A stretch of DNA of 43,261 nucleotides from Pseudonocardia sp. (GTDB lineage: Bacteria; Actinomycetota; Actinomycetes; Mycobacteriales; Pseudonocardiaceae). The stretch's first letter is position 1. Every line of letters starts with the position of its first letter. The position numbers and the translations under genes are program-made. Below, piece after piece: positions 1 through 43,261 of this stretch. Below the pieces are notes generated by a model. It worked only from the letters and a program-made list of their open reading frames with translations. It made no database searches and was not told the DNA's origin. Where the stretch lies: contig JAKDNL010000005.1 in NCBI GenBank assembly GCA_030451825.1, positions 1 to 43,261 of the forward strand. The letters are read 5' to 3'.

Positions 1-944
1 CCGAACCGTTCGAGACACTCCCGGATGAGGGCATCCGGCATCGGCGCCATCGCGTACACGGCGCGGCGCAGGGTCGACAGGTCCCGGGAGCCGAACGAGG
101 GGTCCTCCAGCGCCGCCCGGTACATCATCGGCAGCCCGAACACCTGGGTGATCGCCTCCCGCTCGACCGTGTCCAGGAACGCCGCCGGCTCGAACGCACG
201 CACGACGTGGATCGTCGCCCCGACCAGGATCGCCGGGGTGCAGAACGCGTTGAGCTGCGCGGTGTGGAACATCGGCATCATGGCCAAGAACTCGTCGCGG
301 GCGTTCCAGCCCGAGTCCAGCGCGGCCGACATCGACTCCATCGTGATCGCCAGGTGCGAGGCGACGACACCCTTCGGGAACGACGTGGTGCCCGAGGTGT
401 AGAGGTAGGTCAGGGCGTCGCGATCCTCCACGACGACCCGCGGGACGGAGTCGTCGTCGGCGGGCAGCGCGTCGAGCGTGCTCCAGGTGCGATCGGCCGG
501 CTCGGCCTCGTAGGAGGCGCCCAGGCCCGGCGCGACGATCACGTCGACGACATCGGAGACCTTCGTGATCGCCTCGGACAGGCCGTTCACCAGCTGCGAC
601 TCGACGACGACCCCGCGCGAGCGGGAATGGCCCAGCACGTAGGCGACCTCCTCGGGCTTCCACCCCAGGTTCACCGGCACGCAGACCACACCCATCTTCG
701 CGCAGGCGTAGTAGACGGCCAGGAACTCGGCGCTGTTGCCCGCGGCCAGCGCCAGCGCGTCACCGCGGGCGTAGCCGCGCGCGGCCAGCCCGTGCGCGAG
801 CCGGTTCGCCCACGACTCGAGCTCGGCGTAGGTCCAACGGCGTCCGGAGTCCACGACGGCGATCCGGTCCGGTCGCGCCGCCGCGCTGCGGGTCAGTGTG
901 TCCCCCACGTTGACCCGTTGGATCAGGTTCTCGTTCAGCTCCAT
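1..944 (-). CDS. AMP-dependent acyl-CoA synthetase/ligase, C-terminus beyond window start (partial)
   Basis: Reverse-strand translation from ATG at 944: MELNENLIQRVNVGDTLTRSAAARPDRIAVVDSGRRWTYAELESWANRLAHGLAARGYARGDALALAAGNSAEFLAVYYACAKMGVVCVPVNLGWKPEEVAYVLGHS...LTYLYTSGTTSFPKGVVASH; AMP-binding motif YTSGTTxxPKGV. Not in ORF track because it runs off the edge. Confidence 0.9.
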   Translation of the reverse strand, partial: MELNENLIQRVNVGDTLTRSAAARPDRIAVVDSGRRWTYAELESWANRLAHGLAARGYARGDALALAAGNSAEFLAVYYACAKMGVVCVPVNLGWKPEEVAYVLGHSRSRGVVVESQLVNGLSEAITKVSDVVDVIVAPGLGASYEAEPADRTWSTLDALPADDDSVPRVVVEDRDALTYLYTSGTTSFPKGVVASHLAITMESMSAALDSGWNARDEFLAMMPMFHTAQLNAFCTPAILVGATIHVVRAFEPAAFLDTVEREAITQVFGLPMMYRAALEDPSFGSRDLSTLRRAVYAMAPMPDALIRECLERF

Positions 945-958
945 TGCCGACTCCTGGA

Positions 959-2122
959 TCAGTAGGACCGGGGCAGGCCCAGGGAGTGCTGGGCCACGTA
1001 GTTGAGGATCATCTCGCGGTTCACCGGCGCGATGCGGAGCAACCGGGCCAGACCCCAGTACGGGAGCAGGCCGTACTCGCTGGCGACGCCGTTGCCGCCG
1101 TGGGTCTGCATCGCCGCGTCGATCGCGGCCAGCGCAGCCTCGGCGGCGGCGTACTTCGCCATGTTCGACGCCTCGCCGGCGGGCTGCCCGCGGTCGTGGC
1201 ACCAGGCGGCCTTCCGTGTCATCAGCGCGGCCAGCTCGGTCTCGATCTTCGCTTTGGCCAGCGGGTGCGAGACGCCCTGGTGCGCGCCGATCGGGGTGTC
1301 CCAGACCTTCCGGTCGTTCGCGTACGCCGAGGCCTGGTCCAGGGCGTAGCGGGCGATACCCACGCACAGCGCCGCCCCGGTGATCCGCTCCGGGTTGAGC
1401 CCGCGGAACACCTGCCGCAGGCCCTCGCCCTCCTGGCCGACCCTGTTCGCGTCCGGCACCCGGACCTCGTCGAAGTGCAGCGTGAACTGCTTCTCCGGGA
1501 GCATCACGTCCACCGGCAGCGGGCTCGTCACCAGGCCGGAGGCGTCGGTCGGGACCAGAAACAGCGACAGCCTGCCGTTGCCGTCGTCGTCGCGGCCGGT
1601 GCGGGCGACGACCAGCAGCGCCACCGCCTCGTCGACGCCGGAGATGTAGTACTTCGTGCCGCGCAGCACCCAGTCGTCACCGTCGCGGACGGCGGTGGTG
1701 GACAGCTTGTGGGTGTTCGACCCCGCGTCCGGCTCGGTGATCGCGAAGACGACCTTGGCGGTGCCGTCGGCCATGCTCGGCAGCCACTGCTCGCGCTGGG
1801 CGTCCGTGCCGAACTCGCCGATCACCTCGGCCGAGATGGCCGCCGAGACCAGCAGCAACAGGATCGGGGTGCCCTTCGCCGCGATCTCCTCACACACGAT
1901 CGCGAGCTCGACCAGCCCGCCGCCCCCACCGCCGTACCTCTCGGCGACGTTGACGCCGAGGAAACCGGCGTCGCCGAGCGCGGACCACAGCTCGTGCTGC
2001 GGTTCGCGGTTGCGCGCGTGCTCGGCGTAGTACCCGCCGCCGAAGCCCGCCGCGATGGCGCCGACCGCGGCCCGCAGGTCACCCGCCTCGTCGGTCTCGG
2101 AGAAGTCCACCGGCGACCACAT
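959..2122 (-). CDS. acyl-CoA dehydrogenase family protein
   Basis: MWSPVDFSETDEAGDLRAAV...FAITEPDAGSNTHKLSTTAVRDGDDWVLRGTKYYISG...MQTHGGNGVASEYGLLPYW; ACAD signatures. ORF open to 2182, internal Met at 2122 preferred. Confidence 0.92.
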   Translation of the reverse strand: MWSPVDFSETDEAGDLRAAVGAIAAGFGGGYYAEHARNREPQHELWSALGDAGFLGVNVAERYGGGGGGLVELAIVCEEIAAKGTPILLLLVSAAISAEVIGEFGTDAQREQWLPSMADGTAKVVFAITEPDAGSNTHKLSTTAVRDGDDWVLRGTKYYISGVDEAVALLVVARTGRDDDGNGRLSLFLVPTDASGLVTSPLPVDVMLPEKQFTLHFDEVRVPDANRVGQEGEGLRQVFRGLNPERITGAALCVGIARYALDQASAYANDRKVWDTPIGAHQGVSHPLAKAKIETELAALMTRKAAWCHDRGQPAGEASNMAKYAAAEAALAAIDAAMQTHGGNGVASEYGLLPYWGLARLLRIAPVNREMILNYVAQHSLGLPRSY

Positions 2123-2208
2123 CCCGCTTCTGTTCCGGAGAGCGGGAACAACAGTGATTCCCGGTTCACTCGTGGCGCACACTACCGCGCGGCTGCCATG
2201 CTGAGAAG

Positions 2209-2859
2209 ATGGTCACCGGAGTCCCGCGGGCACAGGCCGCCGACACCCCCCCGCGGCGGCGCCGCGACCCCGGTCGCCGCGAGCGGATCCTGACCGCCGC
2301 CGCCCGGCTCGCCGCGCACCGCGGCTTCCACACCGTCGGGATGGCCGACATCGGCGCGGAGGCCGGCATCGTCGGCTCCGGCATCTACCGTCACTTCGGC
2401 TCCAAGGACGCCATCCTGGTCGCCTTGCTGGACCGGGTGATGACCCGGCTCGAGGACGGTTCGCGGGATGTCCTGGCCCGCGCCGAGACGGATCAGGAGA
2501 CGTTGTCGGCGCTGGTCAGGGACCACATCCGGGTGGCCATCGAGGACCGTAGCGTGCTCGCCGTCTACCACCGCGAGGTGCACACGCTGCCCGAGGAGGA
2601 CCGACGCCGGCTGCGGCGCAGCCAGCGCCACTACGTGGAGGACTGGGTGCACGCGCTGGCCCCGCTGCGCCGCGACCTCTCCGACGGCGAGCTGCGCCTG
2701 GCCGTGCACACCGCGATCGGGGCGATCCAGTCCACGCTGTTCTACCGCAGCGGCCTCGCACCGGAGCGCCTCGGTGAGCTGCTCGACACCGCCGCGCACG
2801 CCTGCCTGGGCGTCGAACCGGCGATACCGCCGGTGCTCGCCGATGTGAATCACGGGTGA
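2209..2859 (+). CDS. TetR/AcrR family transcriptional regulator
   Basis: RRERILTAAARLAAHRGFHTVGMADIGAEAGIVGSGIYRHFGSKDAILVALLDRV: classical TetR N-terminal HTH; divergent from the ACAD gene. Confidence 0.92.
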   Translation: MVTGVPRAQAADTPPRRRRDPGRRERILTAAARLAAHRGFHTVGMADIGAEAGIVGSGIYRHFGSKDAILVALLDRVMTRLEDGSRDVLARAETDQETLSALVRDHIRVAIEDRSVLAVYHREVHTLPEEDRRRLRRSQRHYVEDWVHALAPLRRDLSDGELRLAVHTAIGAIQSTLFYRSGLAPERLGELLDTAAHACLGVEPAIPPVLADVNHG

Positions 2860-2933
2860 CTCGACCCTTGCCGATGTGGCCCCCATCACGCCATGCTGCC
2901 GGTGCGGGGCGGTGCCGGAGCGAGGGAGCTGAC

Positions 2934-4703
2934 GTGAGCGTGACCGAGCGCGAGACGACGACGGGGCGCGAGACTGTGGCAGCGGGGACGGGGCACGGGG
3001 GGACCGGCCTGCCGCACCACCCGCACGGCACCGCGCTGCCGGACGCGTCGGCGATCGACGTGGAGACGCTGCGCGGGCGGCGCGCGACGAACCGCTGGGA
3101 GCGCACGTCGGTCGGCGACGTGTTCGAGCGCCTGACCTGGGCCCGTCCCGACGAGCCGGTACTCACCGGGTGTCCCGGCGCCTACGGCGACGAGCGGTTC
3201 GCCGCCGTCACCCCCAAGCAGGCCGACGCGGTCGCGAACCGGCTCGCGCACGCACTCGCCGCCGCCGGTCTCCGGCCCGCCGACCGCGTCGTCCTGATCT
3301 GCGAGAACTCGGTCGAGGCGTTCCTGACCAAGATCGGGATCGCGAAGGCCGGGATGGTCGCGGTGCCGTTGAACCCGAACCTCGCCCCGGACGTCCTGTC
3401 GCACATCCTGCGCCTCACCGAGCCGGGCTTCGCGATCGTCGACGCCGAGCTGTGGCCGGGCGTCGAGTCCGCGTTCGCCGCGACCGGCACGGGCGTCGGC
3501 GCCACGATCACCGTCGGCGGTGGCCCGGTGCCCGGCAGCGTCTCGTTCGCCGACCTGCTCGACGGGCACCCGGACACCGAGCCGGACGTCGAGATCCACG
3601 GCGACGACATCTGGGAGCTGCTGTTCACCTCCGGCACCACGGCGATGCCCAAGGGCGTGATGATCTCGCACGGGAGCACGCACCTGGCCGGGATGAACTT
3701 CGCGCTCGCGCTCAGCCGCGGGCTGCGTCACGAGTGCGACCTGCGGGTCGCCACCTACCTGCCGATGATCTACCACATCGGCGATCAGCTGTTCCCGTTC
3801 GGCGCACTGCTGGCCGGCGGGTCGTTCGTGCTGGGCCGCGGCCCGGCGCCGGGGCCGGTCGCCGAGGCGATCTCCGGACATCGGGCGACCGCGTTGTGGG
3901 CCGGGTCGCCACAGTTCGTCACCGCCCTGACCGCCGAGCTGGAGGCCCGTCCCGAGCTCGACGTCGGCGCGTTGACGACGCTGGTCTACGGCTGGGGTGC
4001 CCTGTCCCCCGGCCTGCTCGACCGGCTCGACGCGAGGGCCGGGCACGAGATCGTCACGCTGGGTATCTTCGGCCAGACCGAGGCGATCGCCTGCTACCGG
4101 TTCTGGCCGACCCGCTGGCCGGACGTGCACCGCGCCACCGCGCCGTCGGTCAACTATGTCGGCGTGCCGAGCGGGCTGCTCGGCTCGGACGTCGTCGACG
4201 AGCTGGGCGAGCCGGTCCGCGGTGCTGCGGGCGAGGCCGTCTACCGCTCCCCGATCATGACCGCGGGGTACTACAAGGACGTCGCCTCGACCCGGGAGGC
4301 GTTCCGCGGCAGCTGGTTCCACTCCGGGGACTCCGCGCTGGTCGACGACCAGGGGCTGCGGATCATGGTCGACCGTTACAAGGACATCGTGAAGTCCGGC
4401 GGCGAGAACGTGTCCAGCATGCGGGTCGAGGCCGTACTGCACGAGCACCCCGCGGTGCTGCGCGCGGCCGTGATCGGGCTGGCGCACGAGCGCTGGGGCG
4501 AGGCCGTCACCGCGGTGGTGGTCCCGCGCGAGGGCGCCGCGCCCACCGCGGACGACGTGATCGCGTTCTGCAAGGGCCGGCTCGGCGGCTACGAGACGCC
4601 GAAGGCCGTCGTGTTCGCCGACGCGCTGCCGGAGACCGTGGGCGGGAAGGTGCTCAAGTACAAGCTGCGCGCCACGTACGCGGACCTCTACCGACGGGCC
4701 TGA
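2934..4703 (+). CDS. AMP-dependent acyl-CoA synthetase/ligase
   Basis: LLFTSGTTAMPKGVMISH, GWFHSGDSALVDDQGLRIMVDRYKDIVKSGGENVSS, GGKVLKYKLR; GTG start at 2934 after GAGGGAG. Confidence 0.92.
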   Translation: MSVTERETTTGRETVAAGTGHGGTGLPHHPHGTALPDASAIDVETLRGRRATNRWERTSVGDVFERLTWARPDEPVLTGCPGAYGDERFAAVTPKQADAVANRLAHALAAAGLRPADRVVLICENSVEAFLTKIGIAKAGMVAVPLNPNLAPDVLSHILRLTEPGFAIVDAELWPGVESAFAATGTGVGATITVGGGPVPGSVSFADLLDGHPDTEPDVEIHGDDIWELLFTSGTTAMPKGVMISHGSTHLAGMNFALALSRGLRHECDLRVATYLPMIYHIGDQLFPFGALLAGGSFVLGRGPAPGPVAEAISGHRATALWAGSPQFVTALTAELEARPELDVGALTTLVYGWGALSPGLLDRLDARAGHEIVTLGIFGQTEAIACYRFWPTRWPDVHRATAPSVNYVGVPSGLLGSDVVDELGEPVRGAAGEAVYRSPIMTAGYYKDVASTREAFRGSWFHSGDSALVDDQGLRIMVDRYKDIVKSGGENVSSMRVEAVLHEHPAVLRAAVIGLAHERWGEAVTAVVVPREGAAPTADDVIAFCKGRLGGYETPKAVVFADALPETVGGKVLKYKLRATYADLYRRA

Positions 4704-4877
4704 CCCGGCTCCACCCTCCCGGCCGCCGGTGCTCGTCTCCTGCCGCGGCGCGCCGTAGCGGCCGGTGCCCGCCGTTGAACCGTGATCGGGTTACCGTCGG
4801 TGACGGCGGGTGCGCGGCTGCTCCGCTCCGGCCGCCCGGGTTCCGGCGTGGCCGCCGGACAGCGGGGACGGTGACGT

Positions 4878-6578
4878 TTGCAGGGACCGACCGATCCGAT
4901 GCGGCCCGTACCACCGGGGCGCCCCCGGGCCGGGTGGCCGGACCAGCGACGTCCCGAGCCCGGCGGTGACCGGCTGTCGCCGGGCCGGCCGCGCGACCGG
5001 GCCGGGCGGGCCAGCCGGGCCGGGCGGGCCGCGTTGGCCCTGATGTCGGTGGTGGTCCTGCTCGTCGCCGGCTACGCATGGACGGTCTACCGGCACCTGG
5101 ACGGCGGGCTGGTCACCAGCGACGTGCTGACCGGGCCGCGCTCGGCGGACGGCGCGACCGACATCCTGCTGGTCGGGCTGGACAGCCGGACCGATGCCCA
5201 GGGCAACCCGCTGCCCCGCGACGTCCTCGACGCGCTCAACGCCGGCGACTCCGACGGCGAGTCCAACACCGACACGATGATCGTGCTCCGGGTCCCGGAC
5301 GACTCCTCCCGCCCGACGACCGCGATGTCGATCCCGCGTGACTCCTACACCGAGATCCCGGGCTTCGGAAAGCACAAGATCAACTCTGCGTATCCCCGCG
5401 CCGCGGCGGACGCGCGGCGAGAGCTGACCGCGCAGGGGGTCGTCGAGCCGGAGCTGACGCGGCAGGCCGACCTGGCCGGGCGTCGCCTCCTGACCAGGAC
5501 GATCGAGCAGCTCACCGGGGCCTCGATCGACCACTACGCCGAGGTCAACCTGGCCGGGTTCGCCGAGATCACCTCGGCCGTCGGCGGCGTCCCGGTCTGC
5601 CTGACCGCCCCGGTCGACGACCCGTACTCCGGGGCGCACTTCGCCGCGGGACCGCAGCGGCTGCAGGGAGCCCCGGCCCTGGCGTTCGTCCGGCAGCGCC
5701 ACGGCCTGCCCCGCGGCGACCTGGACCGGGTGGTGCGCCAGCAGGCGTTCCTGGCCAGCCTCGCGCACCAGATGCTGTCCGCGGGCACGCTCGCCGACCC
5801 GGTCGCGCTGACCGGGCTGCTGGACACCGTCAGCCGCTACGTCGTGATCGACCAGGGCTGGGACCTGCTCGCGTTCGCCGCCCAGGCCCGGGGCCTGACC
5901 GGCGGGAACATCCAGTTCCGGACGATGCCCACCGGACGGTCCGACCTCTCGACGCCCTCGGACGGCGACGCGGTGCAGGTCGACCCCGCGCTGGTGCGGG
6001 CGTTCGTCGCCGGGCTCTCCACCCCGGCGCCGGAGCCCGCCGACACCGCAGACACCGAGCCCTCCGACCCCGATCGCGCCGACACCGGGCCCATCGACAC
6101 CGAGCCCGTCGACCCCGGGAACGCCGTGCCGGACCCGGCCGCCGCACCCACGCCGTCCACCGCAACGGTGATCGTCGACGTCCGCAACGGCACCGGGCGC
6201 TCCGGCCTGGCCGCCGGCGTGCAGGACGTCCTCGACGACGACGGCCTGGTCCCGGGCAGCCTCGGCAACACGTCCGCGACCCGGGAGTCGGTCGTGCGGG
6301 CCGCCGACGACGCCACGGCGCGCCGGGTGGCCGCGGTGCTCGGCGGGCTGCCCGTCGAGACCGACCCCACCCTCGCCGACGGCTCCGTCACGGTGATCCT
6401 CGGCAGCGACTACACGGGTCCGACCGGGCCGGGCAGCTCGGCGCCGGGCGCCGACGATCCGGGCACCGGCGGCCCGGGCACATCAGGGACGGGTGCCACC
6501 ATCCCCGGTGACGACGCCGCGGGAGCCCCACCGGCCCCGCCGGTGATCACCGCCGACGGCGTGCCCTGCGTCTCCTGA
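4878..6578 (+). CDS. LytR-CpsA-Psr (LCP) family protein with C-terminal LytR_C-like domain
   Basis: N-terminal TM, then DILLVGLDSRTDAQGNPLPRDV...SNTDTMIVLRVPDDSSRPTTAMSIPRDSYTEIPGFGKHKINSAY...ALAFVRQRHGLPRGDLDRVVRQQAFL; C-terminal VIVDVRNGTGRSGLAAGVQDVL. Confidence 0.9.
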   Translation: MQGPTDPMRPVPPGRPRAGWPDQRRPEPGGDRLSPGRPRDRAGRASRAGRAALALMSVVVLLVAGYAWTVYRHLDGGLVTSDVLTGPRSADGATDILLVGLDSRTDAQGNPLPRDVLDALNAGDSDGESNTDTMIVLRVPDDSSRPTTAMSIPRDSYTEIPGFGKHKINSAYPRAAADARRELTAQGVVEPELTRQADLAGRRLLTRTIEQLTGASIDHYAEVNLAGFAEITSAVGGVPVCLTAPVDDPYSGAHFAAGPQRLQGAPALAFVRQRHGLPRGDLDRVVRQQAFLASLAHQMLSAGTLADPVALTGLLDTVSRYVVIDQGWDLLAFAAQARGLTGGNIQFRTMPTGRSDLSTPSDGDAVQVDPALVRAFVAGLSTPAPEPADTADTEPSDPDRADTGPIDTEPVDPGNAVPDPAAAPTPSTATVIVDVRNGTGRSGLAAGVQDVLDDDGLVPGSLGNTSATRESVVRAADDATARRVAAVLGGLPVETDPTLADGSVTVILGSDYTGPTGPGSSAPGADDPGTGGPGTSGTGATIPGDDAAGAPPAPPVITADGVPCVS

Positions 6579-6651
6579 ACAGCGGCGAAGCCCCGTTCTC
6601 CCGCTGCTCGACATCGGAAATCCCGCCTGGCCGAGCGGTAGGCTGCGCGAC

Positions 6652-8105
6652 ATGCTGACGCGGCTCGAGGTCCGGGGGTTCAAGAACCTGCTGGACACCC
6701 ACGCCGAGTTCGGACCGTTCACCTGCATCGCGGGCGCAAACGGGATCGGCAAGTCCAATGTGTTCGACGCGATCGAGTTCCTGTCCTATCTGGCAACAGA
6801 CACCCTGGTAGAGGCTGCGCAACAGGTACGGGGTCCGAACGGTCCGCGCTCCGGATCCGAGCCACCCCGAGGTGACGTCCGGGACCTGTTCTGGGACGGG
6901 TATCGGGATCACGAACGCCGGATCGATCTCGCGGTCGAGATGCTCGTCCCACGAGAGGTCGAGGACGACCTCGGCGCACCCGCTCCCGCCACGACCACAT
7001 TCCTGCGTTACGAACTGACTCTCGGCTACGAGACCCCGGCCGGCGAAGGCCGGATAGGCCGCCCGAGCCTGCTCCGGGAGGAGCTCCGGCAGATCAATCG
7101 CGGGGAGGCGACACGACACCTCCGGTTCCCGCACAACGCCCAGACTTTCCGGACCTCGGTCGTCACCGGAACCCGCCGCGGCGGGCCGTACCTCGAAACA
7201 GCCTCCCGCGACGACGGAACAGTGATCAACGTTCACGGCGACGGCGGCAGCAGGGGACCTCCACAACCGCGGGCAGACGCGCGCAGCGGACGGACCGTCC
7301 TGTCGACCGTCACGACGAACGACTACCCGACGATTCTGGCCGCGAAGCGCGAGATGCAGAGCTGGCGGCGGTTCGCGTTGGAGCCCTCGGCTCTCCGCGC
7401 CCCGAACAGCCTCAGCGATCCCCGCTCCCTCGGGCACAACGGACAGCACCTCGCCGCCGCCCTCTATCGGATCGCCCATGACAACACGGTCGACGGAGAT
7501 CCGGACCCCGCGGCACTGATGTCGCGGGTGGCCGGACGCCTCTCTGACCTGACCGGTGTGCGGGTCGATGACCTGACCGTCGACCTGGATAAGGCACGAG
7601 AGGTGTTCACCCTGTTCCTGCTGGAGCGTGGTGGCCTAGTGGTGGCCTCCGGCTGCCGGCCCGCGCGCTCTCGGAGGGCACCCTTCGTTTCCTGGCTCTC
7701 TGCGTACTGCTCGAGGATCCGGAATTCACCGGATTGCTGTGCATGGAGGAGCCGGAGAACGGGATTCACCCGGCGAACCTGCCGGCCGTCATGGAGCTCA
7801 TCCGCGACCTCGCCGTCGATCCGTCGCACGCGCCCGGTGACACGAACCCCTTCCGGCAGATCATCATCAACACTCATGCGCCGGGCGTCGTGCAGCTCTG
7901 CGACCCGGCCGACCTGTTGCTCGCCGATCTCACACCACAACGCACTCCGGATGGGCAGGCCGTCCGGGCACTCGCGCTCCTACCCTTCCGCGACTCGTGG
8001 CGTGCGGACGACACATCGCGGTCCTTCGGGGAGGCCGACGTCATCGCCTATCTGGCGCCTCCGTCCGGGGCGCAGCTGCGTCTTCCACTGGACATCGCCG
8101 GATGA
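6652..8105 (+). pseudogene. AAA family ATPase (RecF/OLD-like, AAA_15/AAA_21 type), frameshifted near 7650
   Basis: MLTRLEVRGFKNLLDTHAEFGPFTCIAGANGIGKSNVFDAIEFLSYLA (Walker A) in frame 1; ...VVAS then RLPARALSEGTLRFLALCVLLEDPEFTGLLCMEEPENGIHPANLP...IIINTHAPGVV (signature, Walker B, D/H loop) in frame 3. One missing C in gcctcc(c)ggctg reconciles the frames. Confidence 0.8.
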
Positions 8106-8474
8106 CTGCCGGACCTCGGTCCGGCCTGTTCGTCGCCGAGGGCACCTCGGACCTGCCACTCGCCGAACTCGTCGAGTCCCTCTTCCTCGCGCACGGGGCG
8201 ACGGTGACCTCGACCAGGCCCGATTTCTCCCTGCTCCAACGAAGTGGAGCGGGTGGCCGATCCGAAGACGTTGCTCCACGACTCCATCCTGGAGACCGCG
8301 AACGTGACAGGCCGCAAGCGTCAGCAGTTGGCCGGACGGTTCTCCCAGAGCCGTCGCCAGCTGTTGGAACGCCTCGACTCTGATGGACCTGTCGCTTCTC
8401 TGGATAGCTGGCAGCACGTGGTCACCTCCGTGAAGGAGGTCGTGGCGGGCTGGGCCACGACCACCGCCCCCTGA
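8102..8474 (+). pseudogene. TOPRIM/DUF4276-like partner, internally deleted remnant
   Basis: ATGA overlap with the ATPase stop. N-terminus MTAGPRSGLFVAEGTSDLPLAELVESLFLAHGATVTSTRPDFSLLQ in one frame; C-terminus VERVADPKTLLHDSILETANVTGRKRQQLAGRFSQSRRQLLERLDSDGPVASLDSWQHVV in another; central segment absent. Confidence 0.55.
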
Positions 8475-8528
8475 CCCTGTGGCCCGCTCCGTTTGACAGC
8501 GGCAGCCGGGGTCTGTTGGCTGGGTACC

Positions 8529-8600
8529 GTGATCGCCCTCCCGCTGACGCGTCGTCGTCACGTCGATCACCAGCTCGTCACCAGCTGCGCCTGTCACTGA
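8529..8600 (+). CDS. putative 23-aa leader peptide upstream of sfnG-like gene
   Basis: GTG ATC GCC CTC CCG CTG ACG CGT CGT CGT CAC GTC GAT CAC CAG CTC GTC ACC AGC TGC GCC TGT CAC TGA = MIALPLTRRRHVDHQLVTSCACH*. Shares LTRRRHVD and terminal Cys with the second leader at 13650. Confidence 0.75.
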   Translation: MIALPLTRRRHVDHQLVTSCACH

Positions 8601-8620
8601 CCAGGCACGCAGGGCGCGAC

Positions 8621-8642
8621 GCGGACGCCCGAGGGCGTCCGC
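8621..8642 (+). terminator. strong hairpin (attenuator candidate) between leader peptide and sfnG-like gene
   Basis: gcggacgccc-ga-gggcgtccgc, a perfect 10-bp inverted repeat 20 nt after the leader stop codon; no U-tract. Confidence 0.5.
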
Positions 8643-8719
8643 CGCCCGGGCCGCCACCACCGTCCAGACGGTCGGAAACTCACCGGCCCGACCCAGATTC
8701 CGTTCCGAGGAGCACACCC

Positions 8720-9850
8720 GTGTCCGACATCACCGAACCGCTGAAGTTCGCCTACTGGGTGCCCAACGTCAGCGGCGGGCTGGTCACCAGCACGATCGAG
8801 CAGCGCACCGACTGGGGCTTCGACTACAACGTCAAGCTCGCCCGGACCGCTGAGAACAACGGCTTCGAGTACGCGCTGAGCCAGATCCGCTACATGGCCA
8901 GCTACGGCGCCGACCACCAGCACGAGGCCACCAGCTTCTCGCTCGCGCTCGGCATGGCCACCGAGCGCCTGAAGCTGATCGCCGCCGTGCACCCGGGCCT
9001 GTGGCAGCCGGCCGTGCTGGCCAAGTGGCTCGCCACCGCCGATCACCTGACGGGCGGCCGGATCGCGGTCAACGTCGTGTCCGGTTGGCTCAAGGACGAG
9101 TTCACCGCCATGGGCGAGCCGTGGCTCGAGCACGACGAGCGCTACCGCCGCACCGCGGAGTTCATCCGGGTGCTGCGCGAGATCTGGACCGCCGGTGAGG
9201 GCGGCGCCGAGTTCGCCGGCGACTTCTACCGGGTGCACGGCTTCGACCTCAAGCCCCGCCCGGTCGACGTCCCCGGCCGCCCACACCCGGAGATCTTCCA
9301 GGGCGGCAACTCCACCGCCGCCCGCCACAACGGCGGCACCGTCTCGGACTGGTACTTCTCCAACGGCAAGGACTACGACGGCTTCACCGAACAGGTCGAG
9401 GAGGTCCTCGGCCACGCGAAGACCGCCGACCGTCTGCAGCCGGTCCGGTTCGGCCTGAACGGCTTCATGATCGCCCGCGACTCCGAGTCCGAGGCCCGGG
9501 ACACCCTGCGCGAGATCATCGAGAAGGCCAACAAGCCGGCCGTCGAGGGCTTCCGGAGCGCCGTGCAGCAGGCCGGCAGCTCCACCGGCGACAAGCGCGG
9601 CATGTGGGCGGACTCGTCGTTCTCCGACCTCGTCCAGTACAACGACGGCTTCAAGACCCAGCTGATCGGCACCCCGGAGCAGATCGCCGACCGCGCGATC
9701 TCCTACAAGCGCCTCGGCGCGAACCTGCTGCTCCTGGGCTTCCTGCACTTCCAGGAGGAGGTCGAGTACTTCGGCGCCAAGGTCCTCCCGATCATCCGGG
9801 AGAAGGAGGCCGAGCTCGCCGAGCGTGAGCCGCAGCTCGCCCGGGGCTGA
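8720..9850 (+). CDS. sfnG: LLM-class flavin-dependent monooxygenase, dimethylsulfone monooxygenase SfnG-like
   Basis: MSDITEPLKFAYWVPNVSGGLVTSTIEQRTDWGFDYNVKLARTAENNGFEYALSQIRYMASYGADHQHEATSFSLALGMATERLKLIAAVHPGLWQPAVLAKWLATADHLTGGRIAVNVVSGW; GTG start at 8720 after GAGGAG. Confidence 0.85.
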   Translation: MSDITEPLKFAYWVPNVSGGLVTSTIEQRTDWGFDYNVKLARTAENNGFEYALSQIRYMASYGADHQHEATSFSLALGMATERLKLIAAVHPGLWQPAVLAKWLATADHLTGGRIAVNVVSGWLKDEFTAMGEPWLEHDERYRRTAEFIRVLREIWTAGEGGAEFAGDFYRVHGFDLKPRPVDVPGRPHPEIFQGGNSTAARHNGGTVSDWYFSNGKDYDGFTEQVEEVLGHAKTADRLQPVRFGLNGFMIARDSESEARDTLREIIEKANKPAVEGFRSAVQQAGSSTGDKRGMWADSSFSDLVQYNDGFKTQLIGTPEQIADRAISYKRLGANLLLLGFLHFQEEVEYFGAKVLPIIREKEAELAEREPQLARG

Positions 9851-9902
9851 GCAAGGCCGACACCGGCGCTGCACCCCGCCGACGGGGCGCGGCGCCGTCG
9901 GG

Positions 9903-10682
9903 TCAGGGCGCGCCGAGGGCGGGGTCGGCTTTGAGCCCCACCCCGGACAGTCCCAGCCGACGGGCCTCCGTCATCAGCATCGCCAGCGTCGTCGCTGCCT
10001 CGGCGTAGCCCGTCCCGTGCGGCGGGCGGACGTTGGACAGGCAGTTGCGCTCGGAGTCCCGCCGCCCGCGCCGCGCGTCGTAGGTGAAGTACAGACCGAG
10101 CGAGTCGGTGGAGCTCATCCCCGGCCGCTCCCCCACCAGGACGACCACGCTGCGCGCCCCGACGGCCGTCGCGATCTCGTCGCCCAGGGCCACCCGCGCC
10201 TGCGACGCCAGGACGACCGGCGCCACCCGCCACCCGTCGAGACGGGCCAGGATCTCGCGCAGCATCGGCACCGCATGCGTCTGCACCGCGAGCGGGGACA
10301 GCCCGTCGGCGACGACGAGCACGACGTCGTAGTCCCCCCGCTGCAGCGCCGCGTCGTCGGCGAGCAGCCGGCCGAGGTCGGGCCGGCGCAGGTACTCCGA
10401 GCGGCTCGGGGCGGCGCTGGCCGCGTGCGAGGCCGGCACCCCCAGCTCCCCGATCCGGCCGAGGAGGTCCTCGGCGTCGAGCGGCGAGTGCACGGCGTCG
10501 CGGGCGGCGGCATGCGCCGCCCGTAGCTCCAGCAGCCGCGCGGTGGGCAGCGCGTCGCCCGCCCGACCGAGCGCGACGCGGGCCCGGGTCGAGGCGCGCA
10601 ACGCCTCCAGCGGGTCGCCTCCGGTCCCGGCCGCCGCGTCCGCGTTCGGGCCGGTCGTGCGGGCGGGATCGGCCGCGCTCAC
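9903..10682 (-). CDS. eutC: ethanolamine ammonia-lyase small subunit
   Basis: DPLEALRASTRARVALGRAGDALPTARLLELRAAHAAARDAVH...VVLVVADGLSPLAVQTHAVPML...VVLVGERPGMSSTDSLGLYFTYDARRGRRDSERNCLSNVRPPHGTGYAEA; GTGA overlap with eutB. Confidence 0.95.
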   Translation of the reverse strand: MSAADPARTTGPNADAAAGTGGDPLEALRASTRARVALGRAGDALPTARLLELRAAHAAARDAVHSPLDAEDLLGRIGELGVPASHAASAAPSRSEYLRRPDLGRLLADDAALQRGDYDVVLVVADGLSPLAVQTHAVPMLREILARLDGWRVAPVVLASQARVALGDEIATAVGARSVVVLVGERPGMSSTDSLGLYFTYDARRGRRDSERNCLSNVRPPHGTGYAEAATTLAMLMTEARRLGLSGVGLKADPALGAP

Positions 10683-12061
10683 CGCACACCTGCCGTCAGC
10701 GCGCGCATCGTCGCCGAGTCCAGCGCCGGTTCCCGCACCCGGCCGTCGGTGCTCAACAGCTCCATCCGCTCCAGCCAGCCGGCGAACTCCGGCGCCGGGC
10801 GCAGGCCGAGTGCCGCCCGGGCGTAGAGCGCGTCGTGGAACGAGAGCGACTGGTAGTGCAGCATCACGTCGTCGCCGCCGGGCACGCAGATGACGAACGA
10901 GCAGCCGGCCACCCCGAGCAGCGTGAGCAGGGTGTCGGTGTCGTCGGCGTCGGCCTCGGCGTGGTTGGTGTAGCAGACGTCGACGCCCATCGGGACGCCG
11001 AGCAGCGAGCCGCAGAGGTTGTCCTCCAGCCCGGCCCGGGTGATCTGCTTGCCGTCGTAGAGGTACTCCGGTCCGATGAACCCGACGACGGTGTTGACCA
11101 GCAACGGGTCGAACGCCCGCGCGACGGCGTAGGCGCGCGCCTCGAGGGTCTGCTGGTCGATTCCGTGGTGGGCGTCGGAGGACAGCGCGCTGCCCTGCCC
11201 GGTCTCGAAGTACATGCAGTTCGTCCCGACGGTGCCGCGGCCCAGCGACAGCGCCGCCTCGTGCGCCTCGCGCAGGATGGCGAGGGTGACCCCGAAGCCC
11301 TCGTTCGCCGCCTGGGTCCCTGCGACGGACTGGAACACCAGGTCCACCGGCGCGCCGCGTTCCATGATCTCGATCGACGTCGTGACGTGCGCGAGCACGC
11401 AGCTCTGGGTGGGGATCTCGTAGCGGGTGCGGACCTCCTCGACCAGGTGCAGCAGGTCGGTCGTGCGGGCCGGTGAGTCGGTGGCCGGGTTGATCCCGAT
11501 GACGGCGTCGCCGCAGCCGAGCATCAGGCCGTCGACGATCGAGGCGGTGACACCCGCCGGGTCGTCGGTCGGGTGGTTGGGCTGCAGCCGGGTGGCCAGC
11601 GTGCCCGGCAGGCCCAGCGTGGAGCGGAACGCGGTGACGACCGGGGTCCGGCGGGCCACCGAGACCAGGTCCTGGATCCGCATCAGCTTCGACACCGCCG
11701 CCACCATCTCCGGGGTCAGGCCCGGCGCCAGCGCGGTGGTGTCGGTGTCCGGACGGAGCAGGTGGTCGCGCAGGCCGCCGACGGTCAGCGACGCGATCGG
11801 GGCGAACGCGGCAGCGTCGTGCGAGTCGACGATCAGGCGGGTGACCTCGTCGGTCTCATAAGGCACCACGAGCTCGTCGAGGAACGTGGTCAGCGGCAGG
11901 TCCGCGAGCACGGTCTGGGCGGTGACGCGTTCGCCCTCCGACCCGGCCGCGATGCCGGCCAGCACGTCCCCGGACCGCCCCGGGGTGGCCGCGGCGAGCA
12001 GGGCGGCCAGGTCCGCGAACTCGTGGGTGTGCCCGCCGAGGGATCCGCGACGGCGTGTCAT
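10679..12061 (-). CDS. eutB: ethanolamine ammonia-lyase large subunit
   Basis: DEVTRLIVDSHDAAAFAPIASLTVGGLRDHLL...LMLGCGDAVIGINPATDS...FETGQGSALSSDAHHGIDQQTLEARAYAVARAFDPLLVNTVVGFIGPEYLYDGKQI. Confidence 0.96.
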   Translation of the reverse strand: MTRRRGSLGGHTHEFADLAALLAAATPGRSGDVLAGIAAGSEGERVTAQTVLADLPLTTFLDELVVPYETDEVTRLIVDSHDAAAFAPIASLTVGGLRDHLLRPDTDTTALAPGLTPEMVAAVSKLMRIQDLVSVARRTPVVTAFRSTLGLPGTLATRLQPNHPTDDPAGVTASIVDGLMLGCGDAVIGINPATDSPARTTDLLHLVEEVRTRYEIPTQSCVLAHVTTSIEIMERGAPVDLVFQSVAGTQAANEGFGVTLAILREAHEAALSLGRGTVGTNCMYFETGQGSALSSDAHHGIDQQTLEARAYAVARAFDPLLVNTVVGFIGPEYLYDGKQITRAGLEDNLCGSLLGVPMGVDVCYTNHAEADADDTDTLLTLLGVAGCSFVICVPGGDDVMLHYQSLSFHDALYARAALGLRPAPEFAGWLERMELLSTDGRVREPALDSATMRALTAGVR

Positions 12062-13464
12062 CGCAGGTCCTCCTCCGCCGCGGACAGCGCGGTGAACTCC
12101 TCGTCCGGGGCCCGGGCGACGAGGTGGTGTCGTGAGTAGATCGCGAAGTAGGCCATGAACAGCGCGAACGCCCCGAGCGCGCAGAGCGCGGCCACGGTGT
12201 CCACCAGGAACGTGGCGATCACCGCTATCACGGCCACCACCAGCGCGAACCCGGTGGTCGCGACACCGCCGGGCGTCCGGTACGGGCGCGGCATGTCCGG
12301 CTCCCGGCTGCGCAGCACGATGTGGCTGACCATCATCAGCACGTACGACAGCGCCGCGCCGAACACGGCCATGTTCAGCAGCACGTCGCCCTGCCCGGTC
12401 AGCGACAGCCCGAAGCCGATCACGCCGGGCACGATCAGCGCCAGCGTCGGTGCCTTGCGTCGGTTGGTCACCGACAGCACCCGGGGCAGGTAGCCGGCCC
12501 GGGACAGCGCGAACGTCTGCCGGGAGTAGGCGTAGATGATCGAGAAGAAGCTGGCCACGAGCCCGGCCAGCCCGATGTAGTTCACGACGATCGCCAGCGG
12601 CGCGTCGCCCAGTGCCTCGACCAGGGGGTTACCCGACCCGGACAGGGCCTGCGCCCCCAGCGCGCCGGTGGCCAGCACCAGCACCCCGGCGCCGGTCACC
12701 AGCAACACCAGCATGGCGACCACGATCGCCTTCGGGACGTTGCGCTCGGGCTCGCGCGCCTCCTCCGCGGCGAGCGGGACGCCCTCGACGGCGAGGAAGA
12801 ACCAGATCGCGAACGGCACCGCGGACCAGATCCCGATCATCCCGAACGGCAGGAACGCCGAGGCACCCGCGGCGTCGGTGACCGGGATGTCGACCAGGTT
12901 CGCCGGGTCGAAGCGCGGGATCGCCCCGATCGCGAACACCACCAGCCCGACCATCGCGATGCCGGTCACCACGAACATCACCTTGAGCGCCTCGCCGGCC
13001 CCGGACAGGTGGATGCCGATGAACACCGCATACGCGGCGAGATAGACCCACCAGCCGTCGGTGATCCCGAACAGGCCCAGCGACTCCACGTAGGCGCCGA
13101 TGAACGTGGCGATCGCGGCCGGGGCGATCGCGTACTCGATCAGGATCGCGGTGCCGGTGGCGAACCCGCCCCACGGGCCCAGCGCGCGGCGGGCGAACGT
13201 GTAGCCGCCGCCGGCCGTCGGGAGAGCCGAGGAGAGCTCGGCCATCCCCAGCACCATCGCCAGATACATCGCGGCGATCACCACACCGGCGATCAGCAGG
13301 CCGCCGAAGCCGCCCTGCCCCAGGCCGAAGTTCCAGCCGGAGTAGTCGCCGGAGATCACGTAGCTGACGCCGAGCCCGGCCAGCAGCACCCAGCCGGCCG
13401 CGCCGGTCCTGAGCTGTCGCCGGGACAGGTAGTCGCTCGTGGCGTCGTCGGACGGGGTGGACAC
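12058..13464 (-). CDS. ethanolamine permease (APC family)
   Basis: YLSRRQLRTGAAGWVLLAGLGVSYVISGDYSGWNFGLGQGGFGGLLIAGVVIAAMYLAMVLGMAELSSALPTAGGGYTFARRALGPWGGFATGTAILIEYAIAP; ATGA overlap with eutB. Confidence 0.92.
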   Translation of the reverse strand: MSTPSDDATSDYLSRRQLRTGAAGWVLLAGLGVSYVISGDYSGWNFGLGQGGFGGLLIAGVVIAAMYLAMVLGMAELSSALPTAGGGYTFARRALGPWGGFATGTAILIEYAIAPAAIATFIGAYVESLGLFGITDGWWVYLAAYAVFIGIHLSGAGEALKVMFVVTGIAMVGLVVFAIGAIPRFDPANLVDIPVTDAAGASAFLPFGMIGIWSAVPFAIWFFLAVEGVPLAAEEAREPERNVPKAIVVAMLVLLVTGAGVLVLATGALGAQALSGSGNPLVEALGDAPLAIVVNYIGLAGLVASFFSIIYAYSRQTFALSRAGYLPRVLSVTNRRKAPTLALIVPGVIGFGLSLTGQGDVLLNMAVFGAALSYVLMMVSHIVLRSREPDMPRPYRTPGGVATTGFALVVAVIAVIATFLVDTVAALCALGAFALFMAYFAIYSRHHLVARAPDEEFTALSAAEEDLR

Positions 13465-13649
13465 GGTGCACCTCCGAGGGGCCTGCCGGGCGCGGGACGC
13501 CGGCGGAGACGTCAGTGTGCCCCCGTTCGGGGTCGGTGATGTTGCTCCATGATGTCGAACTTCGCCCGACCTGACCGGACAACTCGGCCCGCCGTCCCAC
13601 CGGCCGACCCCGGGTTGACTTATCCCGGATCGATCCGAAAACTGAGGTC

Positions 13650-13721
13650 GTGTTGTTCTGCGTGCTCACCCGTCGACGTCATGTCGACCTTTCCCGCGTG
13701 AACTCGTCCAGCTGTCGCTGA
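13650..13721 (+). CDS. putative 23-aa leader peptide upstream of sfnB-like gene
   Basis: GTG TTG TTC TGC GTG CTC ACC CGT CGA CGT CAT GTC GAC CTT TCC CGC GTG AAC TCG TCC AGC TGT CGC TGA = MLFCVLTRRRHVDLSRVNSSSCR*; internal GTG at 13662 gives MLTRRRHVDLSRVNSSSCR. Confidence 0.8.
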   Translation: MLFCVLTRRRHVDLSRVNSSSCR

Positions 13722-13729
13722 TCCTCGCC

Positions 13730-13747
13730 CGCGCCGTCTGCGGCGCG
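13730..13747 (+). terminator. hairpin after sulfur leader peptide (attenuator candidate)
   Basis: cgcgccg-tctg-cggcgcg, 7-bp GC stem beginning 8 nt after leader stop; second imperfect stem gccgacgg...ccgtccggc at about 13782-13804. Confidence 0.45.
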
Positions 13748-13913
13748 CCGTCCTGAGCATCTACCAGCTCAGAGCCATGGCCGACGGCCCGCGCCGTCCG
13801 GCTCACTCCATTTCCGCACATCGCATCCACCTGTTCCGCACGCATTTTCGCGTATCGGCGAACAGGCGATCCCTGCTGCCCGGAAGATCGACTCGAACCA
13901 CGGAAGAGGAATC

Positions 13914-15146
13914 GTGACCACGACCGACAACCGCCCTGCCACCACCCCCGGCTGGGCCGCGCAGCCGGCTCCGCGCACCGAGGCCGAGTGGCTGGCCCGG
14001 GCCCGCCAGGTGCGCGAGGTGCTCGCCGCCGACGCGGCGGCCCGGGACCGGGCCGCCGCCACGCCCTACGACGAGGTCGCGCTGCTCAAGTCCTCCGGCC
14101 TGGTCACCCTGCTCGGCCCGGCCGAGCACGGCGGAGCGGGCCAGGAGTGGCCCACCGCCTACCGCGTCGTACGGGAGGTCGCCGCCGGCGACGGCTCGAT
14201 CGGGCAGCTGCTCGGCTACCACTACCTGTGGTTCTGGGCCGCCCGCCTGGTCGGCACGCCTGCGCAGATCGAGGCCGTCGAGGCGGATGCGACCCGCAAC
14301 CAGTGGTTCTTCGGCGGCGCGGTGAACCCGCGCGACGCCGACGTCACCATCCGCGACACCGGAGACGCGATCGTCTACAACGGTGCCAAGACGTTCTCCA
14401 CCGGAAGCAAGGTCTCCGACGTGACCGTGCTCGAGGGCGTCCTCGAGGGCACCGAGACGCACATCTTCGCGATCGTGCCGAGTGCCCAGGAGGGCATCAC
14501 GTTCGGAGACGACTGGGACAACATCGGCCAGCGGCTCACCGAGAGCGGCGGCGTCACGATCACCGACGTCAGCGTGCCGTGGGAGGCGGCGGCCGGGTTC
14601 GTGGACAAGACGTTCCAGCCGCGGGTCTACAACACGCTCAACGTGCCGACGATCCAGCTCGTGTTCGTCAGCTTCTACCTGGGCATCGCCCGCGGAGCTC
14701 TGGAGACCGCGGCCGAGTACACCCGCACCAGGACCCGTCCGTGGCTGCACGGCGGGCAGGAACGCGCCGTCGACGAGCCCTATCAGCTCGACCTCTACGG
14801 CGACTACCAGTCCAAGCTCTGGGCCGTCGAGGCGCTGGCCGATCAGGTCGCGCAGGAGGCACTGGCGATCCACCACGACGCCTGGAACGTGACCGCGCAG
14901 CAGCGTGGCGAGCACGAGGTGCGGGTGGCCGCGGTGAAGGCCCGCGCCACCGAGGTCGCCCTGGAGATCACCAGCGGGATCTTCGAGGGGCTCGGCGCCC
15001 GGGCCACCCAGGCCGCCCTCGGGTTCGACCGCTTCTGGCGCAACGTGCGCACGCACACGCTGCACGACCCGGTTGCCTACAAGCGTCGGGAGGTCGGGGC
15101 GTTCCTGCTCCGCGACGAGCTGCCCGAGCCCACCTGGTACTCCTGA
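13914..15146 (+). CDS. sfnB: acyl-CoA dehydrogenase-fold sulfur-acquisition oxidoreductase, SfnB/DszC family
   Basis: TEAEWLARARQVREVLAADAAARDRAAATPYDEVALLKSSGLVTLLGPAEHGGAGQEWPTAYRVVREVAAGDGSIGQLLGYHYLWFWAARLVGTPAQIE...WFFGGAVNPRD; typical SfnB/DszC family pattern. Confidence 0.82.
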   Translation: MTTTDNRPATTPGWAAQPAPRTEAEWLARARQVREVLAADAAARDRAAATPYDEVALLKSSGLVTLLGPAEHGGAGQEWPTAYRVVREVAAGDGSIGQLLGYHYLWFWAARLVGTPAQIEAVEADATRNQWFFGGAVNPRDADVTIRDTGDAIVYNGAKTFSTGSKVSDVTVLEGVLEGTETHIFAIVPSAQEGITFGDDWDNIGQRLTESGGVTITDVSVPWEAAAGFVDKTFQPRVYNTLNVPTIQLVFVSFYLGIARGALETAAEYTRTRTRPWLHGGQERAVDEPYQLDLYGDYQSKLWAVEALADQVAQEALAIHHDAWNVTAQQRGEHEVRVAAVKARATEVALEITSGIFEGLGARATQAALGFDRFWRNVRTHTLHDPVAYKRREVGAFLLRDELPEPTWYS

Positions 15147-15210
15147 GCAGGGTCGGACGAGCGCCCCGGTCGCCCCGGCATGGGCGGCCGGGCCGTCTCG
15201 TCCCGGTGCG

Positions 15211-15274
15211 CGGGTGAGAGTGACCTCAGGGTCGTGAACCGGGCCGGCGACCGCCGTCGTGTCACTCTCACCCG
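15211..15274. repeat. 64-bp palindromic element, copy 1
   Basis: cgggtgagagtgac...gtcactctcacccg, perfect 14-bp terminal inverted repeats; about 80% identical over 64 bp, ungapped, to 16262-16325. Confidence 0.85.
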
Positions 15275-16182
15275 TGATCGAGCGCGGCCCGCAGCTCGTC
15301 GGCGTGCGCGTGCGCCCAGGCGGCGAACGTCGTCCCGGGACGCCCGGTGATGTCCTCGACCAGGCGGTTCGGAGCGGGCTCGTGCTCGGCCAGGTACGGC
15401 AGGACGTTGCCGACGTACCACTCCGCGGTCCCGCCCATGCTCGGCCGCAGCGCCTGCACCGTCTCCTCCGGCGTGGCACGCACGAACTCGATCGGCCGTC
15501 CGGTCGCCTCGCTCAGCGCGCGCACCATCTGGCGCCGGCTCACCGGCTCCGGTCCGGTGAGCGGGTAGGCCCGGCCGGCGTGCCGGCCGGGCCCGTGTTC
15601 GCTCCGCGAGCTCCGGCCGGGCCCATGCTCGCTCCGCGAGCTCCGCTCGGGCCCATGCTCGCTCCGCGAGCTCCGCTCGGCGAGCAGCGCGACGGCCGCG
15701 ACCTCGGCGATGTCGTCCATCGCGGTCGGGGTGCTCGCGCCGTCCGGCCAGGGCTCGCGCACCGCGCCGGACGCCCGGATCTGCGGCAGCCATGTCCGGA
15801 CGTTCTCCACGAAGTCGGCCGGCCACAGGTGGGTCCAGGCGGGACCACTGGCCTCCACCGCACCGGACACCGACCCCCACCAGCTCTCCGGTTCCCCGGA
15901 CAGGTCGACGACGTGGCGGACGCCGGACTCGCGCGCGAGCGCCATCACGTCCTCGACGGTGTCCGGGGTCGGCGCCAGGTAGAGGCTCTGCACTCCGGCG
16001 AACGCCGCGGGCAGGGAGTCCGGGCGGCGCAGAGAGCCGCGCACGGCCTCGACCCCGTCCGGCAGCGCGGCACGTTCCGGGTCCACGGTCAGCGCTCGCA
16101 CGTCGGTCGCGCCGCGGGCGAGCAGGTGATCCACCACCATTCGCCCGATGTTCCCGGTCGCACCTGTCACCAGCACGGTCAT
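15268..16182 (-). CDS. NAD(P)-binding NmrA-like SDR
   Basis: MTVLVTGATGNIGRMVVDHLLARGATDVRALTVDPERAALPDGVEAVRGSL...VDLSGEPESWWGSVSGAVEASGPAWTHLWPADFVENV...YPLTGPEPVSRRQMVRALSEATGR. Confidence 0.9.
   Translation of the reverse strand: MTVLVTGATGNIGRMVVDHLLARGATDVRALTVDPERAALPDGVEAVRGSLRRPDSLPAAFAGVQSLYLAPTPDTVEDVMALARESGVRHVVDLSGEPESWWGSVSGAVEASGPAWTHLWPADFVENVRTWLPQIRASGAVREPWPDGASTPTAMDDIAEVAAVALLAERSSRSEHGPERSSRSEHGPGRSSRSEHGPGRHAGRAYPLTGPEPVSRRQMVRALSEATGRPIEFVRATPEETVQALRPSMGGTAEWYVGNVLPYLAEHEPAPNRLVEDITGRPGTTFAAWAHAHADELRAALDHG
15589..15678 (-). repeat. three tandem 30-bp repeats inside the SDR coding sequence
   Basis: gggcccgtgttcgctccgcgagctccggcc / gggcccatgctcgctccgcgagctccgctc x2; encodes (RSSRSEHGPx)3 between ...VALLAE and RHAGRAYPLTGPEP. 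Confidence 0.95.
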
Positions 16183-17666
16183 TCCGCATCGCCCCCCCGA
16201 AGATCGGGCGCGACGCTAGATGCTCCGCCCCGGACGTGCACCCGGACTCCCGCCCAGGCAGCGGGTGAGCGTGACACCACGGTCGCGAACCGGGCCCCCG
16301 ACCGCCCTGATGTCACGTTCACCCCGTCCATGGCAGGACCGGGGCCGAACGGGACGGGAGGTTGCTCAGCCGACCCGCACCCGGTCCCGGTGCTCCGGGG
16401 CATCCCGGCCGGGGGCGGCTCCGGCGGCCGCATCCGCGGGAGGAAGCGTCCGGTGCGCTGCAGGTAGTCGCTGTACTCCTGTCCCAGGGCACGGCCCAGG
16501 CTCGGCTCGTAGACCGCGCGCGCCTGGATCTGCACCGCGACCAGGATGAGCACTCCTGCCAGCACGCCGATCAGCGTCGGGGACATGGCCAGCATCCCGG
16601 CACAGCCGACGATCAGACCGGTCAGGCCGGGGTTGCGCACCCACCGGTAGAGCCCGCGGGTGGCCAGCACCGGACGCGGCCGGTCGGGGTCGTCGCCCGG
16701 CACGGCGGCGCGGCGGCGCCACCGCGAGCCCAGCTGCAGCTGCGCGAGCGCGACCACCGCGAACCCGAGCAGGAGCACCCCCGCCCCGACGACGGCGACG
16801 CTCGGCGTGGACAGCAGCGCTATCGGCTGCAGCACGTCCAGGGCTACCAGCAACGGCGCGGCGAAACCGAGCACGGCAGCCAGGACGAACAGCGCCCGCG
16901 CCCACCAGGCCGGCGAGCCGGGGGTGCGCGGAACGATGAGCGTGCGCGGGCGCCGCAGGGAGCGCGTGCGCCGCCAGACCGACATCAGGGTGGCGAGGGC
17001 GACCAGGCCCAGGACCAGTGAGACCCAGCCGGTCAGGTGGTGGTCGAGCAGCGCGGAGAACGTCGTCCAGGCCTGCGGGCCGCCGAGCTGCCTGATCGCG
17101 TCGACGCCCAACCAGAGACCGAAGATCACGAACAGCGTCGCCGCACCGACGGCGATCACCCGTTCCGGCAGGCGGCGGCCGAGCTGACGCCCGACCGCGA
17201 TCGCCAGCGCGTCGGCGACCACCATGCCGACGGTCGAGCCGAGCCAGACGCCGAACCAGCCGTGCCCGGTGGCCAGGGTGATCGTGGCCAGCATCGTCTT
17301 GTCGCCGAGCTCGGCGAGGAAGAACGCGACCGACACGGCGATGACGGCCGAGCCGCCCGCCTTCTGCGCCTTGGCCTCCTCGTCGTCGGAGAGCGAGTCG
17401 CCGCGCAGCGTCCAGGCGCCGAAGCCGAGGAACGCGACGGCCGCGACCAGGGAGATCCATCCGGTGGGGATCGCCGCACCGAGCCCGTAGCCGACGGCCA
17501 CCGAGACCAGGTGGACCACCGAGGTGGCGATCGTGATGCCGATCAGCACCGGCAACGCCCGGTACCGCGTGGCGAACGTCATCGCCATGAGCTGCGACTT
17601 GTCGCCCAGTTCGGCCACGAAGATCACGCCGAAACTGATCGCGAACGCGGCGAGGAACCCGTCCAT
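16179..17666 (-). CDS. TMEM165/GDT1-family cation exporter fused to ICMT/PEMT-like methyltransferase domain
   Basis: Two ELGDKSQLM / ELGDKTMLA motifs (GDT1 signature), then hydrophobic region and LATRGLYRWVRNPGLTGLIVGCAGMLAMSP...QARAVYEPSLGRALGQEYSDYLQRTGRFLP (ICMT-like). ATG at 17666 after GAGGGG. Confidence 0.88.
   Translation of the reverse strand: MDGFLAAFAISFGVIFVAELGDKSQLMAMTFATRYRALPVLIGITIATSVVHLVSVAVGYGLGAAIPTGWISLVAAVAFLGFGAWTLRGDSLSDDEEAKAQKAGGSAVIAVSVAFFLAELGDKTMLATITLATGHGWFGVWLGSTVGMVVADALAIAVGRQLGRRLPERVIAVGAATLFVIFGLWLGVDAIRQLGGPQAWTTFSALLDHHLTGWVSLVLGLVALATLMSVWRRTRSLRRPRTLIVPRTPGSPAWWARALFVLAAVLGFAAPLLVALDVLQPIALLSTPSVAVVGAGVLLLGFAVVALAQLQLGSRWRRRAAVPGDDPDRPRPVLATRGLYRWVRNPGLTGLIVGCAGMLAMSPTLIGVLAGVLILVAVQIQARAVYEPSLGRALGQEYSDYLQRTGRFLPRMRPPEPPPAGMPRSTGTGCGSAEQPPVPFGPGPAMDGVNVTSGRSGARFATVVSRSPAAWAGVRVHVRGGASSVAPDLRGGDAE
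16262..16325. repeat. 64-bp palindromic element, copy 2 (inside the 3' end of the GDT1-ICMT ORF)
   Basis: cgggtgagcgtgac...gtcacgttcacccc; compare copy 1. Confidence 0.85.
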
Positions 17667-17721
17667 GTCCACCCCTCGATCCTGACCGGACCGAGGAGGG
17701 ACGAACGACCTCGATCCGGTG

Positions 17722-17838
17722 CGTACCAGATCGAAGGTCTCGCTCGCCTGGTGGTGGCAGGCCGCGCGGCCGGGCAGCGTTGAAGCCGCCAGTATGTCGA
17801 CCGCAGCGTTGGGAGCTACTCCCCTTCGCTTACGTGAC
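17722..17838 (-). ncRNA. yybP-ykoY-type (Mn2+) riboswitch
   Basis: Reverse strand: GTAAGCGAAGGGGAGTAGCTCCCAACGCTGCGGTCGACATACTGGCGGCTTCAACGCTGCCCGG...CCAGGCGAGCGAGACCTTCGATC; has GGGGAGUAGC, GUCgACAUACUGG and the closing GCGAGACCUU. Sits upstream of a GDT1-family gene. Confidence 0.85.
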
Positions 17839-17992
17839 CGACGATACCTCACCGATCCACTCCTGCTCGACTCCTTCGACCGGCCGGAACCGAAGGTGTG
17901 AGGGGCCTCACGGGTCGGCGTCCTGCTGGCTTCGCGCGCCGTCCGGGGCATACGTTCGCCTCAGTTGAACTGATTGATCGAGGAGGATCTCC

Positions 17993-19168
17993 ATGCCCGA
18001 GGCCGTCGTCGTGGACGCCGTGCGTACCCCCATCGGGAAGCGGAAGGGGTCGCTGTCCGACGTCCATCCGGCCGACCTCTCGGCCGCGGTACTGATCGCG
18101 CTGGCACAGCGCACCGGCCTCGACCCGAACCTGGTCGACGACGTCATCTGGGGCTGTGTGAATCAGGTCGGCGACCAGGCCGCGCAGATCGGGCGCTACG
18201 CCGTGCTCGCGGCGGGCTGGCCGGAGACGGTTCCCGGCGTGACGATCAACCGGGCGTGCGGGTCCAGCCAGAGCTCGTTCGACTTCGCCGCCGGCATGGT
18301 GATGGCCGGGCAGTACGACGTCGTCGTGGCCGGTGGCGTGGAGTCGATGACCCGGGTGCCGCTGGGGGCGGGGCGCGATCTGGGGCGCCCGTTCGGCCCG
18401 CTGGTGCGCGAGCGCTACGCCGCGGACCTGACCTCGGGCGAGTTCCCGAACTCCGACTTCAACCAGGGCGTCGGCGCGGAGCGGATCGCCAAGGACTGGG
18501 GCCTGTCTCGCACCCGCCTGGACGAGTACGCCTCCCGCTCGCACGAGCTCGCCGCCGCCGCGATCGACAACGGAGCGTTCGACGGCCAGCTGGCGGCGGT
18601 GCCCGGCGCTCCCGGCTTCACCGCCGACGAGGGGCTGCGCCGCGGAACCACCCCGGAGACCCTGGCGAAGCTCAAGCCCTCGTTCACCGAGGACGGGGTG
18701 ATCCACGCCGGGAACAGCTCGCAGATCTCCGACGGCGCGTCCGCCGTCCTGGTCATGACGCCGGAGCGGGCGAAGGAGCTGGGCATGACGCCGATCGCGC
18801 GCTACCACTCCGGCGCGGTCTCCGGCGCGGATCCGCTGCGGATGCTGACCGGCCCGATCCCGGCCACCCAGAAGGCGCTCAAGCGCTCCGGGCTCTCGAT
18901 CGGCGACATCGGCGCGCTCGAGGTCAACGAGGCGTTCGCGCCCGTCCCGCTGGCCTGGCAGGCCGAGCTGGGCGCCGAGACCGAGCGGATGAACCCGCTC
19001 GGCGGCGCGATCGCGGTCGGGCACCCGCTGGGCGGCTCCGGCACGATCCTGCTCACCCGGCTGGTGCACCACATGCGCGACCGCGACATCCGCTACGGAC
19101 TGCAGACGATGTGCGAGGTGCGGCAGAACAGGTTCCCCAGGCCGGGTAGGGCCGGGACGCGGACGTGA
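17993..19168 (+). CDS. acetyl-CoA acetyltransferase/3-ketoacyl-CoA thiolase, aberrant C-terminus
   Basis: MPEAVVVDAVRTPIGKRKGSLSDVHPADLSAAVL...INRACGSSQSSFDFAAGMV...NEAFAPVPLAWQ...NPLGGAIAVGHPLGGSGTILLTRLVHHMRDRDIRYGLQTMCE; then VRQNRFPRPGRAGTRT* instead of GGGxAN. Confidence 0.88.
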   Translation: MPEAVVVDAVRTPIGKRKGSLSDVHPADLSAAVLIALAQRTGLDPNLVDDVIWGCVNQVGDQAAQIGRYAVLAAGWPETVPGVTINRACGSSQSSFDFAAGMVMAGQYDVVVAGGVESMTRVPLGAGRDLGRPFGPLVRERYAADLTSGEFPNSDFNQGVGAERIAKDWGLSRTRLDEYASRSHELAAAAIDNGAFDGQLAAVPGAPGFTADEGLRRGTTPETLAKLKPSFTEDGVIHAGNSSQISDGASAVLVMTPERAKELGMTPIARYHSGAVSGADPLRMLTGPIPATQKALKRSGLSIGDIGALEVNEAFAPVPLAWQAELGAETERMNPLGGAIAVGHPLGGSGTILLTRLVHHMRDRDIRYGLQTMCEVRQNRFPRPGRAGTRT

Positions 19169-19372
19169 GACGCGGACCACGACGGGCACGGCGAATGGCG
19201 AACTGATTCCCAGGACGGTCACAGGGTCGTCTCAGGGTCACGGCGGACAGTGATCGGTATGCAGCAGGACGGGCACCGATCTGACACAGGCGACGGTGAG
19301 ACCTCCACCGGTGACGCGCACGTCGAACCCGGTGGCTCCACACGTCCTGCTCACGAGCAGGAGGTAGCAGCC

Positions 19373-20800
19373 ATGGGTCCGACCGACACCGACGCCCGCG
19401 AGCAGGGGGCTCCCTCGCCGTACGGGCAGCCGGCCGGGCAGCAGCCGCCCGCCGGCGCGTGGGGGCACGGCGGCGGACCCACCCAGACGTTCCCGCCCTA
19501 CGGCGGCTCCGGCGCTCCCCCGACCTCGACCTACCCGCCGTTCGGCGTCGGGTCCACCCCGCCCCCGCGCCGTCCACGGCGGGCGATGACCGGCATCGTG
19601 GCCGCGGCGCTGGCCGCGGGCCTGGTCGGCGGCGGGGTCGGTTTCGGCGGCGCCTACGCGCTGATGGACGCCTCGGGCGGCGGCTCGTCATCGCTGACCA
19701 GCGCGTCCAGCCCGGCGGAGCCGAGCACGCCCGCCGAGGGCACCATCGCCGGTGCGGCCGCGAAGGCCATGCCGAGCACGGTCGACATCCAGGTCCGCAC
19801 CGCGCAGGGCACCGCCGAGGGCAGCGGCATCATCCTCACCGCCGACGGCGAGGTGCTGACCAACAACCACGTCGTCTCCGCAGCCCAGGGCGGATCGGCA
19901 CAGGGTGGGCAGATCTCGGTGACGTTGGCCGACGGCTCGTCGCACACCGCCACGGTGGTCGGTACCTCGCCCAGCTACGACCTCGCCGTGATCAAGCTGC
20001 AGAACGTCTCCGGGCTCACCGCGGCCACCCTCGGACAGTCCTCGGAGGTGAGCGTCGGTGAGCAGGTCGTCGCGATCGGTTCGCCGCAGGGCCTGTCCGG
20101 CACCGTCACCGCCGGTATCGTCAGCGCGCAGAACCGGACCGTCACCGCCGGCGGGGACGGCGGGGCCCCGGTCGTCTACAACGGCCTGCAGACCGACGCC
20201 CCGATCAACCAGGGAAACTCCGGCGGACCGCTGGTGAACCTGGCCGGGCAGGTCGTCGGCATCAACTCCGCGATCGCGACGACCGGCCAGGACGCCGGCA
20301 GCATCGGCCTCGGCTTCGCGATCCCGGTCGACCAGGCCCGCCGGATCGCCCAGGAGCTGATGACGGACGGGACCGCGACCAAGCCCCAGCTCGGCGTGCA
20401 GGGCGCCGTGTCCAGCTCGGCGACCGGTGCCGCGACCGAGCAGACCGGCGGCGCCCCGATCTCCAAGGTGCAGCCCGGTTCGGCCGCGGAGAAGGCCGGG
20501 CTCAAGGCCGGCGACGTGGTGACCAAGGTCGGCGACACCCCGGTCAGCGACTTCACCGACCTGGTCGCCCGGATCGGCACCTACGCCCCCGGCGAGAACG
20601 TGACGCTCACCGTCACCAATGGCGGCAACACCCGCACCGTTCCGGTCACCCTGGGCAGCATCCCGGACACGGCCGCCACCACCAGCGGCGGCACCCCTCA
20701 GGGCGCCACCCCCGAGGGCGGCAGCGGTTCGGGCGAAGGTGGGGCCAGCCCGTTCGGCGTCGACCCGTTCGGCCAGGGGAGCCCGCTCGGCGGTAACTGA
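19373..20800 (+). CDS. S1C family serine protease with PDZ domain (HtrA/DegP-like)
   Basis: Single N-terminal TM; GSGIILTADGEVLTNNHVVSAA, YDLAVIKLQ, QTDAPINQGNSGGPLVNLAGQVVGINSA; PDZ SKVQPGSAAEKAGLKAGDVVTKVGDTPV. Start after AGGAGGTAG. Confidence 0.93.
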   Translation: MGPTDTDAREQGAPSPYGQPAGQQPPAGAWGHGGGPTQTFPPYGGSGAPPTSTYPPFGVGSTPPPRRPRRAMTGIVAAALAAGLVGGGVGFGGAYALMDASGGGSSSLTSASSPAEPSTPAEGTIAGAAAKAMPSTVDIQVRTAQGTAEGSGIILTADGEVLTNNHVVSAAQGGSAQGGQISVTLADGSSHTATVVGTSPSYDLAVIKLQNVSGLTAATLGQSSEVSVGEQVVAIGSPQGLSGTVTAGIVSAQNRTVTAGGDGGAPVVYNGLQTDAPINQGNSGGPLVNLAGQVVGINSAIATTGQDAGSIGLGFAIPVDQARRIAQELMTDGTATKPQLGVQGAVSSSATGAATEQTGGAPISKVQPGSAAEKAGLKAGDVVTKVGDTPVSDFTDLVARIGTYAPGENVTLTVTNGGNTRTVPVTLGSIPDTAATTSGGTPQGATPEGGSGSGEGGASPFGVDPFGQGSPLGGN

Positions 20801-20974
20801 GCCCTCTCCCGGCCCCCCACACCGCCGGCCGGATGCGACAACCCCTCCGTCGCGTCCGGCCGGTTCCCTCGCTGCGGTGGACACGCACCGGACGGCCGCT
20901 CACGCTGTCGCGGTAGGAAAACGTCCGCGATACCGGCGACGGCGCGGGCGCACCTCATCGGGGAGGGGACGGCC

Positions 20975-22345
20975 ATGACGCGGTCGGAGGACACGGGCAC
21001 CGGGAAGCGACGCGGGATCGGACTGGCGACGACGGTCGCGGCGGCCGGGGGCCTGCTGTTCGGCTACGACACCGGGGTGATCAGCGGGGCGCTGCTGTTC
21101 ATCAAGCCGGAGTTCGGGCTCGGCGACGCCGGGCAGCAGGTGCTGGTGTCCGGGCTGCTGGCGGGGGCACTGGTCGGCGCCCTGGCCGGCGGCGCGATCT
21201 CGGACTCGCTGGGCCGCAAGAAGACCCTGCTCGGCGTCGCGGCGGTGTTCCTGCTCGGGGCGCTGCTGTCCGGTCTCGCGCCCGGGCTGACGACGCTGGT
21301 CGTCGCCCGGGTGGTTCTCGGCCTGTCGATCGGCGTGTCCTCGGTCTGCGTGCCGCTCTACATCGCCGAGATGGCGCCGAAGGAACGGCGCGGGCGTCTG
21401 GTCTCGATGAACCAGTTCCTGATCACCGTCGGGATCCTGCTGTCCTACCTGGTGAACTACGCGTTCGCGCCGATCGCGGGCTGGCGCTGGATGCTCGCGC
21501 TCGCCGCCGTCCCGGCGCTGGCGATGCTGATCGGGCTCGTCGGGGCGAGCGAGTCGCCGCGCTGGCTGGTGCTGCGCGGCCGCGCCGACGAGGCCCTCGA
21601 GGTGCTGCGGGGCAGCCGGACAGCCGACGAGGCCCGCGCCGAGATCGACGAGATCCGGGGCACCGCCCGCGAGGAGCGGCGCTGGAGCTGGGCGGACCTG
21701 CGCCGCCCGCAGCTGCGCCCGGCGCTGATGCTGGGCATCGGCGTCGCCGCGGTGAACCAGCTGGTCGGGGTGAACGCCGTCATCTACTACGCGCCGACGA
21801 TCCTGCAGGGCGTGTTCGGCAGCGACGCCGCCGCGATCCTGGCCACCGTCGGGATCGGGATCGTGAACGCCCTGGTCACGTTCGTGGCGCTGTCGCGGAT
21901 CGACTCCTGGGGGCGGCGCCCGCTGCTGCTCGGCGGCCTGGTCGCGGTGATCGGCTCCCTGGTCGCGCTCGTGGTGCTGTTCCTGCTGCCCAGCCAGGCC
22001 GGCGTGGTCGGGATCCTGATCGTGGTGGCGCTGTGCGTCTACATCGCCGCGTTCGCTGCCAGCCTGGGCATCGGGATCTGGCTGGTGAACTCCGAGGTGT
22101 TCCCGACCGGGGTGCGCGGCAAGGCCGGCTCGCTCGGCGCCACCACGCACTGGGGCCTGGACCTGGTGATCGCGTCCACCACGCTGACCCTGATCACGAA
22201 CCTGGGTGAGTCCGGGCTGTTCGCGATCTTCGCGGTGATCGGCGTGGCCGGGTTCGTCTTCCTGTACCGGCTGATGCCCGAGACCAAGGGAAAGAGCCTG
22301 GAGCAGGTCGACGCCGAGCTGCAGGCGCGGGCCGGGAGGGCCTAA
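20975..22345 (+). CDS. sugar porter family MFS transporter
   Basis: GGLLFGYDTGVISGALLFI, DSLGRKKTLL, PLYIAEMAPKERRGRLVSMNQFLITVGILLSYLVNY, QLVGVNAVIYYAPTIL, RLMPETKGKSLEQVD. Confidence 0.95.
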   Translation: MTRSEDTGTGKRRGIGLATTVAAAGGLLFGYDTGVISGALLFIKPEFGLGDAGQQVLVSGLLAGALVGALAGGAISDSLGRKKTLLGVAAVFLLGALLSGLAPGLTTLVVARVVLGLSIGVSSVCVPLYIAEMAPKERRGRLVSMNQFLITVGILLSYLVNYAFAPIAGWRWMLALAAVPALAMLIGLVGASESPRWLVLRGRADEALEVLRGSRTADEARAEIDEIRGTAREERRWSWADLRRPQLRPALMLGIGVAAVNQLVGVNAVIYYAPTILQGVFGSDAAAILATVGIGIVNALVTFVALSRIDSWGRRPLLLGGLVAVIGSLVALVVLFLLPSQAGVVGILIVVALCVYIAAFAASLGIGIWLVNSEVFPTGVRGKAGSLGATTHWGLDLVIASTTLTLITNLGESGLFAIFAVIGVAGFVFLYRLMPETKGKSLEQVDAELQARAGRA

Positions 22346-22352
22346 ACCGGCC

Positions 22353-22392
22353 GTGCGCGGAAACCGCTGCCGGGACGACGATATCCGCGCAC
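22353..22392. terminator. inverted repeat between convergent genes
   Basis: gtgcgcgga ... tccgcgcac, perfect 9-bp arms with 22-nt loop, between converging sugar-porter and phosphatase genes. Confidence 0.45.
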
Positions 22393-22436
22393 GACCCCCC
22401 GTGGTCGCGCCACCGTGATCGACGCCGCCACCGACG

Positions 22437-22499
22437 CCGGCGCCGATCAGGACCCGCGGGCCCGGCAGCCACACCGGCGCCGATCAGGACGCGCGGGCC
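22437..22499. repeat. 26-bp direct duplication (22437-22462 and 22474-22499)
   Basis: ccggcgccgatcaggac[c/g]cgcgggcc twice, 25/26 identical; second copy includes the stop codon of the phosphatase gene. Confidence 0.85.
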
Positions 22500-24637
22500 T
22501 CACCGGCGTCGGCGTCGGAGAGGACCGGGAGCAGGTGCCCGAGGTCGGTGAGCCAGCCGCGCAGCACCCGGTGCAGTGCCTCCGCCCCGACCGGCTCGCC
22601 GGGCTCGGCCCAGGTGCAGGGGTAGAGCACGAAGGCGTCGTTCTGCGGTCCGCCCAGCCCGCCGTGTGACCCGACGTGCGGCTCGAACGGCGACGCGTCC
22701 TCGCGGACCGGGTCGTAGCGGCTGTTCACCATGATGTCGGCGCAGTGCGCGAAGCCGTCCACCCGCGCGACGAGCGCGGCCGCGTGCGGGCCGTAGGGCT
22801 CGAGCGGGTCCTCGCCGGTGACGACGCCGTCGGCGAGGCGGTGCGTGCCGTCGCGGCCCAGCACCATCGGGCCGTCCTCTTCACCGCGGACCAGCAGGAA
22901 ACCGACGCCCGGGTGGTCGACCAGACCGGGCAGCAGGTCCGGGTAGGCGCGCTCGATCCGCTCCAGCGACACCCGGTCGTCGACGTCGGTGAACGAGACC
23001 AGGGCCGTGTGCCCGGAGGCGAGCACGAGGACCTGCGGCGCGGCCCGGCTGGCCGGTGCGGGCTCCCCCGGCGGGGTACGTGCGGGGTCGCGGTCCGCGC
23101 GGGTGCGCCGCGCCGCCAGCATCCGGGCCACCGGGCCCACGCCGCTACCCGCCTCGGCCAGCGTCGCCCCGAGCTGCCAGCCGTCCGCGCTGAGCGGGCC
23201 GCGGACCGGTTCGGGCGGTTCCTCGTCGGACGGGTCCCCGTCGGGTTCCCCGCACAGCCGCCCGACCAGGTGCTCCACCGGCTCGCCGAACCGGTCGGTG
23301 AACGCCTGGCCCTGGGTTTGGCCGTGGTCGGAGAGCACCACCAGCTCGTAGGGCCGCGGCGCCAGCGCGGCGGCCCGGGCCAGCCGCCCGATCTGCTGGT
23401 CGATCGTGCGCAGGACGTGCATCGCGTCGGCCCGTTCGATACCGGAGTGGTGCGCGACCTCGTCGTAGCCGACGAAGTCGGCGTAGGCCACCGGGCGCCC
23501 GGCCAGCATGTCCTCGAGCAGCGCGGACACCAGCACGTCGCGGGCGACCACCGTCGTCCCCGCGCGGGCAAGCGGGTAGAGCCCGCCGCGGCGGATCCGC
23601 GGGCGGACGTCCGCGCGACGCTGCCGCGCCGCGTCGACGAGCTCGCGCACCACGTCGGCCAGGGCGGCGACGGCCGTGCGCACGCCGTTCACCGGGTTGG
23701 CGAAATAGGCGTAGTAGCCGGCGCCGATCCGGTCCGAGCGGACCCGCCCGCCGCGGGCGCGGGTCAGCAGCGGCACCGCGCTCAGGGTCAGGCTGACGTG
23801 CGCGGCGTCGCCGGTGAACAGGTTCCCGCGACCGGCGCCGTCCTGGCTGAGCAGGCCGTGCCCGTCGGAGTGGCGGCGCTCGATCTCCGCCGCGTCGCCC
23901 GGTGACGAGCAGGTGATGACCCGGCGACGGTCCTTGTCGTACCAGCGGAAGCCGACCACGTCGTCGTTGTCGCCGTGCAGGATGCCGCACTGGCTGGCGC
24001 CGGTCTGCGCGCTCCAGTCGGTATGCCAGTCCGACAGCTGGTGGCTTCCCTCGGTGAGCCAGCGGGCCAGCGTCGGCATCGTGCCGTCCCGGACCGCACG
24101 ACGCAGCGTCGGCAGGCCCAGGCCGTCGACCTGCAGGAACAGCACCCCCGGCGACGGCGACCCGCCGCCGGCGTCGTGGTGGTGGCGGGCCCGCCGCCCG
24201 GCACGGCGGAAGAAGATCTCGTCGGAGTCGATCGCGAGCAGCGCGCTGACCAGCGCCGTGGCCACCGCGGTGGCCAGGACGACGGCGAGCGCCTCGAACG
24301 GCCCGGCGAGCGTCACCCCCGGCACCACCGAGAACACCGCGACCACGGCCACCGACAGCAGCACCAGCCCGCCGAGCCCGAACGTGTAGACCGCGACCGG
24401 CAGCGCCACCCGCATCACCAGCGGCCAGACCACCGCGGCCAGCGCCCCGAGCAGCAGCGCGCACACCGGCGCCAGCCACCAGTGCTCCATGTCGAAGCCG
24501 GCCAGGGCGTCGTCGAGCACCCAGAGCGTCACGGTCGCGGTCAGCCAGACCAGCAGGACCCGGGCCAGCGACCGTCCGCCACGCACCAGCCGTCCGGGCC
24601 CGGGCCCTGTTCTCTGGCCGGAGCCAGGGGGCGTCAC
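22484..24637 (-). CDS. membrane-anchored alkaline phosphatase/phosphodiesterase superfamily protein with N-terminal phage-holin-family-like TM region
   Basis: LWVLDDALAGFDMEHWWLAPVCALLLGALAAVVWPLVMRVALPVAVYTFGLG..., then VLFLQVDGLGLPTLRRAVRDGTMPTLARW...VGYDEVAHHSGIERADAMHVLRTIDQQIGRL...ELVVLSDHGQTQG. GTG start at 24637 inferred. Confidence 0.85.
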   Translation of the reverse strand: MTPPGSGQRTGPGPGRLVRGGRSLARVLLVWLTATVTLWVLDDALAGFDMEHWWLAPVCALLLGALAAVVWPLVMRVALPVAVYTFGLGGLVLLSVAVVAVFSVVPGVTLAGPFEALAVVLATAVATALVSALLAIDSDEIFFRRAGRRARHHHDAGGGSPSPGVLFLQVDGLGLPTLRRAVRDGTMPTLARWLTEGSHQLSDWHTDWSAQTGASQCGILHGDNDDVVGFRWYDKDRRRVITCSSPGDAAEIERRHSDGHGLLSQDGAGRGNLFTGDAAHVSLTLSAVPLLTRARGGRVRSDRIGAGYYAYFANPVNGVRTAVAALADVVRELVDAARQRRADVRPRIRRGGLYPLARAGTTVVARDVLVSALLEDMLAGRPVAYADFVGYDEVAHHSGIERADAMHVLRTIDQQIGRLARAAALAPRPYELVVLSDHGQTQGQAFTDRFGEPVEHLVGRLCGEPDGDPSDEEPPEPVRGPLSADGWQLGATLAEAGSGVGPVARMLAARRTRADRDPARTPPGEPAPASRAAPQVLVLASGHTALVSFTDVDDRVSLERIERAYPDLLPGLVDHPGVGFLLVRGEEDGPMVLGRDGTHRLADGVVTGEDPLEPYGPHAAALVARVDGFAHCADIMVNSRYDPVREDASPFEPHVGSHGGLGGPQNDAFVLYPCTWAEPGEPVGAEALHRVLRGWLTDLGHLLPVLSDADAGEARAS

Positions 24638-25272
24638 GAACGCTCCGGAGCCGCGGCGCCCGCGGGCTCCGCGGCGCGCCGGGACCGCCATCGCCCGATC
24701 AGCGCGGACACGCCTCCGATCAGCAGGACCAGCACCGTCGCGACGAGCGCGGCGACCAGCGGCGAGTCGAACAACCCGCCGGTGGCCACCCCGAGCACCC
24801 CGTAGAGCAGCGCCCAGAGCACGCTGCCGACCGCGGTGGCCGGTACCAGCAGGCGCCAGGACAGGCCCATCGCCGCGGCTGCGACCAGCACCGGGATCCG
24901 CCCGGCCGGCACGATCCGCCCGACTATCACGACCAGCCAGCCGCGCTCGGCGAACGTCGCGCGCATCCGCTCCAGCTTGTGCGGCGTCTGACCGCGGGTC
25001 AACCAGCCGATGACGGTCTCGCTGCCGGCCCGGGCGACCGCGAACGTCACCAGGTCCCCGGCCAGTGCAGCCACGGTGGAGATCAGCAGCACCAGCGGCA
25101 ACGACAGCGCCGCCGACGTCATCGCGACCGCGGCCGCCGCGCCGACCACGGCACCGGTCGGCACGATCGGCACGATCGAGCCGAGCAGCACGCCGCCCGC
25201 GACCACGAGGTAGCCGGCCCGCCCGGCCTCGGGTGTCAGCTCGGAGTCCAGCCAGCCGATCAGTGAGCTCAC
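24634..25272 (-). CDS. DedA family protein
   Basis: VSSLIGWLDSELTPEAGRAGYLVVAGGVLLGSIVPIVPTGAVVGAAAAV...FAERGWLVVIVGRIVPAGRIPVLVAAAAMGLSWRLLVPATAVGSVLWALLYGVLG; GTGA overlaps on both sides. Confidence 0.85.
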   Translation of the reverse strand: MSSLIGWLDSELTPEAGRAGYLVVAGGVLLGSIVPIVPTGAVVGAAAAVAMTSAALSLPLVLLISTVAALAGDLVTFAVARAGSETVIGWLTRGQTPHKLERMRATFAERGWLVVIVGRIVPAGRIPVLVAAAAMGLSWRLLVPATAVGSVLWALLYGVLGVATGGLFDSPLVAALVATVLVLLIGGVSALIGRWRSRRAAEPAGAAAPERS

Positions 25273-26090
25273 CCGGCACGCTCCGACTCGACCGTCTCCC
25301 CCGGCGGCACGACCAGGACGTCGGTCGGGTGCCCGGCGGCCGTGACCGCGGCGGCGAACTCGTTCGGGGGCGCGACCAGCAGGTGTCGCATCTTCGCCCC
25401 GGCCGGGCCGGGCATCGCCGGCAGCCCGGTGACGGCCAGGGTCCCCCAGTGCACCGGCACCGCGACCCGCGGGCGCAGCCGGGCGACCGCGTCCGCGGCG
25501 CGGGCCGGGTCCAGGTGCCCGGGCCCCAGGTTCGGGCCCCAGCCCCACACCGGCAGCGCGGCCAGGTCGATCGGGCCCATCGCGGCGATGTCGTCCATGC
25601 CGTCGAACAGGCCGGTGTCGCCGGAGGCGTAGACACGCAGTCCGTCGGCCTCGAGCAGGTGCCCCATCGCCGACGACTGAGGACCGTGCGTGAGCCGCGG
25701 GCCCCACCGGTGACCGCTGTGGTCCGCCGGGACACCGGTGACCCGCAGGCCGCCGACGTCGCGCTGCTCACCGATGCCGAGCTCCTCGACCCGCGGCACG
25801 CCCTTGCCACTCAGCCAGGCCCCGGCGCCGCGCGGCACGACGACCCGGACGTCGCGGGGCAGCATCCGCAGCGAGCCCAGGTGCAGGTGGTCGGCGTGCA
25901 GGTGCGAGATCAGCACCAGGTCGACGTCGCGGACGTCGGAGGCCGCCACTCCGGGCACGACACGGCGCAACGGGCCGATCCGCGGCGTCAGCACGGGGTC
26001 GGTCAGCAGCACCCGCCCGCCCATCCGCAGCCGCACGGTGCTGTGGCCGAGGAAGCGCATCTCCGGCAGGTCCACGGGAGGAAGTATCAC
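25269..26090 (-). CDS. MBL fold metallo-hydrolase
   Basis: MRFLGHSTVRLRMGGRVLLTDPVLTPR...DLVLISHLHADHLHLGSLRML...ASGDTGLFDGMDDIAAMGPIDLAALPVWGW; HxHxDH motif. Confidence 0.92.
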   Translation of the reverse strand: MILPPVDLPEMRFLGHSTVRLRMGGRVLLTDPVLTPRIGPLRRVVPGVAASDVRDVDLVLISHLHADHLHLGSLRMLPRDVRVVVPRGAGAWLSGKGVPRVEELGIGEQRDVGGLRVTGVPADHSGHRWGPRLTHGPQSSAMGHLLEADGLRVYASGDTGLFDGMDDIAAMGPIDLAALPVWGWGPNLGPGHLDPARAADAVARLRPRVAVPVHWGTLAVTGLPAMPGPAGAKMRHLLVAPPNEFAAAVTAAGHPTDVLVVPPGETVESERAG

Positions 26091-26141
26091 CCACCGGGCC
26101 GGTCCCCTGCTGCCCCGCCGACGTCCGCCCTGCGGGTGTCC

Positions 26142-26549
26142 CTAGCTCAACCCGAGCACCCGGTCCACCGCGACCTCCAGGACGACCCGGTGCGGGTTCT
26201 CCCGGGGGACCCGGTAGCGGCGGGCGTAGCGCTCCTCCGCATCGCGGACGGCGTCGCCGCCGGAGCGCACGACGGCCCGGCCCTCGAGCGTCGACCAGCG
26301 CCGTCCCTCGACCTGGGAGACGGCCACGCGCAGCCCCTCGTCGCCGGCCGCGGCCACGTTGCGGGCCTTCTGCGAGCCGTCCCGGCAGATCACGCGGACG
26401 ATCTCCTGGTCCACGTCGACGGTCGCGCCGACCGGGACGACGTGTGGGGTGCCGTCCGGGCGCAACGTCACCAGCGTGCACAGGTGCCGCTCGGTCCAGA
26501 ACTCACGCCACTCGTCGGACACACCGTCGGACAACCGTCTCGCCGTCAT
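26142..26549 (-). CDS. PPOX-class (pyridoxamine 5'-phosphate oxidase-fold) F420/FMN-dependent protein
   Basis: [78 protein letters not shown]. Confidence 0.85.
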
Positions 26550-26741
26550 GCCCGCATCCTCTCCGGCCCCACCCCGGTCTCGCCGCCGGGCACGCCGTCC
26601 CGACGACCACGCTCCGCGACTCCACCCGCCCGGGCGATGCCCCGACGGGTGACATCCGCGCCGATCATGACCGCCTCGTTCTAACTTTCCGCAGTCACTC
26701 CGACCTCATCGGTCACATTCCTCACTCTAGGGAGCATTCTC

Positions 26742-27320
26742 ATGACCTCTCGCACCCTCGCCCGTCTCGCCGGGACCTCCGCCGCCGTCGTCGTCACCGC
26801 GGCTCTGGCGGTCGTCCCCTTGGCCGGGGTCGCGAGCGCGGCACCGGCGGTGGACGACCAGAACTGCGCGGACTTCTCCAGCCGGCAGGAGGCCCAGCAG
26901 CACTACGACGACGACACCAGCGACCCCGACGGGCTCGACGACGACAACGACGACGAGGCCTGCGAGAAGCACAACTACGGCTCGACCGGCGGCCAGACGT
27001 CCGCGACCGGCGACCCGGAAGAATCCGACTCCGGCGACCAGGCCGGCGGCGACCAGCGCTCCGGCGGCGACCAGGGCGGCACGGCGCAGGGGGCGGCAGC
27101 ATCCGACACCGGCTCCTCGTCGGGTTCGGACGACCAGGTGGGCACCACGCCGGTCGGCAGCGTGGACGCCGGGGACGGCAGTGCGGTCGCCGCCGGACCC
27201 TCCGAACCGGCCGACGACGACCCGATGATCTTCATCCTCGGCGGCTTCGGTGCGCTCGCCGCCACCGGCGCGGCGGCCGCGGTCTGGAACACCCGCCGCT
27301 CCGGCATCTCCCGCCGGTGA
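26742..27320 (+). CDS. secreted excalibur calcium-binding domain protein with C-terminal TM
   Basis: Signal peptide; DDQNCADFSSRQEAQQHYDDDTSDPDGLDDDNDDEACEKHNYG (excalibur); C-term MIFILGGFGALAATGAAAAVWNTRRSGISRR. Confidence 0.85.
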   Translation: MTSRTLARLAGTSAAVVVTAALAVVPLAGVASAAPAVDDQNCADFSSRQEAQQHYDDDTSDPDGLDDDNDDEACEKHNYGSTGGQTSATGDPEESDSGDQAGGDQRSGGDQGGTAQGAAASDTGSSSGSDDQVGTTPVGSVDAGDGSAVAAGPSEPADDDPMIFILGGFGALAATGAAAAVWNTRRSGISRR

Positions 27321-27922
27321 TCACCGGGCCGGGCGTCGGGCGGCGGGCGTCCTGTGCGGTGCTCGCGGTCGGGGTGCTGCTGCTCGTCCCGGCGACGATC
27401 CCGCCGGACGCGGTCGGCGGCACCGTCGCGGCGATCCCCGCCGGAACGGCCCGCCCGGCCGCGGCGCCGCTCCCGGCGGCGGCGCCGGTCCGGGTCCGGT
27501 CGGCGGCGATCGGCCTGGACAGCGCGATGATCCCGCTCGGCCTCGACCCCGCAGGTGCCCTCGACGTCCCGCCGGACGGCACGGCGACCGGCTGGTACAC
27601 CGGCGGCCCGGCACCGGGGCAGCTCGGCCCGGCCGTACTGGCGGCGCACGTCGACTGGGACCACCGGCTCGGGCCGTTCGCGCACCTGCGCGCGCTGGAG
27701 CCCGGCGACCTGGTCGAGGTGGACCGGGCGGACGGGCGGCGGGCGACATTCGAGGTGCAGGCCGTGCGCCGCTACCCGAAGGACCGGTTCCCGACCGACG
27801 CGGTCTACGGCGACCTGCCACGCGCAGGCCTGCGCCTGGTCACCTGCGGCGGGGCGTTCGACCGCGGTGCGCACAGCTACGACGACAACATCGTCGCGTT
27901 CGCGGCGCTCGTCACGCCCTGA
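27317..27922 (+). CDS. class F sortase
   Basis: VRSAAIGLDSAMIPLGLDPAGALDVPPDGTATGWYTGGPAPGQLGPAVLAAHVDWDHRLGPFAHLRALEPGDLVEVDRADGRRATFEV...GLRLVTCGGAFDRGAHSYDDNIVAFA; catalytic His, Cys (TCGG) present; GTGA overlap with upstream gene. Confidence 0.9.
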   Translation: MITGPGVGRRASCAVLAVGVLLLVPATIPPDAVGGTVAAIPAGTARPAAAPLPAAAPVRVRSAAIGLDSAMIPLGLDPAGALDVPPDGTATGWYTGGPAPGQLGPAVLAAHVDWDHRLGPFAHLRALEPGDLVEVDRADGRRATFEVQAVRRYPKDRFPTDAVYGDLPRAGLRLVTCGGAFDRGAHSYDDNIVAFAALVTP

Positions 27923-27998
27923 GCGCGGCGGCACGGGTACCCGGCCGTGCGCCCGGCCCCGGCTCCCACCGGACGCCCGGCGGATGCCGCGCCGGGCG

Positions 27999-29303
27999 TC
28001 AGTCCGGGCGGGGCCCCACGTAGACCCCGGCCGGGCGGAAACGCAGCCCCGGCTCGCGGTACTCCTCCAGCGCGTGCGCGACCCACCCCACCGTCCGGGC
28101 CACCGCGAACATCGCTTCGCCCGCGTCCGCGCGCAGGTGGTGGGCGTGCAGGAACGCGGCTAGGGCGAGATCGACGTTCGGCTCCGGCGACGGGCCCCTC
28201 GCCATCCCCGCAACGACGGCGTCCACCGCGGTCAGCACACGCTCCGCCGTCGGGTCCTCCCGCAGCAGCGCGAACAGGACCTGCGCCCGGGGGTCCGGAC
28301 CGCGGTAGATCCGGTGCCCGAACCCCGGGACCCGCACTCCGGCGCGCAGCCGATCCCCCAGCGCGGCGACCGGGTCGTCCATCGCCTCGGCGAGGAACCG
28401 GTGGGCGAGGCTGCTGACCAGGCCGTGATCGCGGCCGTCGAGTGCCCCCAGACCCGCCGAGACGACGGCGTGCACGTCCGCGCGGGCACTCGCGGCGACC
28501 CGGGCGGCGACCGTCGACACGGCCAGGCCGTGGTCGGCCAGCAGCACGAGCGCCGCGTCGAGCAGCCGGATCGGTCCCGGGCCGGTGGATGCCGGAGCCG
28601 TCGTCGCCGTCCTGTGCGACCCCGGCATCTTCGGCGCCGGCCGGACCAGCACCGGCCACAGCCGATCGGCGATCGGACCCGGTGTGGCGTCGGCGGCCGG
28701 TCGCTCCCGATCGCCGCACCCCGTCCGCGGCGCGGCGGCCAGGGCGGCGATCGTCGTCCCCAGCAGGGCGGCGGCGGTCCGGGTCACCGCCACCTCGGAG
28801 ATGTCGGCGCGCAGGGGGTCGGCGGCGGCCTGGGCGGCCACGGCGACGCGGATCCGGTCGGTCAGCCGCGCCCCCGACGGCAGCGCCGCGAGCGTCCCGC
28901 GGGCCACCTCCAGCAGCCCAGGATCGGCACGGAACTCCGGCGGATCCGACGTCTCCCAGAGCAGCCCGGCGACCTCCTCCAGCGACCCGCTCCGCGCCAG
29001 GTCCCCGGCGTGCACGCCCCGGTAGTACGGGCCGCCGTCGCCGAGCAGTGAGATCGACGTGCGGATCCGCTCGACCGACCCGGAGGGCTCCCCGGCCTCG
29101 CGCCCGCGCGCGGCGAGACCCTCGACCTCGTCCTGGGCGAACCGGCTCCCCCGCCGCTGCGCGCTGCGCACGCTCGTCAGCATCCCGCGGCTGACGTAGG
29201 CGTACACGGTCTCGCGCTTCACACCGAGCCGCTCGGCCGTCTCGGCGACCGTCAAGTACTGCACCGCACCCCCTGCGACCTGCGACGTTGATCCCGTCAA
29301 CAT
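27999..29303 (-). CDS. citrate synthase-family protein with N-terminal excisionase/MerR-like HTH
   Basis: VQYLTVAETAERLGVKRETVYAYVSRGMLTSVRSAQRRGSRFAQDEVEGLAAR followed by citrate synthase fold: SISLLGDGGPYYRGVHAGDLARSGSLEEVAGLLW...VPGFGHRIYRGPDPRAQVLFALL...NVDLALAAF. Start at 29303 (ATG) or 29264 (GTG). Confidence 0.85.
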   Translation of the reverse strand: MLTGSTSQVAGGAVQYLTVAETAERLGVKRETVYAYVSRGMLTSVRSAQRRGSRFAQDEVEGLAARGREAGEPSGSVERIRTSISLLGDGGPYYRGVHAGDLARSGSLEEVAGLLWETSDPPEFRADPGLLEVARGTLAALPSGARLTDRIRVAVAAQAAADPLRADISEVAVTRTAAALLGTTIAALAAAPRTGCGDRERPAADATPGPIADRLWPVLVRPAPKMPGSHRTATTAPASTGPGPIRLLDAALVLLADHGLAVSTVAARVAASARADVHAVVSAGLGALDGRDHGLVSSLAHRFLAEAMDDPVAALGDRLRAGVRVPGFGHRIYRGPDPRAQVLFALLREDPTAERVLTAVDAVVAGMARGPSPEPNVDLALAAFLHAHHLRADAGEAMFAVARTVGWVAHALEEYREPGLRFRPAGVYVGPRPD

Positions 29304-29345
29304 GCATTGGATCAATATTGACGATTCCATCGTGATGGTCGCACA

Positions 29346-30509
29346 GTGACCGGCATGACCACCACGACAACCGGGCCCGAGGCGATCCCCTCCGGGCTGC
29401 GCGGCGTCGTCGTCACCTCCACCGGGATCGGGGACGTGCGCGGCGACGAGGGCTTCTTCCACTACCGGCAGTACTCCGCGGTCGATCTCGCGCGGACTCG
29501 CACGTTCGAGGACGTGTGGTTCCTGTTCGTGCACGGGCGCCTGCCCTCGCGCACGGAGCGGGACGCCTTCGCCGCCGAGGTCGCGCCGCTTCGGGTACTC
29601 CCGGACCAGCTCCGTGAGGTGCTGCCCGCGATCGCCGCCGCCGGCGGGGAGCTGAACCCCCTGGCCGGCCTGCGCACCGCGCTCTCGCTGCTCACCGCAG
29701 CTCGCGGGATGCCCGCGACCTGGGACGCCGGGCCGGAGCGTCGCCGCGCGGACGCGCTGGCCGTCAGCGCCGTGACCCCGACCATCCTGGCGGCGCTGCA
29801 CCGGCTGCGCCGCGGCGAGCAGCCGCTCGAACCGCGCCCCGACCTGGCCGCGGCCGCGAACTGGCTGTACCTGCTCACCGGCCGCGAACCCGACCCGGCG
29901 CACGCGCGAGCCGTCGAGCAGTACCTGGTGAGCACCGTCGACCACGGTTTCAACGCCTCGACGTTCACCGCCCGGGTGGTCGCCTCGACCGGCGCCGACG
30001 TCGTCTCCGCGGTGGCGGCGGCGATCGGGGCGTTCTCCGGTCCGCTGCACGGCGGCGCGCCGGACCGCGCCCTGGACGGCCTCGACGAGATCGGCGACGG
30101 CTCGCCCGAGGAATGGGTCCGGGCCCGGGTCGGCGCCGGCGAGCGGGTGATGGGGTTCGGACACGCGGTCTACCGGACCCGCGACCCGCGCGCGGGTCTG
30201 CTGCGCGACATCGCCCAGGAGCTCGGCGGCCCGCTGGTCGACCGCGCCATGGACGTCGAGGACCGGGTCGTCGCGACGCTTGCCGAGCTGAAGCCGGGCC
30301 GCCCGCTGTACGCCAACGTCGAGTTCTACGCAGGCGTGGTGATGGAGCTGTGCGGCGTCCCGCGCTCGATGTTCACCCCGACGTTCGCGGTGACCCGGGT
30401 CGTCGGGTGGACCGCGCACGTCCTGGAGCAGGCAGAGGAGCGACGCCTGATCCGGCCGTCGGCACGCTACGTCGGGCCACCCCCGCCGGAGCCGGTGCCC
30501 GCTCCCTGA
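29346..30509 (+). CDS. citrate synthase family protein (citrate synthase 2-like)
   Basis: LRGVVVTSTGIGDVRGDEGFFHYRQYSAVDLARTRTFEDVWFLFVHGRLP...FSGPLHGGAPDRAL...VMGFGHAVYRTRDPRAGLLRDIA...LYANVEFYAGVVMELCGVPRSMFTPTFAVTRVVGWTAHVLEQ. Confidence 0.93.
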   Translation: MTGMTTTTTGPEAIPSGLRGVVVTSTGIGDVRGDEGFFHYRQYSAVDLARTRTFEDVWFLFVHGRLPSRTERDAFAAEVAPLRVLPDQLREVLPAIAAAGGELNPLAGLRTALSLLTAARGMPATWDAGPERRRADALAVSAVTPTILAALHRLRRGEQPLEPRPDLAAAANWLYLLTGREPDPAHARAVEQYLVSTVDHGFNASTFTARVVASTGADVVSAVAAAIGAFSGPLHGGAPDRALDGLDEIGDGSPEEWVRARVGAGERVMGFGHAVYRTRDPRAGLLRDIAQELGGPLVDRAMDVEDRVVATLAELKPGRPLYANVEFYAGVVMELCGVPRSMFTPTFAVTRVVGWTAHVLEQAEERRLIRPSARYVGPPPPEPVPAP

Positions 30510-30510
30510 C

Positions 30511-30921
30511 TCAGTCCCCCCGGGTGTCGCGGCGGATCGGGTGCCCGGGCGGGATCTGGACGAACACGATCCGGGTCCCGTCCGGGTCCGCCGCCCACAT
30601 CTCGTGCAGGCCCCACGGCTCCTCGCGCGGCTCGCGCAGTATCGCGACCCCGGCGTCGACGAGCTCGCGGTGCGTCGCGTCGAGGTCCCGCACCTGCAGC
30701 CACAGCCGCAGCCCGCCGGCGTCCGGCTCGACCCGGCCGTCGCGGGCATCGGGCGCCCCGGACGGCGTGGCGGACACCTCGAGCAAGCCGTTGCCGAGGA
30801 AGAACACGGTCCCTCCCGGGAACTCCCGGGAGATCGCCAGACCCAGGGTGTCCCGATAGAAGGCGAGACCGGCTGCTGGGTCGGCCGGTCGCAGGATGGC
30901 GCGGCTGCTGAGGATCTCCAC
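30511..30921 (-). CDS. VOC family (glyoxalase/bleomycin-resistance-like) protein
   Basis: RAILRPADPAAGLAFYRDTLGLAISREFPGGTVFFLGNGLLEVSAT...LQVRDLDATHRELVDAGVAILREPREEPWGLHEMWAADPDGTRIVFVQI. Confidence 0.92.
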   Translation of the reverse strand: MEILSSRAILRPADPAAGLAFYRDTLGLAISREFPGGTVFFLGNGLLEVSATPSGAPDARDGRVEPDAGGLRLWLQVRDLDATHRELVDAGVAILREPREEPWGLHEMWAADPDGTRIVFVQIPPGHPIRRDTRGD

Positions 30922-30979
30922 GCCGCCAACGGTAGTGGGCCCGTCCGGCGAGCCCGGATGATCGCCGCACGGCGTGAGA

Positions 30980-30989
30980 TTGCTAGCAA
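30980..30989. promoter_or_regulatory. palindromic operator candidate between VOC gene and MFS gene
   Basis: TTGCTAGCAA perfect 10-bp palindrome about 90 nt upstream of the MFS start. Confidence 0.45.
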
Positions 30990-31074
30990 AGCGAACTTTA
31001 CGGTTGCCGCGCCAACCCCGGCGTGGTCACCTGATCGTGTTTTGCACTTCTCTCCTCCCGGACGGAGGTCGGCG

Positions 31075-32508
31075 TTGGCCGACGCGACGACCCGGACCAG
31101 GCCGCTCGTCGCGATCACCGTGCTGGCCTCGTGCGGCCTGCTGGTGTCACTGGTCCAGACCATGGTGGTGCCGTTGCTGCCGGAGTTCCCGCGCCTGATG
31201 GCGGTGAGCCCGTCCACGGCCTCCTGGCTGATCACCGCGAACCTGATCGCCGGCGCGGTGTCCGCCCCGGTACTGGGACGGCTCGGCGACATGTACGGCA
31301 AGCGGCGGATGCTGCTGGTCGCGCTCGCGCTCGTCGGTGTCGGGTCGCTGCTCGGGGCGATCGCACCGAACATCGTCGTGCTGCTGGTGGCCCGCGCGCT
31401 GCAGGGGGCGGCGTTCGGCGTGATCGCGCTCGGGATGAGCCTCATGCGTGACGTGCTCCCGCCCGACCGGGTCGGCAGCGGCGTCGGGCTGATGAGCGCC
31501 TCGCTCGGGTTCGGCGCCGCGATCGGGCTGCCGGTCACCGGCGTCGTCGCGCAGTTCGCGAACTGGCGCTGGCTCTTCGTCGGCGCCGCGGTGATCGCCG
31601 TCGTCCAGATCCTGCTGGTGCGACGCCTGGTGCCCGAGTCGTCGTTGCACGGCAGCGGCCGGTTCGACGCCGTCGGTGCCGTCGGCATCAGCGCCGCGCT
31701 GGTCTGCCTGCTGCTCGCGATCTCGAAGGGCAACGAGTGGGGCTGGACCTCACCGCTGGTGCTGGGCCTGCTCGCCGCCGCGGTACTGCTGGTGCTCGCG
31801 TTCGCCCGCTACCAGCTCCGCGTCCGGTACCCGCTGGTGGACCTGCGTGTCTCGGCCCGTCCGGCGGTGCTGTGGACCAACATCGCATCGGTGCTGGTCG
31901 GGTTCGCGATGTTCACCGGGTTCGTCCTGGCGACCCAGATCCTGCAGGCCCCGGAGGCGACCGGCTACGGCCACGGGCTGTCGCTGATCGTCGCCGGGCT
32001 GGCGCTGCTGCCGATGGGCGCATCGATGGTCGTCTTCGCCTCGGTCTCGGCGACGCTGTCGCGGCTTCGTGGCCCGCGCACCACCCTGATGCTCGGCACG
32101 CTGGTGCTCGGCGTCGGGAACCTCGGGTTCGCGATGCTGCCGACTACGCTCGGCCTGCTCATCGCCGTCAGCGTCTGTACCGCGATCGGCGCCGCGCTCG
32201 CGTACTCGGCCATCCCGCTACTGATCATGCGCGCGGTGCCGGAGAGCGAGACCGCGGCGGCGAACAGCCTCAACACGCTGATGCGCCAGCTCGGCACGTC
32301 GTCCTGCACCGCCGTCGCCACCGCCGTGACGACGGCCAGCGTGATCGACCTGGACGGCCAGATCCTGCCCTCGGGCTTCGCCTACTCGACGGCGTTCGTC
32401 GCCGCCGGCTGCGCGGGCCTGGTCGCGCTGGTGGTCGTCGCGCTGACGCCCGCCCCGTCGGCCTCCGACGCCCTGGAGACCGCCGCGGACCTGGCCGCCG
32501 CCCGCTGA
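31075..32508 (+). CDS. MFS transporter, DHA2/drug-resistance-like
   Basis: TTG start after GGAGG; TTRTRPLVAITVLASCGLLVSLVQTMVVPLLPEFPRLMAVSPSTASWLITANLIAGAVSAPVLGRLGDMYGKRRMLLVALALVGVGSLLGAIAPNIVVLLVARALQG. Confidence 0.92.
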   Translation: MADATTRTRPLVAITVLASCGLLVSLVQTMVVPLLPEFPRLMAVSPSTASWLITANLIAGAVSAPVLGRLGDMYGKRRMLLVALALVGVGSLLGAIAPNIVVLLVARALQGAAFGVIALGMSLMRDVLPPDRVGSGVGLMSASLGFGAAIGLPVTGVVAQFANWRWLFVGAAVIAVVQILLVRRLVPESSLHGSGRFDAVGAVGISAALVCLLLAISKGNEWGWTSPLVLGLLAAAVLLVLAFARYQLRVRYPLVDLRVSARPAVLWTNIASVLVGFAMFTGFVLATQILQAPEATGYGHGLSLIVAGLALLPMGASMVVFASVSATLSRLRGPRTTLMLGTLVLGVGNLGFAMLPTTLGLLIAVSVCTAIGAALAYSAIPLLIMRAVPESETAAANSLNTLMRQLGTSSCTAVATAVTTASVIDLDGQILPSGFAYSTAFVAAGCAGLVALVVVALTPAPSASDALETAADLAAAR

Positions 32509-32550
32509 CCCACCCGTCCGACCTCGATGCCCGTGCGGCCGGGCCCGTGC

Positions 32551-32646
32551 GCGAGCGGTCCCCTCGGGACGCCCCACGCCGGGCCGCTCCTGCGTCGCGA
32601 GGGGACCCTCCGGGACCTTCCGGTGAGCGAGGGGACCCTTCGGGAC
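32551..32646 (+). repeat. three related 20-bp direct repeats in intergenic region
   Basis: gcgagcggtcccctcgggac (32551), gcgaggggaccctccgggac (32597), gcgaggggacccttcgggac (32627); last two 19/20 identical. Confidence 0.75.
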
Positions 32647-32681
32647 ACTGTGGGCTCTCGGACACGGAGAGCAGGACCTGC

Positions 32682-33225
32682 TCAGGTGCTGGTGGCCGGG
32701 CCTTCGGGGCCGATCGGGACGTCGGGGTCGATGCGCAGGGCCGTCATGATCCGGGCCAGGCCCAGGTAATGGCCGGCGACCAGGGCCACCTCGACGATCC
32801 GCTGCTCGTCGAGAAGGCCGGGCAGGGGCGCGTAGTCGACATCGGAGACCTCACCGTCGCGGACCAGGTCGGCGACGAATGCGAGTACCGCGCGCTGGGT
32901 CGGATCGGACGGTGAGCCGTCGACCTCTCCCCGTTCCAGGGCATCGATCTGCTGCCGGCTCACGCCCGTCGCGAGCGCGATCGGAACGTGCTGCACCCAT
33001 TCGTAGCGCTGGGCCAGACGACCGACCTGCAGGATCGTCAGCTCGCGCAGTGACGGGGCGAGTGCGAGGTCGTTCAGCAGCACACCGCCCAGGCGCAGCC
33101 AGGGTTTGAAGGCCGTCCGGGCCTGGGTCATCAGGGGAGAAGACGTGCGCCTGCGGCAACCGTCCCAGTGCGGACGCGGTCTCCGACGGGGCGTTCTCGG
33201 GGTCGACGTACTCCACGCGTGCCAT
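32682..33225 (-). pseudogene. carboxymuconolactone decarboxylase family protein, frameshifted at a C-run (33134-33137)
   Basis: MARVEYVDPENAPSETASALGRLPQAHVFS (frame A) continues as LMTQARTAFKPWLRLGGVLLNDLALAPSLRELTILQVGRLAQRYEWVQHVPIALATGVSRQQIDAL (frame B). Removing one C from ttctcccctgatg restores one ORF. Confidence 0.85.
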
Positions 33226-33343
33226 CGCCCGACCGTAGGTCTCCCCGGCGCCCGCCGCTCTCCCCGGCCGACTAACGGATCATCCACCCTGGACACAAGG
33301 CGGCACGTGACATGCGCGGACGTCGACAATCCGCGACAAACGC

Positions 33344-33358
33344 ACGAGTAGAACTCGT
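33344..33358. promoter_or_regulatory. inverted repeat upstream of KASIII-ACC operon
   Basis: ACGAGT-AGA-ACTCGT perfect 6-bp arms in the roughly 330-bp divergent intergenic region. Confidence 0.35.
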
Positions 33359-33561
33359 CGGTAACGTTTCCGGACGCAACCCACGGGTAACCGTCACCGT
33401 TGACCGACAATGCGTGAGCGTGCACACTTCGGGGTCGGATCACATTTCGAACGAAGGCGTACTGCGGATATCGTCATGGGCACCGCACCCGCTTGATCAC
33501 CCGGCCCGCCCACGCGTGCAGCCTGGTGATTTCCGGCCGCACACACACGCCCAGGAGGCCG

Positions 33562-35526
33562 ATGATGAAACCGTTCGTGGTCAACAGCCATGATCGACTC
33601 GTCTTTCCCGCCAATTTCTTCACCGAACTCGACTTCTCGGTCATCAATGACCTGGAACAGTTCACCGCAATCGTCGAGCGCGATTTCGAGGCGAAAGCAC
33701 CGACCGGGACCGATATCCTGACCCGGATCACCGACGGCTCCTACCCGAGCCGGTTCGAGCTGCTCCGTGACATCGGGCAGAACCTGTTCTGGGTCAACCG
33801 GTTCTCGATGACGATGTTCGAGAAGCGCCCCACCCGCTGGCGCGACCTGCCGCGGCACCGCCCGGACGTCTACCTGCCGGTGCTGACCCCGTGGGAGGAC
33901 GGCGACAAGAAGATCCGCGCCGTGCGCGAGGCGTTCGAGGCCCTCGACCCGGCCTGGGACGAGGCGACCGAGCGCCGCGTGTTCGACCTGCTCTTCGACG
34001 TGTTCGGGCACCGCCGCCACCACGCCACCGAGCTGCCCGCGGTGAAGCCGACCGTCGCCCAGTTCCTGGACACCCCCGGCGCGCTGACCTTCGTCGTCGG
34101 CGAGCACGACCCGGACTACCCGGTCTTCACCCAGACCGAGATCATCGACGCCGCGGCCGAGCGGCCCGAGCTCGAGGCGCTGACCCGCTGGGCGATGGTG
34201 CTGCACAACCAGTACCCGTGGGACCGCGCCGGCACCGAGCTGCGCACCGCCGACCAGATCGGCGACGACGACCACGTGATCGCCTTCCACCCGCGCAACC
34301 GCGACGTCTCGGCGTTCCTGGACCGCGTCTCCGGGGCGCGCCCGGCCCGTCGCCGTCGCGCCGAGACCCCGGCCGAGCCGGTCGCGCCGGTGCGCCCGCT
34401 GCCGCCGGTCCGGGTGCCCGAGACGTTCCGGGTGCAGCCGAAGATCGAGTCGCTGGCCGTCGTGCGCGGCGAGTACGTCTGCGACAACACCGACGTCGTG
34501 CGCAACTCCGCGTTCTCCTGGTCACCGATGAGCGCCGCCGAGATCAGCAAGAAGACCGGCATCGACCGGCGCCGCTACACCGAGCTCGACATCGAGGACC
34601 TGGCACTGGAAGCGGCGAAGGCCGCGCTCGCGCACTCCGGCCGGCGGACCGACGAGATCGGCGCCGTGCTCGTCGCCACCTGCACCAGCGAGCGGCTGAT
34701 CCCGTCGCTGTCGACGTGGCTGTCCGGGCAGCTGGGACTGCTGCAGACGCACTGCTCGGCCGACATCGTCGCCGCGTGCGCGGGGCTGCCCTACGGCCTG
34801 TCCGAGGCCGTGCGCCAGCTGCAGGAGGTGGACCGGCCGGTACTGCTGGTCTGCGTGGAGAAGTTCTCGGACAAGATCGGCAGGGTCCGAACCTCGCGCA
34901 TGATCTTCGGCGACGGCGCGGCCGCGATGGTCGTCGCACCGGCCCCGGACGGCGAGCCCGGCGACGTCGAGGTACTGCAGACCTACGCCTCCGGCCCGGT
35001 CTCCCAGGTGAACTCGATCATCTGGCCGAACCCGGAGTTCGACAACGACATCACCGTCTACGGCCCGGAGGTCAAGGCGCTGGTCGCGCGCTACCTCGCG
35101 CAGATGATCGGCGAGCTCGGCGATCAGCCCGGTCCCGACGGCGCCGGAACGCTGCTGGAGGCGATCGACCTGATCGTCCCGCACCAGGCCAACAAGACGA
35201 TGATCCTGCAGCTCGCGGCCGATGCCGGGTTGTCCGCCGACCAGCTCTACTTCAACATCGAGGAGATGGGCAACGTCTCGGCCGCATCGATCCCGATCGC
35301 GATCTTCGACGCGGTCCGCGACGGGGCGATCACCGGGCCCACCCGGGTGTTCGCGCCCGGTTTCGGCGCGGGCGCCGTGGGTGGCTACGCCGTGCTGCGG
35401 GTGGTCCCCTCCGTGATGGCCCCCGAGGTCACCCTGCCGGCGCCGGACACCGCCGCGGCGTCCACCCGGGCCGGCACCGCGATGGCCACCACCACCGACG
35501 ACGTTCGCATTGCCTTCGGCGAGTGA
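33562..35526 (+). CDS. beta-ketoacyl-ACP synthase III-like protein with about 270-aa uncharacterised N-terminal domain
   Basis: AGGAGG then ATGATG. C-terminal half has KASIII motifs: ISKKTGIDRRRY, ADIVAACAGLPYGL (Cys), LIVPHQANKTMI (His), FNIEEMGNVSAASIPIAI (Asn), APGFGAGAVGGYAVLR. N-terminal MMKPFVVNSHDRLVFPANFFTELDFSVINDLEQFTAIVERDFEAKAPTGTDILTRI... not recognised. Confidence 0.88.
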   Translation: MMKPFVVNSHDRLVFPANFFTELDFSVINDLEQFTAIVERDFEAKAPTGTDILTRITDGSYPSRFELLRDIGQNLFWVNRFSMTMFEKRPTRWRDLPRHRPDVYLPVLTPWEDGDKKIRAVREAFEALDPAWDEATERRVFDLLFDVFGHRRHHATELPAVKPTVAQFLDTPGALTFVVGEHDPDYPVFTQTEIIDAAAERPELEALTRWAMVLHNQYPWDRAGTELRTADQIGDDDHVIAFHPRNRDVSAFLDRVSGARPARRRRAETPAEPVAPVRPLPPVRVPETFRVQPKIESLAVVRGEYVCDNTDVVRNSAFSWSPMSAAEISKKTGIDRRRYTELDIEDLALEAAKAALAHSGRRTDEIGAVLVATCTSERLIPSLSTWLSGQLGLLQTHCSADIVAACAGLPYGLSEAVRQLQEVDRPVLLVCVEKFSDKIGRVRTSRMIFGDGAAAMVVAPAPDGEPGDVEVLQTYASGPVSQVNSIIWPNPEFDNDITVYGPEVKALVARYLAQMIGELGDQPGPDGAGTLLEAIDLIVPHQANKTMILQLAADAGLSADQLYFNIEEMGNVSAASIPIAIFDAVRDGAITGPTRVFAPGFGAGAVGGYAVLRVVPSVMAPEVTLPAPDTAAASTRAGTAMATTTDDVRIAFGE

Positions 35527-35579
35527 GCAGGATGGCAGCGACGCAACATTCGTTCCCGCCGAGGAGTAGTAAACACAGC

Positions 35580-41254
<5,675 letters not shown>

Positions 41255-41255
<1 letters not shown>

Positions 41256-42019
41256 TGACCGCAGTGACCGACACCCACCCCGAGCAGCGCGTAGCGATCG
41301 TGACCGGCGGCGCACGCGGGATCGGCGCCGCCATCACCACGGCGCTGGCGCGCAGCGGCGTGCACGTCGCCGCCGGGTACAGCTCCAACTCCCAGGCCGC
41401 CGAGGACCTCGCCGGCAAGCTCGGCGCCGAGGGTGCGTCGGTCTCGGTGCACCAGGGCAACGTCGGGGAGCCCGACGACTGCAGCCGGGTGGTGTCGGAG
41501 GTGATCGAGCAGCAGGGCCGGGTCGACTACCTGATCAACAACGCGGGCATCACGGTGGACAAGACGGTGCGCAAGCTGACCGTCGAGGACTGGCACGCGG
41601 TGTTGCGGATCAACCTGTCCGGCGCGTTCTACATGTCCAAGGCCGTGCTCGAGCACATGACCGACGCCGGGTTCGGCCGGATCGTCAACATCAGCTCGGT
41701 GATCGGGCAGACCGGTTCGGTCGGGCAGGCCAACTACGCCTCGTCCAAGGCCGGGCTGATCGGCTTCTCGAAGAGCCTGGCGCAGGAGGTGGCGCGCAAG
41801 GGCGTCACGGTCAACTGCGTGGCGCCGGGCTACATCGAGACCGAGATGGTCGCCTCGGTGCCGGAGAAGGTACTCAACAAGCTCCTCGCCAACGTCCCGA
41901 TGGGCCGCCTCGGCCAGGCGAGCGAGATCGCCCGCACGGTGTCGTTCCTGGTCGACGACAACGCCGGCTACATCACCGGCTCGGTGATCTCGGTCAACGG
42001 CGGCCTCGACATGATGTGA
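41255..42019 (+). CDS. SDR family 3-oxoacyl-ACP/acetoacetyl-CoA reductase (FabG/PhaB-like)
   Basis: RVAIVTGGARGIGAAITTALA...LINNAGITVDKTVRKLTVEDWHAVLRINLSGAFYMSKAVLEHM...RIVNISSVIGQTGSVGQANYASSKAGLIGFSKSLAQEVARKGVTVNCVAPGYIETEMV...VNGGLDMM; ATG overlaps ACC stop (TGATG). Confidence 0.93.
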
Positions 42020-42077
42020 TCCACCCCTGACGACGACGGCACCCTCGCCTCCGGGCGGGGGTGCCGTGTCGCGTTCC

Positions 42078-42142
42078 GGGCTCAGGTGCGCGGGCTCGGG
42101 GTGCGGGCTCGGGGTGCGGGCTCGGGGTGCGGGCTCAGGTTC
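42078..42142 (+). repeat. 13-bp tandem repeat, about 5 units
   Basis: gggctcaggtgcgc, gggctcggggtgc x3, gggctcaggttc; last unit contains the stop codon of the GH3 gene. Confidence 0.9.
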
Positions 42143-43261
42143 GGGCGCAGAGGCCCTTGGCCGCCAGGACGCGGGCCACCGCCCGGTCGTTGTCGGCGGC
42201 ACTGATCCGGCCCGTGTCCAGGGCGCCCTGGGCAGCGTCGAGCAGCGGGGCGATCGTGGTGACGTTCGAGAACAGGGCGATGTCCGCGCCCGCTTCCAGC
42301 GCCTTCGTGGTCGACGCGGCCAGGCCGAAGCGATCGGTGATCGCCTTCATCGCGCCGAGGTCGTCGGTCATCACGACGCCGTCGAAGCGGTACTTCTCGC
42401 GCAGCAGCTGGTAGACGGCGGGCTCGAGGGAGGCGGGCACGTCCGTGCCCATGCTCGTTCCGCCTGCGCTCCTCCCGGTGGTCAGGCCCGGGACGTTCAG
42501 GTGCCCGACCATCACGCCGGTCCGGCCCTCGAGCGGCGCGCCGGGGCCGACCAGGTCGCCGTAGGGCAGCATGTCGTACTTCTCGAGCTCGGACAACGAC
42601 GGCGTGCTGACCTCGCCCTTGTGCGAGTCGCCGGTGGAGTGCCCGTGTCCGGGGAAGTGCTTGAGCATCCCGTAGACACCGCCGTCCTCCTGGCCCTTCG
42701 CGAACGCCAGGGCGTAGCGGGTGACGACCTCGGGGTCGTCGGAGAACGAGCGGTCGCCGATCACGTCGGACCTCGGCTGGTCGGAGGTGTCGACGTCCGG
42801 GGCGAGGTTCCAGGTGACGCCGCGGGCGCGCAGCTTCTCGGCCCGATCCTTCGCCAGGGCCGTGACCTGCTCGGGAGTCTTCGAGGCGGCCATCGACCGG
42901 GCGCTGGGCAGCTCGCCGTCGAGGTCGTCGATGCGCTGCACGCGCCCGCCCTCGTCGTCCACGCCGACGGCTAGCGGGGTGCGGGAGGCCTTCTGCACGG
43001 CGTCGAGCTTGTGGTTCTGCAGCAGGGCGGTGTCGTTGCCGCCGAGGAAGATCCCGCCGACCTGCGAGTTGCGCACGATCGTCACGGCACCGGCCGGGTC
43101 GGCGGCGTCCACCCCGACCATCAGGCGCTGGGCCAGCCGGTCGCGCGGGGACAGCGCGTTCACCATCCCGGTGCAGTCGGGGAGCCGGTCCGCGGCACCG
43201 GGCACGGCCGAGGCGCCGTCCGCGGCGGCACCAGGCACGGCGGCACCAGGCACGGCGGCAC
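42135..43261 (-). CDS. glycoside hydrolase family 3 protein (beta-N-acetylhexosaminidase-like), N-terminus may extend beyond window
   Basis: LAQRLMVGVDAADPAGAVTIVRNSQVGGIFLGGNDTALL...VGVDDEGGRVQRIDDLDGELPSARSMA...MLKHFPGHGHSTGDSHKGEVSTPSLSELEKYDMLPY...FDGVVMTDDLGAMKAI. Confidence 0.92.
   Translation of the reverse strand, partial: AAVPGAAVPGAAADGASAVPGAADRLPDCTGMVNALSPRDRLAQRLMVGVDAADPAGAVTIVRNSQVGGIFLGGNDTALLQNHKLDAVQKASRTPLAVGVDDEGGRVQRIDDLDGELPSARSMAASKTPEQVTALAKDRAEKLRARGVTWNLAPDVDTSDQPRSDVIGDRSFSDDPEVVTRYALAFAKGQEDGGVYGMLKHFPGHGHSTGDSHKGEVSTPSLSELEKYDMLPYGDLVGPGAPLEGRTGVMVGHLNVPGLTTGRSAGGTSMGTDVPASLEPAVYQLLREKYRFDGVVMTDDLGAMKAITDRFGLAASTTKALEAGADIALFSNVTTIAPLLDAAQGALDTGRISAADNDRAVARVLAAKGLCART
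42447..42477 (-). repeat. single in-frame copy of the short repeat in GH3 gene
   Basis: Reverse strand gggaggagcgcaggcggaacgagcatgggc, closely resembling gagaggagcgccagcggaacgaacatcggc in the ACC gene. Confidence 0.75.

Follow-up and report, generated by a model that had tools for sequence, protein, structure and literature searches.

The sfnG gene of Pseudonocardia sp. is preceded by a short leader ORF whose frame, core and C-terminal Cys recur in 14 other species and in front of many other sulfur genes, and by this comparison the peptide stands far beyond chance. We propose that it is a leaderless upstream ORF (uORF), which very probably controls sfnG by ribosome-mediated attenuation responding to cysteinyl-tRNA. 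The mechanism class is known already, and the leaders of sfnG and of an sfnB-like gene nearby are new members of it. The sfnG leader thereby adds dimethylsulfone and organosulfur scavenging to the ribosome-sensed cysteine regulon of Actinobacteria. The window analyzed here is the whole stretch of 43,261 nucleotides at the start of contig JAKDNL010000005.1, and the features of both leader regions are listed in Table 1.

Leader ORF in front of sfnG

Direct reading of the sequence confirmed the GTG-initiated mini-ORF described in the initial annotation, with its LTRRRHVD core and a C-terminus of Cys-Ala-Cys-His. The stop codon is a TGA at 8598-8600, and the distance from it to the sfnG start is 119 nt. 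There is no polycysteine tract, the two Cys codons being separated by an Ala codon, and the short ORF carries the core pattern [L]-x-x-R-R-H-V-D together with a Cys at D+9, the ninth residue after the Asp of the core. The downstream gene is a true sfnG, its TIGR04021 score lying well above the cut-off of 383 bits. An Rfam search of the window returned no family. A 245-aa ORF on the minus strand (7980-8717) overlaps the leader, and spurious antisense ORFs over such leaders have also been remarked for mycobacteria (PMC4633059).

Table 1. Features of the two leader regions, given as positions in the window.
Feature	Position	Strand	Remarks
TTGACA, predicted -35 box of sfnG leader	8493..8498	+	36 nt 5' of GTG 8529; direct reading and family geometry
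TTGGCT, weak -10-like hexamer	8516..8521	+	17-nt spacer; predicted from position
Leader peptide ORF	8529..8600	+	GTG start, 23 aa VIALPLTRRRHVDHQLVTSCACH, predicted leaderless
Core LTRRRHVD	8544..8567	+	amino-acid-level conservation, codon choice free
Cys codon UGC (D+7)	8586..8588	+	position optional in leader family
Anchor Cys codon UGU (D+9)	8592..8594	+	predicted stall site
Spacer, leader stop to sfnG ribosome-binding site	8601..8706	+	C>G biased
Perfect 10-bp inverted repeat	8621..8642	+	2-nt gap; as RNA a 9-bp stem with CGAG loop; no U-tract
GAGGAG, Shine-Dalgarno (SD) of sfnG	8707..8712	+	
sfnG, FMNH2-dependent dimethylsulfone monooxygenase	8720..9850	+	TIGR04021 592 bits
TTGACT, predicted -35 box of second leader	13615..13620	+	35 nt 5' of its start
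Second leader peptide VLFCVLTRRRHVDLSRVNSSSCR	13650..13721	+	more typical of the same family than sfnG leader
SfnB/DszC-like acyl-CoA-dehydrogenase-family gene behind second leader	13914..15146	+	NF043015 298 bits, TIGR04022 256 bits; below both equivalog cut-offs

Family kinship and genomic context

Judged by profile comparison, the sfnG leader is a divergent relative of the NCBIfam families NF042934 and NF042936, without formal membership in either. It matched NF042936 (Ms4527A family Cys-rich leader peptide, named after the Ms4527A leader) with an E value of 6.5e-4 and 19.2 bits against a curated cut-off of 45, and NF042934 (cis_reg_atten, "putative leader peptide") with 11.1 bits against a curated cut-off of 27. 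Because these scores are below the cut-offs, the leader is unannotated; current annotation models miss divergent leaders of this kind. The initial annotation had pointed to peptides annotated merely as putative leaders before actinobacterial sulfur genes, and correctly so, since NF042934 is that family. The divergence of the sfnG leader consists of a His at D+1 and the lack of an Arg at D+3, a sub-type common to five Pseudonocardia sfnG leaders.

At the same threshold (E 0.01), NF042934 leaders were found in 40 of 41 relatives, with up to 23 per genome, and in 116 of 148 genomes of the class, compared with 0 of 14 control genomes. The genes behind 102 leaders were mostly sulfur genes: sulfite reductase (22), DUF4395 (18), rhodanese (14), SsuD/SfnG-type monooxygenases (9), transporter permeases (8), APS kinase (3), SfnB (3), TauD (2) and CysE (1). 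In the genome under study, leaders also stand before a sulfite/nitrite-reductase-family gene, an OAH/OAS sulfhydrylase gene, DUF4395 with a sulfurtransferase, SsuD-like and NtaA/DmoA-like monooxygenase genes and an MHS-type symporter gene. Divergently oriented pairs of leaders lie back to back in one intergenic region in three places (G008:C72:63060/63365, G036:C1:6931167/6931391 and G060:C251:3248/3429), where each leader presumably drives its own sulfur operon.

The second leader of the window, which was no part of the finding in the initial annotation, lies 192 nt 5' of the SfnB/DszC-like gene, and this leader and others of the same genome match NF042934 better than the sfnG leader does. 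Genes for EutC, EutB and an ethanolamine permease (9903-13464, minus strand) are located between sfnG and the sfnB-like gene and, from the gene order, look like an insertion into an organosulfur cluster. At three other loci (L034, L037 and L039) these two sulfur genes are direct neighbors, and a separate leader precedes each of them.

Conservation upstream of sfnG

The comparison set comprised 80 sfnG loci from other species; ranked by SfnG identity, P. endophytica comes closest among named relatives. The first scan was a regular expression that required no more than the Arg-rich core within a short ORF, and a second scan added locus L036. By the two scans the leader frame was found 5' of sfnG in 14 of the 80 loci, namely in 10 of 11 Pseudonocardia, both Nocardia, YIM PH 21723 (another member of the Pseudonocardiaceae) and one Streptomyces. 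All 14 leaders have Cys as the ninth residue after the Asp, and its codon is UGU. Lack of a conserved LTRRRHVD..C frame, which the initial annotation had named as an argument against the leader, was not observed: the frame is retained in front of sfnG, while the core codons change freely at synonymous positions. When the sfnG orthologues were aligned, the leader was conserved and the spacer was not, and two of the aligned orthologues have merely 31-37 nt from the leader stop to the gene. In 65 of the 80 loci, mostly from Mycolicibacterium, Gordonia and Rhodococcus, no such leader was present within 2 kb, and therefore regulation of sfnG does not generally depend on the leader.

Predicted promoter and leaderless start

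A strict scan called no consensus sigma-70 promoter at the sfnG leader, where the -10 hexamer is poor. In the wider family, TTGAC was found 5' of 48 of 215 leaders, whereas 7 of 215 control stretches had it. Measured to the start codon, its spacing peaks sharply at 36 nt, with 29 leaders at 35-38 nt, and the TTGACA and GTG of the sfnG leader match this spacing exactly. The base at position -1 of the leaders was C in 93%, and SD-like sequence was seen in just 6 of 29. On sequence grounds this promoter geometry is that of leaderless mRNAs, and the transcript of the sfnG leader is predicted to start at 8529, leaderless and without an SD. A transcription start 3' of 8600, which the initial annotation had named as an argument against the leader, is not what this prediction gives.

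Fixed Cys position and UGU codon

Among 249 unique leaders, 243 have Cys at D+9 and 5 have a stop there; the codon is UGU in 237, UGC in 6, stop in 5 and another in 1. Elsewhere in these peptides, Cys is encoded by UGC in 201 cases and by UGU in 34 (Fisher p = 9e-89 vs D+9, a nominal value since the rows are related, although many families are spanned and the within-peptide control is equally related). The D+9 Cys was UGU in 129 of 131 leaders, from genomes in which UGU accounts for 9-15% of Cys codons, and D+9 was UGU in all 84 members of the class-wide leader set. In order to exclude selection by the profile, 118 genomes were searched with a core-only model that extends no further than D+4; the 65 unique short ORFs obtained had UGU at D+9 in 60, UGC in 4 and a stop in 1. 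The base 3' of the D+9 UGU was C in 202, T in 30, A in 4 and G in 1. The majority of leaders in the wider family contain one to three Cys codons, and a polycysteine tract is no general feature there.

The core behaves differently from the anchor codon. The Arg at D-4 is invariant in 131 leaders yet spelled with all six codons, and the codons for the core L, T, R, H and V vary about as much as those of ordinary genes do, which indicates that the core is conserved as a peptide and not as codons. Pairing of UGUC with a downstream GACA was not enriched (42 seen vs 38.5 expected), and RNAalifold found no conserved RNA fold of the leader in 100 leaders. The modelled fold of an individual leader is a little more stable than that of its synonymous shuffles (-23.8 vs -22.3 kcal/mol), a difference that possibly reflects mere genome composition.

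In eight full-core leaders the D+9 position itself is a stop codon, either UGA or UAG, and these leaders precede FAD-NAD(P)-binding or LLM monooxygenase genes (G000:C367:1573-1626, which is L011:1489-1550, and L328, L329, L340, L343, L161, L176 and L233). One D+9-stop leader of the genome under study is without any Cys and precedes a gene for an FAD-NAD(P)-binding protein.

A single tRNA-Cys (GCA) decodes both UGC and UGU, the latter by wobble. Decoding is known from suppression studies to be weakened when a pyrimidine follows the codon. UGU followed by a pyrimidine would thus be the slowest spelling of Cys, placed only where a stall is required. In the E. coli arrest peptides TnaC and SpeFL, the spacing between a conserved core and the stall codon is constant. 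The leader family likewise has a constant spacing from its core to the presumed stall codon, has stop-codon variants too, and bears no sequence relation to TnaC and SpeFL. The fixed D+9 register, including the stop variants, suggests that, as in arrest peptides, it is important where the A site stands with respect to the core. We tentatively put forward, as a reading with a fair amount of doubt attached, that the leader family is more than a simple counter of hungry codons, namely a register-locked device in which the LTxRRHVD core would serve as a nascent-chain pausing element in the exit tunnel and a slow A-site event would take place exactly nine codons past the Asp (UGU with a non-G base in the cysteine sensors, a stop codon in the variants), the codon being chosen for slow decoding beyond Cys identity. 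The fixed Cys position, UGU at that position alone and the stop variants turn the question of why the core is conserved into an experimentally simple one. Literature searched on the RRHVD motif, with subscription papers mostly outside its reach, contained no description of the UGU bias or the fixed register, and as far as could be searched both are new.

Proposed mechanism and output step

Starting from what is established for the sfnG leader (the existence and conservation of the peptide, the sulfur-gene context, the predicted leaderless geometry, the fixed UGU position and the lack of a terminator), we infer stalling and an output step, and from its relatives a response of the locus to cysteine. 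Transcription would begin at or beside GTG 8529, and a ribosome would translate the 23 codons. With plentiful cysteine it would pass the UGU at 8592 and terminate at 8600, and the downstream RNA would be off. When cysteine, and hence sulfur, is short, the ribosome would stall with the UGU in its A site and the LTRRRHVD core in its exit tunnel, and would then lie over the last part of the leader. The stalled ribosome would keep the downstream RNA on, so that SfnG would be made and organosulfur scavenged.

The initial annotation had already read the peptide as part of a cysteine attenuator, and this reading is supported by the conserved frame and the predicted transcription start. The perfect 10-bp hairpin that it assigned to 8621-8642 fared less well. 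The inverted repeat is real, but the RNA can form only 9 bp, and the repeat has no U-tract. Because the aligned orthologues do not have it, the repeat was rejected as a conserved element; it is probably dispensable and unlikely to be "the" attenuator hairpin. The fold of region 8601-8719 is only marginally more stable than that of shuffles (z = -1.83; 8 of 200 shuffles equally good). No terminator-like site, and no intrinsic terminator with a GC stem and a U-tract, was found in the sfnG leader region; across 127 leader spacers T-runs are rare and U-tract terminators absent. A classical transcription attenuator of the trp type was rejected for want of an intrinsic terminator, and an intrinsic terminator is unlikely to be the sfnG output.

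Two outputs of the same sensor have to be weighed, of which masking of a Rho site is somewhat likelier for sfnG than unmasking of the ribosome-binding site. In the former, to which we give about an even chance, Rho-dependent termination would take place in the spacer: once a ribosome had finished the leader, a C-rich rut site would lie exposed, whereas stalling would keep it masked. Exposure and masking of a rut site by a leader ribosome have a precedent in the E. coli tna operon. C exceeds G in all 127 spacers after leaders, with a median skew of 0.24 vs 0.02 in 118 control 5' regions (p = 2e-23), and of 0.21-0.25 vs 0-0.05 when SD-bearing genes serve as the control (p about 1e-7 to 1e-11). 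These C-rich, G-poor spacers, free of U-tract terminators, favor Rho-dependent attenuation, and by the sequence criterion the sfnG spacer is rut-like as well. However, C-rich, G-poor sequence is also plainly unstructured, and the skew of the sfnG spacer (0.15) is among the weaker ones. Rho was suggested for mycobacterial cys leaders by Seliverstov 2005 (PMC1262725), where the suggestion was called weak.

In the latter case, which is possible though we lean away from it, the output would be translational only. The end of the leader would sequester the downstream ribosome-binding site by base pairing, and stalling of the ribosome would free it, as proposed for M. smegmatis. Such an output is established for mycobacterial polycysteine uORFs (Canestrari 2020, as cited in PMC13236596, where it is termed translation attenuation). 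For leaders within 70 nt of the gene, a ribosome at the Cys codon lifted the modelled SD accessibility from 0.22 to 0.35, compared with 0.23 for an upstream block, and leader 3' ends pair better with their own ribosome-binding sites than with those of others, with modest z-values. Several DUF4395 leaders end in TCCTGA, opposite a TCAGGAG ribosome-binding site. In contrast, far leaders including that of sfnG (119 nt) showed no modelled effect, with an average of 0.31 vs 0.32. For sfnG itself the models were inconsistent, as accessibility with a ribosome at the Cys codon went from 0.31 to 0.31, or from 0.22 to 0.38 with slightly different ends. The Rho and ribosome-binding-site outputs may both operate, in different family members.

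TCC TGA ends, which are the exact complement of TCAGGA in the downstream ribosome-binding site, were seen before DUF4395 or sulfurtransferase genes in L184, L185, L186, L189, L194, L197, L198, L201 and L205. These leaders appear to be ready-made for sequestration of the ribosome-binding site.

Action of the peptide in trans, as a small functional protein or the precursor of a modified peptide, is very improbable. The core is indeed conserved at the amino-acid level, but a genome has many divergent copies, all of which stand in cis to a sulfur gene that follows them, the Cys codon itself is conserved beyond the residue, and no modification enzyme adjoins the leader among the window genes read. 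That the leader is a functionless chance ORF has next to no likelihood, since its frame and core are shared between species, as are the position and codon of the Cys and the distance to the promoter, even though short ORFs abound in GC-rich DNA and the profile scores are below curated cut-offs.

Comparison with known cysteine leaders

The mechanism class of the proposed cysteine-responsive attenuation was predicted in 2005 for Mycobacterium, P. acnes and B. longum (Seliverstov, PMC1262725). Those cys leaders resemble the sfnG leader in having Cys codons near the stop, no terminator hairpin and a pyrimidine-rich spacer, but they contain runs of Cys codons and precede cys or cbs operons. Leaderless mycobacterial Cys uORFs were seen by ribosome profiling (Shell 2015, PMC4633059), and an experimental test of such uORFs by Canestrari 2020 is cited in PMC9094748 and PMC13236596. 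The Ms4527A uORFs of mycobacteria, upstream of nirA/Msmeg_4527, are like the sfnG leader leaderless short ORFs with a C-terminal Cys, located before sulfur genes in several copies per genome. The sfnG leader differs from Ms4527A by one invariant UGU and one UGC instead of a polycysteine run, by the D+1 and D+3 residues described above, by a longer spacer and by its target, sfnG. With NF042934 it shares the LTxRRHVD..C layout and spacing. The alphaproteobacterial cysS uORF motif (uORFC-8-2, PMC8632094) is also a Cys-codon uORF attenuator, whereas its Cys codons are in tandem with UGC dominant, and it has an intrinsic terminator with a U run.

Follow-up and report, generated by a model that had tools for sequence, protein, structure and literature searches.

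The window analysed here, a stretch of 43,261 nucleotides of Pseudonocardia DNA taken as a whole, carries sfnG and an sfnB-like gene on its forward strand, each preceded by a short ORF. The product of the sfnB-like gene is a member of the SfnB/DszC family that lies under both equivalog cut-offs (298 bits against the DszC model, cut-off 850; 256 bits against the SfnB model, cut-off 431). An earlier note, made from the letters of the sequence, had read the ORF before this gene as a 23-residue leader peptide with a near-terminal cysteine and as the second occurrence of one placed before another sulfur gene. Translation of 13650-13721 confirms the first point, and the sister ORF at 8529-8600, upstream of sfnG, the second. 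The features are as follows.

8529..8600, + strand: sister leader ORF (VIALPLTRRRHVDHQLVTSCACH), with promoter TTGACA-17-TTGGCT
8720..9850, + strand: sfnG, dimethylsulfone monooxygenase, 3' of the sister leader (TIGR04021, 565 bits, cut-off 383)
13615..13620, + strand: TTGACT, -35 element of the predicted leader promoter, from sequence; kept in the related loci named below
13638..13643, + strand: AAAACT, -10 element, after a 17-nt spacer and 6 nt before the GTG
13650..13721, + strand: leader ORF, 23 aa (VLFCVLTRRRHVDLSRVNSSSCR), GTG start, TGA stop at 13719-13721
13713..13715, + strand: TGT, the Cys codon at +9 counted from the Asp; proposed stall codon, from codon statistics
13719..13726, + strand: candidate anti-Shine-Dalgarno UGAUCCUC, pairing with GAGGAAUC beside the sfnB start in one predicted fold
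13730..13747, + strand: GC hairpin by folding, CGCGCCG-UCUG-CGGCGCG (7 bp, UCUG loop, no U tract), readable also in locus L052
13753..13772, + strand: second hairpin by folding, CUGAGC...GCUCAG
about 13778-13802, + strand: third, imperfect stem by folding
13807..13816, + strand: stretch of the UTR whose partner in the predicted whole-leader fold is the sfnB Shine-Dalgarno (pair probability 0.75-0.89 at most bases)
13902..13910, + strand: Shine-Dalgarno region of the sfnB-like gene, GGAAGAGGA, from sequence; in the default fold predicted for it, most of it is paired
13914..15146, + strand: sfnB-like gene, SfnB/DszC-like sulfur-acquisition oxidoreductase, 410 aa, GTG start; the proposed regulated gene

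The leader ORF and the GTG of the sfnB-like gene are separated by 192 nt. One cysteine of the peptide stands near its end and another is codon 4, and there is no run of them. Over LTRRRHVD, the sfnB and sfnG leaders differ by 5 synonymous codon changes and no residue change, which bears out the claim that the DNA has drifted while the peptide core has been kept. In the window and in loci L052, L053, L059, L060 and L063, the promoter consists of TTGAC(T/A), a spacer of 17-18 nt and a -10 element NANNCT, with the GTG 6 nt further on; this layout scores at least 8 at 47% of 85 genus leaders and at 1.5% of control positions, and a consensus scan under a stricter rule gave no match. From this spacing we infer that the mRNA starts at or next to the GTG, i.e., that it is leaderless, in agreement with mycobacterial leaders, which are leaderless (PMC4633059). 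Just 5' of the sfnG leader lies an AAA ATPase (window 6652-8307, + strand) that is weakly MAD3-like (methylation-associated defence; 62.7 bits, cut-off 420), and an ethanolamine operon (permease, EutB and EutC; window 9903-13464, - strand) lies between sfnG and sfnB. Since the 2 leaders of the nearest relative, L052, are at most 1.5 kb apart, an insertion of this operon, or some other event that parted sfnG from sfnB, is probable here.

Both the layout and the near-terminal Cys place the ORF beside NCBIfam NF042934, a "putative leader peptide" model that names no mechanism. The RR-x-HVD core and near-terminal Cys of a short ORF are present in the sfnB leader, which shares with the model the layout RR-x-HVD-L-x-R-x-x-S-A-x-C. 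Its score is 25.3 bits (E 8e-6), or 24.6 when the genome was searched, where the cut-off is 27, while its orthologues in L059, L063 and L214 pass that cut-off with 29.3, 36 and 30.3 bits; we thus read it as a near-miss member and not a formal one. The sfnG leader scores 11.1 bits. Searches of genome assemblies, from which all genome-wide counts here are taken, matched the peptide at nine places in its own genome. These ORFs, about nine, precede, among others, genes for sfnG, the sfnB-like protein, sulfite reductase, O-acetylhomoserine sulfhydrylase, a sulfurtransferase and an FMN monooxygenase. At equal thresholds, the family was found in 30 of 30 sampled Pseudonocardia genomes, 50 of 60 sampled genomes of the class and none of 14 controls. 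A Pfam scan of the peptide gave no match, an Rfam scan of the window gave no riboswitch or leader family at gathering score, and a Streptomyces leader peptide looked for in plasmid records had no match there. Some genomes carry islands with several leaders each, at G002:C1:3868867-3893396 (~25 kb) and G001:C2:2376940-2497691 (~120 kb; L191-L212), where they precede LLM monooxygenases, SfnB-like genes and transporter genes; genome G001 has 23 family matches in total.

The nearest 14 relatives of the sfnB-like gene are all from Pseudonocardia. A leader precedes the gene in 12 of the 13 loci that reach upstream (L061 has none, L065 does not reach upstream, and L057 and L058 are near-identical), its stop lying 58-359 nt 5' of the matched start, and most of these 12 loci have a second leader further upstream, at the expected place of sfnG. 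In Actinokineospora, Streptomyces and Saccharothrix, there is one leader 1.1-1.5 kb 5' of sfnB and none immediately before it, a distance expected for the leader of the preceding, putative pair gene. Pseudonocardia thus appears to carry one leader per gene, where the other genera have a single upstream one. In L057, L062 and L064, the UTR after the sfnB leader contains repeated TTATGGNNCCATAA-like palindromes, which the other sfnB loci lack.

Tabulation of the genes that follow the leaders, a check proposed by the earlier note, bears out the link to sulfur genes. The first good ORF was taken after 56 genus leaders; orthologues recur, so the sample is not independent, and since length and GC3 guided the choice of ORF, a few may be wrong. 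About 40 of these 56 genes belong to sulfur-acquisition or Cys/Met families. By Pfam, there were 14 luciferase-like monooxygenases, 6 rhodaneses, 5 ABC permeases (4 of them SsuC-like), 5 SfnB/DszC-like proteins, 3 TauD, 3 nitrite/sulfite reductases, 2 Cys/Met PLP enzymes, 2 NlpA lipoproteins and 1 sulfur transporter. A genome has 52-114 luciferase-like genes in all, or ~1-2% of its genes (assuming about one gene per kb), versus 25% after leaders. At one locus, L006 (G000:C478), the leader SIWCRRRHVDLCRTGAALCR is followed by a small ORF and then by a KAS III-like gene, with no obvious sulfur gene.

Selection on the peptide is evident across the genus. Among 92 non-redundant leaders, pairwise codon differences are 76% synonymous and 0% nonsynonymous at Arg(-4), 36% and 0% at Asp(0), which is part of the alignment anchor, and 60% and 2% at Arg(+3); synonymous drift is high and nonsynonymous change near nil at all three, so the peptide itself must be what is selected, as the earlier note had held. 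R(-4) and D(0) are invariant in 94 of 94 leaders (D again belonging to the anchor pattern) and R(+3) is kept in 93 of 94. Selection also acts on a single codon, the UGU at +9. The profile used to collect the loci favours Cys at +9 and is blind to the choice of Cys codon; in 89 of 90 genus leaders the residue is Cys, and in 86 of those 89 the codon is TGT, which makes up 8.8% of Cys codons in the downstream genes. Of the 37 other Cys codons that these genus leaders have after the motif, 28 are TGC. TGT also stands at +9 in 29 of 29 leaders of the class-wide set and 21 of 21 of the non-Pseudonocardia set. A pattern search admitting TGT, TGC or TGA yielded, judged by eye, three leader-like cases of TGC at +9. 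One leader has AGT there, and eight have a stop (7 TGA and 1 TAG, in L007, L225, L231, L237, L093, L095, L100 and L169). The leader of L007 is without any Cys and precedes a gene for an FAD/NAD(P)-binding protein. RNA pairing was rejected as the cause of the UGU, since changing U to C had no special effect in real versus shuffled UTRs (p=0.83). No published description of the +9 rule or its stop variants was found in the searchable papers, which excluded most subscription ones, and literature searches with core-motif strings returned nothing relevant.

How such a peptide might act on sfnB is suggested by the leader RNA. Several sfnB leaders have an end complementary to their own Shine-Dalgarno (SD) sequence, as in L053 (CTCCTCTGC/GCAGAGGAG), L059 (GAACTCCTC/GAGGAGTTC) and both L057 and L062 (GTCCTGTC/GACAGGAC). 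Pairing of leader and SD is stronger for true than for swapped partners in the sfnB loci (-18.4 versus -15.5; p=0.0002 for 12 loci, p=0.0006 for 8 group representatives), and a ribosome mask at the Cys codon makes the SD easier to open by a predicted 2.8 kcal/mol, the mean of the 12 loci, with a peak around that codon. The window's own copy is less striking. Its leader end against the SD gives -12.5 kcal/mol, which is not outstanding, and the mask leaves the SD almost unchanged (about -0.1 kcal/mol), with little effect in L052, L055, L059 and L063 as well. In the predicted fold of the window's copy, 13807-13816 is the partner of the SD, and the start codon pairs with the leader. SD sequestration as a family-wide rule was rejected: swapping partners among all 83 loci gives a weak result (p=0.02, with 0.053 for a control stretch), and the mask has no effect in the 71 other family loci.

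From these results we consider it probable that the ORF encodes a leader peptide of the RR-x-HVD family of actinobacteria, which responds to cysteine, acts in cis and controls sfnB by translation attenuation; leader translation, cysteine as the signal and the direction of regulation are what we infer. If the mRNA does start at the GTG itself, every transcript would first meet a ribosome translating the leader. Given ample cysteine, that ribosome would get past the UGU, terminate at the UGA and depart, and the leader mRNA could then fold so that the ribosome-binding site of sfnB is hidden. When Cys-tRNA is scarce, the ribosome would be stalled with the UGU in its A site, covering the end of the leader and blocking the sequestering fold, so that sfnB would be translated. 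As modelled, translation attenuation has good support in the sfnB group and would apply to the window copy by inheritance, with RNA details that vary among loci. Counting against it are the weak mask effect in the window copy and four other sfnB loci, the results for the family at large, the lack of a Cys run and the stop at +9 in a few members.

The stops and the UGU rule hint at a nascent-chain component, and a possible if rather doubtful alternative is that RR-x-HVD-x-x-R, lodged in the exit tunnel, holds the ribosome with +9 (UGU, in some leaders a stop) in the A site, the arrest being set by cysteine or another sulfur metabolite and plain codon starvation being insufficient. The spacing from motif to +9 is fixed, the three motif residues hardly vary, +9 is UGU where other leader Cys codons are mostly UGC, and the exceptions have their stop precisely at +9. 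Motif and spacing favour such an arrest because codon starvation alone needs neither. However, the motif could instead serve leaderless initiation or RNA structure, and published work on mycobacteria, as cited in PMC9094748 and PMC13236596, invokes stalling at Cys codons. Extended to the class, the same features, an invariant RR-x-HVD-x-x-R before an A-site codon that is mostly UGU and sometimes a stop, raise the tentative idea that these are arrest peptides and not simple Cys-codon sensors.

Transcription attenuation, in which translation of the leader would determine whether RNA polymerase halts at the hairpins 3' of it, by an intrinsic or a Rho-dependent route, we regard as unlikely. The earlier note had described a GC hairpin at 13730-13747 and an imperfect stem near 13782-13804. 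The former stands as a perfect 7-bp stem and the latter as the third stem, with another at 13753-13772 between them, and three GC hairpins follow the leader. The 60 nt 3' of the window's sfnB leader fold with a z of -3.0, leader stops generally are followed by 60 nt with a slight folding excess (z<-2 in 14% versus 5%), and Rho has been suggested for mycobacterial cys leaders (PMC1262725). Against this, several sfnB leaders have no hairpin excess, and an intrinsic terminator at 13730-13747 was rejected for want of a U tract. A search for U-tailed terminators found 0 sites, and U-rich stretches after leaders are rare; the terminator/antiterminator folds that the earlier note had in mind are thus unsupported.

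That the peptide is a trans-acting small protein, placed before sulfur genes for co-expression, would account for conservation beyond what codon sensing needs, but it is very improbable given that the genome has some nine diverged copies, most beside a sulfur gene of their own, and given the pairing of the leader with its own SD in the sfnB orthologues. A chance ORF, to which the short length and the below-cut-off NF042934 score of the window copy might point, can be dismissed, as the earlier note argued, in view of the 12/13 conservation, the nine matches in the genome, the spread over genus and class but not controls, and the promoter, codon and context statistics.

Close precedents come from mycobacteria, in the Cys-rich leader peptides Ms5788A / Ms4527A and the polycysteine leaderless short ORFs. 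Canestrari et al. 2020 (Mol Microbiol 114:93) reportedly put such mycobacterial leaders to the test and are said to have proposed translation attenuation. They resemble the sfnB leader in being a leaderless (here predicted) short ORF before sulfur genes, with Cys near the stop and an LT-R/K-RR-x-VD core, but they have a Cys run, where the window's leader has one near-terminal Cys and an organosulfur (sfn) target. Against the Ms5788A / Ms4527A models it scores about 20 bits (cut-off 45), and the C534 leader VNWPLTRRRTVDLCRLAGCLCRAS, an example of the shared core, scores 43.8 bits against Ms5788A under that cut-off of 45. The Canestrari study is cited in PMC9094748 and PMC13236596. The prediction of actinobacterial Cys leader peptides dates from 2005 (PMC1262725), and ribosome profiling showed them in 2015 (PMC4633059). 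The Streptomyces trp, ilv and leu attenuators (PMC8079986) are also alike in their leaderless short leader ORF and downstream hairpins, and some of them, like the sfnB leader, are without a U-rich terminator; the list of eight leaders in that paper names no Cys-dependent one. Since Cys leaders have been predicted, profiled and tested, the sfnB leader is a new member and not a new design: the leader-peptide design and its link to sulfur genes, as put forward in the earlier note, hold, and the family is a described actinobacterial one (NF042934).

The least expected feature is the near-fixed UGU at +9 despite its rare use in the background. It offers a sharp and cheap discriminator between codon starvation and nascent-chain arrest, and if the leaders are arrest peptides, the identity of the UGU, which is wobble-decoded, and tunnel contacts would jointly set the cysteine response. 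In any case, a known actinobacterial family of cysteine-sensing leaders is extended to organosulfur scavenging through genes of the dimethylsulfone type, and the leader marks as probably sulfur-responsive the unnamed monooxygenases that are numerous among the downstream genes.
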